From Streptomyces sp. Alt3 (GTDB taxonomy: Bacteria > Actinomycetota > Actinomycetes > Streptomycetales > Streptomycetaceae), in assembly GCF_030719215.1 (NCBI RefSeq), contig NZ_CP120983.1, positions 6,944,001 through 7,008,000 on the forward strand: a stretch of DNA of 64,000 nucleotides. Direction: 5' to 3'. Positions 1 through 64,000 of the stretch are shown here, in pieces. A program made the position numbers and the translations under genes. The notes beneath the pieces were generated by a model. The model did not search any database, was not told the DNA's origin, and saw only the letters and a program-made list of their open reading frames with translations. The stretch's first letter is position 1, and each line of letters opens with the position of its first letter.

Positions 1-359
1 CCCCCGGATCCGAGCTGGCGCACGAGCTGTTCCCGGTCGGCGGCACCGCCTCCGGACCCGGATCCACCGTCGTCGACGTCACCTTCCACGGCGAGACCGC
101 CGCCCGGCCGGTGATCTCGCAGCTCTCCCGCACGTACAACATCGACATCTCGATCCTCGGTGCCGCGATGGACACCGTGGGAGGCAAGCAGATCGGCCGC
201 ATGCGCATCGAGCTGCCCGGCAGCTTCGAGGAGAACGTCGTGCCGATCGGCTTCCTGCGCGAGCAGGGCCTTCAGGCCGAGATCGTGGACGGCGCCCCCG
301 CCGCCACCGAGATCCCCTCCCAGACCCCCGCCGCGATCACCAAGGAGGTGGCGAAGTGA
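1..359 (+). CDS. metN: Methionine ABC importer ATP-binding protein, C-terminal fragment
   Basis: Only the last 119 codons are present (frame begins at base 3), so the nucleotide-binding core lies off the left edge. The visible part reads as the C-terminal NIL regulatory domain of MetN-type ATPases, with the segment around ARPVISQLSRTYNIDISILG and later GGKQIGRMRIELPG. In E. coli MetN this domain binds methionine and inhibits transport. The stop overlaps the start of the permease gene by 4 bases (GTGA), and a lipoprotein gene follows, giving the standard metNIQ order. Identification rests on this order plus the NIL-like sequence. Confidence 0.9.
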   Translation, partial: PGSELAHELFPVGGTASGPGSTVVDVTFHGETAARPVISQLSRTYNIDISILGAAMDTVGGKQIGRMRIELPGSFEENVVPIGFLREQGLQAEIVDGAPAATEIPSQTPAAITKEVAK

Positions 360-1024
360 CCTGGTCCGAAATGCAGCCACTGCTCTCGCAGGGGACCGTC
401 GACACCCTCTACATGGTGCTGTGGTCCACACTCGTCACCGTCATCGGCGGTCTCCCGCTCGGCATCCTGCTCGTCCTCACCGACAAGGGCGGACTGCTGC
501 AGAACACCGTGGTGAACAAGGTCGTCGGCGTCGTCGTGAACATCGGCCGCTCGCTGCCCTTCATCATCCTGCTGATCGCGCTGATCCCCTTCACGACCTG
601 GGTCGTCGGCACCTTCATCGGCCCGTCCGCGATGATCGTGCCGCTCGCCATCGGCGCCATCCCGTTCTTCGCGCGGCTCGTGGAGACCGCGGTGCGCGAG
701 GTCGACCACGGACTCGTCGAGGCCGTCCAGTCGATGGGCGGTTCCGTCCCCACGATCGTCCGCAAGGTCCTGCTGCCGCAGGCCCTGCCCTCGCTCGTCT
801 CCGGTATCACCACCACTGTCATCGTGCTCATCGGCTACTCCGCGATGGCCGGCGCGGTCGGCGGCGAAGGGCTCGGTTCCAAGGCCGTCACCTACGGATT
901 CCAGCGCTTCGACAACCAGTTCATGCTCATCACCGTCGTGCTGCTCGTGGTCATCGTGACCGTGGTCCAGCTGATCGGTGACCTGGCCGTGCGCCTGCTG
1001 GCCCGCCGGGGCCGCACCACCTGA
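356..1024 (+). CDS. metI: Methionine ABC importer permease MetI
   Basis: A 222-residue inner-membrane permease with about five hydrophobic segments, the usual size for MetI. The EAA-type cytoplasmic loop that docks to the ATPase is visible around residues 120-150 (VDHGLVEAVQSMGGSVPTIV, then KVLLPQALPSLVSG). The GTG start lies inside the metN stop (GTGA overlap), so the two genes are probably translationally coupled. It should work with MetN and the downstream lipoprotein MetQ to import methionine. No ribosome-binding site is needed to explain the start beyond GGAGG at about 343-347. Confidence 0.93.
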   Translation: MTWSEMQPLLSQGTVDTLYMVLWSTLVTVIGGLPLGILLVLTDKGGLLQNTVVNKVVGVVVNIGRSLPFIILLIALIPFTTWVVGTFIGPSAMIVPLAIGAIPFFARLVETAVREVDHGLVEAVQSMGGSVPTIVRKVLLPQALPSLVSGITTTVIVLIGYSAMAGAVGGEGLGSKAVTYGFQRFDNQFMLITVVLLVVIVTVVQLIGDLAVRLLARRGRTT

Positions 1025-1097
1025 CCTTCCCCTCCCCATGAAGCCCGAACTCCTTGTCCGGGCGCACCACCCTCACCACCGGAAAGAGGCACTCTTC

Positions 1098-1964
1098 GTG
1101 CGCAAGAACATCAAGATCACCGCTGCTGCCGCCGCCACCGCCGCCCTCGCCTTCGGGCTCAGCGCCTGCGGTACGGACTCCGACCCGGCCTCCAAGGGCG
1201 AGACCGGTGCCAAGGCGGACACCTCCAAGGCGCTCGTCGTCGCCGCGTCCCCGACGCCGCACGCCGACATCCTGAACTTCGTCAAGAAGAACCTGGCGGA
1301 CAAGGCCGGCCTCAAGCTGGAGGTCAAGGAGTTCACGGACTACGTCCTGCCGAACACCGCCACCGAGAACGGCCAGGTCGACGCCAACTTCTTCCAGCAC
1401 AAGCCCTACCTGGACGACTTCAACAAGAAGAACAAGACCCACATCGTCCCGGTGGTCGACGTCCACCTCGAGCCCCTCGGTCTCTACTCCAAGAAGATCA
1501 AGGACGTCAAGGACATCAAGGCCGGCCAGACGATCGCCGTCCCGAACGACACCACCAACGAGGGCCGTGCGCTCCAGCTGCTCGCCGAGAACGGGCTGAT
1601 CACCGTCAAGGACGGCGTCGGCACCAACGCCAAGCTCAGCGACATCACGGACAAGAAGGGCCTGGAGTTCAAGGAGATCGAGGCCGCGACCGTGCCCCGC
1701 GCCCTGGACGACGTCGACGCCGCCGTCATCAACGGCAACTACGCCATCGAGGCCGACCTGAAGCCCGGCCAGGACTCCCTCGCGCTGGAGAAGGCCGACG
1801 GCAACCCCTACGCCAACTTCCTGGCCGTCAAGGAGGGCAACGAGGACGACCCGCGCGTCCAGAAGCTCGCGAAGCTCCTGAACTCCGACGAGGTCAAGAA
1901 GTTCATCGAGGACACCTACAAGGGCTCGATCATCCCCGCCTTCGGTGAGCCCGCCAAGTCCTGA
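1098..1964 (+). CDS. metQ: Methionine-binding lipoprotein MetQ/NlpA family
   Basis: A 288-residue extracytoplasmic solute-binding lipoprotein. A GTG start at 1098 is preferred because GGAAAGAGG lies at 1080-1088 and a compact signal peptide follows: basic VRKNIKI, a hydrophobic run, then the lipobox LSAC with Cys at about residue 22. An in-frame upstream extension to 978 would run through the metI end and destroy the signal peptide. The body matches the NlpA/MetQ family (VVAASPTPHADIL near the mature N terminus; VDANFFQHKPYLDDF). It is third in the metNIQ operon, 73 bases after metI, and a strong hairpin follows. Confidence 0.92.
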   Translation: MRKNIKITAAAAATAALAFGLSACGTDSDPASKGETGAKADTSKALVVAASPTPHADILNFVKKNLADKAGLKLEVKEFTDYVLPNTATENGQVDANFFQHKPYLDDFNKKNKTHIVPVVDVHLEPLGLYSKKIKDVKDIKAGQTIAVPNDTTNEGRALQLLAENGLITVKDGVGTNAKLSDITDKKGLEFKEIEAATVPRALDDVDAAVINGNYAIEADLKPGQDSLALEKADGNPYANFLAVKEGNEDDPRVQKLAKLLNSDEVKKFIEDTYKGSIIPAFGEPAKS

Positions 1965-1986
1965 CGCCGAGGCGCCACTTGCCCCA

Positions 1987-2024
1987 GGAGCCCCGCCCAC
2001 CCGCACCAGGGTGTGCGGGGCTCC
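1987..2024 (+). terminator. Hairpin terminator after metQ
   Basis: A perfect 10-bp inverted repeat (GGAGCCCCGC at 1987-1996, GCGGGGCTCC at 2015-2024) separated by 18 bases lies 22 bases after the metQ stop. There is no T-tract, which is usual for Streptomyces terminators. Confidence 0.75.
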
Positions 2025-2106
2025 GCCGCGCGGACCCGGCCATGCGCGTCCACCGTCCGATGCTGCATGCTGGTGGCTTTACACGGTCTTCGGCATGGAG
2101 CTGCGC

Positions 2107-2745
2107 ATGACTACCACCTTCCCGTCCATCTCCATCAGCACGGACAGGTTGGTGCTGCGCCCCTTCGACATGGCGGACGTCCCCGCGTACATCGAGATGA
2201 TGAACGACGAGCTGGTCACCGCCTGGACCGACGCACCGCACCCCTACACCCAGGTCGACGCCGAACGCTGGGTCCGCAGGATCGCGCCCGCGGAACGGAG
2301 CCAGGGCAACGGCATCGTCTTCGCCGTCACCGAGTTCCTCACCCAGCGCCTCGTCGGCTCGGTGCGGCTCCTCAACACCGACCGGCGCACCCTGGCCACC
2401 GAGGTCCGCTACATCACCGCACCCTGGGCCCGCGGCGAGGGCTACGCCACCGAGTCCGTGCTGGCCCTCGCCGAGTGGCTCTTCCGTGACCAGGGATTCG
2501 AGCGGATCGAGCTGCGCACCCCCGCGGGGAACACCGCCTCCCAGCAGGTCGCCCAGAAACTGGGCTGCATCAGTGAGGGTGTCCTGCGCAACGCACGGAT
2601 AGCCCGGACCGCCACCGAGGACGGCGGATGGACGGACATCAGGACCGACCTCATCGTGTGGGGGCTGCTTCCCGAGGACCTGGAGGGCGTCGCCGAGCAG
2701 CTGGCCGAAGCGGGCGGTTACAGCCAGTACAACGACTGGAACTGA
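2107..2745 (+). CDS. GNAT-family N-acetyltransferase (RimJ/RimL-like)
   Basis: A 212-residue acetyltransferase of the Acetyltransf_3 type, beginning with the typical TDRLVLRPFDMADVP strand. The acetyl-CoA loop is visible as PWARGEGYATES at about residues 100-111, and the late ELRTPAGNTASQQVAQKLG segment is characteristic. It probably acetylates a small amine or a protein N terminus; the substrate cannot be told from sequence. ATG 2107 is chosen over ATG 2095 because GGAG at 2097-2100 sits 6 bases upstream of it. It stands alone between the met operon and cobL. Confidence 0.88.
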   Translation: MTTTFPSISISTDRLVLRPFDMADVPAYIEMMNDELVTAWTDAPHPYTQVDAERWVRRIAPAERSQGNGIVFAVTEFLTQRLVGSVRLLNTDRRTLATEVRYITAPWARGEGYATESVLALAEWLFRDQGFERIELRTPAGNTASQQVAQKLGCISEGVLRNARIARTATEDGGWTDIRTDLIVWGLLPEDLEGVAEQLAEAGGYSQYNDWN

Positions 2746-2866
2746 CCTCACTCCCCAGCTTCGGGAGCCCCTGGCCGGCCGTTGGTACGGACCGGCTACG
2801 CTCACCCTTGCTCCGCCCGTCCCGCGTGGAGCCCCCGCCTGCTCACACCCCTGGAGACTGACGACG

Positions 2867-4090
2867 ATGGCCGACCGGGTCACGGTGATCGGCTGGGACG
2901 GCTCGCCACTGACCAGAGCCGCTACCGCAGCGCTCTCGGCCGCCACGCTCGTCGCCGGCGCGGGCCACCACCTGGCGCTCGCCGAAGTCCCGGAACGCGC
3001 GGAACGCATCCGCCTCGGCAGTGTCGACCTGGCCGCCCGCAGGATCGCCGGCCACCGCGGCAGCGCCGTGGTCCTGGCCGACGGCGACCCCGGATTCTTC
3101 GGCGTCGTACGTACCCTGCGCAAGCCTGAACACGGGCTCGAGGTCGAGGTGGTCCCCGCAGTCTCGTCCGTCGCCACCGCTTTCGCCCGTGCCGGAATGC
3201 CCTGGGACGACGCGCAGATCGTCGTCGCGCACCCGCGCACCCTGCGCCGCGCGGTCAACGTCATCCGCGCCCACCACAAGGTGGCCGTCCTGACGTCACC
3301 CGGTGCGGGTCCCGTCGAACTCGCCCTGCTGCTCGACGGCGTCCACCGCACCTTCGTGATCTGCGAGGAGCTCGGCACCGTACGCGAGCGGGTCACCGTC
3401 CTTACGTCCGACAAGACGGCGGACCACACCTGGCGCGACCCCAACGTCGTCATCGTGATCGGCGGTGGCCCCGAGACGGCTGCCACCGGTGCCTGGATCG
3501 CCGGCCGCCGCCCCGTCAACCCCGAGGGCGTCCGGGGCTGGGCCCTGCCCGCCTCGGCCTACGGCGGCACGGCGGAGTGCGGCGAAGGCGAGTCCCCCGG
3601 CCTGCGCGCGGCCCAGCTGGCCCGCCTCGGGCCCCGCACCGGCGACCTGGTCTGGGACATCGGATGCGGCGGCGGCGCCCTGGCCGTGGAGGCGGCCCGC
3701 TTCGGTGCGGCCGTGCTCGCCGTGGACAGCGACCCCGACGCCTGCGCGCGCACGGCGGCCGCCGCCCGTGCCTTCCAGGTGGGCGTCCAGGTCGTCAGGG
3801 GCACGGCGCCGCACGTCCTGGAACGCCTGCCGGAGCCCGATGTCGTACGGATCGGCGGGGGCGGGGTCCGCGTGGTCACGGCGGTCGCCGACCGGCGGCC
3901 GGAACGTATCGTCACCCATGCCTCGAACCGTGACGAGGCCGAAGCGCTGAACGCGGCCCTCGCCTCGAACGGATATACGGTCGAGTGTGCGCTGCTGCAG
4001 TCCGTGGAACTGGACACCTCGGCCTGGGCGGAGCGCGAACGCTCCGTCGTCTTCCTGCTCTCCGCAGTGCGTTCCGACCTCGCCCCCTGA
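2867..4090 (+). CDS. cobL: Precorrin-6Y C5,15-methyltransferase (decarboxylating), CbiE-CbiT fusion
   Basis: A 407-residue bifunctional cobalamin enzyme. Residues 1 to about 200 form the CbiE-type tetrapyrrole methylase domain (VTVIGWDGSPL at the start, later AVSSVATAFARAGMPWDDAQ). The C-terminal half is the CbiT-like SAM methyltransferase with glycine-rich motif VWDIGCGGGALAVEAARFGA at about 261-280. It methylates C5 and C15 of the corrin ring and decarboxylates the acetate side chain in aerobic B12 synthesis. Length fits CobL. The bluB-cobT fusion follows on the same strand after 332 bases, so two B12 steps are neighbours here. Confidence 0.93.
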   Translation: MADRVTVIGWDGSPLTRAATAALSAATLVAGAGHHLALAEVPERAERIRLGSVDLAARRIAGHRGSAVVLADGDPGFFGVVRTLRKPEHGLEVEVVPAVSSVATAFARAGMPWDDAQIVVAHPRTLRRAVNVIRAHHKVAVLTSPGAGPVELALLLDGVHRTFVICEELGTVRERVTVLTSDKTADHTWRDPNVVIVIGGGPETAATGAWIAGRRPVNPEGVRGWALPASAYGGTAECGEGESPGLRAAQLARLGPRTGDLVWDIGCGGGALAVEAARFGAAVLAVDSDPDACARTAAAARAFQVGVQVVRGTAPHVLERLPEPDVVRIGGGGVRVVTAVADRRPERIVTHASNRDEAEALNAALASNGYTVECALLQSVELDTSAWAERERSVVFLLSAVRSDLAP

Positions 4091-4422
4091 AGCGTTCGCG
4101 GGGGAGTGCGGGGTAAGCTGACCGATTGTTGTACCGCGCCCGGCTGTTCGACGGTTCGTTCGTCAATGTCCGGAAAAGTGGACTGTTTTGATCCGCGATG
4201 TGGTACAGCGAAACCGGGGGACGCGCAACGTGGCGCAGTCCACAGCGCGCCGAGGCGGAACTGTCTGTCGCGGCGGTGAACGGCCGCGAGAATGTACACC
4301 TCCGCGCGCGTTTCGTGCCGCGCGGGGAGCCCGCTCGTTCTTGTTGACGAGCACCGGCGTGCCGTGGTTCGGGCATCCCGGGCGAAGGGCGAAGGAGCAC
4401 TGACGATGGGCGAGGGGTACGC
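4091..4422. other. Intergenic region between cobL and bluB-cobT
   Basis: 332 bases without a convincing gene. I looked for a cobalamin riboswitch because of the flanking genes and did not see a B12-box-like core. A ribosome-binding site (GAGGGG, about 4411-4416) precedes the next start. The promoter of the downstream gene presumably lies here but I cannot place it. Confidence 0.5.
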
Positions 4423-7400
4423 ATGACTGACACCGGCCAGATCCCGGGCGAGGGACTGCCGGAGAACGCAGGCATGGTGGAGCAGCCGGGCGTCCCCGCC
4501 CCGGACGCCTACACCTACCTCGAACCCTCCGAGCACACAGCCGAGGATGACGACCTCCTGCTGATGCCCGCCTCCCAGGGCGCGTGGAGCGACGCCCCGG
4601 CGGGCCCGCAGGAGCAGATCCCCGTGCAGGGCCGTGGCGTGAACGGCACGCACGGTTCCGGCGTGAGTGACGTCAACGGCGTACGGATCCCGGCGCACCA
4701 GCCCGTACAGGTCCCGGTCGCCGCGGCGCCCGCCCGGCGCCCGCTGCACCGGGGGCCCGCGTCCACCGGGGCGCCCTCCTACGCGGGGCCGCAGACCGGT
4801 GGGGTGGTCCGCTCGCTCGCGGACCGCGGACCGGCCGGCCCGCAGAACCCGATGCCCGTACGGCACGCCGGACCGCCGACGGCCGGTCCCGAGTACTTCG
4901 ACGCCCAGGCCGACGACGGTGCCGCGCTGCCGGGTCCGCAGCTGGGCGAGATCCCGCCGCAGGGCGCACCGGCCTGGGGCCCGCCCGAGCCGGTCGCGGC
5001 CCCGGAGCCGGCCCCCGTGCCCGAGGCGGCGGCCCCTGTGGCGGCAGCCCCCGAACCGGCCGCCGTGCCCGAGGCGGCCGTGGTTGCCGAGACGCCCGTG
5101 GTGACGGAGGCTGCGACGACCGCCGAGCCCGTGGCGGAGCCCTCCGTGGCGGAGGCCGCCGAGGCGCCCGTCGTGCCTGAGGAACAGGTGGCGCCCGCCG
5201 AGCAGGCCGCGCCCGCCGAGCCTGCCGAACCTGTCGCACCCGCCGAACCTGTCGCACCCGCCGAGCCTGTCGCACCCGCCGAGCCTGTCGCACCGGCCGA
5301 GCCCGTCGCGTCCGCAGAAACGGTCGCTCCACAGCCGGTTGCCGTCGTGACTCCGGAGCCCCTTGCCGAGCCCGCGGCGGAGGCTGTCCTTGAGGTCCCG
5401 GTCGTGGCCGCGCCGGTGGACGTGCCCGCCGAGGTCCCGGTCGTGGCGCCGGTGGACGTGCCTGCCCAGGTCCCGGTCGAGGCGCCCGGGGCCGAAGGAC
5501 ATGCTGTGCCCGAAGAGGCCCCCGTGGCCGAGGCCGCTCACGTCGAGCCTGCTCCCGTGGCTGAGGCGGTCGCCCCCGCGGTCGAGCCCGAGCAGGCAGC
5601 CGACCTCGCCCAGCAGCCCGTGCCCGCCGTGGCGGAGCCCGTACCGGCCGCACCCGAGGTCACCGAGGCCGCGGAACCGGCCGGCGTCCAGCAGCCCGAG
5701 ATCCAGCCCGAGGCCGCGCCCGAGCCCGTCGCGGAGACCGCGCCGGTCCACGAGCTCGTGGCGGAGACCGCGCCGGTGCACGAGCCCGTCGCCGTGCCGC
5801 CGGCCGGACCTCAGACCCTCGGCGAGCCGGAGCCCGACAGCGGACCCGAGATCATCGAGACCCCGGAGGCCGAGAGCTTCGAGGCAGAGGCTCCGGAGGC
5901 CGTGATTCCGGAAACCCCCGCCCCGGAGGCCGAGACCTCCGCGGTCGAGGCACCGCCCACCGGGATCCCGGCTCCCGAGGCCCAGGCCGCGGAGGCTCCG
6001 TCCCCCGAGGGCCCGGCCGCGGACTCGACGGTTCCGGAGCCCCTTCCGGCCGAGGCCCAGGGCCCCGCGGAGGAAGCGCCCGAGGAGGCACCGCTCGCGG
6101 CGGCCACGGAGGAGTCCCAGGCTGCCGGCGCACCGTCCGAAGCCGAGCCGGAGCCGGAGCCGGAGCCCGAGTTCGAGCCCGAGTTCGAAGCCGAAGCAGT
6201 TCCCGCGTCCCCTCCCGCCCCCGGTTACGACGACGCCGAGCGTGAAGCCGTCCTGCGGGTGATGCGGGAACGGCGCGACATCCGCAACGGCTTCCGCAGC
6301 GACCCCATCCCGCACGAGGTGCTCCTCCGCGTCCTGGAGGCGGCCCACACCGCACCGAGCGTCGGACACTCGCAGCCCTGGGACTTCGTCGTCATCCGCT
6401 CCGCCGAGACGCGACGCTCCATGCACGAACTGGCGCAGCGCCAGCGCGAGGCGTACGCCAAGTCGCTGCCCAAGGCCCGGGCCAAGCAGTTCAAGGAACT
6501 GAAGATCGAGGCCATCCTCGACACACCGGTGAACATCGTCGTCACCGCCGACCCCACCCGCGGCGGCCGGCACACCCTCGGCCTGGCACACCCAGCCGCA
6601 GATGGCCCCGTACTCCTCGGCGCTCGCCGTCGAGAACCTGTGGCTCGCCGCCCGCGCGGAGGGCCTCGGCGTCGGCTGGGTCAGCTTCTTCGACGAGCGG
6701 GAGATGGTCCGCGCGCTCGGACTGCCCGAGCACCTCGAAGTCGTCGCCTACCTCTGCGTCGGATACGTCGACGAATTCCCCGAGGAACCCGAACTGGCGC
6801 AGGCGGGCTGGTCCAAGCGCCGCCCGCTGTCCTGGGTCGTCCACGAGGAGACGTACGGCCGGCGTGCCCTGCCCGGCGAGGAGCCGCACAACCTCCTCCA
6901 GGAGACCATCGCCGGCATCCGCCCCCTGGACGCGAAGGCGCTCGGCGAGGCGTGGGAACGTCAGAAGCGGATGACGAAGCCCGCCGGGGCGCTGGGCATG
7001 CTGGAGATCATCTCCGCCCAGCTGTCCGGGCTCTCGCGGCTCTGCCCGCCGCCCGTGCCGGAGCCCGCCGCCGTGGCGATCTTCGCCGGTGACCACGGGG
7101 TCCACGCCCAGGGCGTCACGGCGTGGCCGCAGGAGGTCACCGGCCAGATGGTCGCCAACTTCCTCGGAGGCGGCGCCGTCTGCAACGCCTTCGCCGCCCA
7201 GGTCGGCGCCGAGGTCTGCGTCGTCGACGTCGGTGTCGCCGCCGAACTCCCCGCGACGCCCGGCCTGCTGCCCAGGAAGGTCCGCCCCGGAACGGCCGAC
7301 TTCACCACCGGCCCCGCGCTCACCCGCGAGGAGGTGCTCGCGGCGATCGAGGTGGGCATCGAGACCGCACGCGACCTGGTGGCGGCGGGCAACAAGGGCC

Positions 7401-7942
7401 TGCTCACGGGTGAGATGGGCATCGCCAACACCACCGCGTCCGCAGCGCTGATCTGTGTGTACACCGGTATGGACCCGGCAGAGGTCACCGGCCGCGGTAC
7501 CGGGATCAACGACGAGATGCACGCCCGCAAGGTCGATGTCGTCCGTCGCGCCCTGGAGCTGCACCAGCCCGACCCGACCGACCCGATCGGGGTGCTGGCC
7601 GCGGTCGGCGGCCTGGAGCACGCCGCCATGGCGGGCTTCCTGCTGGGCGGCGCCTCACTCCGTACGCCGGTGATCCTGGACGGCGTGAGCGCCGGTGCGG
7701 CCGCGCTGGTCGCCCGGGCGATCGCCCCCGAGGCGCTCGCCGCGTGCATCGCGGGCCACCGCAGCGCGGAGCCCGGTCATGTCGCCGCCCTGAACAAGCT
7801 GGGTCTGCGCCCGCTCGTCGACCTGGACCTCCGCCTCGGCGAGGGCACGGGCGCGCTCCTCGCGCTGCCCATCGTGCAGAGCGCGGCTCGCGCGATGCAC
7901 GACGTGGCCACCTTCGACTCCGCGGGTGTCACGGAGAAGTAG
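4423..7942 (+). CDS. cobT: BluB-CobT fusion (DMB synthase / nicotinate-nucleotide-DMB phosphoribosyltransferase), frameshifted
   Basis: Makes and activates the lower ligand of B12. Residues 1 to about 600 are a Pro/Ala/Glu-rich, low-complexity extension with VAPAEP repeats. A BluB flavin-dependent domain starts near 6241 (VMRERRDIRNGFRSDPIPHE; SVGHSQPWDFVVI) and a CobT domain starts near 6922 (FAGDHGVHAQG; GLLTGEMGIANTT; LGEGTGALLALP containing the catalytic Glu). The reading frame breaks inside BluB. Reading straight gives HTLGLAHPAAD, but ignoring one T at 6584 gives LGRHTQPQMAPYSS, the conserved BluB sequence. The corrected product would be about 1172 residues. Either a sequencing insertion or a true mutation; error is more likely because all else is conserved. 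Confidence 0.85.
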
Positions 7943-8303
7943 CCGACACCGTGCCCGGACGTGCCCGACCGGCCCGTCCGGGCACCGTTCCGGCCCTCGC
8001 ACGCGTCCGGGCCGGACAAGGACGGTCCGGCCCGGGGAATCTCCGCCGGCCCCGGCGGGCACCGTGCCCACCGGTGTCGGACGGACGGCCACCGGCCCGC
8101 TCCACGTCCGGAGGCCGGGAGAGACCCGTGCGAGGGGGCGCCGAGGCGGGCCACGAGCCCGCCGCACCGCCCCCGGCCACCGTGCCCACCACCCCGTATC
8201 GTGGTCCCACGCGTCACCGCCTCACCCAGCCCGCGTCACCCGCCGCTCCACCGCCGCAGCGGCCCGCAGCACACCGCACCCTGCACGAGGAGCCCGCACG
8301 ACC
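7943..8303. other. Intergenic region before cobA/cysG
   Basis: 361 bases. It contains the cobT terminator at its left end and a purine-rich ribosome-binding site (ACGAGGAG, about 8285-8292) at its right end. Between them I see no convincing gene or operator. Confidence 0.5.
7951..7985 (+). terminator. Hairpin terminator after bluB-cobT
   Basis: A perfect 11-bp inverted repeat (GTGCCCGGACG at 7951-7961, CGTCCGGGCAC at 7975-7985) begins 8 bases after the stop codon. Confidence 0.8.
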
Positions 8304-9578
8304 ATGGCCGAGTACGACGATCACCCTGCTTACCCCGTCGGACTGCGCCTGAACGGGCGCCGCGTCGTCGTCGTCGGCGGCGGCCAGGTCGCGCAGCGCC
8401 GACTGCCCGCCCTCATCGCGGCCGGGGCCGACATCACCCTGGTGTCCCCGTCCGCGACCGCGTCCGTCGAGGCTATGGCCGACACCGGTGAGATCCGGTG
8501 GGAGCGCCGCAGGTACCAGGACGGTGACCTCACGGACACCTGGTACGCCCTCGTCGCGTCGTCCGACGCGGCTGCCAACGACGCAGCGTCCGCCGAGGCT
8601 GAGCGCACCCGCACCTGGTGCGTCCGCAGCGACGACGCCGAGGCCGCGACCGCCTGGACCCCCGCCACCGGCCGCAGCGAGGGCATCACGGTCGCCGTCC
8701 TCACCACCACCTCCCAGGGCCGCGACCCCCGGCACTCCGCAGCGGTCCGCGACGCGATCGTGGAAGGGCTGCGCGACGGCACCCTCGCCGCCCCGCACCA
8801 CCGCACCCGTGCCCCCGGCGTCGCCCTGGTGGGCGGCGGCCCCGGCGACCCCGACCTGATCACGGTCCGCGGTCGCCGTCTCCTGGCCGAGGCCGACGTC
8901 GTCATCGCCGACCGGCTCGGCCCCCGCGACCTGCTCGACGAACTCCCGCCGCACGTCGAGGTGATCGACGCGGCGAAGATCCCGTACGGGCGCTACATGG
9001 CGCAGGAGGCGATCAACCAGGCGCTGATCGACCACGCCAAGGCCGGCAGATCCGTGGTCCGTCTCAAGGGCGGAGACCCGTTCGTCTTCGGCCGGGGCAT
9101 GGAGGAGGCGCAGGCCCTGGCCGCCGAGGGCATCGCCTGCACCGTCGTCCCCGGGATCTCCAGCTCGATCTCCGTCCCGGGAGCGGCCGGGATCCCGGTC
9201 ACCCACCGGGGCGTCGCGCACGAGTTCACCGTGGTCAGCGGCCACGTGGCACCCGAGGACCCGCGCTCACTGGTCGACTGGAAGGCCCTCGCGCAACTGC
9301 GCGGCACCCTGGTCCTGCTGATGGCCGTCGACAAGATCGGCGCCATCTCCCGGGCACTCATCGCCCACGGCAAGTCTCCCGAGACGCCGGTGGCCCTGGT
9401 CCAGGAGGGCACCACCGCCGCCCAGCGCAGGGTCGACGCGACGCTCGCCGACGTCGGTGAGCGGGTCGTCGCGGAAGAGGTGCGGCCCCCTGCCGTCATC
9501 GTCATCGGCGACGTCGTCGGCGTGGGCGTCGGCCCGGAACCGGCCGGGCCGCTCGAAGCCGGGCCGCTCGAAGGCTGA
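8304..9578 (+). CDS. cobA: Uroporphyrinogen-III C-methyltransferase fused to siroheme-synthase N-terminal domain
   Basis: A 424-residue CysG-like fusion. Residues about 10-110 form the precorrin-2 dehydrogenase-type NAD-binding domain (NGRRVVVVGGGQVAQRRLPA). Residues about 170-410 form the SUMT domain, with VGGGPGDPDLITVRG, the IPYGRYMAQEAIN segment and VRLKGGDPFVFGRGMEEAQ. It makes precorrin-2, the branch point to siroheme and cobalamin, and may also oxidise it. ATG 8304 is chosen because GAGGAG precedes it and the domain begins directly after. CysG fusions of this type are often annotated cobA in Streptomyces; cysG would be equally fair. Confidence 0.92.
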   Translation: MAEYDDHPAYPVGLRLNGRRVVVVGGGQVAQRRLPALIAAGADITLVSPSATASVEAMADTGEIRWERRRYQDGDLTDTWYALVASSDAAANDAASAEAERTRTWCVRSDDAEAATAWTPATGRSEGITVAVLTTTSQGRDPRHSAAVRDAIVEGLRDGTLAAPHHRTRAPGVALVGGGPGDPDLITVRGRRLLAEADVVIADRLGPRDLLDELPPHVEVIDAAKIPYGRYMAQEAINQALIDHAKAGRSVVRLKGGDPFVFGRGMEEAQALAAEGIACTVVPGISSSISVPGAAGIPVTHRGVAHEFTVVSGHVAPEDPRSLVDWKALAQLRGTLVLLMAVDKIGAISRALIAHGKSPETPVALVQEGTTAAQRRVDATLADVGERVVAEEVRPPAVIVIGDVVGVGVGPEPAGPLEAGPLEG

Positions 9579-9652
9579 CCCGCCACCCCGCCGCCGTACC
9601 CCGCACCCCCGACGTCGTACGCCGTCCCCACCCGACAAGGCAGTAGCACCCC

Positions 9653-10477
9653 GTGGCTGAACTCATCACCGTCGACGACCCGGACGATCCCCGCCTGGGC
9701 GACTACACCGGCCTGACCGACGTCGAGCTCCGGCGGCGCCGGGAGCCCGCCGAAGGCCTCTTCATCGCCGAGGGCGAGAAGGTGATCCGGCGTGCCGCGA
9801 ACGCCGGGTACGAGATGCGGTCCATGCTGCTCTCCGCCAAGTGGACCGACGTCATGCGCGATGTGATCGAGGAGGCCACCGCACCGGTCTACGCGGTCAC
9901 ACCGGCCCTCGCCGAGCGCGTCACCGGCTATCACGTGCACCGTGGGGCACTCGCCTCCATGCAGCGCAAGCCGCTCCCCGACGTCGGAGCGCTGCTGTCC
10001 CCGGAGACGGGGAACGTACGGCGGGTGGCGGTGTTCGAGGACATCGTCGACCACGCCAACCTCGGAGCGGCCTTCCGCAACGCGGCCGCACTCGGGGTCG
10101 ACGCCGTCCTGCTCACCCCGCGCTGCGCCGACCCGCTCTACCGGCGGGCGGTGAAGGTCTCCATGGGCTCCGTCTTCCACGTCCCGTGGACGCGCCTGAC
10201 GTCCTGGCCGGAGGACCTCGCCCTGCTGCGGGAGGCCGGCTTCACCACCGCCGCGCTGTGTCTGAGCGACCGGTCGATCACGCTGGACGAACTCGTCGCA
10301 CGGCGGCACGAGAAGCTGGCGCTCGTCTTCGGTACCGAGGGCGACGGCCTCACCCCGCAGGCACTGGCCGCGGCCGACGCCCACGTGCGGATCCCGATGG
10401 ACGCCGGAGTCGACTCGCTCAACGTCGCCGCCGCCTCCGCAGTCGCCTTCTACGCGACCCGGGCCGACTCCGCCTGA
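9653..10477 (+). CDS. SpoU/TrmH-family RNA 2'-O-methyltransferase
   Basis: A 274-residue member of the SPOUT superfamily. The N-terminal substrate-binding part contains AEGLFIAEGEKVIRRA, typical of RNA methyltransferases with an rRNA-binding domain. The knotted SAM-binding half shows the three family motifs: EDIVDHANLGAAFRNAAALG, LVFGTEGDGL and IPMDAGVDSLNVAAASAVAFY. It should methylate a ribose in rRNA or tRNA; the exact target cannot be told. A GTG start at 9653 gives the full conserved N terminus. It follows cobA by 74 bases and is probably independent of it in function. Confidence 0.9.
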   Translation: MAELITVDDPDDPRLGDYTGLTDVELRRRREPAEGLFIAEGEKVIRRAANAGYEMRSMLLSAKWTDVMRDVIEEATAPVYAVTPALAERVTGYHVHRGALASMQRKPLPDVGALLSPETGNVRRVAVFEDIVDHANLGAAFRNAAALGVDAVLLTPRCADPLYRRAVKVSMGSVFHVPWTRLTSWPEDLALLREAGFTTAALCLSDRSITLDELVARRHEKLALVFGTEGDGLTPQALAAADAHVRIPMDAGVDSLNVAAASAVAFYATRADSA

Positions 10478-10505
10478 CGTACGGGCCCCGCCGCCCGAGG
10501 TCACG

Positions 10506-10528
10506 CCGCCGGTGAGCCACGCCGGCGG
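10506..10528. terminator. Convergent hairpin between RNA methyltransferase and response regulator
   Basis: Inverted repeat CCGCCGG (10506-10512) and CCGGCGG (10522-10528) with a 9-base loop lies between two convergent genes and could stop transcription from both sides. Confidence 0.5.
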
Positions 10529-10538
10529 TCCATGTGTG

Positions 10539-11270
10539 TCAGACGGACTCCGGGGCGTCCTGGTGTCCGCCGACGCCGACCAACCCCGTCTCGTAGGCCA
10601 CGATGACGGCCTGGACACGGTCGCGGAGTCCGAGTTTGGCGAGGATGCGGGCGACGTGGGTCTTGACGGTGGTCTCGGCCAGATGGAGACGGGCGGCGAG
10701 TTCGGCGTTGCTCAGTCCACGGGCCAGCAGGCCGAGCACCTCCAGCTCGCGTGGCGTGAGCGAGGCCAGGTCGCGGTGGAGGGCAGCGGTGTCGCTGCCG
10801 TGCCGGGCGAACCGTTGCACCAGGCGGCGGGTGATCGCGGGCGCGAGGAGGGCGTCGCCCGTACGGACCGTGCGGACGGCCGAGGCCAGGTGCTCGGGGG
10901 TGACGTCCTTCAGGAGGAAGCCGCTGGCTCCGGCGGACAGGGCCGCGTAGACGTACCGGTCGAGGTCGAAGGTGGTCAGGATGATGACCCGGGGCTCGCC
11001 GGGTAGCTGCGTCCCGCCCGCTCCGGCGCAGTCCGGAGGCCGTGGACCGGAGAGAATACGGCGGGTGGCCTCCAGACCGTCCATCTCCGGCATCCGGATG
11101 TCCATCAGGACCACGTCGGGACGTACGCGCCGTGCCGCCTCGACCGCTTCGGCCCCGTTGCCCGCCTCGCCGACGACATCGATGCCGTCGGCACCCAGGA
11201 TCATCCGGAACCCGGTACGGACCAAGGTCTGGTCATCGGCCAGGAGCACGCGCAGCGGCTGCTCGGTCAC
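10539..11270 (-). CDS. NarL/LuxR-family response regulator
   Basis: A 243-residue DNA-binding response regulator. The receiver domain begins LRVLLADDQTLVRTGFRMIL with acidic pocket residues near the start, the phosphoacceptor Asp in DVVLMDIRMPEMDG, and the conserved Lys in GFLLKDVTPEHL. The C-terminal LuxR helix-turn-helix is at about 170-230 (LTPRELEVLGLLARGLSNAE, then TVKTHVARIL). The GTG start at 11270 overlaps the kinase stop (GTGA), so the two are co-translated and form a cognate pair. The short insertion GPRPPDCAGAGGTQLPGEP between the phosphoacceptor helix and the next strand is unusual. The target genes are unknown. Confidence 0.93.
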   Translation of the reverse strand: MTEQPLRVLLADDQTLVRTGFRMILGADGIDVVGEAGNGAEAVEAARRVRPDVVLMDIRMPEMDGLEATRRILSGPRPPDCAGAGGTQLPGEPRVIILTTFDLDRYVYAALSAGASGFLLKDVTPEHLASAVRTVRTGDALLAPAITRRLVQRFARHGSDTAALHRDLASLTPRELEVLGLLARGLSNAELAARLHLAETTVKTHVARILAKLGLRDRVQAVIVAYETGLVGVGGHQDAPESV

Positions 11271-12640
11271 GGTGCCTCCAGAGGGATCAGCGCTTCCACA
11301 CGGTAGCCGCCGGCCGGACACCGGCCGGCGCTCAGGGTCCCCCCGTAGACGGTGAGACGCTCACGCAGGCCGATCAGGCCACGGCCGTTCCCGGCGCCCG
11401 TGCCCGCGCCTCCACCCGTGTCGGTGACCTCCACCCGGAGCTGCTCCGGTGCGTACCCGACCGTCACGCGGGCGGTGGCGCCGGACGCGTGCGTCACGGT
11501 GTTCGTCAGGGCTTCCTGGACCACGCGGTAGGCGGCGAGCCCGACGCCGGACGGGACGGCGCGGGGCCGGCCGGTCGCCGTCAGGGTTACGGGCTGTCCG
11601 GCGTCCCGTACCCGTCCGACGAGCGTGCCCAGCTGGTCGAGGCCGGGCTGTGGGGACAACTCCGCCTCCGTCCCGGCCTCGGTCCCGTCCGCCCGCTCAC
11701 CCTCACCGTTCATGGTGAGCAGGCCCATGACGTGCCGCAGTTCGGTCATGGCGGCGCGCCCGCCCGCCTCGACGGCGAGCAGCGCCTCGCCCGCCTGCCC
11801 GGGTGAGCTCTCCATGATCTTGCGGGCGGCACCCGCCTGGATGATCATCACGCTGACGTGGTGCGTGACGACGTCGTGCAACTCGCGGGCGATCCTTGCC
11901 CGTTCGTGCTCGACGGCCCCTCGCAGTGCCTCGGCCTGCTCGCGTTCCAGGGCGATGAGCCGGGTGCGGCCCTCGTCGGTCCGGAGCTTCCAGGTGCGCA
12001 GCCCGACCGCGGCCACGGCCATCGGGACCAGGATCAGCAGGGCGATGTACTCGTTCGGGACGACCGGTGTCACCGAGTTCCCCGAGGTGCCGACCAGAAC
12101 GACCGACACCGGAAGCGCGGCCAGGGTCGCCACCCGGTACGGGCTGTACACGGCGGCACTGTAGACGGCTATGACGAACGCGTAGAACGTGAGCCGGAGG
12201 ACGCTCTCGGGCGTCGCCAGCGTCGCGGCGGTCACGACACAGAGCACGGCGAGCGGGTGGCGGCGCCGCAGTGCCAGGGCGCCCGAGGCGACCGCAGCCA
12301 GGGTCACCATCAGGGCCAGACCGCCGGTGCCGGACGGGCGCGGGACGGCGACCTCCACACCGGGCGCGATCTCACGCAGCACGACATTGTCCACATTGTC
12401 GATGCCGTAGTAGACGGTGCTGACGCCGATCACCAGAGCCACCAGCACGTCGAACTGCCGGGCGCGGCGGCTGAGTCGCAGCGGCGGGCCGGTCGGGGAC
12501 CCGGCGTCGCGGACCGCCTCGCGAGCGGGAGCCCGGAGCCGCTCCAGCGCCGTACGCACGTTCGTCACCGGTTCATTGTCGCCGCCGCCCGTGCCCCTGG
12601 AGTCCTCCTCAGGGGGCGTCCCGCGGGGCCTGTCCTGCAT
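11267..12640 (-). CDS. Two-component sensor histidine kinase (HisKA_3 type)
   Basis: About 457 residues. Roughly five or six hydrophobic segments in the N-terminal half (for example FDVLVALVIGVSTVYYGI and ALLILVPMAVAAVGL) make a membrane sensor with little extracellular sequence. The dimerisation/phosphoacceptor site is ERARIARELHDVVTHHVSVM with the His in ELHD, followed by a HATPase domain whose glycine-rich box is NGRGLIGLRERLTVYGGTLS. It phosphorylates the overlapping NarL-type regulator. Start choice is uncertain: ATG 12640 is used, but GTG 12568 is a plausible alternative, giving 433 residues, and neither has a strong ribosome-binding site. Confidence 0.88.
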   Translation of the reverse strand: MQDRPRGTPPEEDSRGTGGGDNEPVTNVRTALERLRAPAREAVRDAGSPTGPPLRLSRRARQFDVLVALVIGVSTVYYGIDNVDNVVLREIAPGVEVAVPRPSGTGGLALMVTLAAVASGALALRRRHPLAVLCVVTAATLATPESVLRLTFYAFVIAVYSAAVYSPYRVATLAALPVSVVLVGTSGNSVTPVVPNEYIALLILVPMAVAAVGLRTWKLRTDEGRTRLIALEREQAEALRGAVEHERARIARELHDVVTHHVSVMIIQAGAARKIMESSPGQAGEALLAVEAGGRAAMTELRHVMGLLTMNGEGERADGTEAGTEAELSPQPGLDQLGTLVGRVRDAGQPVTLTATGRPRAVPSGVGLAAYRVVQEALTNTVTHASGATARVTVGYAPEQLRVEVTDTGGGAGTGAGNGRGLIGLRERLTVYGGTLSAGRCPAGGYRVEALIPLEAP

Positions 12641-12731
12641 CGGGCGCCTACATCGCAAGGATGACGGTCCACCAGCACGACGAGGCCGGGGAAGGGGGCG
12701 TGCCTGCGAGGTGGCGCGTGAACGGCCCCGG

Positions 12732-14051
12732 CTAGGGGGCGTACGCCTCCACCGGGTGGACGGCAGCCCCGTGGTACGTGTCCGACGGTGTGCCGCCCAG
12801 CCCACGGGCGGGCCCCTGGCAGCCCTGCGCGGCCGCGATTCCCAGCGCGACCAGCAGCGTCACCACGACGAAGACGACGAGCCGCTGGCGCAACAGCCGG
12901 GGATTGGCCGGCCGCCGCTTACCGGCCTTCCCCGCCGATGTCGTCCGGACGCCGGGCCGGGAGGCCTGCCTGCCGTTCGTTCCCTTCTGCCCCTGAGGCA
13001 GCTGACCGGAACGCGACCCGCCGCGCGGCGCCCGCGACTGCGAGCCGCCGGTGCGAGGAGCAGCCGGGCGGGACGACGGTGAGCGCCGCCCCGGTGCCCT
13101 CGACGGCCGGGAGGAGCCCCCGGCCGTACGCCGCGTCGACTGTTCGGTGTACGGGCCTTCCAGCCGGCCGGTCGGCCGGTCCAGCTCCTGCTCGCTCCGC
13201 TGCGCGGGCGGCAGGCGCTCCTGCAGCCCCTGCGCCTCACGCGCGGCGATCTCCTTCAGCCGCATGGAGAGCTGCAGCGTGCTCGGCCGCTCCTCCGGAT
13301 CCTTCGCCAGACATGCCCGTACGAGTGGGGCGAGCGCGTCGTGCACATCGAACAGGTGCGGTTCCTCGTGGACCACGCGGTAGAGCATCACCTCGGAACT
13401 GCCGTGTCCGAAGGGCGAGTCGGCCATGGCCGCGTAGGCCAGCGTGGCACCCAGCGAGAAGACGTCCGTCGCGGGTGTCACGGCCGCGCCCCGCACCTGC
13501 TCGGGCGCCAGGAAGCCGGGTGAGCCGACGGCTGTCCCGACATGGGTGAGGGTGCTGGCCCCGGTCGCCCAGGCGATACCGAAGTCGATGATCCGGGGGC
13601 CCTTGGGGGAGAGGAGGATGTTCGACGGCTTCAGATCACGGTGGACGACACCGGCCTCGTGCACCGCCACCAGCCCCTCCGACAGGGCGGCCCCGATCGA
13701 GGCCACCTCGGCGGCCGGGAGCGGGCCCTCCTCGGCGACCTTGTCGTGGAGCGAGGGGCCGGGCACGTACTGCGTCGCGAACCACGGGCGGTCCGCCTCC
13801 AGATCGGCGGCCACCAGGCGGGCCGTACAGCCGCCGCGGATCCTCCGGGCTGCCGACACCTCGCGTGCGAAGCGGGAGCGGAACTCCTGATCCTCCGCCA
13901 GATCCGGCCGGATCACCTTGAGCGCCACCCGCTGGCCCCTGCGGTCGGAACCCAGGTAGACGACGCCCATGCCACCCGCGCCGAGCCGCCGGTGCAGCCT
14001 GAACGATCCGACGACACGCGGATCCTCGCGCCGGAGCCGCATCATCGCCAT
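12732..14051 (-). CDS. Membrane-anchored Ser/Thr protein kinase (PknB/Hanks type)
   Basis: A 439-residue kinase. The kinase domain spans about residues 15-270: Gly loop LGAGGMGVVYLG, catalytic Lys in VALKVI, HRDLKPSNILL, DFGIA and the APE region SPGFLAPEQVRG. A basic, Ser/Pro/Arg-rich linker follows (about 290-390), then one membrane span (LVVFVVVTLLVALGIAA) and a short outside tail of about 30 residues. There is no PASTA or other sensor domain. ATG 14051 is preferred over more distal starts because GGGGATGGG lies just upstream and the kinase fold begins soon after. Substrate is unknown. Confidence 0.9.
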   Translation of the reverse strand: MAMMRLRREDPRVVGSFRLHRRLGAGGMGVVYLGSDRRGQRVALKVIRPDLAEDQEFRSRFAREVSAARRIRGGCTARLVAADLEADRPWFATQYVPGPSLHDKVAEEGPLPAAEVASIGAALSEGLVAVHEAGVVHRDLKPSNILLSPKGPRIIDFGIAWATGASTLTHVGTAVGSPGFLAPEQVRGAAVTPATDVFSLGATLAYAAMADSPFGHGSSEVMLYRVVHEEPHLFDVHDALAPLVRACLAKDPEERPSTLQLSMRLKEIAAREAQGLQERLPPAQRSEQELDRPTGRLEGPYTEQSTRRTAGGSSRPSRAPGRRSPSSRPAAPRTGGSQSRAPRGGSRSGQLPQGQKGTNGRQASRPGVRTTSAGKAGKRRPANPRLLRQRLVVFVVVTLLVALGIAAAQGCQGPARGLGGTPSDTYHGAAVHPVEAYAP

Positions 14052-14812
14052 CGTCTGCCCATCCCCGCTGCCGGTCCGCCTGACGAGGCACAGCTTACGT
14101 ACCCGTGGCGCGGCGCGCTCAGAGGCCGCGCCCTCGTCGCCGCATCGATTGTCAGTGCCCGGGGGGAGGAATGAGGAGTGGTCAGGAAACCGGTGATCCA
14201 CGTTTCGCGGCCCGTGCGAGATCTCAAAGAACCGTCGCAGAAAGGGGATTGGATCAATGTAGGGCGATCGTGCGGAAATGGTCGTGGACGCGGGTGACAC
14301 GACCAGGACGTACGGAGTGGTGGGCTCCAGGGCAGGCCGCCGAGCGGGGAAAGCGGTCCGCCGGGGTGTGGTGGAAGTGAGTGAAGTCACCCTCCCGCAT
14401 GGCCTCGAAGGCATGGGTGGTACCCCATTGGATCAGTTGTCCGTACCGCCCGCTTCATGGTGACCAGGATGCTCGCCCCGGTCGAACAGCCGGCCCCTGG
14501 GAGGACGCCTCCGAGCGTCCTTCGACGGGTGGCCTCGACGCGGAGGCCGATCCCGTTCGGCGGGCGGGCGGGCGGGCGGGTCGGCGGCGGGATCGCCGTC
14601 GAGGTGACCGAGGCGATCGCCCGGACATTCCGGACCCGATCGCGGTGGACGGCGCGGGCCTTATCCATCGCAGCCGGCTTCCCGCCGGCGACGGCCACGT
14701 GAGGCGGACGCTTGGAGCATGTCCGCATCACGTCACAACTTCATCATCGCCGCAGGCCCCTCACCCCACGTGCCGCACCATGTTCCCAATCGTGTCGTAC
14801 CAGGGGGGAACC
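14052..14812. other. Long non-coding stretch upstream of kinase and lipoprotein genes
   Basis: 761 bases between a minus-strand kinase gene and a plus-strand lipoprotein gene. Open frames exist but none has Streptomyces-like composition with a recognisable product. It must hold both promoters. The only visible structure is a G-rich tract of four to five tandem GGGC units at about 14557-14580, which could form a secondary structure in single-stranded DNA or RNA. Confidence 0.5.
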
Positions 14813-15277
14813 ATGCGCCTACGCACCACCACCGCGGCCATCGTCGCCGTACTCGCCGTCACCCTCGTCGGATGCAGCAGCGACGAGGGCGGCGAGACCG
14901 AGGCCGACGCCACCAGAAGCACGGTGGCCGAGCCGTCGAGCGCCTCGGACGACAGCGCCTCGGACGACAGCGCCTCGGACGACAGCGCCTCGGACGACAG
15001 CGGCTCCGCCGAAAGCGCGGGCATCCCGCCCGAGCCCACCGGTGCCGAGCGTGACGCCGTCCTCGCTGCCATCCGTGACGTCAACGGCAATCTCACCCAC
15101 GACGAGGACAAGGCCGTCGACGCGGCCCGAAACCAGTGCTCGTCCCTCGACGGCGGCGGGAGCGACCCCGACCACAGTGCCGCGCAGCGGTTCTCCTACG
15201 ACGGCGTCACACTGACCGATGACGACGGACGTCACATCAACATCGGTCTGCGCAAGACACTCTGCCCCCAGTCCTGA
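14813..15277 (+). CDS. Small secreted lipoprotein with Ser-Asp repeat
   Basis: A 154-residue protein I do not recognise by family. It has a lipoprotein signal peptide (MRLRTTTAAIVAVLAVTLVG followed by Cys at residue 21), so it should be anchored to the outer face of the membrane. After the Cys there is an acidic, Ser/Asp-rich linker made from four SASDD repeats, then a folded-looking domain of about 95 residues with two Cys that could form a disulphide (NQCSSLD; KTLCPQS at the C terminus). GGGGGGAA upstream of ATG 14813 serves as ribosome-binding site. No neighbour suggests a role. Confidence 0.8.
   Translation: MRLRTTTAAIVAVLAVTLVGCSSDEGGETEADATRSTVAEPSSASDDSASDDSASDDSASDDSGSAESAGIPPEPTGAERDAVLAAIRDVNGNLTHDEDKAVDAARNQCSSLDGGGSDPDHSAAQRFSYDGVTLTDDDGRHINIGLRKTLCPQS
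14941..15000 (+). repeat. Four perfect 15-bp tandem repeats inside the lipoprotein gene
   Basis: CGCCTCGGACGACAG occurs four times head to tail without mismatch. The unit is a multiple of three, so each copy adds one SASDD-type pentapeptide to the linker without breaking the frame. Confidence 0.97.
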
Positions 15278-15757
15278 TCAGGCACCGACTCCGCTCCGGC
15301 CGTGACCGAACGCGGCCGGAGCCCACCGCGCCGGCGGCACGGCCACCGGGAGCGCCTGACCGACCAGCTGCGCGACTACCGGCCGACGCGCGTCTCCAGC
15401 CTCGGGCCACTCCCACGTCCGTGGACCGCCCGCAGCCCCTGCCGATGCTTCGGCGCCTCGCCGGCCAAGGCCGGCGGCGGGTCCTCCGCCGTCTCCCGTA
15501 CCGGTCACCGATTACCCCGGTTACCAGGGAGATCTACGTCCACCCCTAGGTGCTGGGTGCCGTAACCGCCACCACTTCTCCACCCTGGGGAGTACACCGG
15601 AGGCGGTCGGCTCATCCTCCGGGAGGCCAGCGATTCGGTACGCGGGCATGACGCCGAGTGGCCCCCGTCTCCATAATCTTGGACTCAAGCGGCGGGCGTG
15701 GAACTCGTCCCCCGAGGCCAGACGCCCGCCGCTCCGGAACAGGTCAGGAGAGGAACC
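15278..15757. other. Intergenic region
   Basis: 480 bases with no gene I can support. A -10-like TAATCT lies at 15674-15679, about 80 bases before the next start, and AGGAGAGGA at 15747-15755 is the ribosome-binding site of that gene. A pair of GGTTAC/GTAACC arms about 40 bases apart near 15520-15570 is too distant to interpret. Confidence 0.45.
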
Positions 15758-15964
15758 ATGGCGGACACTGCCGCGCGGACCATCATCCGCGCGCAAGGGC
15801 GCAAGGCGTACGCCTCGTTCGGCGCACGCCCGTCCGGCACGCGCCACCCGCTGGTGGCGACAGCCATGGTGCTTCCTCTGGCGGCCCTGCTGGTCGTCGT
15901 GTTCGGCGGCTGGGACGCAGTGGTCACACAGGCGTCGTCCGTGGGCGTGATGCTGGGGCGCTGA
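15758..15964 (+). CDS. Small membrane protein of unknown function
   Basis: A 68-residue protein with one strong hydrophobic segment (HPLVATAMVLPLAALLVVVF) preceded by a basic, soluble N terminus. It probably sits in the membrane with its N terminus inside. ATG 15758 is supported by AGGAGAGGA directly upstream; an in-frame start at 15698 has no such site. I do not recognise the family and no partner is evident in the neighbourhood. Confidence 0.65.
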   Translation: MADTAARTIIRAQGRKAYASFGARPSGTRHPLVATAMVLPLAALLVVVFGGWDAVVTQASSVGVMLGR

Positions 15965-16173
15965 GCGGCGCCCCGGGTCCGGAAGAGCGGTCCGGACCGG
16001 GGCATCCGGCCAACAGCCCCGTGGGGACGGGGGTGCGGCGGACGGCAGCGTTTGTCCGGCCAGCTGGGGAGCTGGCCGGACATCGCGCTGTCCGGCCCCT
16101 TTTCACCGCGGCCGCGTACGATCGCCGCCGGGCCTGCCGCGCGGCCGGCCGATCACCCGCGGGAGCAGAGCCG

Positions 16174-17136
16174 ATGACCACCACTCCTGTCGTACGCGCC
16201 CTGGGCGACCTCGCGCACGGCACCGCGCACCCCGGAACCACCGCGTGCGGCTGCGCCCCGCCCCAGGTGCTCGCCGACCGGCCCGACGGCACAGTGGTCC
16301 GCAGCGGTCCGGTCGTCGCCAAGGCGCACGCCGCCGACTCCGACACCCCCGCCCTCATGGCCCGGCTGTCCCTGGCCGCCTCGCCCCCGCTCGCGGGAAT
16401 CCTGCTGCCGCCGCTCCCCACCCCGGACGTGCCGCCCGCCGGCACCGGGGGCCGCACCGTGAGCCTCTGGCCGTACGGACGGCCCGTCGACCCCTCGGAC
16501 CCCGACGCCGCCCCCTGGGAGGAGGCCGCCGTCCTTCTGGCCCGCCTGCACCGCACCCCGCCGCCCCGTGCGCTCCCGCCGATGCGCGGGCCGGTCAAGG
16601 CCGCCCGGGCCGTTTCGCGGATGTGCCGGGCCGCCCCCGGGGGGCCGGCCTCGGCAGCGGTGCTGGCCGCCTGGCGGGGGCTGCCGGGCTGGGCCCGCGC
16701 CGAGAACCCGGTACCCGCTGACCGCGACGGCCACCTCTGCCACGGCGATCTGCACCTCGGCCAGCTCGTCCGGCATCCCGCACCCGAGGGCCCCTGGCTG
16801 CTGATCGACATGGACGACGCGGGCCTCGGCGATCCCGCCTGGGACCTGGCACGGCCCGCCGCCTGGTACGCGGCAGGGCTGCTGCCGCCCGGCATCTGGC
16901 TGCGCTTCCTCGACGCCTACCGGGCGGCCGGCGGCCCGGCCGTGCGCGCCGACGGGGACCCGTGGCCCGAGCTCGACGTCGTGGCGCGGGCGCTCACGGT
17001 GCAGACGGCCGCGCTCGCCCTGGCCAAGTCCGCGGCGGAGGAGCGCAGTCCGGATGAGGTGGAACAGTTGATGATCGATGCATGTGTCCGCATTGCCTCC
17101 CTCCCGCCCGAGTTGGCGTCCGAATACGCGTCGTAG
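16174..17136 (+). CDS. Aminoglycoside phosphotransferase (APH)-fold protein
   Basis: A 320-residue protein with the APH/choline-kinase fold. The catalytic loop CHGDLHLGQLVRHP (about residues 189-202) and the metal-binding LLIDMDDAGLGDPAWDLARP (about 209-228) are clear. The N-terminal lobe contains a likely ATP-contact strand around VVAKAHAADSDTPALMARLS. Such proteins phosphorylate small molecules; many Streptomyces members are not resistance enzymes, and nothing in the neighbourhood indicates a drug substrate. ATG 16174 is preceded by GGGAG at 16161-16165. The substrate remains unknown. Confidence 0.85.
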   Translation: MTTTPVVRALGDLAHGTAHPGTTACGCAPPQVLADRPDGTVVRSGPVVAKAHAADSDTPALMARLSLAASPPLAGILLPPLPTPDVPPAGTGGRTVSLWPYGRPVDPSDPDAAPWEEAAVLLARLHRTPPPRALPPMRGPVKAARAVSRMCRAAPGGPASAAVLAAWRGLPGWARAENPVPADRDGHLCHGDLHLGQLVRHPAPEGPWLLIDMDDAGLGDPAWDLARPAAWYAAGLLPPGIWLRFLDAYRAAGGPAVRADGDPWPELDVVARALTVQTAALALAKSAAEERSPDEVEQLMIDACVRIASLPPELASEYAS

Positions 17137-17199
17137 GGTGAAGCGACCGCCGCCGGGCATGCATCCGGCGACGCCGACACGACATGAGGAGACCGTCCG

Positions 17200-17505
17200 A
17201 TGATCCAGTGTCCCAAGTGCCATGCCCAGATGAACACGTACAACCGCAACGGCGTCCAGATCGAGCAGTGCAGCGGCTGCCGCGGGATATTCCTCGACTA
17301 CGGCGAGCTGGAGTCCCTGACCCGCCTGGAGTCGCAGTGGGCGCAGCAGGCCCCGCCCGCGCCGCCCGCCCCGCAGCAGCCCTACCCCGCCCAGCAGGCC
17401 TACCCCGCCGCGCCGGCCCCCGCCTGGGGAGCGCCGCACCAGGGCGGTCACTACGGCGGTCACCACCGCCAGAAGAGCTTCGGCCGGATGCTGTTCAGCT
17501 CCTGA
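17200..17505 (+). CDS. TFIIB-type zinc-ribbon protein
   Basis: A 101-residue protein. Residues 1-35 form a zinc ribbon with four Cys (QCPKCHAQMNTY, then EQCSGCRGIFLDYGELE), the pattern of the zf-TFIIB family common in bacteria. The rest is a Pro/Ala/Gln/Tyr-rich tail with a Gly/His stretch (GAPHQGGHYGGHH) that might bind metal. It lies 63 bases after the APH-fold gene on the same strand and has GAGGAG upstream. The family has no assigned biochemical role that I can state. Confidence 0.87.
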   Translation: MIQCPKCHAQMNTYNRNGVQIEQCSGCRGIFLDYGELESLTRLESQWAQQAPPAPPAPQQPYPAQQAYPAAPAPAWGAPHQGGHYGGHHRQKSFGRMLFSS

Positions 17506-17621
17506 TCCCGTGTCCTGAACGGTGGTGCCCGCAGGGCGGGTCCGGGCTCCGCGCCCGGACCCGCATTGCATACGGTCGACGGACTTCCGTTCATGATCTA
17601 GTCATCGCCGACGCCGGTGCC

Positions 17622-17627
17622 TAGAGT
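17622..17627 (+). promoter_or_regulatory. Likely -10 of a leaderless promoter for the MFS gene
   Basis: TAGAGT ends 8 bases before the ATG at 17636, and there is no Shine-Dalgarno sequence. The transcript would start at or next to the start codon. Confidence 0.6.
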
Positions 17628-17635
17628 GCGGGTGC

Positions 17636-18985
17636 ATGAACTTCCTCGACAGGTCCCGAACTGTCGCGCCCCCGGGGTGGAGCCGTTGGCTCGTGCCGCC
17701 CGCCGCGCTCGCCGTGCACCTCTCCATCGGACAGGCCTACGCCTGGAGCGTGTTCAAGCCCCCGCTCGAATCCGCTCTCGACCTCTCGGGTACCGCCAGT
17801 GCTCTTCCGTTCCAGCTGGGCATCGTCATGCTCGGCCTCTCCGCCGCGTTCGGCGGAACCCTCGTCGAACGCAACGGCCCACGCTGGGCGATGTTCGTCT
17901 CGCTCGTCTGCTTCTCCTCCGGTTTCCTCGTCGCCTCGCTCGGCGCCGCGACCGGCCAGTACTGGCTGGTCGTCCTCGGCTACGGCTTCATCGGCGGCAT
18001 AGGACTCGGCATCGGCTACATCTCGCCCGTCTCCACGCTCATCAAGTGGTTCCCCGACCGTCCCGGCATGGCGACCGGCATCGCCATCATGGGATTCGGC
18101 GGCGGCGCCCTCATCGCCTCGCCCTGGTCCACCGGGATGCTGGAGAGCTTCGGCACCGACCGCTCCGGGATCGCCACGGCCTTCCTCGTCCACGGGGTCG
18201 TCTACGCGGCCTTCATGGCGCTCGGCGTCCTCCTCGTGAGGGTGCCGCCGGACGGCTGGCTCCCCGACGGCTGGGAACCGAAGCAGGAGACCCGCAGGCT
18301 CGTCACGAACGCCCAGGTCTCGGCCCGCAACGCCCTGCGCACCCCGCAGTTCTGGTGCCTGTGGGTGGTGCTCTGCATGAACGTCACCGCGGGCATCGGC
18401 ATCCTGGAGAAGGCCGTGCCGATGATCCAGGACTTCTTCACGGACACCTCCACCCCGGTCTCGGTCTCCGCGGCGGCGGGCTTCGTCGCCCTGCTCTCCC
18501 TGGCCAACATGGGCGGCCGCCTCCTGTGGTCCTCCACCTCGGACCTGATCGGCCGCAAGAACATGTACCGGGTCTACCTCGGCGTCGGCGCGCTCATGTA
18601 CGTGGTCATCGCCCAGCTGGGCAACGACTCCAAGCCGCTCTTCATCTGCTGCGCGCTCGTGATCCTCTCCTTCTACGGCGGAGGCTTCGCGACCGCTCCC
18701 GCCTACCTGCGGGACCTCTTCGGGACGTACCAGGTGGGAGCCATCCACGGACGGCTGCTGACCGCGTGGTCCACGGCCGGGGTGCTCGGACCGCTCATCG
18801 TCAACCGGGTCGCGGACGCGGGGGAGCGGGCGGGACACAGTGGCCCCAGCCTCTACACGACCTCCCTCACGATCATGATCGGGCTGCTGGTCGTCGGCTT
18901 CGTCGCCAACGAATGCATCCGCCCGGTCCACGCACGCTTCCACGAGGCACCGGAAGGGAGCCCCCGTGTCCACCAGCAGTCGTAA
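17636..18985 (+). CDS. MFS transporter, oxalate:formate antiporter-like (OFA) family
   Basis: A 449-residue major facilitator with twelve predicted membrane spans. Its N terminus has the OFA-type pattern LSIGQAYAWSVFKPPLE, and the loop between helices shows NGPRWAMFVS and later GRLLWSSTSDLIGRKNMYRV. OFA members exchange or import small carboxylates, but the substrate here is unknown. The gene appears leaderless, with a -10-like TAGAGT 8 bases before ATG. A 38-residue membrane peptide gene overlaps its last 20 bases and is probably its partner. Confidence 0.85.
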   Translation: MNFLDRSRTVAPPGWSRWLVPPAALAVHLSIGQAYAWSVFKPPLESALDLSGTASALPFQLGIVMLGLSAAFGGTLVERNGPRWAMFVSLVCFSSGFLVASLGAATGQYWLVVLGYGFIGGIGLGIGYISPVSTLIKWFPDRPGMATGIAIMGFGGGALIASPWSTGMLESFGTDRSGIATAFLVHGVVYAAFMALGVLLVRVPPDGWLPDGWEPKQETRRLVTNAQVSARNALRTPQFWCLWVVLCMNVTAGIGILEKAVPMIQDFFTDTSTPVSVSAAAGFVALLSLANMGGRLLWSSTSDLIGRKNMYRVYLGVGALMYVVIAQLGNDSKPLFICCALVILSFYGGGFATAPAYLRDLFGTYQVGAIHGRLLTAWSTAGVLGPLIVNRVADAGERAGHSGPSLYTTSLTIMIGLLVVGFVANECIRPVHARFHEAPEGSPRVHQQS

Positions 18986-19082
18986 GCCACTCATGGTGTT
19001 CGTCTGGCTCTGGGTCGCCGTCCCGTTCGCCTACGGACTGTACGAGCTCGCCCGTAAGGCCACCCAGCTCTTCACCGGCTGA
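18966..19082 (+). CDS. Small membrane subunit associated with the MFS transporter
   Basis: A 38-residue peptide, MSTSSRKPLMVFVWLWVAVP and onward, read from GTG 18966. It has one membrane span (VFVWLWVAVPFAYGLYELA) with basic residues before it. A strong ribosome-binding site GGAAGGGAG (18953-18961) lies inside the end of the transporter gene, which it overlaps by 20 bases in another frame. Short proteins downstream of OFA-type transporters are annotated in other Streptomyces as MFS small subunits, from memory; the overlap and the ribosome-binding site support a real gene. A perfect terminator follows after 17 bases. Confidence 0.8.
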   Translation: MSTSSRKPLMVFVWLWVAVPFAYGLYELARKATQLFTG

Positions 19083-19099
19083 GATCCGCCCAGCACGAA

Positions 19100-19133
19100 A
19101 GAACCCCCGGTCGTCGAAACGACCGGGGGTTCT
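19100..19133. terminator. Bidirectional terminator between MFS operon and tRNA cluster
   Basis: A perfect 15-bp stem (19100-19114 with 19119-19133) with a CGAA tetraloop. It ends transcription of the plus-strand transporter genes and of the minus-strand tRNA cluster; seen from either strand one arm starts AGAACCCCCGG. Confidence 0.93.
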
Positions 19134-19139
19134 TGACGG

Positions 19140-19211
19140 TGCGCGATACTGGGATTGAACCAGTGACCTCTTCCGTGTCAGGGAAGCGCTCTCCCGCTGA
19201 GCTAATCGCGC
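19140..19211 (-). tRNA. tRNA-Val (GAC), copy 1
   Basis: 72 bases on the minus strand. The acceptor stem GCGCGAT/ATCGCGC closes, the anticodon loop is CTGACAC (anticodon GAC), and the T loop is GGTTCAATCC. CCA is not encoded. Identical to copy 2. Confidence 0.97.
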
Positions 19212-19234
19212 AGGGTGACCCTGCGTGTACTACG

Positions 19235-19306
19235 TGCGCGATACTGGGATTGAACCAGTGACCTCTTCCGTGTCAGGGAAGCGCTCTCCCGCTGAGCTAA
19301 TCGCGC
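19235..19306 (-). tRNA. tRNA-Val (GAC), copy 2
   Basis: 72 bases, the same sequence as copy 1, 23 bases upstream of it on the minus strand. Anticodon loop CTGACAC. Confidence 0.97.
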
Positions 19307-19325
19307 GGGGATCCTTGCGGACCGG

Positions 19326-19397
19326 TGGACGATACTGGGATTGAACCAGTGACCCCTTCCGTGTCAGGGAAGTGCTCTCCCGCTGAGCTAATCGTCC
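19326..19397 (-). tRNA. tRNA-Val (GAC), copy 3 (divergent acceptor)
   Basis: 72 bases. The anticodon is again GAC, but the acceptor stem is GGACGAT/ATCGTCC and two other positions differ from copies 1 and 2 (D stem and anticodon-side), so it is a diverged duplicate. Confidence 0.96.
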
Positions 19398-19401
19398 TTG
19401 G

Positions 19402-19472
19402 AGGTGGAGACGGGATTTGAACCCGTGTAGACGGCTTTGCAGGCCGTTGCCTCGCCTCTCGGCCACTCCACC
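19402..19472 (-). tRNA. tRNA-Cys (GCA)
   Basis: 71 bases. Acceptor GGTGGAG/CTCCACC, anticodon loop CTGCAAA (GCA) and T loop GGTTCAAATCC. No encoded CCA. Confidence 0.96.
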
Positions 19473-19509
19473 AGGGATGGGGGTTCGGGAAGATCCCCCA
19501 CCTTCTGCG

Positions 19510-19582
19510 AGCGGACGACCAGGTTCGAACTGGCGACCTCAACCTTGGCAAGGTTGCGCTCTACCAACTGAGCTACGTCCGC
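19510..19582 (-). tRNA. tRNA-Gly (GCC)
   Basis: 73 bases, first in the minus-strand cluster. Acceptor GCGGACG/CGTCCGC, anticodon loop TTGCCAA (GCC), T loop AGTTCGAACCT. Transcription of all five tRNAs probably starts upstream of 19582 (higher coordinates). Confidence 0.97.
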
Positions 19583-19713
19583 TTGTCTTTCCCGGTCCGC
19601 TTGCGCGTCCCGGCGACGTGTTGAACTCTAGCGGATTCCCGGGCCAGTACAAAAACGCGTTTGCGCAGCGTGCTGCGGCAGCGCCGCCCGCCGCAGGTCA
19701 CCGGGTGCCGTCC

Positions 19714-19719
19714 TAGACT
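19714..19719 (+). promoter_or_regulatory. Likely -10 of a leaderless promoter for the chorismate-binding gene
   Basis: TAGACT ends 7 bases before the GTG at 19727; no Shine-Dalgarno sequence is present. Confidence 0.6.
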
Positions 19720-19726
19720 CGGTCAC

Positions 19727-20779
19727 GTGCACGACCTCACCCCTCTCGCCCGCTTCGGCGGCCTCGTCGCCACCGGTCTGCGGGACGTCACCAGCGATCC
19801 GGCCGCCCTCGAATCATCCGGCTTCTGGGCGGTGTCCGCCGACTTCGAGGGGCGTCTCGTCTGTGCCCGCTTCGACACCGTGCGCCCCGAGGAGGTGCCC
19901 CTCCCTGTACCCGGCGCCTGGCGCGGGCCCCAGCCCGAGGACTGGACGTCCTCGCTCGACAAGGCCGCCTACACGGCGGGCGTGCGACGGATCCGTGAAC
20001 ACATCGCGGCCGGCGATGTCTACCAGGCCAACCTCTGCCGCGTCCTGTCCGCGCCGCTGCCGGGCCCGCGGGCAGACGTGGACGCCCTCACCGCCCTGCT
20101 GGCCCGCGGCAACCCGGCCCCCTACGCGGGCACGATCCGGCTCCCGGAGCACGGCGTGGAGATCGCGACCGCTTCCCCCGAGCTCTTCCTCGCGCGCGAC
20201 GGCCGGACCGTCGAATCCGGACCGATCAAGGGGACCGGGCGCACCGAGGACGATCTGCTGGAGAAGGACCACGCGGAGAACGTGATGATCGTGGATCTGG
20301 TCCGCAACGACATCGGCAAGGTCTGCGTGCCCGGCAGCGTGAGTGTCCCCGACCTGTGCGCCGTGGAGAAGCACCCCGGACTCGTCCACCTCGTCTCCAC
20401 CGTGCGCGGGCGGCTCGCCGACGGCGTCGGGTGGCCCGAGCTGCTCACCGCCGCGTTCCCGCCCGGCTCCGTGACCGGCGCACCCAAGTCCAGCGCGCTC
20501 GGGATCATCGACGCGCTGGAGACGGCCCCGCGCGGGCCCTACTGCGGAGCGGTCGGCTGGGTGGACGCCGACCGGGGCGCCGCGGAGCTGGCCGTCGGCA
20601 TACGGACCTTCTGGATCGACCGCACGGGGTCCGCCCCCCTCCTCCGCTTCGGCACGGGGGCGGGCATCACCTGGGGCTCGGATCCGGAGCGTGAGTGGGC
20701 GGAGACCGAGCTCAAGGCATCGAGGCTGCTCGCTGTAGCGTCGGGCGACCACCAGGAAACAGGAAGGACCGCGTCATGA
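19727..20779 (+). CDS. Chorismate-binding enzyme, PabB-like (aminodeoxychorismate synthase component I)
   Basis: A 350-residue protein of the chorismate-binding family, lacking the long N-terminal domain of TrpE. Active-site motifs are in order: AGDVYQANLCRVL, ESGPIKGTGRTEDDLLEKDH, IVDLVRNDIGKVC and PGSVTGAPKSSALGIIDALE. With the class-IV aminotransferase encoded immediately downstream (ATGA overlap), it would convert chorismate to 4-amino-4-deoxychorismate and then p-aminobenzoate for folate. A glutaminase partner is not encoded here. GTG 19727 is chosen because the protein begins with conserved PLARFGG and because of the leaderless promoter. Confidence 0.87.
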   Translation: MHDLTPLARFGGLVATGLRDVTSDPAALESSGFWAVSADFEGRLVCARFDTVRPEEVPLPVPGAWRGPQPEDWTSSLDKAAYTAGVRRIREHIAAGDVYQANLCRVLSAPLPGPRADVDALTALLARGNPAPYAGTIRLPEHGVEIATASPELFLARDGRTVESGPIKGTGRTEDDLLEKDHAENVMIVDLVRNDIGKVCVPGSVSVPDLCAVEKHPGLVHLVSTVRGRLADGVGWPELLTAAFPPGSVTGAPKSSALGIIDALETAPRGPYCGAVGWVDADRGAAELAVGIRTFWIDRTGSAPLLRFGTGAGITWGSDPEREWAETELKASRLLAVASGDHQETGRTAS

Positions 20780-21597
20780 GGATCTGGGTCAACGGCGGGC
20801 TGCGGGACGCCGATGACGCCCGGCTGTCGGTGCTCGACCACGGGCTGACCGTGGGCGACGGCGTCTTCGAGACGGTCCGGGTCGCCGAGGGCCGGGCCTT
20901 CGCCCTCACCCGTCACCTGGAGCGGCTGACACGCTCGGCGAGGGGGTTGGGCCTGGCCGACCCCGACCACGACGCCGTCCGCCGTGCGGTGGCGGCCGTC
21001 GTCGAGGCGAACCCCGTGGAGCTCGGACGGCTGCGGATCACTTACACCGGCGGTCTCTCACCCCTCGGCTCCGACCGTGGCGACGCCGGGCCCAGCCTGG
21101 TCGTCGCCCTGGGCGGGACGGCCCGCCGGCCCGACAGCACCGCCGTCGTCACGGTCCCCTGGACCCGCAACGAGCGTGGCGCGGTGACGGGCCTCAAGAC
21201 CACCTCGTACGCGGAGAACGTCGTCGCCCTCGCGCGCGCCCACGAGCAGGACGCCTCCGAGGCGATCTTCCCCAACACGGTCGGACAGCTCTGCGAGGGA
21301 ACCGGCTCCAACGTCTTCGTCGTCCTCGACGGCCGCATCCACACCCCTCCGATCGCCTCCGGGTGCCTCGCCGGAATCACCCGCGCGCTGACGGTGGAAT
21401 GGACGGGCGCCCAGGAGACCGAGCTTCCGCTCGACGTGCTCGAACGGGCCGACGAGATCTTCCTGACCTCCACGCTCCGCGACATCCAGGCCGTCCACCG
21501 GATCGACGCCCGGGAGCTGCCCGGCGCTCCCGGGCCCGTGACGGCGAAGGCCATGCGGGTCTTCGAGGAGCGCGCGGCGGGCGATCTCGACCCGTGA
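20776..21597 (+). CDS. Class-IV aminotransferase (PabC-like, aminodeoxychorismate lyase candidate)
   Basis: A 273-residue PLP enzyme of fold type IV. It shows VLDHGLTVGDGVFETVRV near the start, the likely PLP lysine in GLKTTSYAENVVAL, and the C-terminal EIFLTSTLRDIQAV. The start overlaps the stop of the upstream chorismate-binding gene (ATGA), which strongly suggests coupled function as 4-amino-4-deoxychorismate lyase giving p-aminobenzoate. Branched-chain or D-amino-acid transaminase activity cannot be excluded by sequence, since this fold is shared. Confidence 0.87.
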   Translation: MRIWVNGGLRDADDARLSVLDHGLTVGDGVFETVRVAEGRAFALTRHLERLTRSARGLGLADPDHDAVRRAVAAVVEANPVELGRLRITYTGGLSPLGSDRGDAGPSLVVALGGTARRPDSTAVVTVPWTRNERGAVTGLKTTSYAENVVALARAHEQDASEAIFPNTVGQLCEGTGSNVFVVLDGRIHTPPIASGCLAGITRALTVEWTGAQETELPLDVLERADEIFLTSTLRDIQAVHRIDARELPGAPGPVTAKAMRVFEERAAGDLDP

Positions 21598-21670
21598 GCG
21601 AGGCCCGGTCCGGAGCGCCGGAATCCGTAAAGAGGGTGACGGCCCGCCGTCCAGCGGATAGAACACCCTG

Positions 21671-22507
21671 ATGACGACGACCATCCGGCCGGCCGAGCCG
21701 GTCCAGCAAGGCGCCGACGGCGCGCGGGCACGCACGTACGACGTGTGCGACAACGGGCGGCGCGTGGGAGCCGTCGGTATCTCCACCGACCCGGCGTTCG
21801 GCCCGTCGGCGGGCATACTCCGGTCGCTCGGCATCGAGGAGGCGCACCGCCGCCGCGGGCGCGGGACCATCGCCGCCCTCGCTGCCGAGGAGGTGCTCCG
21901 CGGCTGGGGGTGCACCCAGGTCCGTCTGGTGGCTCCTGCGGACAACTCCGCGGCCCAGGCCCTGGCGGCCGTGCTGGGCTACACCGAGCGCAGCCGGAAC
22001 ATGCTGAAGACCCTGCGGCGCACCGCCCCCGCGCTGCCCCCCGGGGTCACCGGGCGCCGGATGACGGAGCGGGAGTTCGACGAGTGGGCGGCGGTCAGCG
22101 TCGGGACGTACGCGCAGAGCTGGATGGAGCGCGGTGTGCCGGAGGAGCAGGCCCGGCGCAAGTCCGAGACCGACCACGCCGCGAACCTGCCGGACGGGCC
22201 GGCCACCCCCGGTATGTACTTCCACGTCCTCGTCCACGACGGCGCCGTCGTCGGCCACGTCTGGGTTGCGCGACGTGAGGAGCCGGAAGGCCATGACCTC
22301 GGCTACGTGTTCGACGTCGAGGTGCGGGAGGGACACCGGGGACGCGGATACGGGCGGGCCCTGATGCACCTCGCCGAGGATGTCACGCTCGACGCGGGCC
22401 TCGGACTGCTCGGCCTGCACGTCTTCGCCTCCAACACCCCGGCGCTGCGCCTGTACGAGTCGCTCGGCTACGAGGTGACGCAGTACAACCTGGCCAAGGC
22501 GCTGTAG
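21671..22507 (+). CDS. Tandem GNAT N-acetyltransferase
   Basis: A 278-residue protein with two GNAT repeats. The N-terminal repeat has GIEEAHRRRGRGTIAALAAE (degenerate acetyl-CoA loop RRRGRG) and the C-terminal repeat has a full motif VEVREGHRGRGYGRALM with the terminal NTPALRLYESLGYEV. Only the second half looks fully equipped for acetyl-CoA binding. The substrate is unknown. It is 73 bases downstream of the PabC-like gene, and converges with the DsbA-like gene 17 bases away. Confidence 0.87.
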   Translation: MTTTIRPAEPVQQGADGARARTYDVCDNGRRVGAVGISTDPAFGPSAGILRSLGIEEAHRRRGRGTIAALAAEEVLRGWGCTQVRLVAPADNSAAQALAAVLGYTERSRNMLKTLRRTAPALPPGVTGRRMTEREFDEWAAVSVGTYAQSWMERGVPEEQARRKSETDHAANLPDGPATPGMYFHVLVHDGAVVGHVWVARREEPEGHDLGYVFDVEVREGHRGRGYGRALMHLAEDVTLDAGLGLLGLHVFASNTPALRLYESLGYEVTQYNLAKAL

Positions 22508-22524
22508 CGGAGCAGGGGCGCGGG

Positions 22525-23040
22525 TCAGCCCTGGCCGGCGAGCAGCCGGTCGGCGATCTCCTCGATGCGCCCCCGCAGCCCTTCCTGGCTCTTCCCGCCG
22601 TCCAGCCGCTCGTCCCCGATCACATAGGTGGGGGTACCGGTGACGCCGATCGCCTTGCCCTCGGCCTGGTCCGCGTCCACGATCAGCAGGTGCCGGCCGT
22701 CGATGAGCGCGGTGTCGAACTCCTCGGTGTCCAGACCCAGTTCGCCCGCCACCTCGATCAGCAGGGGCTCGCCCGAGCGGGCCAGATCGGCGGTCCGGGC
22801 CAGTACGGCCTCGATGTACGGCCATCCCTTGCCCTGGACGATCGCCTCCTCGGCGGCCTGCGCCGCCGCGTAGGCGTGCTTGTGCTTCTCCAGCGGGAAG
22901 TGGCGCAGCCGGACCTCCAGCCGGTCGCCGTAGCGGGCGCGCAGCGCGTGGACGTCGGAGAGGGCCAGGTGGCAGTCGGGACACTCGAGCTCGCACCAGA
23001 CGTCGAGGACGACCGGCGCTGCGGAGGAGGAATCGCTCAT
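22525..23040 (-). CDS. DsbA-family (FrnE-like) thioredoxin-fold oxidoreductase
   Basis: A 171-residue protein with a thioredoxin-like fold. The redox motif is CPDC near residue 19 (CELECPDCHLALSDVHALR) and the cis-Pro loop is GVTGTPTYVIGDERLDG near the C terminus. There is no signal peptide, so it is cytoplasmic, as expected for FrnE-like proteins. Its substrate cannot be inferred. The ATG at 23040 has a weak upstream signal; an in-frame extension upstream is unlikely because the fold starts directly after this Met. Confidence 0.87.
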   Translation of the reverse strand: MSDSSSAAPVVLDVWCELECPDCHLALSDVHALRARYGDRLEVRLRHFPLEKHKHAYAAAQAAEEAIVQGKGWPYIEAVLARTADLARSGEPLLIEVAGELGLDTEEFDTALIDGRHLLIVDADQAEGKAIGVTGTPTYVIGDERLDGGKSQEGLRGRIEEIADRLLAGQG

Positions 23041-23194
23041 GCGGCCAGTCTTCCAGGCCGGACCTGCGCCTCCCAATCGGGACCTGGGGAGGAGCGCGGC
23101 CCTGAAAAGTCCCTGATGTGGCCCGGCACCGTGGCTCCCGAGGCGGTGACCGGTGCAGGATGGAAGGGACGTATCCCGATCCACGGAGGTTCCG

Positions 23195-23647
23195 ATGCTT
23201 GCCGAGACCATCTGTTCCGCGGTGTCGGCGGCCGGTCTCGGCATCGCCGCGATCACCGCGTACCGGAAGCGGTTCCTGACGGCGACACGTGTCCTCGCCT
23301 ATTCGCTGGTGCCTGTCGGTCTGGTGATGACGGGTGTCGTCCAGTGGGCGTCGGACATCGCGTTCAAGCCGAGCGTCTGGATCGGCTTCGGCCTGCTGGC
23401 CGCGGCCTGGCTGCTCTTCATGACGACGCGAGCCGTGGAGCGGCGCAGCGGTTCGACCCGCAAGGAGCGCAGGGCCGCGAAGGCCGCCGGGAGCCGGGGC
23501 GCGGTGGCGCCGGCCTCCGCGTCGCCCCCGCTGACCTCCGGAGCCGGAGCGGCTGCCCCGCAGGGGCAGCCGAAGAAGAAGCAGGGAGCCGCGCCCGGCG
23601 ACGACTTCAGCGACATCGAGGCCATCCTGAAGAAGCACGGGATCTGA
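23195..23647 (+). CDS. Membrane protein with two or three N-terminal spans and a charged tail
   Basis: A 150-residue protein I cannot assign to a named function. Hydrophobic segments lie at about residues 5-20, 33-52 and 62-76 (SVWIGFGLLAAAWLLF). The tail is basic and Ala/Pro/Gly-rich and ends with a short acidic helix (DDFSDIEAILKKHGI) that may dock a partner. The ribosome-binding site CGGAGGT (23182-23188) fixes ATG 23195. It is divergent from the DsbA-like gene. Confidence 0.7.
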   Translation: MLAETICSAVSAAGLGIAAITAYRKRFLTATRVLAYSLVPVGLVMTGVVQWASDIAFKPSVWIGFGLLAAAWLLFMTTRAVERRSGSTRKERRAAKAAGSRGAVAPASASPPLTSGAGAAAPQGQPKKKQGAAPGDDFSDIEAILKKHGI

Positions 23648-23830
23648 CGGAGGGCTCGGGGTCACGCTGCCGCGTCGTCGGGTGAGGAGGACCGGGGTGG
23701 CCATTGGGTGGTGAATCGATTCATCCACGTATGAGCCACTCGGGTCTTCGTCGAGGTCCCACGGCTCGGTATATTCGGGTTGCATCGCGCCGATCTTGAC
23801 GGTATCCCGAAGATCCGGTTAGCGTGCGAA

Positions 23831-23852
23831 CGGATTGAAACAATTCAATCCG
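23831..23852. promoter_or_regulatory. Palindromic LacI-type operator upstream of the LacI gene
   Basis: A perfect inverted repeat with 9-bp arms (CGGATTGAA and TTCAATCCG) around a 4-base centre ACAA, about 106 bases before the regulator start. Symmetry, size and position suggest autoregulation. A related half-site occurs before the sugar ABC operon. Confidence 0.65.
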
Positions 23853-23957
23853 ACGGGGCGCGGTCCGGGCGGAAACGTGTACGGACCACGTCGGGCGTCC
23901 GTGGGCGGACCAGCGGCCAGGCGCGCGACTGCGACAGACATCAGTGGGGCAGGGCAA

Positions 23958-24977
23958 GTGGGTCGTGTGGCAGGGATCAAGGACGTGGCCCGGCAGGCCG
24001 GAGTCTCGGTGGGCACGGTCTCCAATGTGATCAACCGCCCCGAGGCGGTGCTTCCCGACACCCGGGCCCGTGTACTGGCGGCGATCGAGGACCTGGGGTA
24101 CGTACGCAGCGAATCCGCCCGCCAGCTCAGGGCGGGGCGCAGCCGCATCATGGCACTGCTCGTGCTGGACATGGGCAACCCGTTCTTCGTCGACATCGCC
24201 CGCGGCGCCGAGCGCGCGGCCCGGGACGCCGGTCTCGGCGTGATGGTCTGCAACAGCGGCCAGAGCCCGGAGGAGGAGGCCGAGTACCTCGGGCTCTTCG
24301 CCGAGCAACGGGTCTGCGGGGTGCTGGTCACCCCGGCCGACGCCGACGGCGGCAACCTCGAGGCATTCGCCCGCCACCGGATCCCGTACGTGCTGGTCGA
24401 CCGGGTGGCGGCGTCCACCGACAGCTGCGCCGTCTCCGTGGACGACGTGCGGGGCGGCACGCTCGCCGTCGGGCATCTCGTCCAGGCGGGCCACCGCTCG
24501 GTCGCCTACGTGAGCGGGCCCGGCGACCTGCATCAGATCAGGGACCGCCGCGAGGGTGCCCTGGCGGCCCTCGCCGAGGCGGGGCTCGGCCCCGAGGCGC
24601 TCGTCGAGATCCCCTCCGACCGTCTGGACGTGGCTGCGGGCCGCGATGCCGGGGCCAGGCTGCTCGGCCTCGTCCCCCGGCCGACCGCGGTGTTCTGCGC
24701 CAACGACCTGCTGGCCCTCGGCGTCCTGCAGTCGCTGTACGCGGCGGGTGTGCGGGTGCCGCAGGACGTCGCCATCGTCGGCTACGACGACATCGAGTTC
24801 GCCGCGGCCGCCGCCGTACCCCTCACCTCGGTCCGGCAGCCCGCCGTGGTGATGGGCAGGATGGCGGCCGAGCTCCTCCTGGAGGAGGCGGACGACGAGA
24901 ACGGCAGCCACCGGCACCGGAGCGTGGTCCTCCAGCCGGAGCTCGTCGTACGCGCCTCCAGCGCCGCCCCGCGATGA
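23958..24977 (+). CDS. LacI-family transcriptional regulator
   Basis: A 339-residue regulator. The N-terminal helix-turn-helix is IKDVARQAGVSVGTVSNVIN and the hinge ARQLRAGRSR follows. The periplasmic-binding-protein-like sensor domain covers residues about 60-335 (NPFFVDIARGAERAARDAG; GYDDIEFAAAAAVPLTSVRQ). The GTG at 23958 is chosen because the DNA-binding helix begins at residue 5, as usual. A palindromic operator lies upstream, and the likely target is the sugar ABC operon at 27.9-34.5 kb, which shares an operator-like element. The effector is unknown; rhamnose or a rhamnogalacturonan fragment would fit the proposed target. Confidence 0.9.
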   Translation: MGRVAGIKDVARQAGVSVGTVSNVINRPEAVLPDTRARVLAAIEDLGYVRSESARQLRAGRSRIMALLVLDMGNPFFVDIARGAERAARDAGLGVMVCNSGQSPEEEAEYLGLFAEQRVCGVLVTPADADGGNLEAFARHRIPYVLVDRVAASTDSCAVSVDDVRGGTLAVGHLVQAGHRSVAYVSGPGDLHQIRDRREGALAALAEAGLGPEALVEIPSDRLDVAAGRDAGARLLGLVPRPTAVFCANDLLALGVLQSLYAAGVRVPQDVAIVGYDDIEFAAAAAVPLTSVRQPAVVMGRMAAELLLEEADDENGSHRHRSVVLQPELVVRASSAAPR

Positions 24978-25007
24978 CTTCGCGGGCCCGGCGTCACGGG
25001 CCTGGAA

Positions 25008-25060
25008 TCTCCGGTCCGACGTCGGCCGCCTGAGCTCTCCGGTCCGACATCGCCGGCCTG
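25008..25060 (+). repeat. Two 25-bp imperfect direct repeats after the LacI gene
   Basis: Units at 25008-25032 and 25036-25060 match at 22 of 25 positions, sharing TCTCCGGTCCGAC at their left ends. A third partial copy (GCAGGTCCGAC) follows at about 25068-25077. The function is unknown. Confidence 0.8.
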
Positions 25061-25233
25061 TACATCGCAGGTCCGACCGGCTCGCTCCGGCCGACGGGAG
25101 GCGTGCGGAGCGAACGCGTGCGGGGGCTTCGGACGGGGGAGCGAATCCTTGCGACCCGGAGCGGGTGAACTACCCCTGCCAAGGGCTTCGTTGATCGCCA
25201 ACAGGGGCAACTCTGCGTCATGATCGCTACGAG

Positions 25234-25389
25234 ATGGTGGACACCTCCCGGGGCGACGCCCCCGCATCCCCTGCCGAAGAGCCGCGTGGCTGCCTCTTCG
25301 CGCTTTCCCAGCCGCCGCTGATGATCTTCCTGACGGTGGTCGGCGGCCTGCTGCTGATGGCCGCCCTGCACGATCTCTTCCTCCTGTGA
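25234..25389 (+). CDS. Small membrane protein of unknown function
   Basis: A 51-residue peptide read from ATG 25234. The N-terminal half is soluble (VDTSRGDAPASPAEEPRG) and the C-terminal half is a single hydrophobic span (PPLMIFLTVVGGLLLMAALH). The layout of a polar head with one clear transmembrane helix is typical of short Streptomyces membrane proteins. No good ribosome-binding site is visible, so confidence is moderate. It lies between the LacI regulator and a convergent CGNR gene. Confidence 0.5.
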   Translation: MVDTSRGDAPASPAEEPRGCLFALSQPPLMIFLTVVGGLLLMAALHDLFLL

Positions 25390-25491
25390 GCGGCCGGCCT
25401 CCCGCGGGCGGCCGCCGGGCCCGGACGCCCGCCGCCCCGCAGGGCCGGCCCCCTCCCGACGGTGGACAGCGGTCACGGGGTCCGAGGCCGG

Positions 25492-26049
25492 TCAGCCTGC
25501 CGCTTCCCGGCGCCTGGCACGGTAGGCGGCGACGTGGAGCCGGTTGCCGCAGGTGCGGCTGGAGCAGTAGCGGCGGGAGCGGTTGCGCGACAGGTCGACG
25601 AAGGCGTCCCGGCAGTCCGGGGCCTCGCATCGCCGCAGCCGGTCCTGCTCTCCCGCCACGACGATGAAGGCCAGGGCCATCCCGCAGTCGGCCGCGAGAT
25701 GGTCCGCGACGGAGGCGTCCGGCGCGAAGTAGTGGATGTGCCAGTCATAGCCATCGTGGTCCGTGAGCTGCGGCGTGGTGCCGGCCTCGGCCACCAGGGC
25801 GTTGACCAGGTCGGCGGCGGTGCGGGCGTCGGACGCCGCGAATATCTCGGCGAACCGGCTCCGGACGTCCAGCACGGCTTGCAGGTCCTTGTCGCCGAGG
25901 GCCCCCACACCGCTGATGTGGTGGCGTTCCGCGAAGGCATACAGCGCGGTCAGTTCCGCGAGCCCGTCGCCCGAACCCTCCTCGGGTGCGGTGTTCACCA
26001 GATCGACCACCACGTCGAGGGCGATGCGGGTGTCGTGAGGGATCAGCAC
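25492..26049 (-). CDS. CGNR zinc-finger protein with ABATE-type N-terminal domain
   Basis: A 185-residue putative transcription factor. The C-terminal CGNR zinc finger contains RRCEAPDCRDAFVDLS and RRYCSSRTCGNRLHVAAYRA, with four Cys to hold zinc and the signature CGNR. The N-terminal 110 residues match the ABATE-type domain (TRIALDVVVDLVNT). The GTG start at 26049 has AGGGAG just upstream. CGNR proteins are usually assigned as DNA-binding regulators; the target is unknown. Confidence 0.88.
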   Translation of the reverse strand: MLIPHDTRIALDVVVDLVNTAPEEGSGDGLAELTALYAFAERHHISGVGALGDKDLQAVLDVRSRFAEIFAASDARTAADLVNALVAEAGTTPQLTDHDGYDWHIHYFAPDASVADHLAADCGMALAFIVVAGEQDRLRRCEAPDCRDAFVDLSRNRSRRYCSSRTCGNRLHVAAYRARRREAAG

Positions 26050-26500
26050 GTTTCGCTCCCTGGCCTCCGGCGGACGGGCGTCCGCCGATGCCGGCTGACT
26101 CTACTGGCTCGGCGGAGGCGCGCAGGGCCCGGTGCGGGCCCCGTGGGGGAGGGGAGTCCATTTCCCGGCGGGCCCGCACCGCCGGAGCCTGGGGAGGCTC
26201 CTGGTGGCTCTGGAGGGCCTTCGGGAGGGAGACGCGGGGTGCGGGAGGTGGATGATGCGGATGTGGCGACGGCGCTCGCCGCCCGGCGTCGTCAGCCGCT
26301 GCCCGGACCCCGCAGCGTCCCGCGCTGTCCGGGCCCCGCGTCCCGTCTGCGCGTCCAGGCCCCACCGCCCGCCGTGCGCACACACCCGCGCCGCCGCCGC
26401 GGTGGGTTCCGCGGCGACGGCGCCGGTGTGTGCCCTATGAGGTTGTCCGCGTGACGCCGTCTCCCCGAGTCGGACGGCGTCGCGCAGCTCTCGGCCTGGC
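26050..26500. other. Gap between CGNR gene and ssgB
   Basis: 451 bases with no gene I can confidently support. A 62-codon Arg/Pro-rich frame at 26252-26440 has a good ribosome-binding site (GGAGGT, 26244-26249) but an unconvincing composition. The region contains the CGNR promoter on the minus strand. Confidence 0.4.
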
Positions 26501-26914
26501 TCAGCTCTCGGCCAGGATGTGTGAGAGCTCCGTATCGAGGTCGAAGTGACGATGCTCGGTGCCGGGCGGTACCGCGGCGTCGGTCCTCTTCAGGAACGAC
26601 TCCAGGGCCCTTGCCGGGGCTTCCAGCAGGGCTTCGCCCTCCGGGGAGCTCAGTGCGATGCAGACGACGCCTTGGCCGTGACTTCGAGATGGCCAGACGC
26701 GGACGTCTCCGGTGCCGGTGGGCCGGTGCAGCCCCTCGGCAAGGAGGTCACGGGCGAAAACCCATTCGACCGTCTCCTCCGCTCCGGTGTGGAAGGTGGC
26801 GTGCACGGCATAGGGATCGGCCGTGTCATACCGCAGGCCCGCGGGTACAGGCAGTGAGGACTCGCTCGACACAACGAGGCGCAGGTGCAGCTCGCAGCTG
26901 ACCGTGGTGTTCAT
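26501..26914 (-). CDS. ssgB: Sporulation-specific cell division protein SsgB
   Basis: A 137-residue SsgA-like protein that I recognise as SsgB: the start MNTTVSCELHLRLVVSSESS and the ending ELSHILAES are essentially invariant in Streptomyces. SsgB recruits FtsZ to future septum sites in sporulating aerial hyphae, together with SsgA. The start at 26914 gives the standard length. In S. coelicolor ssgB depends on the sporulation sigma factor SigH (from memory). Upstream on this strand there is GTTTAC and a 15-base palindrome (26977-26991) that may be part of its promoter. Confidence 0.97.
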   Translation of the reverse strand: MNTTVSCELHLRLVVSSESSLPVPAGLRYDTADPYAVHATFHTGAEETVEWVFARDLLAEGLHRPTGTGDVRVWPSRSHGQGVVCIALSSPEGEALLEAPARALESFLKRTDAAVPPGTEHRHFDLDTELSHILAES

Positions 26915-26976
26915 AAGCGCCAGGGCCTTTCGCTCAGTGTGCGCTCGGGGATTCGCACGTCGGCGAAATCGACATG

Positions 26977-26991
26977 CCACCTACGGTGGCG
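26977..26991. promoter_or_regulatory. Short palindrome upstream of ssgB
   Basis: GCCACC and GGTGGC arms separated by TAC, 63 bases upstream of the ssgB start. On the minus strand GTTTAC lies just before it, reminiscent of a SigH-type -35 element. A regulator-binding role is speculative. Confidence 0.4.
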
Positions 26992-27091
26992 TTGTAAACC
27001 CCTCTGACCTATTTGTGATGCTTCAGGTCCCTCGTCCAGCGGTGTGTAACTTTGAGTCATGCGTCCATTCCGGTGACGATCGCCGTTCCGG

Positions 27092-27097
27092 TAGGTT
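27092..27097 (+). promoter_or_regulatory. Likely -10 of a leaderless promoter for the TIGR02611-like gene
   Basis: TAGGTT ends 7 bases before the ATG at 27105, with no Shine-Dalgarno sequence between them. Confidence 0.55.
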
Positions 27098-27104
27098 GGG
27101 CTTC

Positions 27105-27560
27105 ATGAACGCGGAGAGTGACGAGCGGGAAGAGGTCGCCGCGACGGCGGCCCCTGGGTCCGCTGCGGGGGACGAGAACACGGCGGAGCGTGAGCTGGGC
27201 TCGCGGGCGCCCGGGTTCATCAAGGGATCGAGGGTTCTCCACCTGAGCTGGCAGGTCGGGATCTTCGTCGTCGGCCTCGCCGTGGTCGGGGCGGGCATCG
27301 TGATGCTGCCGCTGCCCGGCCCGGGATGGCTGGTGATCTTCGGCGGCATGGCGATCTGGGCGACGGAGTTCGTCTGGGCGCAGCTCGTGCTGCGCTGGAC
27401 CCGGCGCAAGGTCACCGAGGCGGCACAGCGTGCCCTCGATCCCAAGGTCAGGCGCCGCAACATCATCCTCACCGCGGTGGGTCTCGTGATCATCGCGGTG
27501 CTGGTCGGGATCTACGTCTGGAAGTTCGGCATCGTGATGCCGTGGAAGATCGACCAGTGA
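27105..27560 (+). CDS. TIGR02611-like PGPGW-type membrane protein
   Basis: A 151-residue membrane protein. It has an acidic N terminus, a pair of hydrophobic segments around the family signature GAGIVMLPLPGPGWLVIFGG, and a third span near the C terminus (NIILTAVGLVIIAVLVGIYV). The LPLPGPGW motif defines a family of small membrane proteins found next to ssgB in Streptomyces. Function is unknown. The gene is divergent from ssgB and appears leaderless. Confidence 0.82.
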   Translation: MNAESDEREEVAATAAPGSAAGDENTAERELGSRAPGFIKGSRVLHLSWQVGIFVVGLAVVGAGIVMLPLPGPGWLVIFGGMAIWATEFVWAQLVLRWTRRKVTEAAQRALDPKVRRRNIILTAVGLVIIAVLVGIYVWKFGIVMPWKIDQ

Positions 27561-27614
27561 CCCGGAGGTGGTCCGGCGGCACCCCTGACATGGGGTAATG
27601 TTTGCGATGCGCCG

Positions 27615-27686
27615 GGGCGATTAGCTCAGTGGGAGAGCGCTTCGTTCACACCGAAGAGGTCACTGGTTCGAACCCAGTATCGCCCA
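27615..27686 (+). tRNA. tRNA-Val (CAC), copy 1
   Basis: 72 bases. Acceptor GGGCGAT/ATCGCCC, anticodon loop TTCACAC (anticodon CAC), T loop GGTTCGAACCC; CCA is not encoded. A perfect duplicate lies at 37022-37093. Confidence 0.97.
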
Positions 27687-27694
27687 CCCCGGCC

Positions 27695-27733
27695 CGAGGG
27701 CCCGGAAGCTTCCGAGAAGCTTCCGGGCCCTCG
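27695..27733 (+). terminator. Terminator after tRNA-Val
   Basis: A near-perfect stem of about 17 bp (CGAGGGCCCGGAAGCTT and its complement) spans 27695-27733 and starts 9 bases after the tRNA. Confidence 0.92.
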
Positions 27734-27852
27734 GCGTTTCCGTGATGCGCCCCGTGCCGCGATTTCCGCCGTCCGTTCGGCCCGTCGTCACGCCATCGAA
27801 ATTTCGTCCTAACCGTTGACGCGCCCCCTGCTGCTCCTTACTTTTGCCCAGC

Positions 27853-27879
27853 AAGCGCTTTCTAAAACGATTCAATGCG
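27853..27879. promoter_or_regulatory. LacI-type operator candidates before the sugar ABC operon
   Basis: Two elements lie 18-44 bases before the substrate-binding-protein start. One is the palindrome AAGCGCTT (27853-27860), the core of many LacI-family operators. The other is 27864-27879, which matches 13 of 16 bases of the right half of the palindrome upstream of the LacI gene at 23958. Confidence 0.6.
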
Positions 27880-27896
27880 AACGGTGGGGGCGAGCT

Positions 27897-29183
27897 ATGT
27901 CTCGTAACAACGGCATGGACAGGCGACAGCTGCTGAAGCTGGCCGGCCTCTCGGCGGCCGGTCTCGGGCTGACCGCAGCCGGTTGCGGCTCCGGCAGCGG
28001 CGGTTCCGGCGGTCCGGTCACCATCAGGCACTCGTGGTGGGGAGCGGACGACCGCGCCAAGAAGATCCAGCAGTGCGTCGGCCTCTTCGAGAAGAAGCAC
28101 CCGAAGATCAAGGTCAAGACGGACTTCCAGCAGTACCCGGACTTCTGGAAGAAGTTCAACACGCAGGCGGCCGGCGGCAACCCCCCGGACGTCATCCAGA
28201 ACGCCGTCACCTTCCTGCGCAAGTACGAGGCGAAGAACGTCCTCCTCGATCTCAGCCCCCAGGTGGAGAAGGGCAACCTCGACCTCGGCGGCTTCCGCTC
28301 CGGGCTGGAGAAGTTCGCCGAGATCGACGGCAAGCTCCTCGGTGTTCCGGTCGGCAGCAACTCGATGGCCCTGGTCATCGACGAGAAGGTGTACGAGAAG
28401 GCCGGGATCACGCCTGAGATCGGCTGGACCTGGGACGACTGGTACGCCGGGCTCCAGAAGATCAAGAACGGCCAGAAGATCGCCGGCGACGCCGGACCGC
28501 ACGGCGTGATGTACCTGTACGACCTGATCCTGCGCCAGAACGGCAAGGCCTTCTTCACCGAGGACGGCATGGGCTTCGGCGAGGCCGAACTGCTGCCGTA
28601 CTGGACCGAGGCCCTCGAGCGGGTCGAGGCGGGGCTCTACGCCGACCCCAACAAGGTCGAGCAGATCAAGCCCGCCTCGGCGACCGCCAAGGGTCTCTCC
28701 GCCGGCGAGTTCACCTGGGACAACTTCTCCGTCCGCTACAGCGCGGAGGGCAAGAGCAGTTACGGCCTCGCGCCCATCCCGAGCACCGACGGCAAGAAGA
28801 CCGGCCAGTACCTCGGGTCACTGATGCTGAGCGGCACGGCGCGCACCAAGCACCCCGCCGAGGTGGCCACCTTCATCAGCTTCATGACCCACGACCCAGA
28901 GGTCGCGCGGATCATGGGATACGACCGCGGCGTGCCCGCCACCACCGCGCAGTTCGAGGCGTTCCAGCCCGCCGACGCCCCCAGCAAGGCCATCGCCGCG
29001 TACGAGACATCGATCGCCGACGCGGGCGTTCTCGAGCCCATCACCCCGCACCCGGCGGGCGCGGACGTCATCGAGGCGGCCTTCCTCCGCATCGGCGCCG
29101 ACCTGGCGCTGGGCAAGACCTCGCCCAAGGACTCCGTGAAGCAGTTCTTCTCCGAGGCGAAGACCGCCCTCGCCGCGAACTGA
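27897..29183 (+). CDS. Sugar ABC transporter substrate-binding lipoprotein
   Basis: A 428-residue extracellular binding protein of the CUT1 family. The signal has a Tat-like stretch DRRQLLKLAG and ends in the lipobox TAAG-Cys at about residue 30. The mature part carries the usual family features (ITIRHSWWGADD-like start, later GKLLGVPVGSNSMALVIDEK). It should bind an oligosaccharide for two membrane proteins encoded directly downstream. The neighbouring predicted rhamnogalacturonan lyase and DUF624 gene suggest a pectin-derived substrate. No ATPase gene is present; CUT1 systems in Streptomyces commonly share MsiK. Confidence 0.9.
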   Translation: MSRNNGMDRRQLLKLAGLSAAGLGLTAAGCGSGSGGSGGPVTIRHSWWGADDRAKKIQQCVGLFEKKHPKIKVKTDFQQYPDFWKKFNTQAAGGNPPDVIQNAVTFLRKYEAKNVLLDLSPQVEKGNLDLGGFRSGLEKFAEIDGKLLGVPVGSNSMALVIDEKVYEKAGITPEIGWTWDDWYAGLQKIKNGQKIAGDAGPHGVMYLYDLILRQNGKAFFTEDGMGFGEAELLPYWTEALERVEAGLYADPNKVEQIKPASATAKGLSAGEFTWDNFSVRYSAEGKSSYGLAPIPSTDGKKTGQYLGSLMLSGTARTKHPAEVATFISFMTHDPEVARIMGYDRGVPATTAQFEAFQPADAPSKAIAAYETSIADAGVLEPITPHPAGADVIEAAFLRIGADLALGKTSPKDSVKQFFSEAKTALAAN

Positions 29184-29194
29184 GAGGGACTGCG

Positions 29195-30187
29195 GTGACT
29201 CACATCCAGATCTCCCCGGGCGCCGTCGCCCCCGGGGACGACCGCTCCGTCCCCGGGCGGAGCGGTTCGCAGGACGGCCCCCCTGCTAACGCAGCGAAGC
29301 GGCCCGGCCGCGGCGAGAACCTGGCCGGCTATCTGTTCATGTCGCCCTGGATCGCGGGCTTCCTGTTCCTGATCGCCGGACCCATGGTGTTCTCGCTGTA
29401 CCTGTCGTTCACCGAGTACAACCTGTTCGAGGCGCCACGCTGGATCGGCCTGCAGAACTTCTCCGACATGTTCGCCGATCCACGCTGGCGCCAGTCGGTG
29501 GAGGTCACCTCCTGGTACGTGCTGATCGGCACCCCGGTCAAGCTGGCCGCCGCGCTCGCCGTCGCCATGCTGCTGGCGCAGAAGCGGTGGGGCCAGTCCT
29601 TCTACCGGGCGGCCTTCTACGCCCCGTCACTGATCGGTGCGAGCGTCTCGGCGGCCATCGTCTGGCGCGCGCTGTTCTCGGACGACGCGATCGTCGACCG
29701 CACCCAGAAGGTGCTCGGCTTCGAGGTCGGCGGCTGGATCGGCGATCCCGAGATGATCATCTACGCTCTGATCGCCCTCACCGTCTGGCAGTTCGGCGCG
29801 CCGATGGTCATCTTCCTGGCCGGCCTCAAACAGGTCCCGCAGGAGCTGTACGAGGCGGCCGAGATGGACGGCGCCGGCCGCTGGCGGAAGTTCTTCCACA
29901 TCACCCTCCCGATGATCTCCCCGGTCCTCTTCTTCAACGTCCTGCTGGAGACCATCCACTCGTTCCAGATCTTCGGCTCGGCCTACATCGTCAGCAACGG
30001 CAGCTGCGGACCGGCCGACGCGACGCTCGTCTACACCTGTTACCTGTACGAACAAGGCTTCGTGAACAGCCGCATGGGATTCGCCTCGGCCATGGGATGG
30101 CTGCTGCTGGTCGCCGTGGGCCTGGTCACCGCCGTGCTGTTCTGGTCCCAGAAGCGCTGGGTGCACTACGAGGAGGGCGGCCGATGA
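29195..30187 (+). CDS. Sugar ABC transporter permease, CUT1 MalF-type
   Basis: A 330-residue permease with six predicted membrane spans. The EAA loop that contacts the ATPase is visible as PQELYEAAEMDGAGRWRKFF with the family spacing and the following ITLPMISPVLFF. Its GTG start lies 11 bases after the binding-protein gene, with GAGAGGGA as ribosome-binding site, and its end overlaps the next permease by ATGA. It pairs with the second permease to form the channel. Confidence 0.92.
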   Translation: MTHIQISPGAVAPGDDRSVPGRSGSQDGPPANAAKRPGRGENLAGYLFMSPWIAGFLFLIAGPMVFSLYLSFTEYNLFEAPRWIGLQNFSDMFADPRWRQSVEVTSWYVLIGTPVKLAAALAVAMLLAQKRWGQSFYRAAFYAPSLIGASVSAAIVWRALFSDDAIVDRTQKVLGFEVGGWIGDPEMIIYALIALTVWQFGAPMVIFLAGLKQVPQELYEAAEMDGAGRWRKFFHITLPMISPVLFFNVLLETIHSFQIFGSAYIVSNGSCGPADATLVYTCYLYEQGFVNSRMGFASAMGWLLLVAVGLVTAVLFWSQKRWVHYEEGGR

Positions 30188-31044
30188 GTCTCCGCTACGC
30201 AGCCGTAAGGCGCCGGGGACCCGGCGCTCTCGCCTGGCACCTCGGTGCGCTCGTCGTCCTCGCCGTGGTCCTCTACCCGGTGGTGTGGACGATCGGTGCC
30301 TCGTTCAAGCCCAGCGCGGACATCATCGGCGCCCTGGACCTGTTCCCGGCCGACCCGATCGGTGACAACTACACCCGGCTCACCGAGGGCATCGCCGACA
30401 TCCCGATCTCGACGTTCTTCCTGAACTCGGCCTACATAGCCGTCGGTTCCGTCGTGGGCGTCGTGCTGTCCTGCTCGCTGACCGCCTACGCCTTCGCGAA
30501 GGTGCGCTTCGCCGGCCGCAACATCATGTTCGCCGTCATGATCGGCACCCTCCTGCTGCCGTACCACGTACTGATCATCCCGCAGTACGTGCTGTTCCAG
30601 AAGCTGGAGCTGATCAACACCTTCACCCCGCTGCTGATCGGCAAGTACCTGGCCACCGACGCCTTCTTCGTCTTCCTGATGGTGCAGTTCATGCGCGGAC
30701 TGCCCAAGGAGCTCGACGAGGCCGCCCGGCTGGACGGCTGCGGGCACCTGAGGACCTACTGGTCCATCGTCATGCCGCTCTGCCGCCCGGCGCTCGTCAC
30801 CAGCGCGATCTTCACGTTCATCAACGCCTGGAACGACTTCATGGGCCCCCTGCTGTACCTGAACGAGCCGGACAAGTACACCGTCTCCATGGGGCTGAAG
30901 ATGTTCATCGACCAGGACGCGGTGGCGGACTACGGCGGCATGATCGCCATGTCGTTGGTGGCCCTTCTTCCGGTGCTGGCCTTCTTCGTCGCCTTCCAGC
31001 GGTACCTGATCGACGGCATGGCCACCTCGGGCCTGAAGGGCTGA
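30184..31044 (+). CDS. Sugar ABC transporter permease, CUT1 MalG-type
   Basis: A 286-residue second permease with six predicted spans and the EAA loop PKELDEAARLDGCGHLRTYW. It overlaps the upstream permease (ATGA), which supports equimolar synthesis. With it, it forms the channel for the oligosaccharide bound by the lipoprotein at 27.9 kb. No ATP-binding subunit is encoded next to it. Confidence 0.92.
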   Translation: MSLRYAAVRRRGPGALAWHLGALVVLAVVLYPVVWTIGASFKPSADIIGALDLFPADPIGDNYTRLTEGIADIPISTFFLNSAYIAVGSVVGVVLSCSLTAYAFAKVRFAGRNIMFAVMIGTLLLPYHVLIIPQYVLFQKLELINTFTPLLIGKYLATDAFFVFLMVQFMRGLPKELDEAARLDGCGHLRTYWSIVMPLCRPALVTSAIFTFINAWNDFMGPLLYLNEPDKYTVSMGLKMFIDQDAVADYGGMIAMSLVALLPVLAFFVAFQRYLIDGMATSGLKG

Positions 31045-31050
31045 CGCGCT

Positions 31051-31641
31051 GTGGCGACGAAGACCCGCACCGCGGAACGGCGTTCGCGCTTCATGGACCG
31101 CTTCGCCCTGTTCTCCGAATGCCTGCTCACCGGCGTCTGGATCGCCTTCGCCGCCCTGCCCCTGGTCACCTTCCCCGCGGCCTTCGCCGCGGGGACCCGG
31201 CACCTGCGCCGCCACCTCGCCGGTGAGCACGGAGGCCTGCGCGAGTTCGCCGGGGACGCCCGGGCCGCCGCCCGCGGCGGATGGATCGTCGGCGCGTCCG
31301 TATGGGCCGCCGCGGCTCTGCTCGCGCTCGATCTGGCGGCCGTCCGGGCCGGGCTGCCCGGCGGGCCGTTCGTGGGTGCCGTCGGCATCCTGGCCATGAT
31401 CGGGTACCTCGTGGCCGTGATCCGCGCGGCCTCGTGCTGGGAGCCTGGAGCCCTCTGGCGCCCCCTCCTCGCCGAGGCCGGGCGGAACACGGTCCGCGAC
31501 CCGGCCGGCTCCCTCCTGCTCGTCTGCGGGATGGCCGTCGTCGTGCTCTCCGGCTCGCTGGTGCTGCCGCTTGCCGTTCCCGTCGTCGGGGCAGTCGCCG
31601 CCGCGGCCACGGCGGTGCGGGCACGCGGGCTCTCCCGCTGA
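31051..31641 (+). CDS. DUF624 (YesL-like) membrane protein
   Basis: A 196-residue protein with four or five membrane spans. The N-terminal segment DRFALFSECLLTGVWIAFAA with the following ALPLVTFPAAFAAGTRHL matches the DUF624/YesL pattern. In Bacillus yesL lies beside rhamnogalacturonan transport and degradation genes, and here it sits between a sugar ABC transporter and a predicted rhamnogalacturonan lyase. The molecular role is unknown. GTG 31051 is 7 bases after the permease stop, so it belongs to the same operon. Confidence 0.8.
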   Translation: MATKTRTAERRSRFMDRFALFSECLLTGVWIAFAALPLVTFPAAFAAGTRHLRRHLAGEHGGLREFAGDARAAARGGWIVGASVWAAAALLALDLAAVRAGLPGGPFVGAVGILAMIGYLVAVIRAASCWEPGALWRPLLAEAGRNTVRDPAGSLLLVCGMAVVVLSGSLVLPLAVPVVGAVAAAATAVRARGLSR

Positions 31642-31734
31642 CCGCGCCGATCCCTCGGTCCCACCCGTCTCCGGTACGTCGTCCCGTCCCTGTTCGATTC
31701 CTGTCCCGAATCCCGCACGGAGAGAGGCACAACC

Positions 31735-34482
31735 ATGTCCAGGATGCCCCGCAGAACGCTCCTGAAGGCCGCGGCAGCGGCCGGCGCGGCCGCGCAGATC
31801 GGCTGGACCCTCGGCGCCGCTCCCGCGTCGGCGGCGGCCCGGAGCGCGGAGCGGACCGACGAGCCCGTCGCCCTGACCTGGCTGGAGTCCGGCGGCCTCG
31901 GCGCCGCTCCCGGCTCCACCCTCGGCGTGCCCTGGCCCAGGGGCCGGTACACCGAGGACCAGACGTTCGCCCTGACCACGGAGGACGGGAAGGACGTCCC
32001 CGTCCAGACCTGGCCGATCGGCTACTGGCCCGACGGCTCGCTCAAGTGGACCGCTCACGCGGTGGGCCCGGAAGCCACCGCCAAGAAGTTCTCGCTCACC
32101 GCCGGCGACCCCGCCGCGCCGTCGAAGAGGGTCACAGCGGTCCGCAGGGGCGGCACCATCACCGTCTCGACCGGGGTGATCACCGCCGAGCTCGGCACGA
32201 ACGGGTCCGCCCTCGTCAGGACCGTCACCCGCGGCTCCACCGTGATCGCCCGCGACGGCCGGCTCGTCCTCGTGCGCCAGGGCGAGATCGAGGACGGCGA
32301 CCAGGGCAGTGAGAAGTACGAACGCTTCGAGAGCGTCGTGGAGAAGGCAGTTGTCGAACAGGACGGGCCCGTCCGGGCCGTCGTCCGTATCGACGGCAGG
32401 CACCGCAGAGGCTCACGGTCCTGGATGCCGTTCTCCGTACGCCTCTACTTCTACGCCGGCGCCGACTCCTTCCGGATGGTGCACACCATCACCTACGACG
32501 GCACCCTCGAGCCCGGCAAGGCGAGCGGCGACTTCGTGCGGGGCCTCGGGGTCCGCTTCACCGTGCCCATGCGCGACGAGGCCTACGACCGCCACATCCG
32601 CATCGGCGGCGACGGCACAGGTCTGCTGCGCGAGGCCGTGAAGGGCGTCACCGGGCTGCGCCGCGACCCCGGGGCGGCCGTGCGCGAGGCGCAGTTCGCC
32701 GGCCGGAAGCTCCCCGACCCCGCCACCTGGGACCAGCGGGTCACCACCCGGCTCCAGTACATCCCCGAATGGGGCGACTACACGCTCTCCCAGCTGTCCG
32801 CCGACGGCTTCGGGCTGCGCAAGCGCACGAAGAAGGGGCACGGCTGGATCGGCGCGGGCGGTGGCAGGAGGGCATCCGGGTTCGGGTACGTCGGAGGGCC
32901 GAGCGGGGGATTCTCCTTCGGGCTCCGCGACTTCTGGGAGAAGCACCCCGCCCAGCTCGACATCCGTGACGCGCACACCGACGAGGCCGAGGTCACCCTC
33001 TGGCTCTGGTCGCCCGAGGCCCAGCCCATGGACCTGCGCTTCTACCACGACGGCATGGGACAGGAGACCTACCCCGAACAGCTCGAAGGTCTCAACATCA
33101 CGTACGAGGACTACGAACCGGGCTTCGGTACCCCGTACGGCATCGCGAGGACCAGCGAACTGCTCTTCTGGGCCAACGAATCGACCCCCGCGCCCGAGAC
33201 ACTCGCCCAGCAGGTCGACGCCGTACGCACTCCTCCCCAGCTCGCCGCCCCGCCGAAGCAGCTCGTCAAGGCGAAGGTCTTCGGCGGCCTGTTCGCCGAG
33301 CCCGACCGTTCCACCGCCGCGAAGTCGAAGATCGAGGACCACCTGGACTTCCTCTTCACGTACTGCAAGGACCAGGTGGAGATGCGCCGTTGGTACGGCT
33401 TCTGGGACTACGGCGACATCATGCACACCTACGATCCGACCCGTCACCAGTGGTGCTACGACGTCGGCGGCTACGCCTGGGACAACTCCGAACTCTCGCC
33501 CGACCTCTGGCTCTGGTACGCCTACATGCGCTCCGGACGCGCCGACATCTACCGCTTCGCCGAGGCCATGACCCGGCACACCGGTGAGGTCGACGTCTAC
33601 CACCTGGGCAAATGGGCCGGACTCGGCACCCGTCACGGTGTCCAGCACTACGCCGACAGCGCCAAGCAGCAGCGCATCGCCAACACCACCTACCGGCGCA
33701 TGTTCTACTTCCTCACCGCCGACGAACGCGTCGGTGACCTCATGCACGCCAACGTCGACTCCGACGAGACCTTCCTGGCCCTCGACCCGATCCGCAAGAT
33801 CCGTACCGAGCCCTACACCCCGGACCGCCACGCGCTGTCCATCGGCTTCGGTACGGACTGGAGCGGCCTCGTCTCCGCCTGGCTCACCGAGTGGGAACGG
33901 CGCGGACCCAAGTGGGAGAAGGCCAGGAGCCGCGTCCTGTCGACCATGGAGACCATCGCCGCGCAGCCCAACGGCTTCGTGCAGGGCGTCGGTCTCTACG
34001 ACCTCGACACCGGGAGGTTCGCGATCGCCGAGAAACCGGAGGTGGGCGTCTCGCACCTGTCGGCCATGTTCGGCCTGGTCGAGCTGAACGCCGAACTCAT
34101 CGACATGATCGACATGCCGGCGTTCGAGGCCGCCTGGATCGACTACTGCCGCTACTTCAACGCCACCAAGGCCGAGCAGGCCGCCCGCTACGGCAGCAAC
34201 TTCGGCACCCTCCTGCTGTTCCAGGGCCACTCGCGCCAGGACGCCTACGCCGCCGTACGGACCGGTGACGTCACCCTGGCCACCCGGGCGTGGAAGCAGT
34301 TCTACAGCAGCGCCGACACCTGGGACTACAAGGAGAGCACCGACTGGAGCACCAGGAAGGTCGACGGGCCCACCGGGCCCGTACCGGGCAGTGAGGCGGC
34401 CTGGGTCAGCACCAACACCACCGCCCTGTACGGCCTGGCGGCCATCCAGAACCTCGCGCTCGTCGGCGACAAGATGCCGTAG
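31735..34482 (+). CDS. Predicted secreted exo-rhamnogalacturonan lyase (PcRGLX/YetA-like)
   Basis: A 915-residue secreted enzyme. The Tat signal is MPRRTLLKAAAAAGAAAQIG with twin Arg, and an Ala-Xaa-Ala cleavage site lies near residue 33. The start of the mature protein (ALTWLESGGLGAAPGSTLGV, then LTTEDGKDVPVQTWPIGYWP) matches the RIFT-barrel N-terminal domain of the PcRGLX/YetA family as I remember it. The centre and C terminus are an alpha-barrel-like region rich in Trp and Tyr. The family includes an exo-acting rhamnogalacturonan lyase. The assignment is by pattern plus operon context (ABC importer, DUF624), so the substrate is an inference. Confidence 0.72.
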   Translation: MSRMPRRTLLKAAAAAGAAAQIGWTLGAAPASAAARSAERTDEPVALTWLESGGLGAAPGSTLGVPWPRGRYTEDQTFALTTEDGKDVPVQTWPIGYWPDGSLKWTAHAVGPEATAKKFSLTAGDPAAPSKRVTAVRRGGTITVSTGVITAELGTNGSALVRTVTRGSTVIARDGRLVLVRQGEIEDGDQGSEKYERFESVVEKAVVEQDGPVRAVVRIDGRHRRGSRSWMPFSVRLYFYAGADSFRMVHTITYDGTLEPGKASGDFVRGLGVRFTVPMRDEAYDRHIRIGGDGTGLLREAVKGVTGLRRDPGAAVREAQFAGRKLPDPATWDQRVTTRLQYIPEWGDYTLSQLSADGFGLRKRTKKGHGWIGAGGGRRASGFGYVGGPSGGFSFGLRDFWEKHPAQLDIRDAHTDEAEVTLWLWSPEAQPMDLRFYHDGMGQETYPEQLEGLNITYEDYEPGFGTPYGIARTSELLFWANESTPAPETLAQQVDAVRTPPQLAAPPKQLVKAKVFGGLFAEPDRSTAAKSKIEDHLDFLFTYCKDQVEMRRWYGFWDYGDIMHTYDPTRHQWCYDVGGYAWDNSELSPDLWLWYAYMRSGRADIYRFAEAMTRHTGEVDVYHLGKWAGLGTRHGVQHYADSAKQQRIANTTYRRMFYFLTADERVGDLMHANVDSDETFLALDPIRKIRTEPYTPDRHALSIGFGTDWSGLVSAWLTEWERRGPKWEKARSRVLSTMETIAAQPNGFVQGVGLYDLDTGRFAIAEKPEVGVSHLSAMFGLVELNAELIDMIDMPAFEAAWIDYCRYFNATKAEQAARYGSNFGTLLLFQGHSRQDAYAAVRTGDVTLATRAWKQFYSSADTWDYKESTDWSTRKVDGPTGPVPGSEAAWVSTNTTALYGLAAIQNLALVGDKMP

Positions 34483-34491
34483 CGCCTGGTT

Positions 34492-36906
34492 CTAACGCAT
34501 CCGGCCGAAGCTCTCCCGCACCCGGCGCGCGTCGCGCAGCCGCTGCTCGTAGGTCGCACCGACCGCGAGCAGCAGCAGCCCGGCGAGCGCCGGGGGCGCC
34601 CAGCGCGGGAGCGCGTCGAAGACCTGCACCACATGGGGGGCCAGCTCGTGCAGGCCGTCCAGCGCCAGGACCGAACCGCCCAGGACCAGGGGTGCCTGGA
34701 GCCGCAGCCGGGCACCGGCCAGGGTGACGGCCAGCGCCGCGACCCCCAGCAGCAGGGGGCGCAGCCAGTGCGGGTCACCCCAGGCCACGAGGAGGCTCGG
34801 CGCCATCGTCATGGCCAGGGCCGGGCCGTAGGCCACCCATGAGGACGTGGCGGGATTCCGGCGCTGCCGCACATGCCCCACCGCGAACGCGGCCACCGAC
34901 ACCGGCAGCGTGTACGCCTCGGGGTCCGTCACCCCCGAGGCCGCGAGCCGTACCCACGCCGCGGCCACGAACAGCCCGGCCGCGAGGCCCCCTGCCACGC
35001 TCCTGCGCTCCGGCCGCAGAGCCGTGGCCGACGCCAGCACCCCGCACAATCCCAGCACCAGCGCCAGGAACGGCGCGTCCGTCACCGAGAGGCCCACCGC
35101 GAACACCGCGGCGAAAGCCCCCACGAGTTCCACCGGGAGCGCTACCGCGGGCTCCCGCAGCCGCGCCCCGAAGAGCACCGTCGCCGCCGTCACCAGCAGT
35201 ACCAGTGGGGCCGTGTGCGGGGCGCTCCACCCCAGCGACGCCCCCACCGCGCAGGTGACGGCGACCGCGCACAGCACCGCGGCGCAGGCGAGCACCGAAC
35301 GCACCACGGGCACCCGGGCGGTGGCCGCCGCCGCGGCGAACAGCAGGGCCAGCATCATGGACACGGCGTGCGTCGCCGGCTCGGCGGCCAGCCCCAGCAG
35401 TCCTACGCCCAGGGCCCCGACCAGCGCGCACACCACGGAGGTCACCGCGAGCGCGTCGGCCGCGCGACGCACGGAGAGCGCCGTCAGCGCCGCCACCAGC
35501 AGAAGTTCCACGCCCACGGCGACCGCGTAGGGCGCATCCGCCACCGCGAGCAGCGCGAGCACCGCACCCCAGCCGAGAACCGCCGTACCGGCCGCCGCCG
35601 CGATACGCCATCCCTTCTCGGGGAGGGCCCGCGGCCACCTGAAGTGGAGCGCCGCCGTCAGTCCGGCGGCCACCATCAGCACCACCGGGGCGGAGGCCGA
35701 CCCCGACCACGGCACCGCCGGCCCCACCGCGTCCCGGAGACCGCCCGGTGCTCCGGACCACACACCCGCCGGAACGGACGCCGGCCCCAGCAGCGCGGCG
35801 GCGACCACGGGCGCAGCCCACAGCACCGCGCCCGCCACGACCGAGGCCGACGCGCCCAGGACCCCCCGCACGACAGGCCGGGGGACCCGGAACCGCACCA
35901 CGGCCGACAGGGCGGCACCGCACAGCAGATACACCAGGACCGCCCAGTGCCACGGCAGCTCCGCACCCGGCACGCCGCCCACCGCGGCCACTGCCGCCAG
36001 GCCCCCCACGACACCCCCGAGGACGGCCGTCGGCCCTGGCGCGCGCCAGGTACCGGCCACCGCCACCACCGCTCCGGCCAGCAGCAGCGCGCCCGGGCCC
36101 ACAGCCCCGTCCACACCGTCCGCCGACACGGACAGCACCAGCGCCAGAGCCAGTGAGACCAGCCCCGTCAGCACCGCCCCCGTGTACGCCGTGACCCGGA
36201 CGGCGGGCCCCCGGCCCCACGAGGCCACCACGACATCCGCCGCCGCCGTCACCAGGAGCGCCCAGGCGAAACCGGTCGCCGGAGCCTCCACGGCCCAGGC
36301 GGTGAACACCAGCGGGAACTGCCCCGCCACCACGGCCGCGGGCAAGGGCGACCGCAGCCGGCCGAGCAGCAGTCCGTACAGGGTCCACACCGCCACCAGG
36401 ACCGCCGACGCGACCGCCGAGAACGCGAGGCCGTCCGTCCCCGGCGCCGCGACCGCGTGCAGCGCGATCGCGTCCAGCACCGTCAGCACCAAGGCCAGGA
36501 CGGCCACCGCCTCCGCCGTCGAGGGCAGCCCGCGGCCCAGCAGCAGCGCGGGCGCCACCAGCGCACCCGCCGTCACCACCGCCAGCACCGCCGAACGGCC
36601 GGCGATGCCCATCTCGCCCCAGCTGAAGAGCGTGAAGGCGATCGCGGCGACCGCGAGCAGCAGACCGCCGAGCACCAGCAGTACGTTCTGCGCGCCGCGC
36701 GCGGGTGCGTGCACGGGTGCCGGTGCCGCCTGGGCGTAGGGCCGGGGGAACGGTGCCCGAGGAGGCGGCGGAGGGGCGGCCGGTGCGCGCAGGACACCGA
36801 GGAGCCAGGCGCGACGGCTCAGCAACTGGAGCCGGCGGGCGTCCAGCCGGGCCAGTTCATGATCGAGGAGGGCCAATTCCTCGGCGGGCGGCGGCACATG
36901 TCTCAT
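34492..36906 (-). CDS. Large polytopic membrane protein of unknown function
   Basis: About 804 residues with more than 20 hydrophobic segments and almost no soluble part except the first 85 residues, which form a charged helix (EELALLDHELARLDARRLQL) and a Pro-rich linker. I recall similar long Ala/Val/Leu-rich proteins in most Streptomyces with a zinc-ribbon or coiled-coil head, but cannot name a function. The start is uncertain: ATG 36906 or ATG 36942, neither with a good ribosome-binding site. An 9-bp-arm inverted repeat lies directly upstream. Confidence 0.75.
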   Translation of the reverse strand: MRHVPPPAEELALLDHELARLDARRLQLLSRRAWLLGVLRAPAAPPPPPRAPFPRPYAQAAPAPVHAPARGAQNVLLVLGGLLLAVAAIAFTLFSWGEMGIAGRSAVLAVVTAGALVAPALLLGRGLPSTAEAVAVLALVLTVLDAIALHAVAAPGTDGLAFSAVASAVLVAVWTLYGLLLGRLRSPLPAAVVAGQFPLVFTAWAVEAPATGFAWALLVTAAADVVVASWGRGPAVRVTAYTGAVLTGLVSLALALVLSVSADGVDGAVGPGALLLAGAVVAVAGTWRAPGPTAVLGGVVGGLAAVAAVGGVPGAELPWHWAVLVYLLCGAALSAVVRFRVPRPVVRGVLGASASVVAGAVLWAAPVVAAALLGPASVPAGVWSGAPGGLRDAVGPAVPWSGSASAPVVLMVAAGLTAALHFRWPRALPEKGWRIAAAAGTAVLGWGAVLALLAVADAPYAVAVGVELLLVAALTALSVRRAADALAVTSVVCALVGALGVGLLGLAAEPATHAVSMMLALLFAAAAATARVPVVRSVLACAAVLCAVAVTCAVGASLGWSAPHTAPLVLLVTAATVLFGARLREPAVALPVELVGAFAAVFAVGLSVTDAPFLALVLGLCGVLASATALRPERRSVAGGLAAGLFVAAAWVRLAASGVTDPEAYTLPVSVAAFAVGHVRQRRNPATSSWVAYGPALAMTMAPSLLVAWGDPHWLRPLLLGVAALAVTLAGARLRLQAPLVLGGSVLALDGLHELAPHVVQVFDALPRWAPPALAGLLLLAVGATYEQRLRDARRVRESFGRMR

Positions 36907-36949
36907 GTACGGGAGTGTGGCGGCGGACACACCCGGCGGCATGGGCTCG

Positions 36950-36975
36950 CCTACTCAGTTCCGCACCTGAGTAGG
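36950..36975. promoter_or_regulatory. Inverted repeat upstream of the polytopic membrane protein
   Basis: CCTACTCAG (36950-36958) and CTGAGTAGG (36967-36975) form a perfect 9-bp inverted repeat with an 8-base spacer, between the membrane-protein gene and the tRNA-Val gene. It may be an operator or an extended -10 region for the minus-strand gene. Confidence 0.55.
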
Positions 36976-37021
36976 AGTTTGAACCCAGGGCTCCGATCCC
37001 TGTATGGTTCAACCCGTTCCC

Positions 37022-37093
37022 GGGCGATTAGCTCAGTGGGAGAGCGCTTCGTTCACACCGAAGAGGTCACTGGTTCGAACCCAGTATCGCCCA
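37022..37093 (+). tRNA. tRNA-Val (CAC), copy 2
   Basis: 72 bases, identical in sequence to the tRNA at 27615-27686: acceptor GGGCGAT/ATCGCCC and anticodon loop TTCACAC. Confidence 0.97.
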
Positions 37094-37100
37094 CCCGGGA

Positions 37101-37137
37101 AAAGCCGGTCCGTCAGCAGCATCGACGGACCGGCTTT
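37101..37137. terminator. Terminator between tRNA-Val and exonuclease gene
   Basis: A perfect 14-bp stem (AAAGCCGGTCCGTC at 37101-37114 and its complement at 37124-37137) with a 9-base loop, between convergent transcription units. Confidence 0.92.
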
Positions 37138-37154
37138 CGCGTACCCGCCAGGGA

Positions 37155-37880
37155 TCAGGCGGCCGCGGGCAGCTCCGGGCGCAGCGGCCACGCCGGATCC
37201 ACCGCCTCCGGCGCACCGTTCTTCTCGAACCACGCCTGCAGCCCGCGGGCCTGGGCCGCGTGCCACACCGCCTGCAGCGAGTGGACCTCCGCCGGTGACA
37301 GCCGCTCCAGCCGGGCCGAGAACCGCCGCCCCACCGCCCGCACCAGTTCGAGGGAGGCCGCGGCGTCGGCCGCCGCGTCGTGCGCGCCGTCCAGGGTGAC
37401 CCCGTACAGCTCGCACAGGTCCGTCAGGGTGCGGCGGCCCTTGCGGTAGCGGTCCAGGTGCTTGTCCAGCACCCGCGGATCCAGCACGCAGAGCGGCTTC
37501 TTCCCCAGGTAGCCGGCCAGTGACGAGGCCCGGTGACGCCTCAGCTCCCGGTCCAGCAGCGTCAGGTCGAACGGCGCGTTCATCACGACCAGCGGCCGCC
37601 CCGTCGCGCACTGCTCCGCCAGCGACCTGGCTATCTCCTCGACGACCGGTGCGGGCCACCGGCCGTTGCGCTGCAGATGGTCGTCCGTCAGACCGTGGAT
37701 CTCGGTGGCGCCGGGCGGCACCGGAATCCCCGGATTGACCAGCCAGCGGGTGACGCGGAGCCGTCCGCCCGCCGCGTCCTGGACGACGAGGGCGGCCGAA
37801 ACGATCCGGTCCTCCTCGACGTCCACGCCTGTCGTCTCGGTGTCAAAAGCCGCCAGCGGCCCCTCGAACCAATGCGTCAT
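37155..37880 (-). CDS. DnaQ-like (DEDDh) 3'-5' exonuclease
   Basis: A 241-residue exonuclease of the RNase T/DNA polymerase III epsilon fold. The DEDDh residues are visible: FDTETTG (Exo I), NAPFDLTLLDRELRR (Exo II) and HDAAADAAASLELVRA (Exo III). It should degrade single-stranded DNA or RNA from the 3' end. ATG 37880 is preceded by GAGGAG. There is no polymerase gene next to it, so it is probably an accessory or repair nuclease. Confidence 0.9.
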   Translation of the reverse strand: MTHWFEGPLAAFDTETTGVDVEEDRIVSAALVVQDAAGGRLRVTRWLVNPGIPVPPGATEIHGLTDDHLQRNGRWPAPVVEEIARSLAEQCATGRPLVVMNAPFDLTLLDRELRRHRASSLAGYLGKKPLCVLDPRVLDKHLDRYRKGRRTLTDLCELYGVTLDGAHDAAADAAASLELVRAVGRRFSARLERLSPAEVHSLQAVWHAAQARGLQAWFEKNGAPEAVDPAWPLRPELPAAA

Positions 37881-38074
37881 CCCCGAACTCCTCGCGCCGG
37901 CACAGCAGATGGCGGGATTCCTCTGCCCGGTTCGGTGATACCCGCACCCTATGCCTGATACGCCGTTTACGGCCGGGCTCCTGCGGTGACAACACAAGGG
38001 ACGGGCAAGGAAGTTGACCAGCCCGCCAGTGGAGACCGGGCAACCGGTCGGCACAGCCCGGAAGGCACGGAGCC

Positions 38075-38674
38075 ATGGCGCTCGCGCAGCCGAACCCAGG
38101 GAGTCCCGCCCGCACCGAGGACCACGGGGGAAAGCCGCCGCAGCAGCGGAACACACCACCGATGCGCGGCACACTCGCCACCACCGCCTGCATGGAGACC
38201 CTCCAGGTGGGCTACCTCCACGCCGTCGCCGCCGCGGCGGGCTGCTCGCTCTCGCAGCCCTTCCCCGACAACGGCATCGACTGGCACGTCAGCCACGGAG
38301 CCCCCGGCCACACCGTCGACGACGAGGTGACCATCAAGGTGCAGCTCAAATGCACCTACCAGATCGCCCCGAACCCACCCGGCGCCACGTTCTCCTTCAC
38401 CCTCGACAACGCCCATCTGGTGAAGCTCGCGAGAACCCCCGTGTCGGTGCACAAGATCCTGGTCGTGATGCTCGTGCCCCGCAGTCAGGACGACTGGCTG
38501 CGGGCCGGACACGACGGGCTGGACCTGCGGTACTGCTGTTACTGGACGAATCTGGCCGGCCACCCGGTGACGGGCCGGCACCGGACCACCGTGCGGATCC
38601 CGACCTCGCGGATCTTCGACGACCGCGCACTCTGCGAGATCATGGCCCGGGTCGGGGCGGGAGGGAGACCCTGA
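38075..38674 (+). CDS. DUF4365-like protein of unknown function
   Basis: A 199-residue protein. After a polar N terminus of about 30 residues it contains the pattern METLQVGYLHAVAAAAGCSL and GIDWHVSHG, with KVQLKCT, which look like the restriction-endonuclease-like DUF4365 fold (acidic residue in GIDWHV and the QLKCT strand). A nuclease-like role would be consistent but is not shown. The stop overlaps the start of the next gene by one base, so the two are coupled. The start could alternatively be ATG 38162, giving a shorter N terminus. Confidence 0.65.
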   Translation: MALAQPNPGSPARTEDHGGKPPQQRNTPPMRGTLATTACMETLQVGYLHAVAAAAGCSLSQPFPDNGIDWHVSHGAPGHTVDDEVTIKVQLKCTYQIAPNPPGATFSFTLDNAHLVKLARTPVSVHKILVVMLVPRSQDDWLRAGHDGLDLRYCCYWTNLAGHPVTGRHRTTVRIPTSRIFDDRALCEIMARVGAGGRP

Positions 38675-39915
38675 TGCACCGGTCGATGGACGAGCCCGCC
38701 GGAGGGACGGCCCCCGCGGGCAGCCGCGCGCATCCGTACGCCGACGGCCCGGACCCCGGACCGGGCCCAGACCCCGCACGCGTCGACCCGCGCGTCCTCG
38801 GCGTCCTGCTGCGCCGCCACGGCTGGCAGCGGCGCGGAGGCGCGCAGGGCCGCTACAGCCGCTGGGTCCCGCCGGGCGCGGCCGCCACGGGGACCAGTCT
38901 CCTCGTGCCGGACACGGCGGTCCTCCCCGACAGCGAGGACCTGCTCGCGGAGGCCCTCGCCGCGCTCACCCGCAGCGCCGCCCCCTCCGCGCGCGACATC
39001 CTGGTCGCCCTCACCGTGCCCAGCGACGAGATCCGCTGGTGGCGCGACGTCCCGGAGGGGACCGCGGGAGCCGCCGACTGGGCCGGCGCCGACCAGCTGC
39101 GCGCAGCGGCCCGCCAGGTGCTCCTCGCCGGTTCGCTCGCCGTCCGTGGCCGGGCCGGGTACCACGGCGCCCGGCACCGCAGGAAGGCCCGGAGCGCACT
39201 GGACGGGACCCTCGTGGGGTCCACCGACGACGGCCGCGGCCTCACCGCGTTCGTCCCCGTCACCGCGGGACGCCCCGTCGCCGTACAGCTCTACGCGGCG
39301 TTGCACGCGGCCCGGGAAGCCGTCGACTACCAGCGGGCCACCGGCGGGACGGAGGCGTTCGACACCGCTGTCGCCGCGGGGGTGAGCCGGGAGCTGACCG
39401 AGGCTGTGGTCGCCCTCGTCCGGGGAGCGGAGGGCATCAGGATCACCCTGGCCTGGGCGCCCGCCGCCGGGACCCCGGAGGGCTGCCCGGCCGGCCCCGA
39501 GCCCGTCGAGTTCTCGCCCGGTGACCTGCCCGCCCTCAGGCTGGCGGGAGCGCGCTACCTGCGGGACGAACCGCCGGTCGCCGTGCGTATCACGGGCGCC
39601 GTCGTACGGCTGCGCCGCTCGGGGCCCCGCGGCCCCGGCGTCGTACGGCTGCGGGTGCTGGCCGGGGCGGAGGTCGCGCACGTACGGATCGAGCTCGACG
39701 AGGAGGCCTACCGGATCGCCGGCCACGCCCATCTGGTCGGGCTGCCGCTGCGGGTGGAGGGCAGGCTGGAGAACCGCGGCGGATTCCGCAGGCTGAGCGG
39801 CGCCTCGCAGGTGACACCGGTCCAGGTGGACGAGGCGGAACGGGACCGGCTGATGAAGTCGCTCCAGGAGAACGTCGACCACTTCGAGGAGGCCTGCACG
39901 GGGGAGGAGGGGTAG
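38674..39915 (+). CDS. Uncharacterised protein, possibly partner of the DUF4365-like gene
   Basis: A 413-residue soluble protein with no family I recognise. It begins with a Pro/Asp-rich stretch and continues with a first mixed domain ([40 protein letters not shown]) and a second beta-rich C-terminal domain. It starts in the TGA of the previous gene (TGATG), with GGGAGGGAG as ribosome-binding site, so co-translation with the DUF4365-like protein is very likely. The two could form a two-gene defence-like or DNA-maintenance unit, but that is speculation. Confidence 0.75.
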
Positions 39916-40013
39916 CCGCGGTATCCCTTTCGCGTCGAGGCCCCCCGGCTCGGTACGATTCCTCTTGCGCGCGCAGGAGGAATGCGACGCACCCCCTCAG
40001 TCAGGAGAGACCG

Positions 40014-41990
40014 GTGTCAGACGTCCGTGTGATCATCCAACGCGATTCCGAGCGGGAAGAGCGCGTGGTGACGACGGGCACGACGGCTGCCGAGCTCTTC
40101 CCCGGGCAGCGCACCGTCGTCGCCGCACGGGTCGAGGGAGAGCTGCGGGACCTCGCGTACGAGCTCAAGGACGGCGAGGTCGTCGAACCCGTCGAGATCT
40201 CCTCCGAGGACGGCCTGAACATCCTGCGGCACTCGACCGCGCACGTCATGGCGCAGGCCGTGCAGGAACTGCACCCCGAGGCCAAGCTGGGCATCGGCCC
40301 GCCGGTCAAGGACGGCTTCTACTACGACTTCGACGTCGAGAAGCCGTTCACGCCCGAGGACCTCAAGGCCATCGAGAAGAAGATGCAGGAGATCCAGAAG
40401 CGGGGACAGCGGTTCTCCCGCCGGGTCGTCACCGACGAGGCGGCCCGCGAGGAGCTCGCCGACGAGCCGTACAAGCTGGAGCTCATCGGGATCAAGGGCT
40501 CCGCGTCCTCCGACGACGGCGCGGACGTCGAGGTGGGCGGCGGCGAGCTGACCATCTACGACAACCTGGACGCCAAGACCGGTGACCTGTGCTGGAAGGA
40601 TCTCTGCCGGGGTCCGCACCTGCCCACCACCCGGTTCATCCCCGCGTTCAAGCTGATGCGGAACGCCGCGGCGTACTGGCGGGGCAGTGAGAAGAACCCG
40701 ATGCTCCAGCGCATCTACGGCACCGCGTGGCCGACCAAGGACGAGCTGAAGGCGCACCTGGAGTTCCTGGAGGAGGCCGCCAAGCGCGACCACCGCAAGC
40801 TCGGCAACGAGCTGGACCTCTTCTCCTTCCCCGACGAGATCGGCCCCGGCCTCGCCGTCTTCCACCCCAAGGGCGGCGTCATCCGCCGGGCCATGGAGGA
40901 CTACTCGCGCCGCCGCCACGAGGAGGAGGGCTACGAGTTCGTCTACAGCCCCCACGCCACCAAGGGCAAGCTCTTCGAGAAGTCCGGCCACCTGGACTGG
41001 TACGCCGACGGCATGTACCCGCCCATGCAGCTCGACGACGGGGTGGACTACTACCTCAAGCCGATGAACTGCCCGATGCACAACCTGATCTTCGACGCGC
41101 GCGGCCGCTCCTACCGTGAGCTCCCGCTCCGCCTCTTCGAGTTCGGCACGGTGTACCGCTACGAGAAGTCGGGCGTCGTGCACGGGCTGACCCGCTCGCG
41201 CGGCTTCACCCAGGACGACGCGCACATCTACTGCACCAAGGAGCAGATGGCGGAGGAGCTCGACAGGACGCTGACCTTCGTCCTGAACCTCCTGCGCGAC
41301 TACGGCCTGACCGACTTCTACCTGGAGCTCTCCACCAAGGACCCGGAGAAGTTCGTCGGCTCCGACGAGATCTGGGAGGAGGCCACCGAGACGCTGCGCC
41401 AGGTCGCCGAGAAGCAGGGCCTCCCGCTCGTCCCGGACCCGGGCGGCGCCGCGTTCTACGGCCCGAAGATCTCCGTGCAGTGCAAGGACGCCATCGGCCG
41501 CACCTGGCAGATGTCGACCGTGCAGCTCGACTTCAACCTGCCGGAGCGCTTCGACCTGGAGTACACCGGCCCGGACGGCACGAAGCAGCGTCCGGTCATG
41601 ATCCACCGCGCGCTGTTCGGTTCCATCGAGCGCTTCTTCGCGGTGCTGCTCGAGCACTACGCGGGCGCCTTCCCCGTGTGGCTCGCCCCGGTGCAGGCGG
41701 TCGGCATCCCGATCGGCGACACCCACATCCCCTACCTCCAGGAGTTCGCCGCCAAGGCGCGCAAGCAGGGGCTGAGGGTCGACGTGGACGCCTCCTCGGA
41801 CCGGATGCAGAAGAAGATCCGCAACCAGCAGAAGCAGAAGGTGCCGTTCATGATCATCGCGGGCGACGAGGACATGGCCAACGGCGCCGTCTCCTTCCGC
41901 TACCGCGACGGTTCGCAGGAGAACGGCATCCCGGTCGACGAGGCCATCGCCAAGATCGCGAAGGCCGTCGAGGACCGCGTCCAGGTCTGA
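40014..41990 (+). CDS. thrS: Threonyl-tRNA synthetase
   Basis: A 658-residue class-II synthetase. Residues 1-65 form the TGS domain, about 70-240 the editing domain with [19 protein letters not shown], and the rest the catalytic and anticodon-binding domains. Motif 2 is [20 protein letters not shown], the zinc Cys is in [10 protein letters not shown], and motif 3 is [23 protein letters not shown] 40014 follows the ribosome-binding site AGGAGA. A -10-like TACGAT lies at 39954-39959. In many actinobacteria thrS is followed by a HIT gene, as here, with a potassium-channel gene inserted between. Confidence 0.97.
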
Positions 41991-42002
41991 TCCGAGCCGT
42001 AC

Positions 42003-42045
42003 GGGGCCCCCGGGGAGCGCTATGCGTCCCCCGGGGGCCCCTTTT
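42003..42045. terminator. Terminator after thrS, overlapping the end of the channel gene
   Basis: A 13-bp perfect stem (GGGGCCCCCGGGG at 42003-42015 with 42029-42041) followed by TTTT. The stop codon of the convergent channel gene lies in the loop, so the hairpin serves both directions. Confidence 0.9.
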
Positions 42046-42700
42046 CGTCCTCCCGCCTGAACACCTGCACCAGCCACGAGGAGAACGACCCCGTCACCGC
42101 CCCCAGCAGGGCGAGCCCGCAGGCCATCAGGCCCACCGCGACGAACCGGCCGCCGAACGTGACCGGGACCGCGTCCCCGTAGCCCACCGTGGTGAGCGTG
42201 GCGCACGCCCACCACACCGAGTCGCCGAAGGTGCGGATCGAAGCGCCCGGGGCGTCGTGCTCCTGGTGGTAGACCGCGAGCGCGGCGGAGACACCGAGGA
42301 GGACTGCGGTGAGGCTCGCGTACGCCATCACCCGCGCGTACAGGCTCAGCCGGGGCTGTTCCCGGCGCTTCTGGACCGCCGTGTAGACCTGCACCAGGCG
42401 CAGCGGGCGCAGCAACGGAAGCAGCAGGACGACCGCGTCCAGCCAGTGGGTGCGCACGAAGCTCCACGCCCGCAGACCGCTCAGACGGAACCGCACCGCG
42501 TAGTCCACGGCGAAGAGCAGCCAGGTCGCGTAGACGAGAGCGAGAGCGAGGTCACGCACCGGGCCGATGTCGGCCGGGGCGAGGACACGGACCGCGTAGC
42601 CGGTCAGGAAGACCATGCCCGCGACGAAGAGCGGCACCTCCGTGCGCTGCTCCCACGCCTGGAGCCGAGGGGGGACGGGGGCGGTGGTGCGGTCGCTCAT
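42020..42700 (-). CDS. Two-pore-segment potassium channel family protein
   Basis: A 226-residue voltage-gated-like channel. Several spans precede a pore loop with the potassium selectivity filter TLTTVGYGDAVPV near residue 175, and the final helix and cytoplasmic tail follow. The arginine-rich fourth helix is weak (PLLRPLRLVQVYTAVQ), so voltage sensing is uncertain. Start ATG 42700. It is convergent with thrS, and its end overlaps the thrS terminator. Confidence 0.88.
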   Translation of the reverse strand: MSDRTTAPVPPRLQAWEQRTEVPLFVAGMVFLTGYAVRVLAPADIGPVRDLALALVYATWLLFAVDYAVRFRLSGLRAWSFVRTHWLDAVVLLLPLLRPLRLVQVYTAVQKRREQPRLSLYARVMAYASLTAVLLGVSAALAVYHQEHDAPGASIRTFGDSVWWACATLTTVGYGDAVPVTFGGRFVAVGLMACGLALLGAVTGSFSSWLVQVFRREDEKGPPGDA

Positions 42701-42765
42701 GGCGCCAGCATCCCGGTGCGGCCGCGGGCTCGCCCCCGGCGACACGCGCGCCGGGAGTGACGCAA

Positions 42766-42771
42766 TATGCT
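42766..42771 (+). promoter_or_regulatory. Likely -10 of a leaderless promoter for the HIT gene
   Basis: TATGCT ends 7 bases before the ATG at 42779; the motif itself contains the in-frame ATG at 42767, which argues that 42779 is the true start. Confidence 0.6.
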
Positions 42772-42778
42772 GACGGGC

Positions 42779-43339
42779 ATGACGAGTGAGCCGGAACAGC
42801 AGATCGGAGTGGGGACGCCCGACGCGTTCCAGCGCCTGTGGACCCCCCACCGGATGGCCTACATCCAGGGGGAGAGCAAGCCGAGCGGCCCGGGAGCGGG
42901 CGACGGCTGTCCGTTCTGCGAGATTCCGTCGAAGTCCGACGAGGACGGGCTCGTCGTCGCGCGCGGCGACAAGGTCTACGCGGTGCTCAACCTGTACCCG
43001 TACAACGGCGGGCACCTGATGGTGGTGCCCTACCGGCACGTCGCCGACTACACGGAGCTGGACGGTCCGGAGACCGCCGAGCTGGCCGACTTCACCAAGC
43101 GGGCCATGGTCGCGCTGCGAGCCGCCTCGGGTGCGCACGGCTTCAACATCGGGATGAACCAGGGCGCCGAGGCGGGCGCCGGCATCGCCGCCCACCTCCA
43201 CCAGCACGTGGTGCCCCGCTGGGGCGGGGACACCAACTTCATGCCGGTCGTCGGACACACCAAGGTGCTCCCGCAACTGCTCGGCGACACCCGGTCGATG
43301 CTGGCCGGTGTGTGGCCGGCCGAACTGCCGTCCGGCTGA
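42779..43339 (+). CDS. HIT-family (histidine triad) hydrolase
   Basis: A 186-residue HIT protein. The nucleotide-binding region includes CPFCEIPSKSDEDGLVVARG and AVLNLYPYNGGHLMVVPYRH, and the catalytic histidine triad is HLHQHVVPRW. It hydrolyses nucleotide phosphoramidates or Ap4A-like compounds. ATG 42779 is preferred over ATG 42767 because the latter sits inside the -10-like TATGCT. It is the last gene of the thrS neighbourhood; pgsA and a lipid acyltransferase usually follow, but a polyketide cluster follows here. Confidence 0.92.
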   Translation: MTSEPEQQIGVGTPDAFQRLWTPHRMAYIQGESKPSGPGAGDGCPFCEIPSKSDEDGLVVARGDKVYAVLNLYPYNGGHLMVVPYRHVADYTELDGPETAELADFTKRAMVALRAASGAHGFNIGMNQGAEAGAGIAAHLHQHVVPRWGGDTNFMPVVGHTKVLPQLLGDTRSMLAGVWPAELPSG

Positions 43340-43383
43340 CCTCTCCCCGGGGCGGCGGTGCGTGCCGACCCGGAGGCCGGCGC

Positions 43384-43623
43384 TCAGGGCGAGCCCAGTT
43401 CCCTGGCGTGGGCGCGCTCCGACGGGGTGAGCGGTACGTCCGGCCGCACCCGCTCCGGGTGAGCCCCGGCGGGCCCGCTCCCCGCCGGGGACGGCCCGGT
43501 GACCGTGCTCTCGGGATCCACCCCCGCGTACGGCGCCCCGTAGGCGGTCAGCGAGCGGCAGAGCGCGCGCAACAGGCGCAGGGCGAGCGGCGTTCCCGCC
43601 GTCCACCTCCGGCCCCGCCTCAC
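43384..43623 (-). CDS. Small DUF6059-like protein in the polyketide cluster
   Basis: A 79-residue protein read from GTG 43623. It starts with a basic amphipathic segment (MRRGRRWTAG, LRLLRALCRSLTAYGAP) and ends with PLTPSERAHARELGSP, which matches small DUF6059-type proteins of Streptomyces biosynthetic gene clusters as I remember them. Its start overlaps the stop of the NmrA-like gene (GTGA), so it is the last gene of the KS-containing minus-strand operon. No function is known. Confidence 0.6.
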   Translation of the reverse strand: MRRGRRWTAGTPLALRLLRALCRSLTAYGAPYAGVDPESTVTGPSPAGSGPAGAHPERVRPDVPLTPSERAHARELGSP

Positions 43624-44522
43624 CGCAGGAGGTGGGCGAACCGGTCCTGGGCGGAGTCCGCCCAGGACTCGAAGGTCCGCAGGCCCGGGTGCAGGGCCCG
43701 GGCGCGCGCCACGTCCGCGGTGGTGACGTCGGGGTACCGCCTGGTGAACTCCAGCATGTCCGCGACGGCGCGTGCGTGGGGCAACGGCAGCTTCCGGTAG
43801 GTCTCGTAGGGCACGTCCCGGTAGGCGACCGGGACACCGAGTGAACGGGTGAGCGCGGCGGCGTAGGCGGCGGGCGGCAGAAGATCACCGACGGCCTTGA
43901 CCACGTCGCCGTGGAGCGCGGGTCCCGCGTCCAGCACCGCCGCGACCAGCGGGCCGAGATCGGCGACGGAAACGGCGGGCAGCGGGGTGTCCCCGTGGGG
44001 CAGCGTGAACGCGAACGTGCCGTCCTCCTGCCTGCGCAGCCGGCATGCCGGCCAGTTCTCGTAGTAGGTGGACAGATGGACGGTGACGACGGGCGAGCCG
44101 CTCGCGCGCAACTCCGCCTCCAGCCGCGCCTTGCCGTCGTGGTGCGGGAGGGCCAGCGCGCCGCCGCTGCGGCGGTGCGCCTCGGGCAGGCTGCTGTGCA
44201 CCAGCGTCCCCGCGCCCGCGGCGAGGACGGCGTCCGCCGTCCGGCGGGCCACCTCGTACTCACGCTCCTTCAGGGACCAGTAGTCCGTGACCAGGAACGC
44301 GGCATCGACTCCGGCCACCGACCGGTGCACCTGAGGGGGGTCGGTCAGATCGCAGGCGACCACGTCGGCGCCCAGGGCCGTGAGCGCGGCGGCGGCCGCC
44401 GACCGGGGGTCGCGGGTGACGGCCCGCACCGCCCAGCGGCCGGACCGCAGGAGGTGGCGGGCCACGGACCCGCCCTGGGCCCCGGTGGCTCCGGTGACGA
44501 GGACGAGGGGTCTGTCGGTCAT
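43620..44522 (-). CDS. NmrA-family NAD(P)-binding protein
   Basis: A 300-residue Rossmann-fold protein of the atypical short-chain dehydrogenase type. The dinucleotide motif is LVTGATGAQGGSVARHLL at residues 8-25, and VHSSLPEAH and YYENW (with Tyr) lie in the expected central region. It has no clear SDR YxxxK triad, so it may be a redox sensor, a reductase or a cyclase-like tailoring enzyme. It is fourth in the operon after KS-alpha, CLF and ACP, starting 70 bases after the ACP stop, so a role in polyketide processing is likely. Confidence 0.85.
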   Translation of the reverse strand: MTDRPLVLVTGATGAQGGSVARHLLRSGRWAVRAVTRDPRSAAAAALTALGADVVACDLTDPPQVHRSVAGVDAAFLVTDYWSLKEREYEVARRTADAVLAAGAGTLVHSSLPEAHRRSGGALALPHHDGKARLEAELRASGSPVVTVHLSTYYENWPACRLRRQEDGTFAFTLPHGDTPLPAVSVADLGPLVAAVLDAGPALHGDVVKAVGDLLPPAAYAAALTRSLGVPVAYRDVPYETYRKLPLPHARAVADMLEFTRRYPDVTTADVARARALHPGLRTFESWADSAQDRFAHLLR

Positions 44523-44592
44523 GGTTCTTCACCTTCGGGTCGGCTCAGCGAGCCGGTGGCCGCCGCTCCTGACGCCGGCCACCGGCAGCGGG

Positions 44593-44838
44593 TCAGCGGG
44601 CGGATGCCACGGCGTCCAGCAGGAGCCGGGGCGTCCTCGCCCCGCTCAGCACCTCCTCCGGCATGCGCACACCGAGCTCGCGCTCGATCCGGGTCGCCGT
44701 CTCGAGCAGCGCGAGCGAGTCGTAGCCGAGGTTCTCGAACGGCGCGTCCAGGATGTCGCCGTCCAGGTCGACGTTCTCGTCCTCCCCGGCGCATTCCCGC
44801 ATCACGCGCTTCAGGTCGGCGAGGGTGAAGCCCTTCAT
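44593..44838 (-). CDS. Acyl carrier protein of type II polyketide synthase
   Basis: An 81-residue ACP. The phosphopantetheine attachment site is Ser41 in LGYDSLALLE, the typical PKS II ACP motif. The start at ATG 44838 (MKGFTLADLK) has AAGGTG upstream; GTG 44847 would add three residues. It carries the growing poly-beta-ketone chain between the KS-alpha/CLF dimer and the ketoreductase. It is 38 bases after the CLF gene in the minimal PKS operon. Confidence 0.96.
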   Translation of the reverse strand: MKGFTLADLKRVMRECAGEDENVDLDGDILDAPFENLGYDSLALLETATRIERELGVRMPEEVLSGARTPRLLLDAVASAR

Positions 44839-44876
44839 GGTGGTCACCTTTCACTGGGGATCTGTGCAGGGGTGGG

Positions 44877-46151
44877 TCATCGGGGTGTCCGTTCGCACCG
44901 GCGCACGACCACGGCGCTGTTGAAGCCGCCGTGCCCACGCGCCAGCACCAGTGCCGCGCCGCCGGCCATGGGTCGGGGCCGGCCGGTCACGAGATCGATC
45001 CGGTACGCCGCCGGAAGACGGCCGACGTCGGCGGTCGGGGGGATCAGCCCGTCGCGGACGGCGAGCAGCGCCGCCGCGAGGTCGAGTGCGGAGGCGCCGG
45101 CCCCCGGGCGTCCGGTGCGGGAGGTGATCGCGGTGACCGGGACGGCGTCCGGCCCGAAGACCTCGGTGATCGCCGCGGCCTCCTGCGCGTCGAGCTCGGG
45201 AACAGCCGCTCCCTCGGCGAAGACCGCGCCGATGTCCGCCGGTTCGATCCCCGCGTCGGCCAGTGCCGCCCTCGCGGCCCGGGCGGGGCCGGCGGTGCGC
45301 CCCGAGCCCGGGGGAGGGTCGAAGCAGGCCGCGTAACCCGCCACCTCGCCGTAAGGGCGGACACCGCCCCGGGCGTGAGCCGCGGCCCCGTCCTCCAGCA
45401 TCAGCAGCGCGCCGCCCTCCGCGACGACATGGCCGGCGGCGCGCTCCCCGAAGGGCAGGCAGGCGTCCTCGGCGCTGTCGGCCGTACTCAGCCGGCCGCC
45501 GGTCAGTTCCGCCACATGCCCCCAGGGGCACAGCGCCGACTCCATCGCCCCGGTGAGCACCGCCGGGGTGCCCTTGCGCAGCATGCGGCGCGCGTGGCCG
45601 ACCGCGTCCAGTCCGCCGGACTGGCCGGTGACCAGGACGCCGCTGGGACCGCGCAGGCCGTGCCGGATGGAGATCTGGCCGGTGTTGACGGCGTAGAACC
45701 AGGCGAACGACTGGTAGGCGCTGACGTACAGGGGGCCCTTCGCCCACAGGTTCTCGAGCTCCCGCTGACCGAACTCGAACCCTCCGGCGGCGTTGGCGGT
45801 GACCACTCCGATCCCGTACTCCGGCGCCTCGGCCGGGTCCAGGCCCGAGTCCCTCAGCACCTCGGCGGCGGAGACCAGCGCGAGTTGTGTGACGCGGTCG
45901 GTCTGGGGCAACAGGCGGCCGGGCAGGTCCTCGCCGGGATCGTGGGCGATCTCGCCGGCCAGCGTGCTCGGGTAACCGGAGGCGTCGAAGCGGGTGATCG
46001 GACCGATGCCGCCGCGTCCCTCCAGAAGGCCCTGCCAGAATTCCTCGGTGCCGTTTCCGTTGGCCGCGCGTACGTCGAGGCCGGTGACGAGGGCCGTGTC
46101 CCGCCGGGTTCCGGGGGCCGTGGACACGGACATGGGCGCGTGGACGGTCAT
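44877..46151 (-). CDS. Type II PKS chain-length factor (KS-beta)
   Basis: A 424-residue ketosynthase homologue in which the active-site Cys is replaced by Gln177 ([12 protein letters not shown]), the hallmark of KS-beta/CLF. It pairs with KS-alpha and fixes chain length. The start overlaps the KS-alpha stop by ATGA, as in most PKS II operons. Chain length cannot be read reliably from the sequence. Three in-phase TTA searches in this gene found none. Confidence 0.95.
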
Positions 46152-47419
46152 CTGCGTGTCCCTTCGGGCCGGGTGAGCACCATGGCGCTCTGGAAGCCGC
46201 CGAAACCGCTGCCCACCGTGAGGACGGCGTCCAGTCGCTGCTCCCTGGCGGTGACCGGCACGTAGTCCAGCGGGCACTCGGGATCCGGTTCGTGGAGATT
46301 GGCGGTGGGAGGCACGACTCCGTGCTCCAGGGCGAGGGCACACGCGGCGATCTCTATGGCCCCGATCGCCCCGAGCGAGTGGCCGATCATCGACTTGATG
46401 GAGCTGACAGGAACGCCCCGGGCGTGCTCGCCGAGGGCACGCAGGAAGGCAGCCGACTCGTGGCGGTCGTTCTGCAGGGTGCCGGAGCCGTGCGCGTTGA
46501 CGTAGTCGACCGCGGTCGGGTCCAGCCGGGCCTCGTCGAGCGCCCGGGTGATCGCCTCCGCCATCTCCCGGCCGTCCGGACGCAGACCCGTCATGTGGTA
46601 GGCGTTGCCGCGCGAGGCGTGACCGCCGATCTCTGCATAGACGTGCGCGCCCCGGGCCTCGGCGTGCGACCACTCCTCCAGCACCAGCACGGCGGCGCCC
46701 TCGCCCAGGACGAAGCCGTCCCGGGTGCGGTCGAACGGCCGCGAGGCGGTGGCCGGGTCGTCGTTGCGCGCGGAGGTCGCCCTGATGGCGTCGAAGGAGG
46801 CGACGGTGATCGGGGAGATCGGCGCGTCGGTTCCGCCGGTGAGCATGACGTCGGCGGTGCCCTCGCGGATGATCTCGCAGGCGTGTCCCACGGCGTCCAG
46901 CCCGGACGTGCAGCCGGCCGAGATCACCGCGACGGGGCCGAGGGCGTCCGCCGCCCACGCCACCTCCCGGGCCAGACTGCTGGGGACGAGGTGGTCCACC
47001 AGTTGCGGCACGGCGTGGCGATGGTCCACGAGCCACTCGCGGCCGCCGTCGCTGACGACGGCGTACTCGTTCTCCAGGCTCGTCGTGCAGCCGACGGCGG
47101 TGCCCAGGGACACTCCGGTCCGCTCGGGCACCGAGGTGGTGCCGGACGCGAGACCGGCGTCCGCGAGCGCCTCCCGGGCGCAGGCCACGGCGAACTGGGC
47201 CGCGCGGTCCAGTCTGCGGACCTCGCGCGGGGAGAAGCCGGCGGCCAGTGGGTCGAAGGCGCACTGTGCGGCGATGCGCGAACGGTAGGGCGTCGCGTCG
47301 AAGGCCGTCAGGGGGCCCGTCGCGGTCCGGCCGGAAGTGATCAGTGACCAGAACTCCTTCGTCCCGTTTCCGCCGGGCGCGACCACGCCGATTCCGGTGA
47401 CGGCGACCCTGCGGTTCAC
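46148..47419 (-). CDS. Type II PKS ketosynthase alpha
   Basis: A 423-residue beta-ketoacyl synthase. The catalytic residues are Cys170 ([14 protein letters not shown]), His310 ([13 protein letters not shown]), Lys342 ([10 protein letters not shown]) and His347. It catalyses the iterative decarboxylative condensations of malonyl-ACP. The gene heads the minus-strand operon KS-alpha, CLF, ACP, NmrA-like, DUF6059-like, and starts at GTG 47419. The 346-base gap upstream separates it from a divergent MarR gene and holds inverted and direct repeats that are candidate regulator sites. Confidence 0.97.
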
Positions 47420-47765
47420 CTCGGCACGCCCACGGAATGGCCGGATCTATCCCACGCGAGAACAGGCGGTTTCCAGTGATCCGGTAGGTTTCGCGTGGTT
47501 TCCGCCCTGTGCTGGGCGGCCCCCGTCGCGCGCTGTGCGCTGTCCATCTGATCGACCCTTTCCCGTACTCGGCCGGTGGCGTGACGCATCCCCCGTGGAG
47601 GGACGCGGATCATCCTCCGCGCCGCCGCTGGAGGGGGGCTCGGGAACCGGTGGAGCCGGGAAACCGCCCCGGAGTGCGGGCCGCGTATCATCGCCGGGGG
47701 CGTGCGGTCCGTCGTGTCGTGAGCCCGCCCGTATGCCGCCCGCAACCCGCGAAGGTCACCTCTGC
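47420..47765. promoter_or_regulatory. Divergent control region between KS-alpha and the MarR gene
   Basis: 346 bases. On the KS side there are two nested inverted repeats: CCACGCGA (47452-47459) with TCGCGTGG (47491-47498), and CCGGATC (47441-47447) with GATCCGG (47478-47484). Three copies of GGTTTC occur at 47468, 47487 and 47497. On the MarR side a -10-like TATCAT lies at 47686-47691. These are candidate sites for the MarR regulator. Confidence 0.5.
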
Positions 47766-48239
47766 ATGGCTGCTCAGCCCGCCGTGTCCCTCGGGGACTT
47801 CAGCACCCTGTTCGCCCTGGCAGGGCGTTCCACGCGCCTTCGGTCCGAACGTCTGCTCAACGACTTCGGACTGCACGTCGGCCAGCAGTTCTTCATGCGC
47901 TGTCTCTGGGAGCAGGACGGAAGCACGGTCGGGGAACTCGCCCGGCGGGTCAGGGTGGAGGCGCCGACGGCGACCCAGGCCGTCAAGCGCATGGAGGCGG
48001 CCGGGATGGTGCGCCGCACCCCGGACGAGCAGGACGCCCGGCGCAGCCGGGTCTGGCTGACACCGCTCGGCCGGCACACCTGGCCGCTGGTGACCGCCGC
48101 GCTCGCCGAGCTGGAGCGGGATCTGCTCGCGCCCTTCACGCAGGAGGAGAGGGAGCAGTTCATGTCGCTCCTGCTGCGGCTGTACGAGACGTCCCTCCCC
48201 GCGGAAGGTGACGGCGCGGACGGAAGCCGTACGGGCTGA
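47766..48239 (+). CDS. MarR-family transcriptional regulator
   Basis: A 157-residue winged-helix regulator. The recognition helix and wing are DGSTVGELARRVRVEAPTAT and RMEAAGMVRRTPDEQDARR with the conserved DxRR wing sequence. The N-terminal dimerisation helix and C-terminal helix are present. MarR proteins usually repress divergent genes and release DNA when a phenolic ligand binds, which would suit control of an aromatic polyketide operon. ATG 47766 is preceded by GAAGGT at about 47748. Divergent from KS-alpha, its likely target. Confidence 0.9.
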   Translation: MAAQPAVSLGDFSTLFALAGRSTRLRSERLLNDFGLHVGQQFFMRCLWEQDGSTVGELARRVRVEAPTATQAVKRMEAAGMVRRTPDEQDARRSRVWLTPLGRHTWPLVTAALAELERDLLAPFTQEEREQFMSLLLRLYETSLPAEGDGADGSRTG

Positions 48240-48249
48240 GCACCCGGTG

Positions 48250-48279
48250 TTCCAGCGGGGCTCCAGCCGCCTTCCAGAC
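48250..48279 (+). promoter_or_regulatory. Candidate SARP binding site before the NTF2-like gene
   Basis: Three direct repeats, TCCAGCG (48251), TCCAGCC (48262) and TCCAGAC (48273), lie exactly 11 bp apart. A hexamer CACGCT begins 8 bases after the last repeat, where SARP promoters have their -10. The ATG of the NTF2-like gene is 44 bases downstream. Confidence 0.7.
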
Positions 48280-48322
48280 CGGCCGAGCACGCTGGTGGCC
48301 CCTACAGCGCGAAGGAGGTCCG

Positions 48323-48778
48323 ATGCCGCACACCGGCACGGCACCGCTCGACCCGGCCAGGCCCGGCACCGACCGGCTCCACGGCGAGATCACCCACTTC
48401 TACGCACGGCAGATGCAGGCCCTGGACGACGGCAGGACCGACGACTGGGCGCGGACGTTCACCGAGGACGGCGTCTTCCTCCTGCACGGCGGCCACGACC
48501 GTGCGGAGGGCCGCCCCGCGCTCGCCGCCAGCAGCGCGAAGGCCCGTGCCGCACTGGCCGAGCAGGGTGTCACGCACCGGCACTGGCTCGGCATGCTGGC
48601 GGTGGAACCCAGGCCCGACGGAAGCGTCGCGGCCCGCTGCTACGCCCTGGTCATCGCCACCGGGCTCGGCGGAACCCCGGCCCTGCACCGCAGCACCGTG
48701 TGCGAGGACGTGCTGGTGCGCGACGGTGACACCTGGCTGGTCGAGCACCGCCAGGTCAGCCGGGACGACCTGGCCTGA
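48323..48778 (+). CDS. NTF2/SnoaL-like fold protein
   Basis: A 151-residue small alpha+beta barrel protein (THFYARQMQALDDGRTDDWA, then FTEDGVFLLHGG), matching the SnoaL/NTF2-like superfamily. In aromatic polyketide clusters such proteins act as cyclases, dehydratases or hydroxylase-like proteins, so it may act on the polyketide, but the reaction cannot be told. A perfect Shine-Dalgarno (GAAGGAGGT, 48310-48318) sets ATG 48323. A candidate SARP site precedes it. Confidence 0.82.
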   Translation: MPHTGTAPLDPARPGTDRLHGEITHFYARQMQALDDGRTDDWARTFTEDGVFLLHGGHDRAEGRPALAASSAKARAALAEQGVTHRHWLGMLAVEPRPDGSVAARCYALVIATGLGGTPALHRSTVCEDVLVRDGDTWLVEHRQVSRDDLA

Positions 48779-48786
48779 CGGGCATG

Positions 48787-48814
48787 CCGCGGGGCCCCTC
48801 CCGGGGCCCCGCGG
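48787..48814. terminator. Terminator between the NTF2-like and SARP genes
   Basis: A perfect 12-bp stem (CCGCGGGGCCCC with its complement) and a 4-base loop TCCC between two convergent genes. Confidence 0.9.
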
Positions 48815-48838
48815 AACGTCACCGGCGCCCGGCCGGGG

Positions 48839-49645
48839 TCAGCCGGCCGTCTCGTACGGCATCCCTCCCGCCAGCATCTGAGGCTGCGGCGAGGCCGACG
48901 AGAGTATGGCGCGCTGGAGCTGCTGGAGGAACCAGGCCGGCTCCATTCCGAGTTCCTCGGCCAGGGCGCGTCGTAGCCGCTGGTACACGTCCAGTGCGCA
49001 CGAGCGGCGCCCCGACCGCCACAGGGCCCTCATGTACTGCGCGTGAAGGTTCTCGTGGAAGCGGTGATGGGCGGTCAGTGTGGCCAGCCCGTCGAGGAGT
49101 TCCTGGTGCCGGCCGAGCCTCATCTCGGCGTCGATACAGAGCCCCAGGGTGGTCAGCCGCAGCTCCTCCAGCCGTGTCACGTGGGCGGTGACGGGTTGGC
49201 CCGTGTCCACATCCGCGAGCACCTGTCCGCGGTAGAGGTCGAGGGCCTGCGAGAGGAGCACCACGCCCGTCTCGTCGTCCCCCCGGCTGATGGCCTCGCG
49301 CCCCTGTTTGGCGAGCCGGCCGAAGCGGTGCAGGTCGACGGCGTCGTCGGGAATGCGCAGCATGTATCCGGGACCCGCCGTCACCAGCAGTTCCCCCGCG
49401 GAGGGTGCGGCGGCCTGAAGCAGTTTGCGGAGCGTCAGTATGTACGTCTGGAGCGTCGTCCTGGCGCTGGCCGGTGGACGGTTGCCCCACAACTCCTCCA
49501 CCAGAGCGGAGACGGGGACGATCTGGTTGCGGTAGATGAGGAGAAGCGCCAGCACCTTCTTCGGTTTCGGTGCGCTGGGAACGCAGGCAATGTCGCCGAA
49601 TCGTAAATCCAGGATCCCCAGTATGACGACGGAAATGTCCATCAT
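48839..49645 (-). CDS. SARP-family pathway-specific activator
   Basis: A 268-residue Streptomyces antibiotic regulatory protein. The OmpR-like DNA-binding domain occupies about residues 10-100 (KPKKVLALLLIYRNQIVPVS, ARTTLQTYILTLRKLL) and the bacterial transcriptional activation domain follows (YRGQVLADVDTGQPV, ALAEELGMEPAWFLQQL). It should recruit RNA polymerase to promoters with 11-bp heptamer repeats, which are found in this cluster. Codon 14 is TTA (minus-strand triplet at 49604-49606), so translation should need the bldA leucyl-tRNA. ATG 49645 follows a purine tract, GGGGGGGAA. Confidence 0.95.
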   Translation of the reverse strand: MMDISVVILGILDLRFGDIACVPSAPKPKKVLALLLIYRNQIVPVSALVEELWGNRPPASARTTLQTYILTLRKLLQAAAPSAGELLVTAGPGYMLRIPDDAVDLHRFGRLAKQGREAISRGDDETGVVLLSQALDLYRGQVLADVDTGQPVTAHVTRLEELRLTTLGLCIDAEMRLGRHQELLDGLATLTAHHRFHENLHAQYMRALWRSGRRSCALDVYQRLRRALAEELGMEPAWFLQQLQRAILSSASPQPQMLAGGMPYETAG

Positions 49646-49779
49646 TTCCCCCCCAAGATCTGCATTGCCGTGGCCATGACGGACTCCCCCGAGTACCGGT
49701 GCGACCTGGCCGCTTTGTGTGTAGTGCCTGTGATGCACCCGAACGCTACCCAGACGGGCCGTGGGTACTGTCGAATGGA

Positions 49780-49798
49780 CGCGTCGAGGCTCGACGCG
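49780..49798. promoter_or_regulatory. Palindrome upstream of the SARP gene
   Basis: Perfect 9-bp arms (CGCGTCGAG and CTCGACGCG) around a single G, 135 bases before the SARP start. The length and symmetry suit a dimeric regulator controlling the activator gene. Confidence 0.6.
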
Positions 49799-49882
49799 AA
49801 TTGTCCTGAAGGCGCTTGCACTGTTCATGAGGTGCTGCTAGGTGGTGGCCGGCGGGTCTCCTGGAGCATCCCGCGGGCGGTC

Positions 49883-49911
49883 CGCCCTTCCCGGCCGTGG
49901 CGGGAAGGGCG
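49883..49911 (-). terminator. Terminator after the GMC oxidoreductase gene
   Basis: A perfect 11-bp stem (CGCCCTTCCCG with CGGGAAGGGCG) and a 7-base loop, starting 13 bases downstream of the GMC stop. It separates the OMT-GMC operon from the SARP promoter. Confidence 0.85.
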
Positions 49912-49923
49912 CGGGGCCGGGCG

Positions 49924-51480
49924 TCAGTTCAGCATGCGGTCCAGTGCCTTGTGCACGCAGCGGTCGGCGAGAGCGGTGACGGTCAGGGCGGGCGGAACCG
50001 TCGCCATCGTGCCGGGTATGAGCGAGCTGTCGATGACGTGCAGGTTGTCGTAGCCGTGCAGTCGGCCGTCCAGCCTGCACGCCTTGCCGAGGACCGCTCC
50101 GCCGAGCGTGTGCGAGGTGGTGTCGGCGTTCACGCGCAGGGTCGAGGTACCGGGGTTGGCGGCGTTGAGACGGTCCACTGTGGCCGTCACCGCCTGGGTG
50201 GCGCGTACGGCCGAGGCACCCGTGGCCGGCCAGGTCAGAGAGACCCCGCCGGTCGCCGCGTCGTAACTGAAGTACCCGTCCGCGGCGCACGTGGTCATGG
50301 CCAGGGCGCCGAGCGCTCCGGTCCCGTCCGCGGGCGGCACCGGCCACGGGAAGTTGATCATCGTGACGGGCTCGTACGGGTTGTCGAGGTCCTGGGCGAC
50401 GATGCCGGACGGCCCTCCCTGCGTGGAGTTGTTCCAGGGCATGCCCACCCGCACCGTCTGCCGGTCGCTGTTGGTTCCCCATCCCTTGCCGACCGAGGCG
50501 CGCAGCGCGGGCAGGCTGCCGCGTCCCCGCGCGGCCACCAGCAGCCGGCTGGTCCCCAGCGAACCCGCGGCGAAGAACACGCGCTTCGCGCTGTAGTCGG
50601 GGCGGGCGACCACGGCCCCCGTGTCGTCGATGCGTTCGCACCGCACCACGTAGCGGTCGCCCGATGGCACCACGTCCACCACACGCGTCAGCGTCTCCAC
50701 CGACACCCGGCCGGTCGCCTCCGCGGCGGCCAGAATGGTCCGGTCGACACTGCGCTTGGCCCCGCTGTTGGCACCCCAGATGGAACGGGCGATGATCAGC
50801 GACGCCTCCCGGGTGCCCGCCTGCTCCTCCCGTACGGCCTGCCAGTCGACGGCCATGTCCGCACGGAACGGGGCCAGGCCCGCCGCCGCGGCCTCGGCGC
50901 TGAACGAGCGGGCTGCGGTGTAGTGCGACGAGACGTAGACGTCGTCCGGCATCGGGGCCGGACCGATCAGGGTGCGGGCCCGGGCGTACCAGCGCTCGCT
51001 CATCTCGTCGAAGTCGATGTCGGTGCCGAACGCCCGGTTGAAGGCCGCCTCGGAGGGCTTCAGCATCACCGCGTTGTTGACCAGGGACCCACCGCCGACA
51101 CCCGCGCCGGCGAGAGCGATGACCCCGTCGGCGCGGAAGGCCTCCAGCACACCGGGGTACACGTCGAGCTGCTGGGGGACGAACGGGCTCCAGGAGCTGA
51201 GCCAGGACGCCCGGCCGTCGGGCGCCGCGGGGGTGGCGAAGGTACCGCCCGCGCTGGTGACCGGCCAGCGCCTGCCACGTTCGAGCACCACCGAGTGCAG
51301 GCCCGCCTGGGCGAACCGGAGGGCGGCGACGCTGCCCGCGTAACCACTGCCGATGATGAGGGTCTCGACCGGCTCCGCGGCCGAGGCCACGGCGGACCGC
51401 AGCGGGAGCGCCCCGAGCGCCGTGCCTGCCGCGACGCCGGTGAGGAACCGTCGACGCGAGAGCGACTTTCTGCCTGACAT
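49924..51480 (-). CDS. Tat-exported GMC-type FAD oxidoreductase (cholesterol-oxidase-like)
   Basis: A 518-residue flavoprotein. The twin-arginine signal is LSRRRFLTGVAAGTALGALP and the FAD motif is LIIGSGYAGSVAALRFAQAG at about residues 39-58. The C terminus GKACRLDGRLHGYDNLHVID with SSLIPGTMATVPPALTVTAL matches the cholesterol-oxidase branch of GMC proteins. It would oxidise an alcohol outside the cell. An exported oxidase in an aromatic polyketide cluster suggests a last maturation step after export. AGAGGAG precedes ATG 51480. It is second in the minus-strand operon after the O-methyltransferase. Confidence 0.9.
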   Translation of the reverse strand: MSGRKSLSRRRFLTGVAAGTALGALPLRSAVASAAEPVETLIIGSGYAGSVAALRFAQAGLHSVVLERGRRWPVTSAGGTFATPAAPDGRASWLSSWSPFVPQQLDVYPGVLEAFRADGVIALAGAGVGGGSLVNNAVMLKPSEAAFNRAFGTDIDFDEMSERWYARARTLIGPAPMPDDVYVSSHYTAARSFSAEAAAAGLAPFRADMAVDWQAVREEQAGTREASLIIARSIWGANSGAKRSVDRTILAAAEATGRVSVETLTRVVDVVPSGDRYVVRCERIDDTGAVVARPDYSAKRVFFAAGSLGTSRLLVAARGRGSLPALRASVGKGWGTNSDRQTVRVGMPWNNSTQGGPSGIVAQDLDNPYEPVTMINFPWPVPPADGTGALGALAMTTCAADGYFSYDAATGGVSLTWPATGASAVRATQAVTATVDRLNAANPGTSTLRVNADTTSHTLGGAVLGKACRLDGRLHGYDNLHVIDSSLIPGTMATVPPALTVTALADRCVHKALDRMLN

Positions 51481-51615
51481 TCCACTCCTCTTGTTGAGCG
51501 AAGGACTGCGGCCGGGGGCGCGCCGCGGCCGGAAGCCCGGCCGGCGGGCGCCCCCGCGTACGGTGACCTCACCGTCGGCGCCCCGGTACGGGCGGCGCGG
51601 GCGGAGGGGCCCGGA

Positions 51616-52290
51616 TCAGCGCTTGCGGGCGATGGTCAGACCGTCGGCGAGCGGCAGCATGACCACGTCGACCCGGGGGTCGGCCGCGAGCGCCGGGTTG
51701 AACTCGCGCAGGGCGGCGGCGTTTCCGGTCACCGGCTCGTCGCCGAGCACACGGCCGCCGTACAGGACGTTGTCGAGGACGATCAGGCCCCCCGGCCGGG
51801 TCCTGACCACCAACTCCTCGAAGTACGCCGCGTATCCGGTCTTGTCCGCGTCCACGAACGAGAAGTCGATGTCCTCCTCGACGGGCAGGGACCGCAGGGT
51901 CTCCAGGGCCGGGCCGAGACGCAGCTCGATCAGACCGGCCAGCCCGGCGGACTCCCACCCGTCCCGGGCTATGCGTGTCCACTCCTCGCTGGTGTCGCAG
52001 CACAGCAGGTGCCCGCCGGCCGGCAGCGCCCGGGCGATGGAGAGCGACGAGTAGCCGGTGAAGGTGCCCACCTCGACCGCCCGCCGTGCCCCGACCGTCT
52101 TGGCCAGCAGCGTGATGAGAGCGCCCTGTTCGGGTGCGATCCGCATGCCGGCCTTGTCCCCGGTCTCCTTCTCGGTGCGCGCCACCAGCTCGTGGTGGGC
52201 GGGCAGCGGTGCGATGCCGCTCGCGACCACGTAGTCGACGACCTCCTGGGTGGCCTGCACCCGCATCGGCTGGTCGGCAGGAAATTCCAT
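51616..52290 (-). CDS. SAM-dependent O-methyltransferase (CCoAOMT-like)
   Basis: A 224-residue class-I methyltransferase. The SAM motif is AVEVGTFTGYSSLSIARALP and the metal-binding FVDADKTGYAAYFEELVVR with LDNVLYGGRVLG are present, as in catechol and caffeoyl-CoA O-methyltransferases. It probably methylates a phenolic hydroxyl of the polyketide, using a divalent metal. ATG 52290 has AGAGGAG upstream. It starts an operon with the GMC oxidase and has a candidate SARP site 69-97 bases upstream of its start. Confidence 0.93.
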   Translation of the reverse strand: MEFPADQPMRVQATQEVVDYVVASGIAPLPAHHELVARTEKETGDKAGMRIAPEQGALITLLAKTVGARRAVEVGTFTGYSSLSIARALPAGGHLLCCDTSEEWTRIARDGWESAGLAGLIELRLGPALETLRSLPVEEDIDFSFVDADKTGYAAYFEELVVRTRPGGLIVLDNVLYGGRVLGDEPVTGNAAALREFNPALAADPRVDVVMLPLADGLTIARKR

Positions 52291-52358
52291 CGTCACTCCT
52301 CTTTCAGGGCCCCCACGGGCCCCGGCAGTCGCCAAGACCTGGACAACGTAGAAGTGGC

Positions 52359-52387
52359 GGCTGGAGACGCACTTGAGGGCCAGTCCA
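52359..52387 (-). promoter_or_regulatory. Candidate SARP binding site for the O-methyltransferase operon
   Basis: On the minus strand TGGACTG, TCAAGTG and TCCAGCC occur at exactly 11-bp spacing (plus coordinates 52381-52387, 52370-52376 and 52359-52365). A -10-like TACGTT (52345-52350) lies exactly 8 bases downstream, the canonical SARP promoter layout. Confidence 0.75.
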
Positions 52388-52413
52388 CGGGCCGGTGGAG
52401 ACCTCCAGGACGC

Positions 52414-52442
52414 TCCAGCCGTGTTCGAGCCGGACTCGACCG
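52414..52442 (+). promoter_or_regulatory. Candidate SARP binding site for the ketoreductase operon
   Basis: TCCAGCC (52414), TCGAGCC (52425) and TCGACCG (52436) are direct repeats at exactly 11-bp spacing. A hexamer AAGCCT begins 8 bases after the last one. Together with the minus-strand site 27 bases away, this is a divergent SARP-controlled promoter. Confidence 0.75.
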
Positions 52443-52535
52443 ATCCCGGCAAGCCTCTCTGGCGACGCCGGACACGGGCCACGCACCCGGCCCGTGTCCC
52501 GAGACGCCGCACAGCGGCCAGGAACGAGGAGTGAG

Positions 52536-53339
52536 ATGCCTGCCAGCGCCCCCAGCACCCCGGCGGAACCGCGTACGGCCCTGATCACGGGCGCCACCAG
52601 TGGAATCGGACTCGCGGTGGCCCGCGACCTGGCCGCCGCCGGACTTCGTGTGTTCCTGTGCGCCCGCACCGCGGACGACGTGGCCGCGACGGTCAAGGAA
52701 CTGCGCGACCTCGGTCACGAGGCGGACGGAGCGGCCTGCGACGTCCGCTCCCGCGCGGAGGTGGCCGAGCTGGTCGCCGCCGCGGTCGCGGCCTTCGGAG
52801 CGATCGACGTCCTGGTCAACAACGCGGGCCGCAACGGCGGCGGAGCAACCGCTCAGCTCCCCGACGAGATCTGGTACGACGTCGTCGACACGAACCTCAA
52901 CAGCGTCTTCCTGATGACCCGGGAGGTGCTCGCGGAGGGCGGCATGCTGGCACGGCCACGCGGACGGATCATCAACATCGCGTCCACCGGGGGCAAGCAG
53001 GGGGTCGTCCTGGCCGCCCCGTACTCCGCGTCCAAGGCCGGCGTGATCGGCATGACCAAGGCCGTCGGGCTGGAGCTCGCCTCCTCGGGGACCACCGTCA
53101 ACGCGGTCTGTCCCGGCTACGTGGAGACGCCCATGGCCGAGCGCGTGCGCAGGGCGTACGCGGAGGCGTGGGACACCGGCGAGGAACAGGTCCGCGAGCG
53201 TTTCGAGGCCAAGATCCCGCTCGGCCGCTACACCACGCCCGAGGAGGTGGCGGCCATGGTCGGCTACCTCGTCTCGCCGGCCGCGGACGCCGTCACCGCG
53301 CAGGCGCTCAACGTCTGCGGCGGACTCGGCTCCTACTGA
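52536..53339 (+). CDS. ActIII-like polyketide ketoreductase
   Basis: A 267-residue SDR. The NADPH motif is ALITGATSGIGLAVARDLAA, followed by VNNAGRNGGGATAQLPDEIW and the catalytic tetrad Asn120, Ser150, Tyr163 and Lys167 (APYSASKAG). Sequence and length match the family that reduces C-9 of the poly-beta-ketone in type II systems. It is first in a plus-strand series of genes with only short gaps or overlaps. ATG 52536 has GAGGAG upstream. Confidence 0.94.
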   Translation: MPASAPSTPAEPRTALITGATSGIGLAVARDLAAAGLRVFLCARTADDVAATVKELRDLGHEADGAACDVRSRAEVAELVAAAVAAFGAIDVLVNNAGRNGGGATAQLPDEIWYDVVDTNLNSVFLMTREVLAEGGMLARPRGRIINIASTGGKQGVVLAAPYSASKAGVIGMTKAVGLELASSGTTVNAVCPGYVETPMAERVRRAYAEAWDTGEEQVRERFEAKIPLGRYTTPEEVAAMVGYLVSPAADAVTAQALNVCGGLGSY

Positions 53340-53374
53340 CCGCCCTCGCCGCCCCCTTCGGAAGGTGAACACCC

Positions 53375-54418
53375 GTGTCCCGGACCAACTCCCGTGCCAC
53401 CACCCCGCCCACCGGCCCGGACGTCGTCGGCAGCCCCTCCAGGCGCACACCGGGCGAACGCCCCGGTGACCCAGCGCGCGTCGACGTGGCTCACACCGTC
53501 ACCGTGCCGGCCGCGCCGGACGTCGTCTTCGCCCTGCTCGCGGACGTCGAGAGGTGGCCGTTGATCTTCCCACCCACCGTGCACGCCCGGTTCCTGGAGC
53601 GCGCTCCGGACGAAGGCGGCCCGGAACGCCTCCAGTTGTGGGCCACTGCCAACGGCGGGGTACGCACCTGGACCTCCCGCCGACTCGTCGACCCCGTACG
53701 CCGGCGCATCTCCTTCGGGCAGGACCGCCCGCAGAGCCCCGTCGCCGCCATGGGCGGGGAGTGGATCGTCGGCCCGGCGGACGCCGGCAGCGAGGTGGTC
53801 CTCACCCACTCCTACGCGGCCGTCGGGGACGACGCCGAGACGCTCGGCTGGCTGGAGAAGGCGGTCGACGGCAACAGCCGTGCCGAACTGGCCGCCCTCG
53901 CCGGGGCGGCACAGGAGAAGGAGGCCGGCCTGGAGACGGCCTTCACCTTCCGTGACAGCCTGCACATCGAGAGCGGCGCCGCAGAGGTCCACGCCTTCCT
54001 GAACGACGCGGAACGCTGGGAGCAGCGCCTGCCGCACGTGGCGCGGGTACGTCTGACCGAGGACCTGCCCGGTGTGCAGATCCTGGAGATGGACACCCGG
54101 ACCGCGGACGGGTCGTCCCACACGACGCGGTCCGTCCGGATCTGCCAGGCGCCTCACAGCATCCACTACAAGCAGCTCATCACTCCGGCCCTGCTCCGGG
54201 TGCACACCGGCAGCTGGCTCCTGACGGAGGACGACCGGGGCGTCACCGTCGTCGCGGAGCACACCGTCGTCCTGGAGACGGCCGCCATCGCCCAGGTGCT
54301 CGGGCCGGACGCCGACGTGCAAAAGGCCCGGGCCTTCGTCCGGGACGCCCTGGGCCGCAACAGTTCTGCCACGCTGCGGCAGGCCAAGGCCTTCGCCGAG
54401 GGGACGTCCGGTGCCTGA
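53375..54418 (+). CDS. Two-domain polyketide aromatase/cyclase (ActVII-like)
   Basis: A 347-residue protein with two START/Bet v1-like (SRPBCC) domains. Domain one begins DVAHTVTVPAAPDVVFALLA with VERWPLIFPPTVHARFLERA; domain two begins ESGAAEVHAFLNDAERWEQR with LPHVARVRLTEDLPGVQILE. Didomain aromatase/cyclases close and aromatise the first ring after C-9 reduction, so this fits the ketoreductase gene directly upstream. The GTG start at 53375 follows GAAGGTG. It overlaps the ligase gene by 8 bases. Confidence 0.93.
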   Translation: MSRTNSRATTPPTGPDVVGSPSRRTPGERPGDPARVDVAHTVTVPAAPDVVFALLADVERWPLIFPPTVHARFLERAPDEGGPERLQLWATANGGVRTWTSRRLVDPVRRRISFGQDRPQSPVAAMGGEWIVGPADAGSEVVLTHSYAAVGDDAETLGWLEKAVDGNSRAELAALAGAAQEKEAGLETAFTFRDSLHIESGAAEVHAFLNDAERWEQRLPHVARVRLTEDLPGVQILEMDTRTADGSSHTTRSVRICQAPHSIHYKQLITPALLRVHTGSWLLTEDDRGVTVVAEHTVVLETAAIAQVLGPDADVQKARAFVRDALGRNSSATLRQAKAFAEGTSGA

Positions 54419-56261
54419 CCTCCTGGACGGGCTCCCCGCCCGCGCCGACCTGCTGCTGCACGCCGCCGCGCAGCGCCACGGAGACCGGCCCGCGCTCGTC
54501 CTCGGCAGCCGTAAGGTCACCTACGCGGAGCTCGACGCGGCGGTGGACCGGTGCGCCGCCGTCCTGCGGGAACGGTTCGGCGCCGGGGGAGCGGTCGTGG
54601 CGATCGGCGCCGACCTGCACCCCGACGTGGTGATCGCCTACCACGGGGCCCTGCGCAGCGGGAACCAGGCACTGATGGTGATCCCACTGCTGCGCGAACA
54701 GCAACTGCAGTACGTGCTCGAGGCGTCCGGGGCGCGGGCCGCCCTGGTGGGAGCGGCGCTCCACGAACGTCTGAGCTGGGTGCGGCACGGGCTGCCCGGG
54801 CTGGAGCTCGTCGCCCTGCTGGGGGAGGAACCCGGGGACGCGGACCCGGGGCGGCCGCCCAGCCTCGCCCAGCTGCTGGAGGCCGCCGTGCCCGGGGCGC
54901 CCGAGTGGCACGCCGATCCCGGGGCCCCGGCCGCACTGCACTTCACCAGCGGCACCACGGGCCTGCCGAAGGCCGTCGTGCTCAGCCACCTCAACGTGAC
55001 GGTCAACGCCGTACAGACCGCGAGGGCACACGGGCTGGAGGCCGGCTCCGTCACCCTCGTGCACTTCCCCAGCTACCACCCCATGCACATGAACTCCGCG
55101 CTGGCCGCCGGGGCGACCCAGGTGCTGGTGCCGGAAGCCGACCCCGCCCACGCGATGGAACGGGCCCGTACGTGCGGCGCCGGGTACATCTACTCGCTGC
55201 CCGCCCGGCTGGCCCAGCTGGCCGCCCATCCCCGGCTCGCCGGGATGCGCCTGCCGGACGCCGTGATGATCGCCTCCGGAGGTTCGGCCCTTGCACCGGC
55301 CCTCGCCGGCACCCTCTCCCGGCACTTCGGTGTCCCCGTGGTCCAGGGGTACGGGCTCGCGGAGGCATCCCCGCTGACCCACTTCGACCGGCCGGGCGAG
55401 CACCTGCCCGGATCGGTGGGCAGGCCGGTCGAGGGGACCGAACACCGTGCGGTCTCGCTGGAGGACGGCTCCGTGCTGCCGCCCGGAGAACACGGGGAGA
55501 TCCAGGTCAGGGGACCGCAGGTGATGCGCGGATACCTCGATCCGGCGCACGGTCCGGCCGTCGACGCCGACGGCTGGCTGGCCACCGGCGACGTCGGCCG
55601 CATCGACGGGGACGGCCGGCTGCATCTCACCGACCGCATCAAGGACGTCTTCAAGTGCGACAACTGGCTCGTCGCGCCGAGCGAGATCGAGGCGCTGCTG
55701 GCCGAGGACCCCACGGTGGCCGACAGCGTCGTCCTCGACAGGCCGGACCCGGTGTCCGGCGCGGTCGCCCACGCGCTCCTGGTCCTCGCCGCCCCGGACT
55801 CCCCGGGGGAGGCGGAAGAGGCTCTCCGCCGGCTCAACGCCCGCCTGCCCTACTACAAGCAGGTCCGCAGCCACGACGTCGTCGCGCGGATTCCCCGCAC
55901 CCCCAACGGCAAGATCCCGCGGCGCGAACTGCGGGCGTCCTTCCACGCACGACTCGACGGAGGTTCCCCGATGGTGATCCTGATCAACGAGTTCATCCTG
56001 ACCTCGGCACCCGAGGAGTTCGAGAAGGTCTTCGAGGCCAGCTCGGTGTACATGCGCGAGCAGCCCGGGTTCATCGACCACACCCTGGTCCGCTCCATGA
56101 CCAACCCGAACACCTACATCAACATCGCGCGCTGGGAGGACGCCGCCGCGCACATCCAGGTCGTCCAGTCCGACGGTTTCCAGGACCACATCCGGCAACT
56201 CGCCGGTGTCGCCAGGGCGACCCCTCAGCTGCACACCGTGGTGTCGCACGTTGAGCGCTGA
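54411..56261 (+). CDS. AMP-forming acyl ligase fused to an ABM monooxygenase domain
   Basis: A 616-residue fusion. Residues 1 to about 518 form an adenylating ligase with HFTSGTTGLPKAVVLSH, YGLAEASPLTH, GDVGRIDGDGRLHLTDRIKD and the final PRTPNGKIPRR carrying the acyl-adenylation Lys. Residues 521-616 form an antibiotic-biosynthesis monooxygenase domain (ILINEFILTSAPEEFEKVFE). An internal ATG at 55971 has a strong site GGAGG, so the ABM domain may also be made alone. The ligase could activate an unusual starter acid. GTG 54411 lies 8 bases inside the aromatase gene. Confidence 0.88.
   Translation: MPDLLDGLPARADLLLHAAAQRHGDRPALVLGSRKVTYAELDAAVDRCAAVLRERFGAGGAVVAIGADLHPDVVIAYHGALRSGNQALMVIPLLREQQLQYVLEASGARAALVGAALHERLSWVRHGLPGLELVALLGEEPGDADPGRPPSLAQLLEAAVPGAPEWHADPGAPAALHFTSGTTGLPKAVVLSHLNVTVNAVQTARAHGLEAGSVTLVHFPSYHPMHMNSALAAGATQVLVPEADPAHAMERARTCGAGYIYSLPARLAQLAAHPRLAGMRLPDAVMIASGGSALAPALAGTLSRHFGVPVVQGYGLAEASPLTHFDRPGEHLPGSVGRPVEGTEHRAVSLEDGSVLPPGEHGEIQVRGPQVMRGYLDPAHGPAVDADGWLATGDVGRIDGDGRLHLTDRIKDVFKCDNWLVAPSEIEALLAEDPTVADSVVLDRPDPVSGAVAHALLVLAAPDSPGEAEEALRRLNARLPYYKQVRSHDVVARIPRTPNGKIPRRELRASFHARLDGGSPMVILINEFILTSAPEEFEKVFEASSVYMREQPGFIDHTLVRSMTNPNTYINIARWEDAAAHIQVVQSDGFQDHIRQLAGVARATPQLHTVVSHVER
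55956..55973 (+). promoter_or_regulatory. Internal ribosome-binding site and start codon for the ABM domain
   Basis: ACGGAGGT ends 7 bases before ATG 55971 within the ligase-ABM frame, enabling a separate 96-residue ABM protein. Confidence 0.6.
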
Positions 56262-56990
56262 CCCGCTGGGCCTGGCGGGCGCCCCGGTGCTGGTGGCCGG
56301 GGCGACCGGCAGGGTCGGCGGCGCGGTCGCCCGCGCCTTCGCCGCACGGGGGGCCGAGGTCGTCGTGCACGGCCGGAACGGCAGGAGCACCGGGGCTCTC
56401 GCCGACGCCCTCACCGCCGAGTACGACGTCCGCGCGCACCCGCTGACCGCGGGCCTCACTTCCCCCGACGCTCCGCGGGTGCTGCGCGCCGGACTCGCGG
56501 CGGCAGGCGTGGACCGGCTGGCCGTCCTGGTGAACTGCGTCACCGGATACGACGGACTGCCCCGGCCCGCCGCGGAACTGACGGCCGCGGAGTTCCGCGC
56601 GGTGCTGGAGACCGACCTGGTCGCCGTGCACACGCTGGTCACCACCGTGCTCCCGCTGCTCGCCGCGTCCGGCGGCGCCAGGGTGGTGCTGCTGTCCTCG
56701 CTCGCCGGGGTCCGCGGCCGGCCGCCGCCGCCCACCTCTGCGCCGCGAAGGCGGGGGTGGCGGGGCTGACGCTGGCTCTGGCCCACGACCTGGCGGGCCA
56801 GGGCGTCCGGGTCAACTGCGTCGCGCCCGGCCCCGTGCAGGAGCCCGGAGTCACGCACGCCGGCCCGCTGGGGCCCGGCGTCGCGCCCAACACCCCTGAC
56901 GAAGTCGCGGGTTGTGTCCTCGCACTCGCCTCAGACCTGTCCGGTCCCGTCAACGGCCACCTCCAGGTGGTCAACGGCGGGCGGCCCTGA
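56251..56990 (+). CDS. Short-chain dehydrogenase-like protein, frameshifted
   Basis: A Rossmann-fold protein with VLVAGATGRVGGAVARAFAA near its start and VVLLSSLAGVRGRP in the middle. The frame is lost near 56725 in a run of CCG repeats. The C-terminal half continues in another frame from about 56736 as AHLCAAKAGVAGLTLALAHD, then VVNGGRP. Adding one base restores a 246-residue SDR. The catalytic Tyr expected four residues before Lys is Leu here (L-C-A-A-K), so the enzyme may be inactive or non-classical. The start is uncertain; TTG 56251 overlaps the ligase end. Confidence 0.72.
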
Positions 56991-57013
56991 CCACACGAAG
57001 GCGGTCCCACAGC

Positions 57014-57805
57014 ATGAACGCACCACTCGCGCACCACAGCCCTCGTCCCGAACGGCATGCGGGACTCCTCCCGCCCGGCCGCGTCGCCCTGGTCACTGGG
57101 GCCTCCCGCGGCCTCGGCAGGGCCGTCGCCCACCGGCTGCGCACCGACGGCTGCCACGTCTACCTCAACTACGCGCACGACGACGCGGCCGCCGCGGAGG
57201 CGGTCGAGGCGGCGGCGGCCCTCCCGGGCAGTACGACACCCGTCAAGGGGGACATCCGCTCGGCGGACTTCCTCGAAGGGCTCCTCGACCGGATCCGGGA
57301 CGAGCACGGGCAGCTGGACATCCTCGTGCACAACGCCGCCACCATGCACCCGATGCTTCCGGTGGCGCCGGAGATCGTCCCCCTCTTCGACGAGATCGCC
57401 CTCGCGCTGAACCCCCTGCTGCACGGCGCCGCCACCGTCGCCAAGCTCATGCCGAAGGGCGGCAGGGTCGTCGCGGTCTCCGGCAACGGGGCGTTCGAGG
57501 TGATTCCGCACTATCTGGCGACCGGTGTCGCCAAGGCGGCCCTGGAGAACCTGGTGCGCTACCTGGCCGTCGACCTCGCGCCGTTCGGGATCACCGTCAA
57601 CGCCGTCTCCACCCATCTCCTCGACAAGGGGGAGCACACCTCCAACCCCGCCATCGCCGGTCTGCTGGCCTCCCGCACCCCCAACGGGCGTCTCACCCGG
57701 CCCGAGGACGTCGCCGATGTGATCGCCCTGCTGTGCGCACCGGAGGCCGCCTGGATCCAGGGGCAGGTCGTCGTGGCCGACGGCGGCCTCGGCCTGCGTG
57801 CCTGA
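57014..57805 (+). CDS. FabL-like enoyl-reductase-type SDR
   Basis: A 263-residue NAD(P)-dependent reductase. The nucleotide motif is ALVTGASRGLGRAVAHRLR. The active site is Tyr167-X6-Lys174 (HYLATGVAKAALENLVRYLA), the spacing of FabI/FabL enoyl reductases rather than the Y-X3-K of ordinary SDRs. The segment around it closely resembles FabL. It might reduce an enoyl intermediate, either a starter chain or the polyketide itself. It follows the frameshifted SDR by 24 bases in the same series of genes and begins at ATG 57014. Confidence 0.85.
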   Translation: MNAPLAHHSPRPERHAGLLPPGRVALVTGASRGLGRAVAHRLRTDGCHVYLNYAHDDAAAAEAVEAAAALPGSTTPVKGDIRSADFLEGLLDRIRDEHGQLDILVHNAATMHPMLPVAPEIVPLFDEIALALNPLLHGAATVAKLMPKGGRVVAVSGNGAFEVIPHYLATGVAKAALENLVRYLAVDLAPFGITVNAVSTHLLDKGEHTSNPAIAGLLASRTPNGRLTRPEDVADVIALLCAPEAAWIQGQVVVADGGLGLRA

Positions 57806-57815
57806 GGAGGCGGAC

Positions 57816-59068
57816 ATGGACATCACCACCGACATCTGTGTGGTCGGGGCCGGCCCGGCGGGTCTGACACTGGCACTGCTGATGCTGCGTTCGGGCGCCC
57901 GGGTCACGGTGCTGGACCGCACCCGCTCCTTCGAGCGCGAGTACCGCGGCGAGATCCTTCAGCCCGGAGCCATGACACTGCTCGACCACCTCGGGGTGCT
58001 CGACGGGGCACGCGCCCGCGGCGGGTACGAGCTCGGCCGGTTCCAGCTGGTCGAGAACGAGCGCCTGCTGATGGACATCGACTACGGCACCCTGCCCCCG
58101 CCCTACGGCTTCCTGCTGAGCCTGCCCCAACGGCACCTGCTGACCGAGCTGTTCGAGGCCTGCTCCCGGTACCCGGAGTTCACCTACCTGGAGGGCTGCG
58201 GCATCAGGGAGCTGGTGCGGGAAGGGGGAGCCGTCACCGGCGTGGTCTGCGGCCGGGGTGACGACCGCCGCCGGATCACGGCCCCGGTCACCGTCGCCGC
58301 GGACGGACGCTACTCCAAGACCCGCCGGCTGGCGGGCATCGAGCAGCACCGGCTGGACACATTCGCCCACGACATCCTCTGGTTCAGGGTCCCGGCCGGG
58401 GGCAGGACGGACCGCTCGGTGCGGGTGCACCGCACCGGAGGGACCCCGGTGCTCATCTACGACTCGTACCCCGACTGCGTACAGATCGGTTGGACCCTGC
58501 CGCACAACGGGTACCGGCAGCTGGCCGAGGAGGGAGTGGAGACGCTGCGCTCGCGGATCGCGCGCGCGGTGCCCGACTACGCCGACCAGGTCCTCGACCA
58601 GGTGAAGACGCTCAGCGACCTGACACTGCTCGACGTCTTCTCCGGCTACGCGGACCGGTGGGCGGACGACGGGCTGGTCCTGGTCGGGGACAGCGCGCAC
58701 ACCCACAGTCCGATCGGGGCGCAGGGCATCAACCTCGCCCTGCAGGACGCCGCGCTCCTGCACCCGGTCCTGGTGGGCGCCCTGGACAGCGGTGACTTCG
58801 GTGAGTCCACGCTCTCGCGCTGGGTGCCCGAGCGCAGGAAGGACATCGACGCGGTCTTCACCCTTCAGGCGAGACAGAGCAAGGCGATGCTGGGGGGCGG
58901 AGCCGGCTGGCCGGCGCGGTCCGGCCCCTGGCGGCGCGCGCCCTCGCGCACACCCCGCTCTACGGGAAGATCCTGCGCGCCATCGCGTTCGGCGCCCGGC
59001 CGGTCTCCGTGCGCTCGGATCTGTTCGGTGAGGCGGAACCACTCCGCGGAGAGGCGGCCGGAGCATGA
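57816..59068 (+). CDS. FAD-dependent aromatic polyketide monooxygenase, frameshifted
   Basis: A UbiH/PgaE-type flavin hydroxylase. The FAD motifs are DICVVGAGPAGLTLALLMLR and VLVGDSAHTHSPIGAQGINL, and WFRVPAGGRTDRSVRVHRTG lies between. The frame breaks in a run of six G at 58892-58897: adding one G converts the tail to RSRLAGAVRPLAARALAHTP and onward to EPLRGEAAGA with a stop at 59066-59068. This stop overlaps the ATG of the cyclase (ATGA), so the corrected frame is surely the true one; the product is then about 417 residues. ATG 57816 follows GAGGAGG. Confidence 0.85.
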
Positions 59069-59838
59069 GGATCATCGATCTGTCCTCACCCGTCGACGCG
59101 TCGTTCTGGGAGCCGGACGAGGTGGTGCACCGTGTGCTCGACGCGCACCAGGCCGCCGTGCACGTACGGGACGAGATGAAGGAGCACTTCGGGCTGGAGC
59201 TGGATCCCGAAGTCTTCCCGGACGGTGCCTTCCTCACCAACGACTACCTGACGCTCACCGCCCACACCGGCACCCACGTCGACGCCCCCGCGCACTACGG
59301 TCCCGCGGAAGGGGCACACACCCCCCGGACCATCGACCAGATGCCACTGGACTGGTTCATGCGGCCCGGGATGGTCCTGGACCTCCGGGACGTGGGCACG
59401 GGAACGGCCGGAGTCGCCGAACTGGAGCGGGAGTTCGACCGGGTGGGGCGCCGCCCCCGGCCGATGGACGTGGTTCTCCTGCACACCGGTGCCGACCGGC
59501 ATCTCGGCAAACCGGAGTACTTCACCGAGTTCACCGGCCTGGACGGGCCGGCCACCCGGCTGCTGCTCGAACTGGGGGTGCGGGTGATCGGGACCGACGC
59601 CTTCAGCCTCGACGCGCCGTTCACCCACATCATCCGGGAGTTCCACCGCACGGGGGACAAGGGGGTCCTGTGGCCCGCCCACTTCGCCGGGCGCCGCGAG
59701 GAGTACTGCCAGCTCGAACGGCTCGCCAACCTCCAGGACCTCCCGGTGTCCACCGGCTTCACCGTCAGCTGTCTTCCCGTGAAGATAGCCGGGGCCGGAG
59801 CGGGCTGGTCGAGGGTGGTGGCGCTGCTCGACGAGTGA
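59065..59838 (+). CDS. PF04199 cyclase-family metalloprotein
   Basis: A 257-residue protein of the kynurenine-formamidase-like cyclase family. The metal-binding motif HTGTHVDAPAHYG is at about residues 71-83, and RVIGTDAFSLDAP is the second conserved region. Members in aromatic polyketide clusters are annotated as putative cyclases, so it may help a late ring closure or hydrolysis. The gene overlaps the true end of the FAD monooxygenase (ATGA). It is the last gene of this plus-strand run; an intergenic space with a separate promoter follows. Confidence 0.88.
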   Translation: MRIIDLSSPVDASFWEPDEVVHRVLDAHQAAVHVRDEMKEHFGLELDPEVFPDGAFLTNDYLTLTAHTGTHVDAPAHYGPAEGAHTPRTIDQMPLDWFMRPGMVLDLRDVGTGTAGVAELEREFDRVGRRPRPMDVVLLHTGADRHLGKPEYFTEFTGLDGPATRLLLELGVRVIGTDAFSLDAPFTHIIREFHRTGDKGVLWPAHFAGRREEYCQLERLANLQDLPVSTGFTVSCLPVKIAGAGAGWSRVVALLDE

Positions 59839-59884
59839 ACACGGGCCCACGCCCGGGGCGACGTCCGGCGTGCCGTGCGATCGC

Positions 59885-59914
59885 CTGTCAGGTCATTAGT
59901 TAGTCGGCTATATT
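59885..59914 (+). promoter_or_regulatory. Vegetative-type promoter for the AKR gene
   Basis: CTGTCA (59885-59890) and TATATT (59909-59914) are spaced by 18 bases, a good SigHrdB-type promoter. The spacer GGTCATTAGTTAGTCGGC is unusually AT-rich for this genome and may hold an operator. Confidence 0.6.
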
Positions 59915-60010
59915 TTGACCGGCGCGAGCTCGAACTCGCGTCCCGCGCGGCGCATTCGGCGCCGGTTCCCTTCGCGCCGCCCGCAACGGGCGGGCTATGG
60001 AAAGGCATTC

Positions 60011-60997
60011 ATGGAGAACAGGAAGCTCGGCGCCGCCGGCCTCGGCGTCTCGGCCCTCGGCCTCGGCTGCATGGGCATGGCCGGCGCCTACGGCACGGCG
60101 GACACGGACGAGGCAGTCGCCACGGTCCGCCGGGCGCTGGACCTCGGGGTCACCCTGATCGACACGGCCGACTTCTACGGGCCGGGCACCGCCGAGAAGA
60201 TCGTCGCCACGGCACTCGAGGGACGCCGGGACGAGGCCGTGGTCGCCACGAAGTTCGGCATGCGGCGTCCGGCAGCCGGACCGCCCTACGTGGACGGCAG
60301 CCCCGCATACGTCCGTGAGGCCTGCGAGGCGTCCCTCCAGCGCATGGGCCTGGACCACATCGACCTGTACTACCTCGCCCGGCTCGACCCGAAGGTCGAC
60401 GTCGAGGAGACCGTCGGAGCGCTCGGCGAGCTCGTCGCCGAGGGCAAGGTGCGCCACATCGGGCTCTGCGAGGTCTCCGCACGCACCCTGCGGCGGGCGA
60501 ACGCGGTCCACCCGATCGCCGCCCTGCAGACCGAGTACTCGCTGTGGGAGCGGCACGTCGAGGCGGAGATCCTGCCCACCTGCCGCGAGCTCGGCACCGG
60601 CTTCGTGGCGTACAGCCCGCTCGGCCGCGGATTCCTCACCGGCGCCTTCGACAGCGCCGAGGACCTCGCCGAGGACGACCAGCGCCGCAACCACCCGCGC
60701 TTCCAGAGCGAGAACTTCGACCACAACCGGAACCTGGTGCGCACGGTCGAGGAGCTGGCGAAGGAGAAGGGCGTCAGCCTCACCCAGCTCGCCCTGGCGT
60801 GGGTGCTGGCCCAGGGCGGCGACATCGTGCCGATCCCCGGCACCCGGCGCGTCTCCCACCTGGAGCAGAACGTCTCGGCGGCCGACGTACGGCTGACCGA
60901 GGAAGAGGTCGCCCGGCTCTCCGGCCTCTTCCCCGCCGGTGCCACCGCCGGACTGCGCTACCCGGCGCACTTCATGCGGACGATCGACCAGAGCTGA
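60011..60997 (+). CDS. Aldo/keto reductase lacking the catalytic His
   Basis: A 328-residue TIM-barrel reductase. The catalytic Asp51, Tyr56 and Lys81 are present ([21 protein letters not shown]), and the C-terminal NADPH-binding segment [17 protein letters not shown] is intact. The tetrad His, normally in a YYxHR-like motif, is Ala123 here (LYYLARLDP). Activity may therefore be weak or altered, or it may belong to a subgroup without the His. It probably reduces a carbonyl of the polyketide or a by-product. It has its own promoter and is convergent with the KSIII homologue. Confidence 0.88.
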
Positions 60998-61004
60998 CGC
61001 GTGC

Positions 61005-61051
61005 CGGCCCGTCGCGGCGGCGGGGTGCCACCCCGCCGCCGCGACGGGCCG
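61005..61051. terminator. Bidirectional terminator between AKR and KSIII genes
   Basis: A perfect 22-bp stem (61005-61026 with 61030-61051) and a 3-base loop GCC, between two convergent genes. Confidence 0.95.
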
Positions 61052-61072
61052 CAGCGCTGTCTCAACGCCGGC

Positions 61073-62104
61073 TCATGCCGTCCAGCCGGGCACGTGCAGG
61101 ATCTCCACCACCGCACACGACCAGGTGAATCCGGCGCCCACGCCCATCAGGACACAGCGGTCGCCCGGTCCTAGCGCGCCCGAGCGGACCAGATGCTCCA
61201 GGCCGGCGGCCTGGTCGCCCGCTCCCAGGTGTCCCACCCGGCTGCTGAAGTCCCAGGTCGTCCGGTCGGCCTCGATCCCCAGCGGACGCAGACAGTTGGT
61301 CTCCAGCCGGCGGCGCCCGAAGTGCGGCAGCACCCACCGGGAGATCTCCGCAGCCTCGGTCCCGGCGTCGGCCAGCGCCTCCTTGACGGCGTCCCGCTGC
61401 CCCGCTGCCACCCGAGCCACACTGAACGACATCCCGGCCCGGCCCACGTACCGCTTCTTGTGCGCCTCCAGGTCGAGCACACCCGCCGGAGCGGTCCGGG
61501 CCTCGCCGAAGGGGTCGCCCTCCCGGTGCATCCCCTCCAGTTCGGGGTCCGAGACCACGACCAGTGAACGCACCCGCGCGAACCCGCCCCCCGCCGACAG
61601 CAGCATCGCCGTCCCGCCGTCCGCGTAGACCGTCCCCGGGTCGCTGCGCCACCGGTCGAAGCCCGGCGGGCAGAACCGGTCGGCGGTGGTGAGCAGCACC
61701 TCCCCGCCTCCCTGCGCCAGTACCGCGGACGCCAGCAGCAGGCCGGCCATGCCCCCGTTGGACACCTGGCGTACCTCCAGCGCGGGGCAGCCGGCGTGGA
61801 CGGTCCTGCGCTGCACGTACGACGCCGTGCCCCACAGGGCGTTGCCCTGGTCGTACAGACTGGCGTGCAGCAGCATCCGCACGTCCGACCCGTCCGTGCC
61901 CGCGCGCCGCAGAGCGAGGTCCGCGGCCCGTACCGCCATCTCCGCGGGGGCCGGCGCGCCCTCCTCGCACACCGTCACCGACCGCATGCCGCTCCGCGCG
62001 GCCACCGCCTCTTCCACATCGCCCCGGGCCACCGCCTCGGCCACCGGCTCGGCGGGCGGCAGCCAGGTGCCGAGACCGGCGACGTAGAGCTGATCGCACC
62101 TCAT
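61073..62104 (-). CDS. KASIII-like starter-unit protein with Ser in place of active-site Cys
   Basis: A 343-residue FabH-like protein. The position of the catalytic Cys is Ser115 (LEVRQVSNGGMAGLL), while a His (VLPHFGRRR) and the late GHLGAGDQAAG region remain. This matches DpsC of the daunorubicin pathway, where Ser replaces Cys and the protein selects a propionyl starter, and some acyl transferases of the KASIII family. ATG 62104 has GGAGAGG upstream. It is divergent from the acyltransferase gene, with a shared SARP-type control region, so the two probably act together on the starter. Confidence 0.88.
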   Translation of the reverse strand: MRCDQLYVAGLGTWLPPAEPVAEAVARGDVEEAVAARSGMRSVTVCEEGAPAPAEMAVRAADLALRRAGTDGSDVRMLLHASLYDQGNALWGTASYVQRRTVHAGCPALEVRQVSNGGMAGLLLASAVLAQGGGEVLLTTADRFCPPGFDRWRSDPGTVYADGGTAMLLSAGGGFARVRSLVVVSDPELEGMHREGDPFGEARTAPAGVLDLEAHKKRYVGRAGMSFSVARVAAGQRDAVKEALADAGTEAAEISRWVLPHFGRRRLETNCLRPLGIEADRTTWDFSSRVGHLGAGDQAAGLEHLVRSGALGPGDRCVLMGVGAGFTWSCAVVEILHVPGWTA

Positions 62105-62158
62105 GGACATCCTCTCCGGGCCCGTACCCACGGGCGCCCCGCCGATCGTCCGGCCCGC

Positions 62159-62187
62159 TTCTCGACGGCCGATCGAGGACCGCTGGA
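62159..62187 (-). promoter_or_regulatory. Candidate SARP binding site of the KSIII/AT divergent promoter
   Basis: On the minus strand TCCAGCG, TCGATCG and TCGAGAA lie exactly 11 bp apart (plus coordinates 62181-62187, 62170-62176 and 62159-62165), and a hexamer GACGAT follows 8 bases downstream. On the plus strand the same stretch reads TCGACGG (62162), TCGAGGA (62173) and TGGAGGA (62184), also at 11 bp, so one activator array may serve both genes. Confidence 0.7.
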
Positions 62188-62278
62188 GGACCTCCATCCG
62201 CGGTCGAGCGTGCCTGTAGCGGGTCCGGCGAGGATCGGCCCCGCGTACCGCTCGGCGCGGTACGCGGGAGGGGAAACG

Positions 62279-63280
62279 ATGACCGACCCGACGCCGGCCC
62301 CCGCCGTGGAGCCACTGCCCGTCGCGCTCCTGCTGCCGGGCCAGGGAGCCCAGCACCACGGCATGGCCACCGGACTCTACGGGCACGACGAGGTCTTCAC
62401 CGCCGCCGCGGACGAGGTGTTCGGCGCTCTCGGCGCCCAGGGCGCACACGTACGCGACGACTGGCTGGGGGAGCGGCCCGGCGTACCGATGGACCACGTC
62501 ACCCGCTCCCAGATCCTGCTGTTCACGATCGACTACGCCCTCGGCCGGACCGTGGAGTCGTGGGGAGTACGCCCGGCGGTGCTGCTCGGCCACAGCGTCG
62601 GCGAGATGGCCGCGGCCGTCCTGGCCGACGTGTTCACCGTCTGCGACGCCGCGCGTCTGATGTGGGACCGCGTGACACGCCTCGCCGACGGCCCGGCCGG
62701 AGGGATGGTCGCGGTGGCCGCCGCCCCCGAGACGCTGACGCCCTACCTCCGCGACGACGTGGTGGTGGGAGCGCACAACGCACCCCGCCAGACGATCCTG
62801 GCCGGCCCCGAACCGCACCTGGGCCAGATCACCCGGGCGCTGCGTGAGCAGGGGCTGGTGTGCCGGACCGTGCCGTCCTCGACGCCCTTCCACAGTCCGG
62901 TGCTCGCCCCTCTCGCCGCCCCGGCGGAAGCGGTCTTCGCGGCGGTCCGTCCCCGGCCCCCCGCCCTCCCGCTGATCTCCGGCTACACCGCTGCTCCGCT
63001 CACCGCGCGCCAGGCGGCCGATCCCGCCTGGTGGTCCTCCCATCCGGCGGCGCCGGTGAGGTTCTGGCCGGCGCTGGACCACCTGCTGGGCGGCCCGGGG
63101 CGGCAGCTCGTGGAATGCGGACCCGGCCGGGGACTGTCCGCCCTCGCCCGGCGCCACCCCGCGGTACTGGCCGGGCGCAGCAGGGTTCTTCCGCTTCTGC
63201 CCGCAGGTCCGGCCGAGGCCTCCCGCGCCCGTGACGACCTGGCCGCCGCCCGCTCGCTCCTGACCGGGTACGCCGCCTGA
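62279..63280 (+). CDS. Stand-alone acyltransferase (FabD/DpsD-like)
   Basis: A 333-residue malonyl/acyl-CoA:ACP transacylase. The nucleophile is Ser106 in GHSVGEMAA, the start has LLLPGQGAQ, and the catalytic His205 is in [10 protein letters not shown]. The substrate-specificity region (TPFH instead of malonyl HAFH or methylmalonyl YASH) is unusual, so the acyl group cannot be predicted. Next to a KSIII(Ser) homologue it resembles the DpsC-DpsD pair. The ribosome-binding site GGGAGGGG precedes ATG 62279. The acyl-CoA carboxylase gene follows after 61 bases. Confidence 0.9.
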
Positions 63281-63341
63281 CCGGTGCCCTCCGTCCCGGC
63301 GCCGCCACCGGCCGGACCGACCCCGCAGAAAGGCCGACCCG

Positions 63342-64000
63342 ATGACGACCATGGACACCCCCGCACCGGCAGCCGCGCCGGTCCCCGCCCCACCCGCCGC
63401 CTCCGGCATGCGCCGCCGCGTCGGTGAACTCGGCGTCCTGCGCGACCAGGTGCACGCCGGGCCGGGCGAGAAGGCGACCGGAGCCCAGCACGCCCGCGGC
63501 AAGCTGACCGCCCGGGAGCGGATAGCTCTCCTGCTGGACCCGGACACCTTCCACGAGGTGGAGCAGTTCCGCCGGCACCGGGCCACCGGCTTCGGCCTGG
63601 AGGCGAACCGCCCGTACACGGACGGAGTGATCACCGGCTGGGGGAGGTCGAGGGGCGGACCGTCTTCGTGTACGCACACGACTTCCGCATGTTCGGTGGT
63701 GCGCTCGGCGAGGCCCACGCGGCGAAGATCCACAAGATCATGGACATGGCTCTCGCGGCGGGCGCGCCCCTCGTCTCCCTCAACGACGGGGCCGGCGCCC
63801 GTATCCAGGAGGGAGTCTCGGCGCTCGCGGGATACGGCGGGATCTTCCGGCGCAACACCCGGGCCTCGGGGGTGATCCCGCAGATCAGCGTCATGCTCGG
63901 CCCCTGTGCGGGCGGCGCCGCCTACAGCCCGGCGCTCACCGACTTCGTGTTCATGGTGCGCGGCACCTCACAGATGTTCATCACGGGCCCGGACGTGGTG
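63342..64000 (+). CDS. Acyl-CoA carboxylase beta (carboxyltransferase) subunit, partial and frameshifted
   Basis: The start of a PccB/AccD-like carboxyltransferase cut by the window end. The N terminus [20 protein letters not shown] and [20 protein letters not shown] is typical. The frame is lost after DGVITGWG in a run of five G at 63640-63644. One added G continues as [20 protein letters not shown], then [20 protein letters not shown] and [20 protein letters not shown], which is the expected sequence. Such a subunit would make malonyl- or methylmalonyl-type extender or starter units. ATG 63342 follows AGAAAGG. Confidence 0.87.

Follow-up and report, generated by a model that had tools for sequence, protein, structure and literature searches.

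Does the 245-bp gap between two divergently oriented biosynthetic genes of Streptomyces sp. Alt3 act as a promoter pair, and which regulator would control it? The gap lies within the window, the whole 64-kb stretch of DNA analysed here, which belongs to an 8.65-Mb genome in 5 contigs. Its local GC content exceeds 70%.

Two heptamer arrays between divergent biosynthetic genes

On one side of the gap, an O-methyltransferase gene (51616–52290, minus strand; Pfam family Methyltransf_3) is followed downstream by a gene for a GMC-family oxidoreductase (49924–51480, minus strand). On the other side, the SDR-type ketoreductase gene of the type II PKS (52536–53339, plus strand) is followed by an aromatase/cyclase gene with two stretches of the polyketide-cyclase family (53375–54418, plus strand) and, in the same direction, by a gene for an AMP-dependent ligase with a C-terminal ABM domain (54411–56261, plus strand), in which ligase and ABM monooxygenase-type domain are fused in a single frame. 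The first-pass annotation had placed the gap between an O-methyltransferase/GMC pair and a ketoreductase unit, with a SARP encoded at 48839–49645, and our gene assignments agree. The neighbourhood further contains KS-alpha (46148–47419, minus strand, with a GTG start at 47419), a second ketosynthase with ketoacyl-synt domains in the same unit (44877–46151, minus strand; KS-beta by position), an ACP gene in that unit, a SnoaL-like cyclase gene (48323–48778, plus strand), a MarR gene (ahead of 48239), a KAS III gene and an acyltransferase gene. The two ketosynthases, the ACP, the SnoaL-like cyclase, KAS III and the acyltransferase thus identify a type II polyketide cluster. Literature on the combination of type II polyketide, GMC, O-methyltransferase and SARP yielded no identification of its product. 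A related-locus search returned 2 Streptomyces loci (L059 and L060) and 78 loci from other bacteria and archaea. Apart from the window and one relative, G072, no O-methyltransferase homologue above 58% appeared among the matches listed.

Arrays were scored as three heptamers at an 11-bp step against three copies of TCGAGC, taken as the general SARP consensus (maximum 18), and a hexamer was counted when nAnnnT stood 8 bp beyond the last heptamer. A second score, in bits, used a matrix derived from 46 sites in other clusters; this second test is not fully independent, because its sites were picked with the same grammar.

The heptamers that the first-pass annotation had read on both strands are all in place. 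The minus-strand array (52359–52387; score 12/18, 18.5 bits) consists of TGGACTG (52381–52387), TCAAGTG (52370–52376) and TCCAGCC (52359–52365) at a step of exactly 11 bp. The last of these lies nearest the −10 region, and the −10-like hexamer TACGTT (52345–52350, minus strand) follows exactly 8 bp past it, also as annotated. None of the other five arrays in the cluster is as weak, and the first heptamer of this one, TGGACTG, is a poor fit with 3 of 6 consensus bases. The plus-strand array (52414–52442; score 16/18, 29.4 bits) comprises TCCAGCC (52414–52420), TCGAGCC (52425–52431) and TCGACCG (52436–52442), again at exactly 11 bp. Its −10-like hexamer, AAGCCT (52451–52456, plus strand), stands 8 bp from the last heptamer, just beyond the end of the region first annotated, and had been overlooked; AAGCCT is a poor candidate −10. 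On both strands, the array would by this geometry overlap the −35 region. A search of the gap for sigma-70-like promoter pairs found none, with 0.0 expected.

Three further candidates in and next to the arrays were rejected. TCCAGGA at 52404 would be a fourth plus-strand repeat at a step of 10 rather than 11, and it is altered in G072. A minus-strand triplet of score 15 at 52411–52439 has no hexamer at gap 8 and is an echo of the plus array, because TCGA is its own reverse complement. An inverted repeat in the predicted ketoreductase leader (52461–52508) was considered as a regulatory RNA hairpin; its z value is −2.67 here and −0.61 in G072, where bases of one arm are altered.

Distribution and rarity of the array grammar

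Four other arrays with the same grammar, also overlooked in the first annotation, lie elsewhere in the cluster. One, with GAGGAT, stands ahead of the KS-alpha, second ketosynthase and ACP genes (47612–47654, heptamers 47626–47654, minus strand; score 14, 22.8 bits), and another, with CACGCT, ahead of the SnoaL-like cyclase gene (48251–48293, heptamers 48251–48279, plus strand; score 14, 28.3 bits). The remaining two form a second divergent SARP-type pair at 62145–62235, with the hexamer at gap 8 in both: an array with GACGAT ahead of KAS III, whose start is read as 62110 (62145–62187, heptamers 62159–62187, minus strand; score 15, 25.6 bits), and an array with GAGGAT ahead of the acyltransferase, whose start is read as 62279 (62193–62235, heptamers 62193–62221, plus strand; score 14, 20.1 bits). 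From hexamer to start codon there are 54 bases for the O-methyltransferase, 79 for the ketoreductase, 29 for SnoaL, 34 for KAS III, 43 for the acyltransferase and 192 for KS-alpha. At gap 8, nAnnnT is present in every one of the six arrays, and each of the other gaps from 2 to 15 gives 0 or 1 of 6. When the biosynthetic genes in the window are split by direction into six putative units, each unit has an array. No array of at least 12 with a hexamer stands ahead of the SARP gene or the MarR gene.

The grammar is rare outside the cluster. The plus triplet is the highest-scoring 11-bp triplet of the whole window, and none of 5,000 dinucleotide shuffles of the gap reaches its score of 16; arrays of at least 12 with a hexamer on both strands likewise occur in 0 of 5,000. 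The window contains five sites of at least 13 with a hexamer, all inside the cluster, and the sixth array scores 12; positions 1–43500, outside the cluster, hold three sites at 12 with a hexamer and none higher. When triplets of at least 14 are chosen regardless of the hexamer, seven are found, five of them with nAnnnT at gap 8. The other two are a triplet at 58548–58576, taken to be a chance match and rejected as a further array for want of a hexamer at gap 8, and the echo of the plus array on the reverse strand. A 780-kb background from the same genome (39 stretches, excluding L207, a stretch with a second ketoreductase homologue in which no array was found) contains 13 sites of at least 12 with a hexamer and one of at least 13; the corresponding counts in 398 kb from other genomes (20 stretches) are 10 and 3. 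By the matrix, the six arrays score 18.5–29.4 bits and the remainder of the window at most 10.9, and the 780-kb background yields two matches of at least 15 bits.

Conservation in a relative and at other ketoreductase loci

Among 295 genomes drawn from the genus, the whole gap was found in one other only, G072 (94%); 26 others gave short matches to the gap only, and no further intact gap was found in 150 relatives, many of which are the same genomes. The window and G072 are 94% alike over 40692–64000, and all six arrays are present in G072 with scores of 12 to 16. Within the gap, 0 of 46 counted motif bases are changed versus 13 of 199 others, a conservation signal that is not strong for these 245 bp taken by themselves. 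When five regions are pooled, changes affect 3 of 138 motif bases and 78 of 1,030 others (one-sided Fisher p = 0.0086), a comparison of one close genome pair in roughly drawn regions, one of which (upstream of the SARP gene) has no array and another of which enters the MarR gene by about 85 bases. The stretch upstream of the SARP gene (49646–49923) has 17 changes in 278 positions, few of them in the first ~200 bp, and is probably a regulatory region of that gene.

We then compared ketoreductase loci of other Streptomyces. Matches were present in 216 genomes, and the best-scoring of these gave 30 loci including the window and G072, thus 28 others. An array directed at the ketoreductase, with strand checked by translation, is present in 17 of these 28 (19 of 30 with the window and G072), and a same-length control inside the ketoreductase gene has an array in 1 of 30 loci. 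Arrays of at least 12 on both strands occur in 12 of the 28 (14 of 30) and arrays of at least 13 on both strands in 8 of the 28 (8 of 30 in all); the 30 loci include related clusters, eight of which share a 37-bp distance between array centres and the same neighbours. Six loci with a KS-like gene upstream on the same strand (L146, L153–L155, L157 and L168) have no ketoreductase-directed array, as expected because the ketoreductase is an internal gene there.

The first-pass annotation had likened the gap to known SARP sites, a comparison that holds up: its 11-bp step and 8-bp distance agree with the rule described for SARP promoters in PMC10936776 and stand out in type II PKS loci of other genomes. 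In 18 of the 28 other best-scoring loci, covering 358 kb of type II PKS sequence, we found 46 arrays of at least 13 with a hexamer, distributed over 16 of the 18 stretches. These 46 are obtained at gap 8 and period 11; other gaps, and other periods among 8 to 15, give 0 to 5.

Upstream of the ketoreductase, the 12 other both-strand loci have KS-alpha on the opposite strand (8 loci, with a ligase-ABM-like stretch in between), a SnoaL-like gene (3 loci) or no match (1 locus). Loci such as L141–L145, L147 and L148 resemble the window in having both-strand arrays ahead of the ketoreductase but lack an O-methyltransferase partner, which, of the 30 best-scoring loci, only the window and G072 contain. 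Some loci of the genus (L171–L174, L177, L180 and L181) combine, within 20 kb, relatives of four proteins of the window: KS-alpha, the SARP (45–47%), KAS III (51–56%) and the acyltransferase (59–62%); KS-alpha sits across the ketoreductase promoter there, unlike in the window. Because ketoreductase-directed arrays occur at 17 of the 28 other loci, and both-strand arrays at 12, the gap is predicted to be a standard divergent SARP promoter in an ordinary master-switch arrangement. Among the loci compared, its novelty is limited to the partner genes, O-methyltransferase and GMC oxidoreductase.

The SARP and a predicted master switch

The candidate regulator is a small SARP of 268 aa (48839–49645, minus strand), which matches EmbR and AfsR chains in phmmer searches. 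It has the classical small-SARP layout, an N-terminal OmpR-type winged helix (Trans_reg_C, 25–96) and a BTAD domain (103–248), with nothing further and no other Pfam family. A longer reading from a start at 49828 was rejected, since the extra stretch 49646–49828 has a GC3 of 0.59 and looks non-coding. Codon 14 is TTA (49604–49606, minus strand), also in G072. TTA codons confer dependence on bldA, and this codon suggests that the SARP is under bldA control.

Known SARP systems provide a frame for how the arrays may work. Promoters of the classical small-SARP type have two or three direct heptamer repeats that step by 11 bp (or by 22), and they are weak unless the activator is present. SARP promoters are reported to share a distance of 8 bp between the last repeat and the −10 element, and AfsR binds an 11-bp double repeat as a side-by-side dimer and, at a poor promoter, engages RNA polymerase as well as sigma region 4 (PMC10936776). 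The afsS promoter, with 11-bp repeats overlapping a poor −35, resembles the layout predicted here; it differs in that the afs box has two repeats (PMC10936776), compared with three per strand in the gap. Binding of PimR needs at least two heptamers (PMC5930380), and by analogy three heptamers would take two or three protomers. Sites of ActII-ORF4, DnrI, VlmI and FdmR1 are closest in form, with three heptameric repeats ahead of biosynthetic genes; the general rule given for SARP sites is overlap with the −35 region, and the VlmI sites lie ahead of vlmJ and of vlmA–vlmH (PMC10972967). The present sites differ from these in their partner genes, O-methyltransferase/GMC and ketoreductase, and in being predicted sites. 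SanG (sanO–sanN) and PolR (polB–polC) also have sites between two biosynthetic genes, but those sites have two heptamers with the consensus CGGCAAG, and their regulators are SARP-LAL proteins (PMC10972967, PMC5930380). In AfsR, T88 and R92 touch bases (PMC10936776). In our alignment the window SARP keeps T88 and has Thr in place of the base-contacting R92, so its base preference may differ from that of AfsR.

Taken as a whole, the best explanation, and one that we hold with considerable confidence, is a divergent promoter pair with cluster-wide activation by the SARP encoded at 48839–49645. Each half of the gap has three heptamers one helical turn apart and a putative −10 element 8 bp downstream, and the heptamers would stand in for a good −35. 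The SARP, encoded 2.7 kb away, most likely binds them cooperatively and would hold RNA polymerase on otherwise poor promoters. The same protein would act at the four other promoters and thereby turn on every biosynthetic unit in the window, as delimited by gene direction; neither the SARP gene itself nor the MarR gene has such an array. Nothing in the data suggests a different type of mechanism.

The neighbourhood and the shared conservation of SARP and arrays point to this SARP as the binder. The arrays could instead be true SARP sites whose main binder is another SARP of the genome, AfsR-like or from another cluster, alone or in competition. The genome has 11 BTAD matches, nine with E < 1e-33 (the cluster's SARP among these nine), and heptamers are similar among SARPs. 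Against such a binder, same-grammar arrays are concentrated in a cluster with its own SARP gene, and G072 keeps both arrays and the SARP; we consider it unlikely.

A second reading, somewhat harder to sustain, is that the plus array alone works and that the minus triplet is decayed or a chance occurrence, with the O-methyltransferase driven otherwise. A score of 12 is common when the hexamer is disregarded: 62 triplets in the window, on both strands, reach it, so the minus heptamers alone prove little. With the hexamer, 39 of 5,000 gap shuffles reach 12, 5 reach 14 and none reaches 16. By the matrix, the top match of the 780-kb background (19.4 bits) exceeds the minus array, whose 18.5 bits rank near the tenth percentile among the 46 matrix sites. 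However, every heptamer base of the minus array and its TACGTT are identical in G072 while the spacers are altered, the cluster's other biosynthetic units have arrays, and the both-strand arrangement recurs at the other ketoreductase loci at both thresholds.

It is tempting to speculate that one SARP assembly bridges both arrays and switches the two operons on as a unit rather than as two independent promoters. The array centres are 55 bp (5 × 11) apart, a distance that would suit bridging on one helix face. Across the 14 both-strand loci, however, the centre distances are 37 bp in eight loci, 55 bp in two, and 61, 72, 25 and 100 bp in one each; they share no common phase, and phasing therefore gives bridging no support, which leaves it improbable. 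Least credible of all are chance repeats in the gap or sites of a different regulator, for example the cluster's MarR protein: GC above 70% makes short matches frequent, but the pattern is rare in 780 kb of background and specific to gap 8 and period 11, and its repeats are direct, not inverted as in the usual MarR operator.

If the divergent promoter pair and its cluster-wide activation by the SARP hold, expression of one small SARP should switch on the cluster's units together and offer a direct route to the product. The rule of three heptamers at 11 bp followed by nAnnnT 8 bp on also picks out predicted SARP regulons from raw Streptomyces sequence: at a score of at least 13 it finds 46 sites in the 358 kb of type II PKS sequence, whereas the 780-kb background from the window's own genome yields one and the 398 kb drawn from other genomes three.
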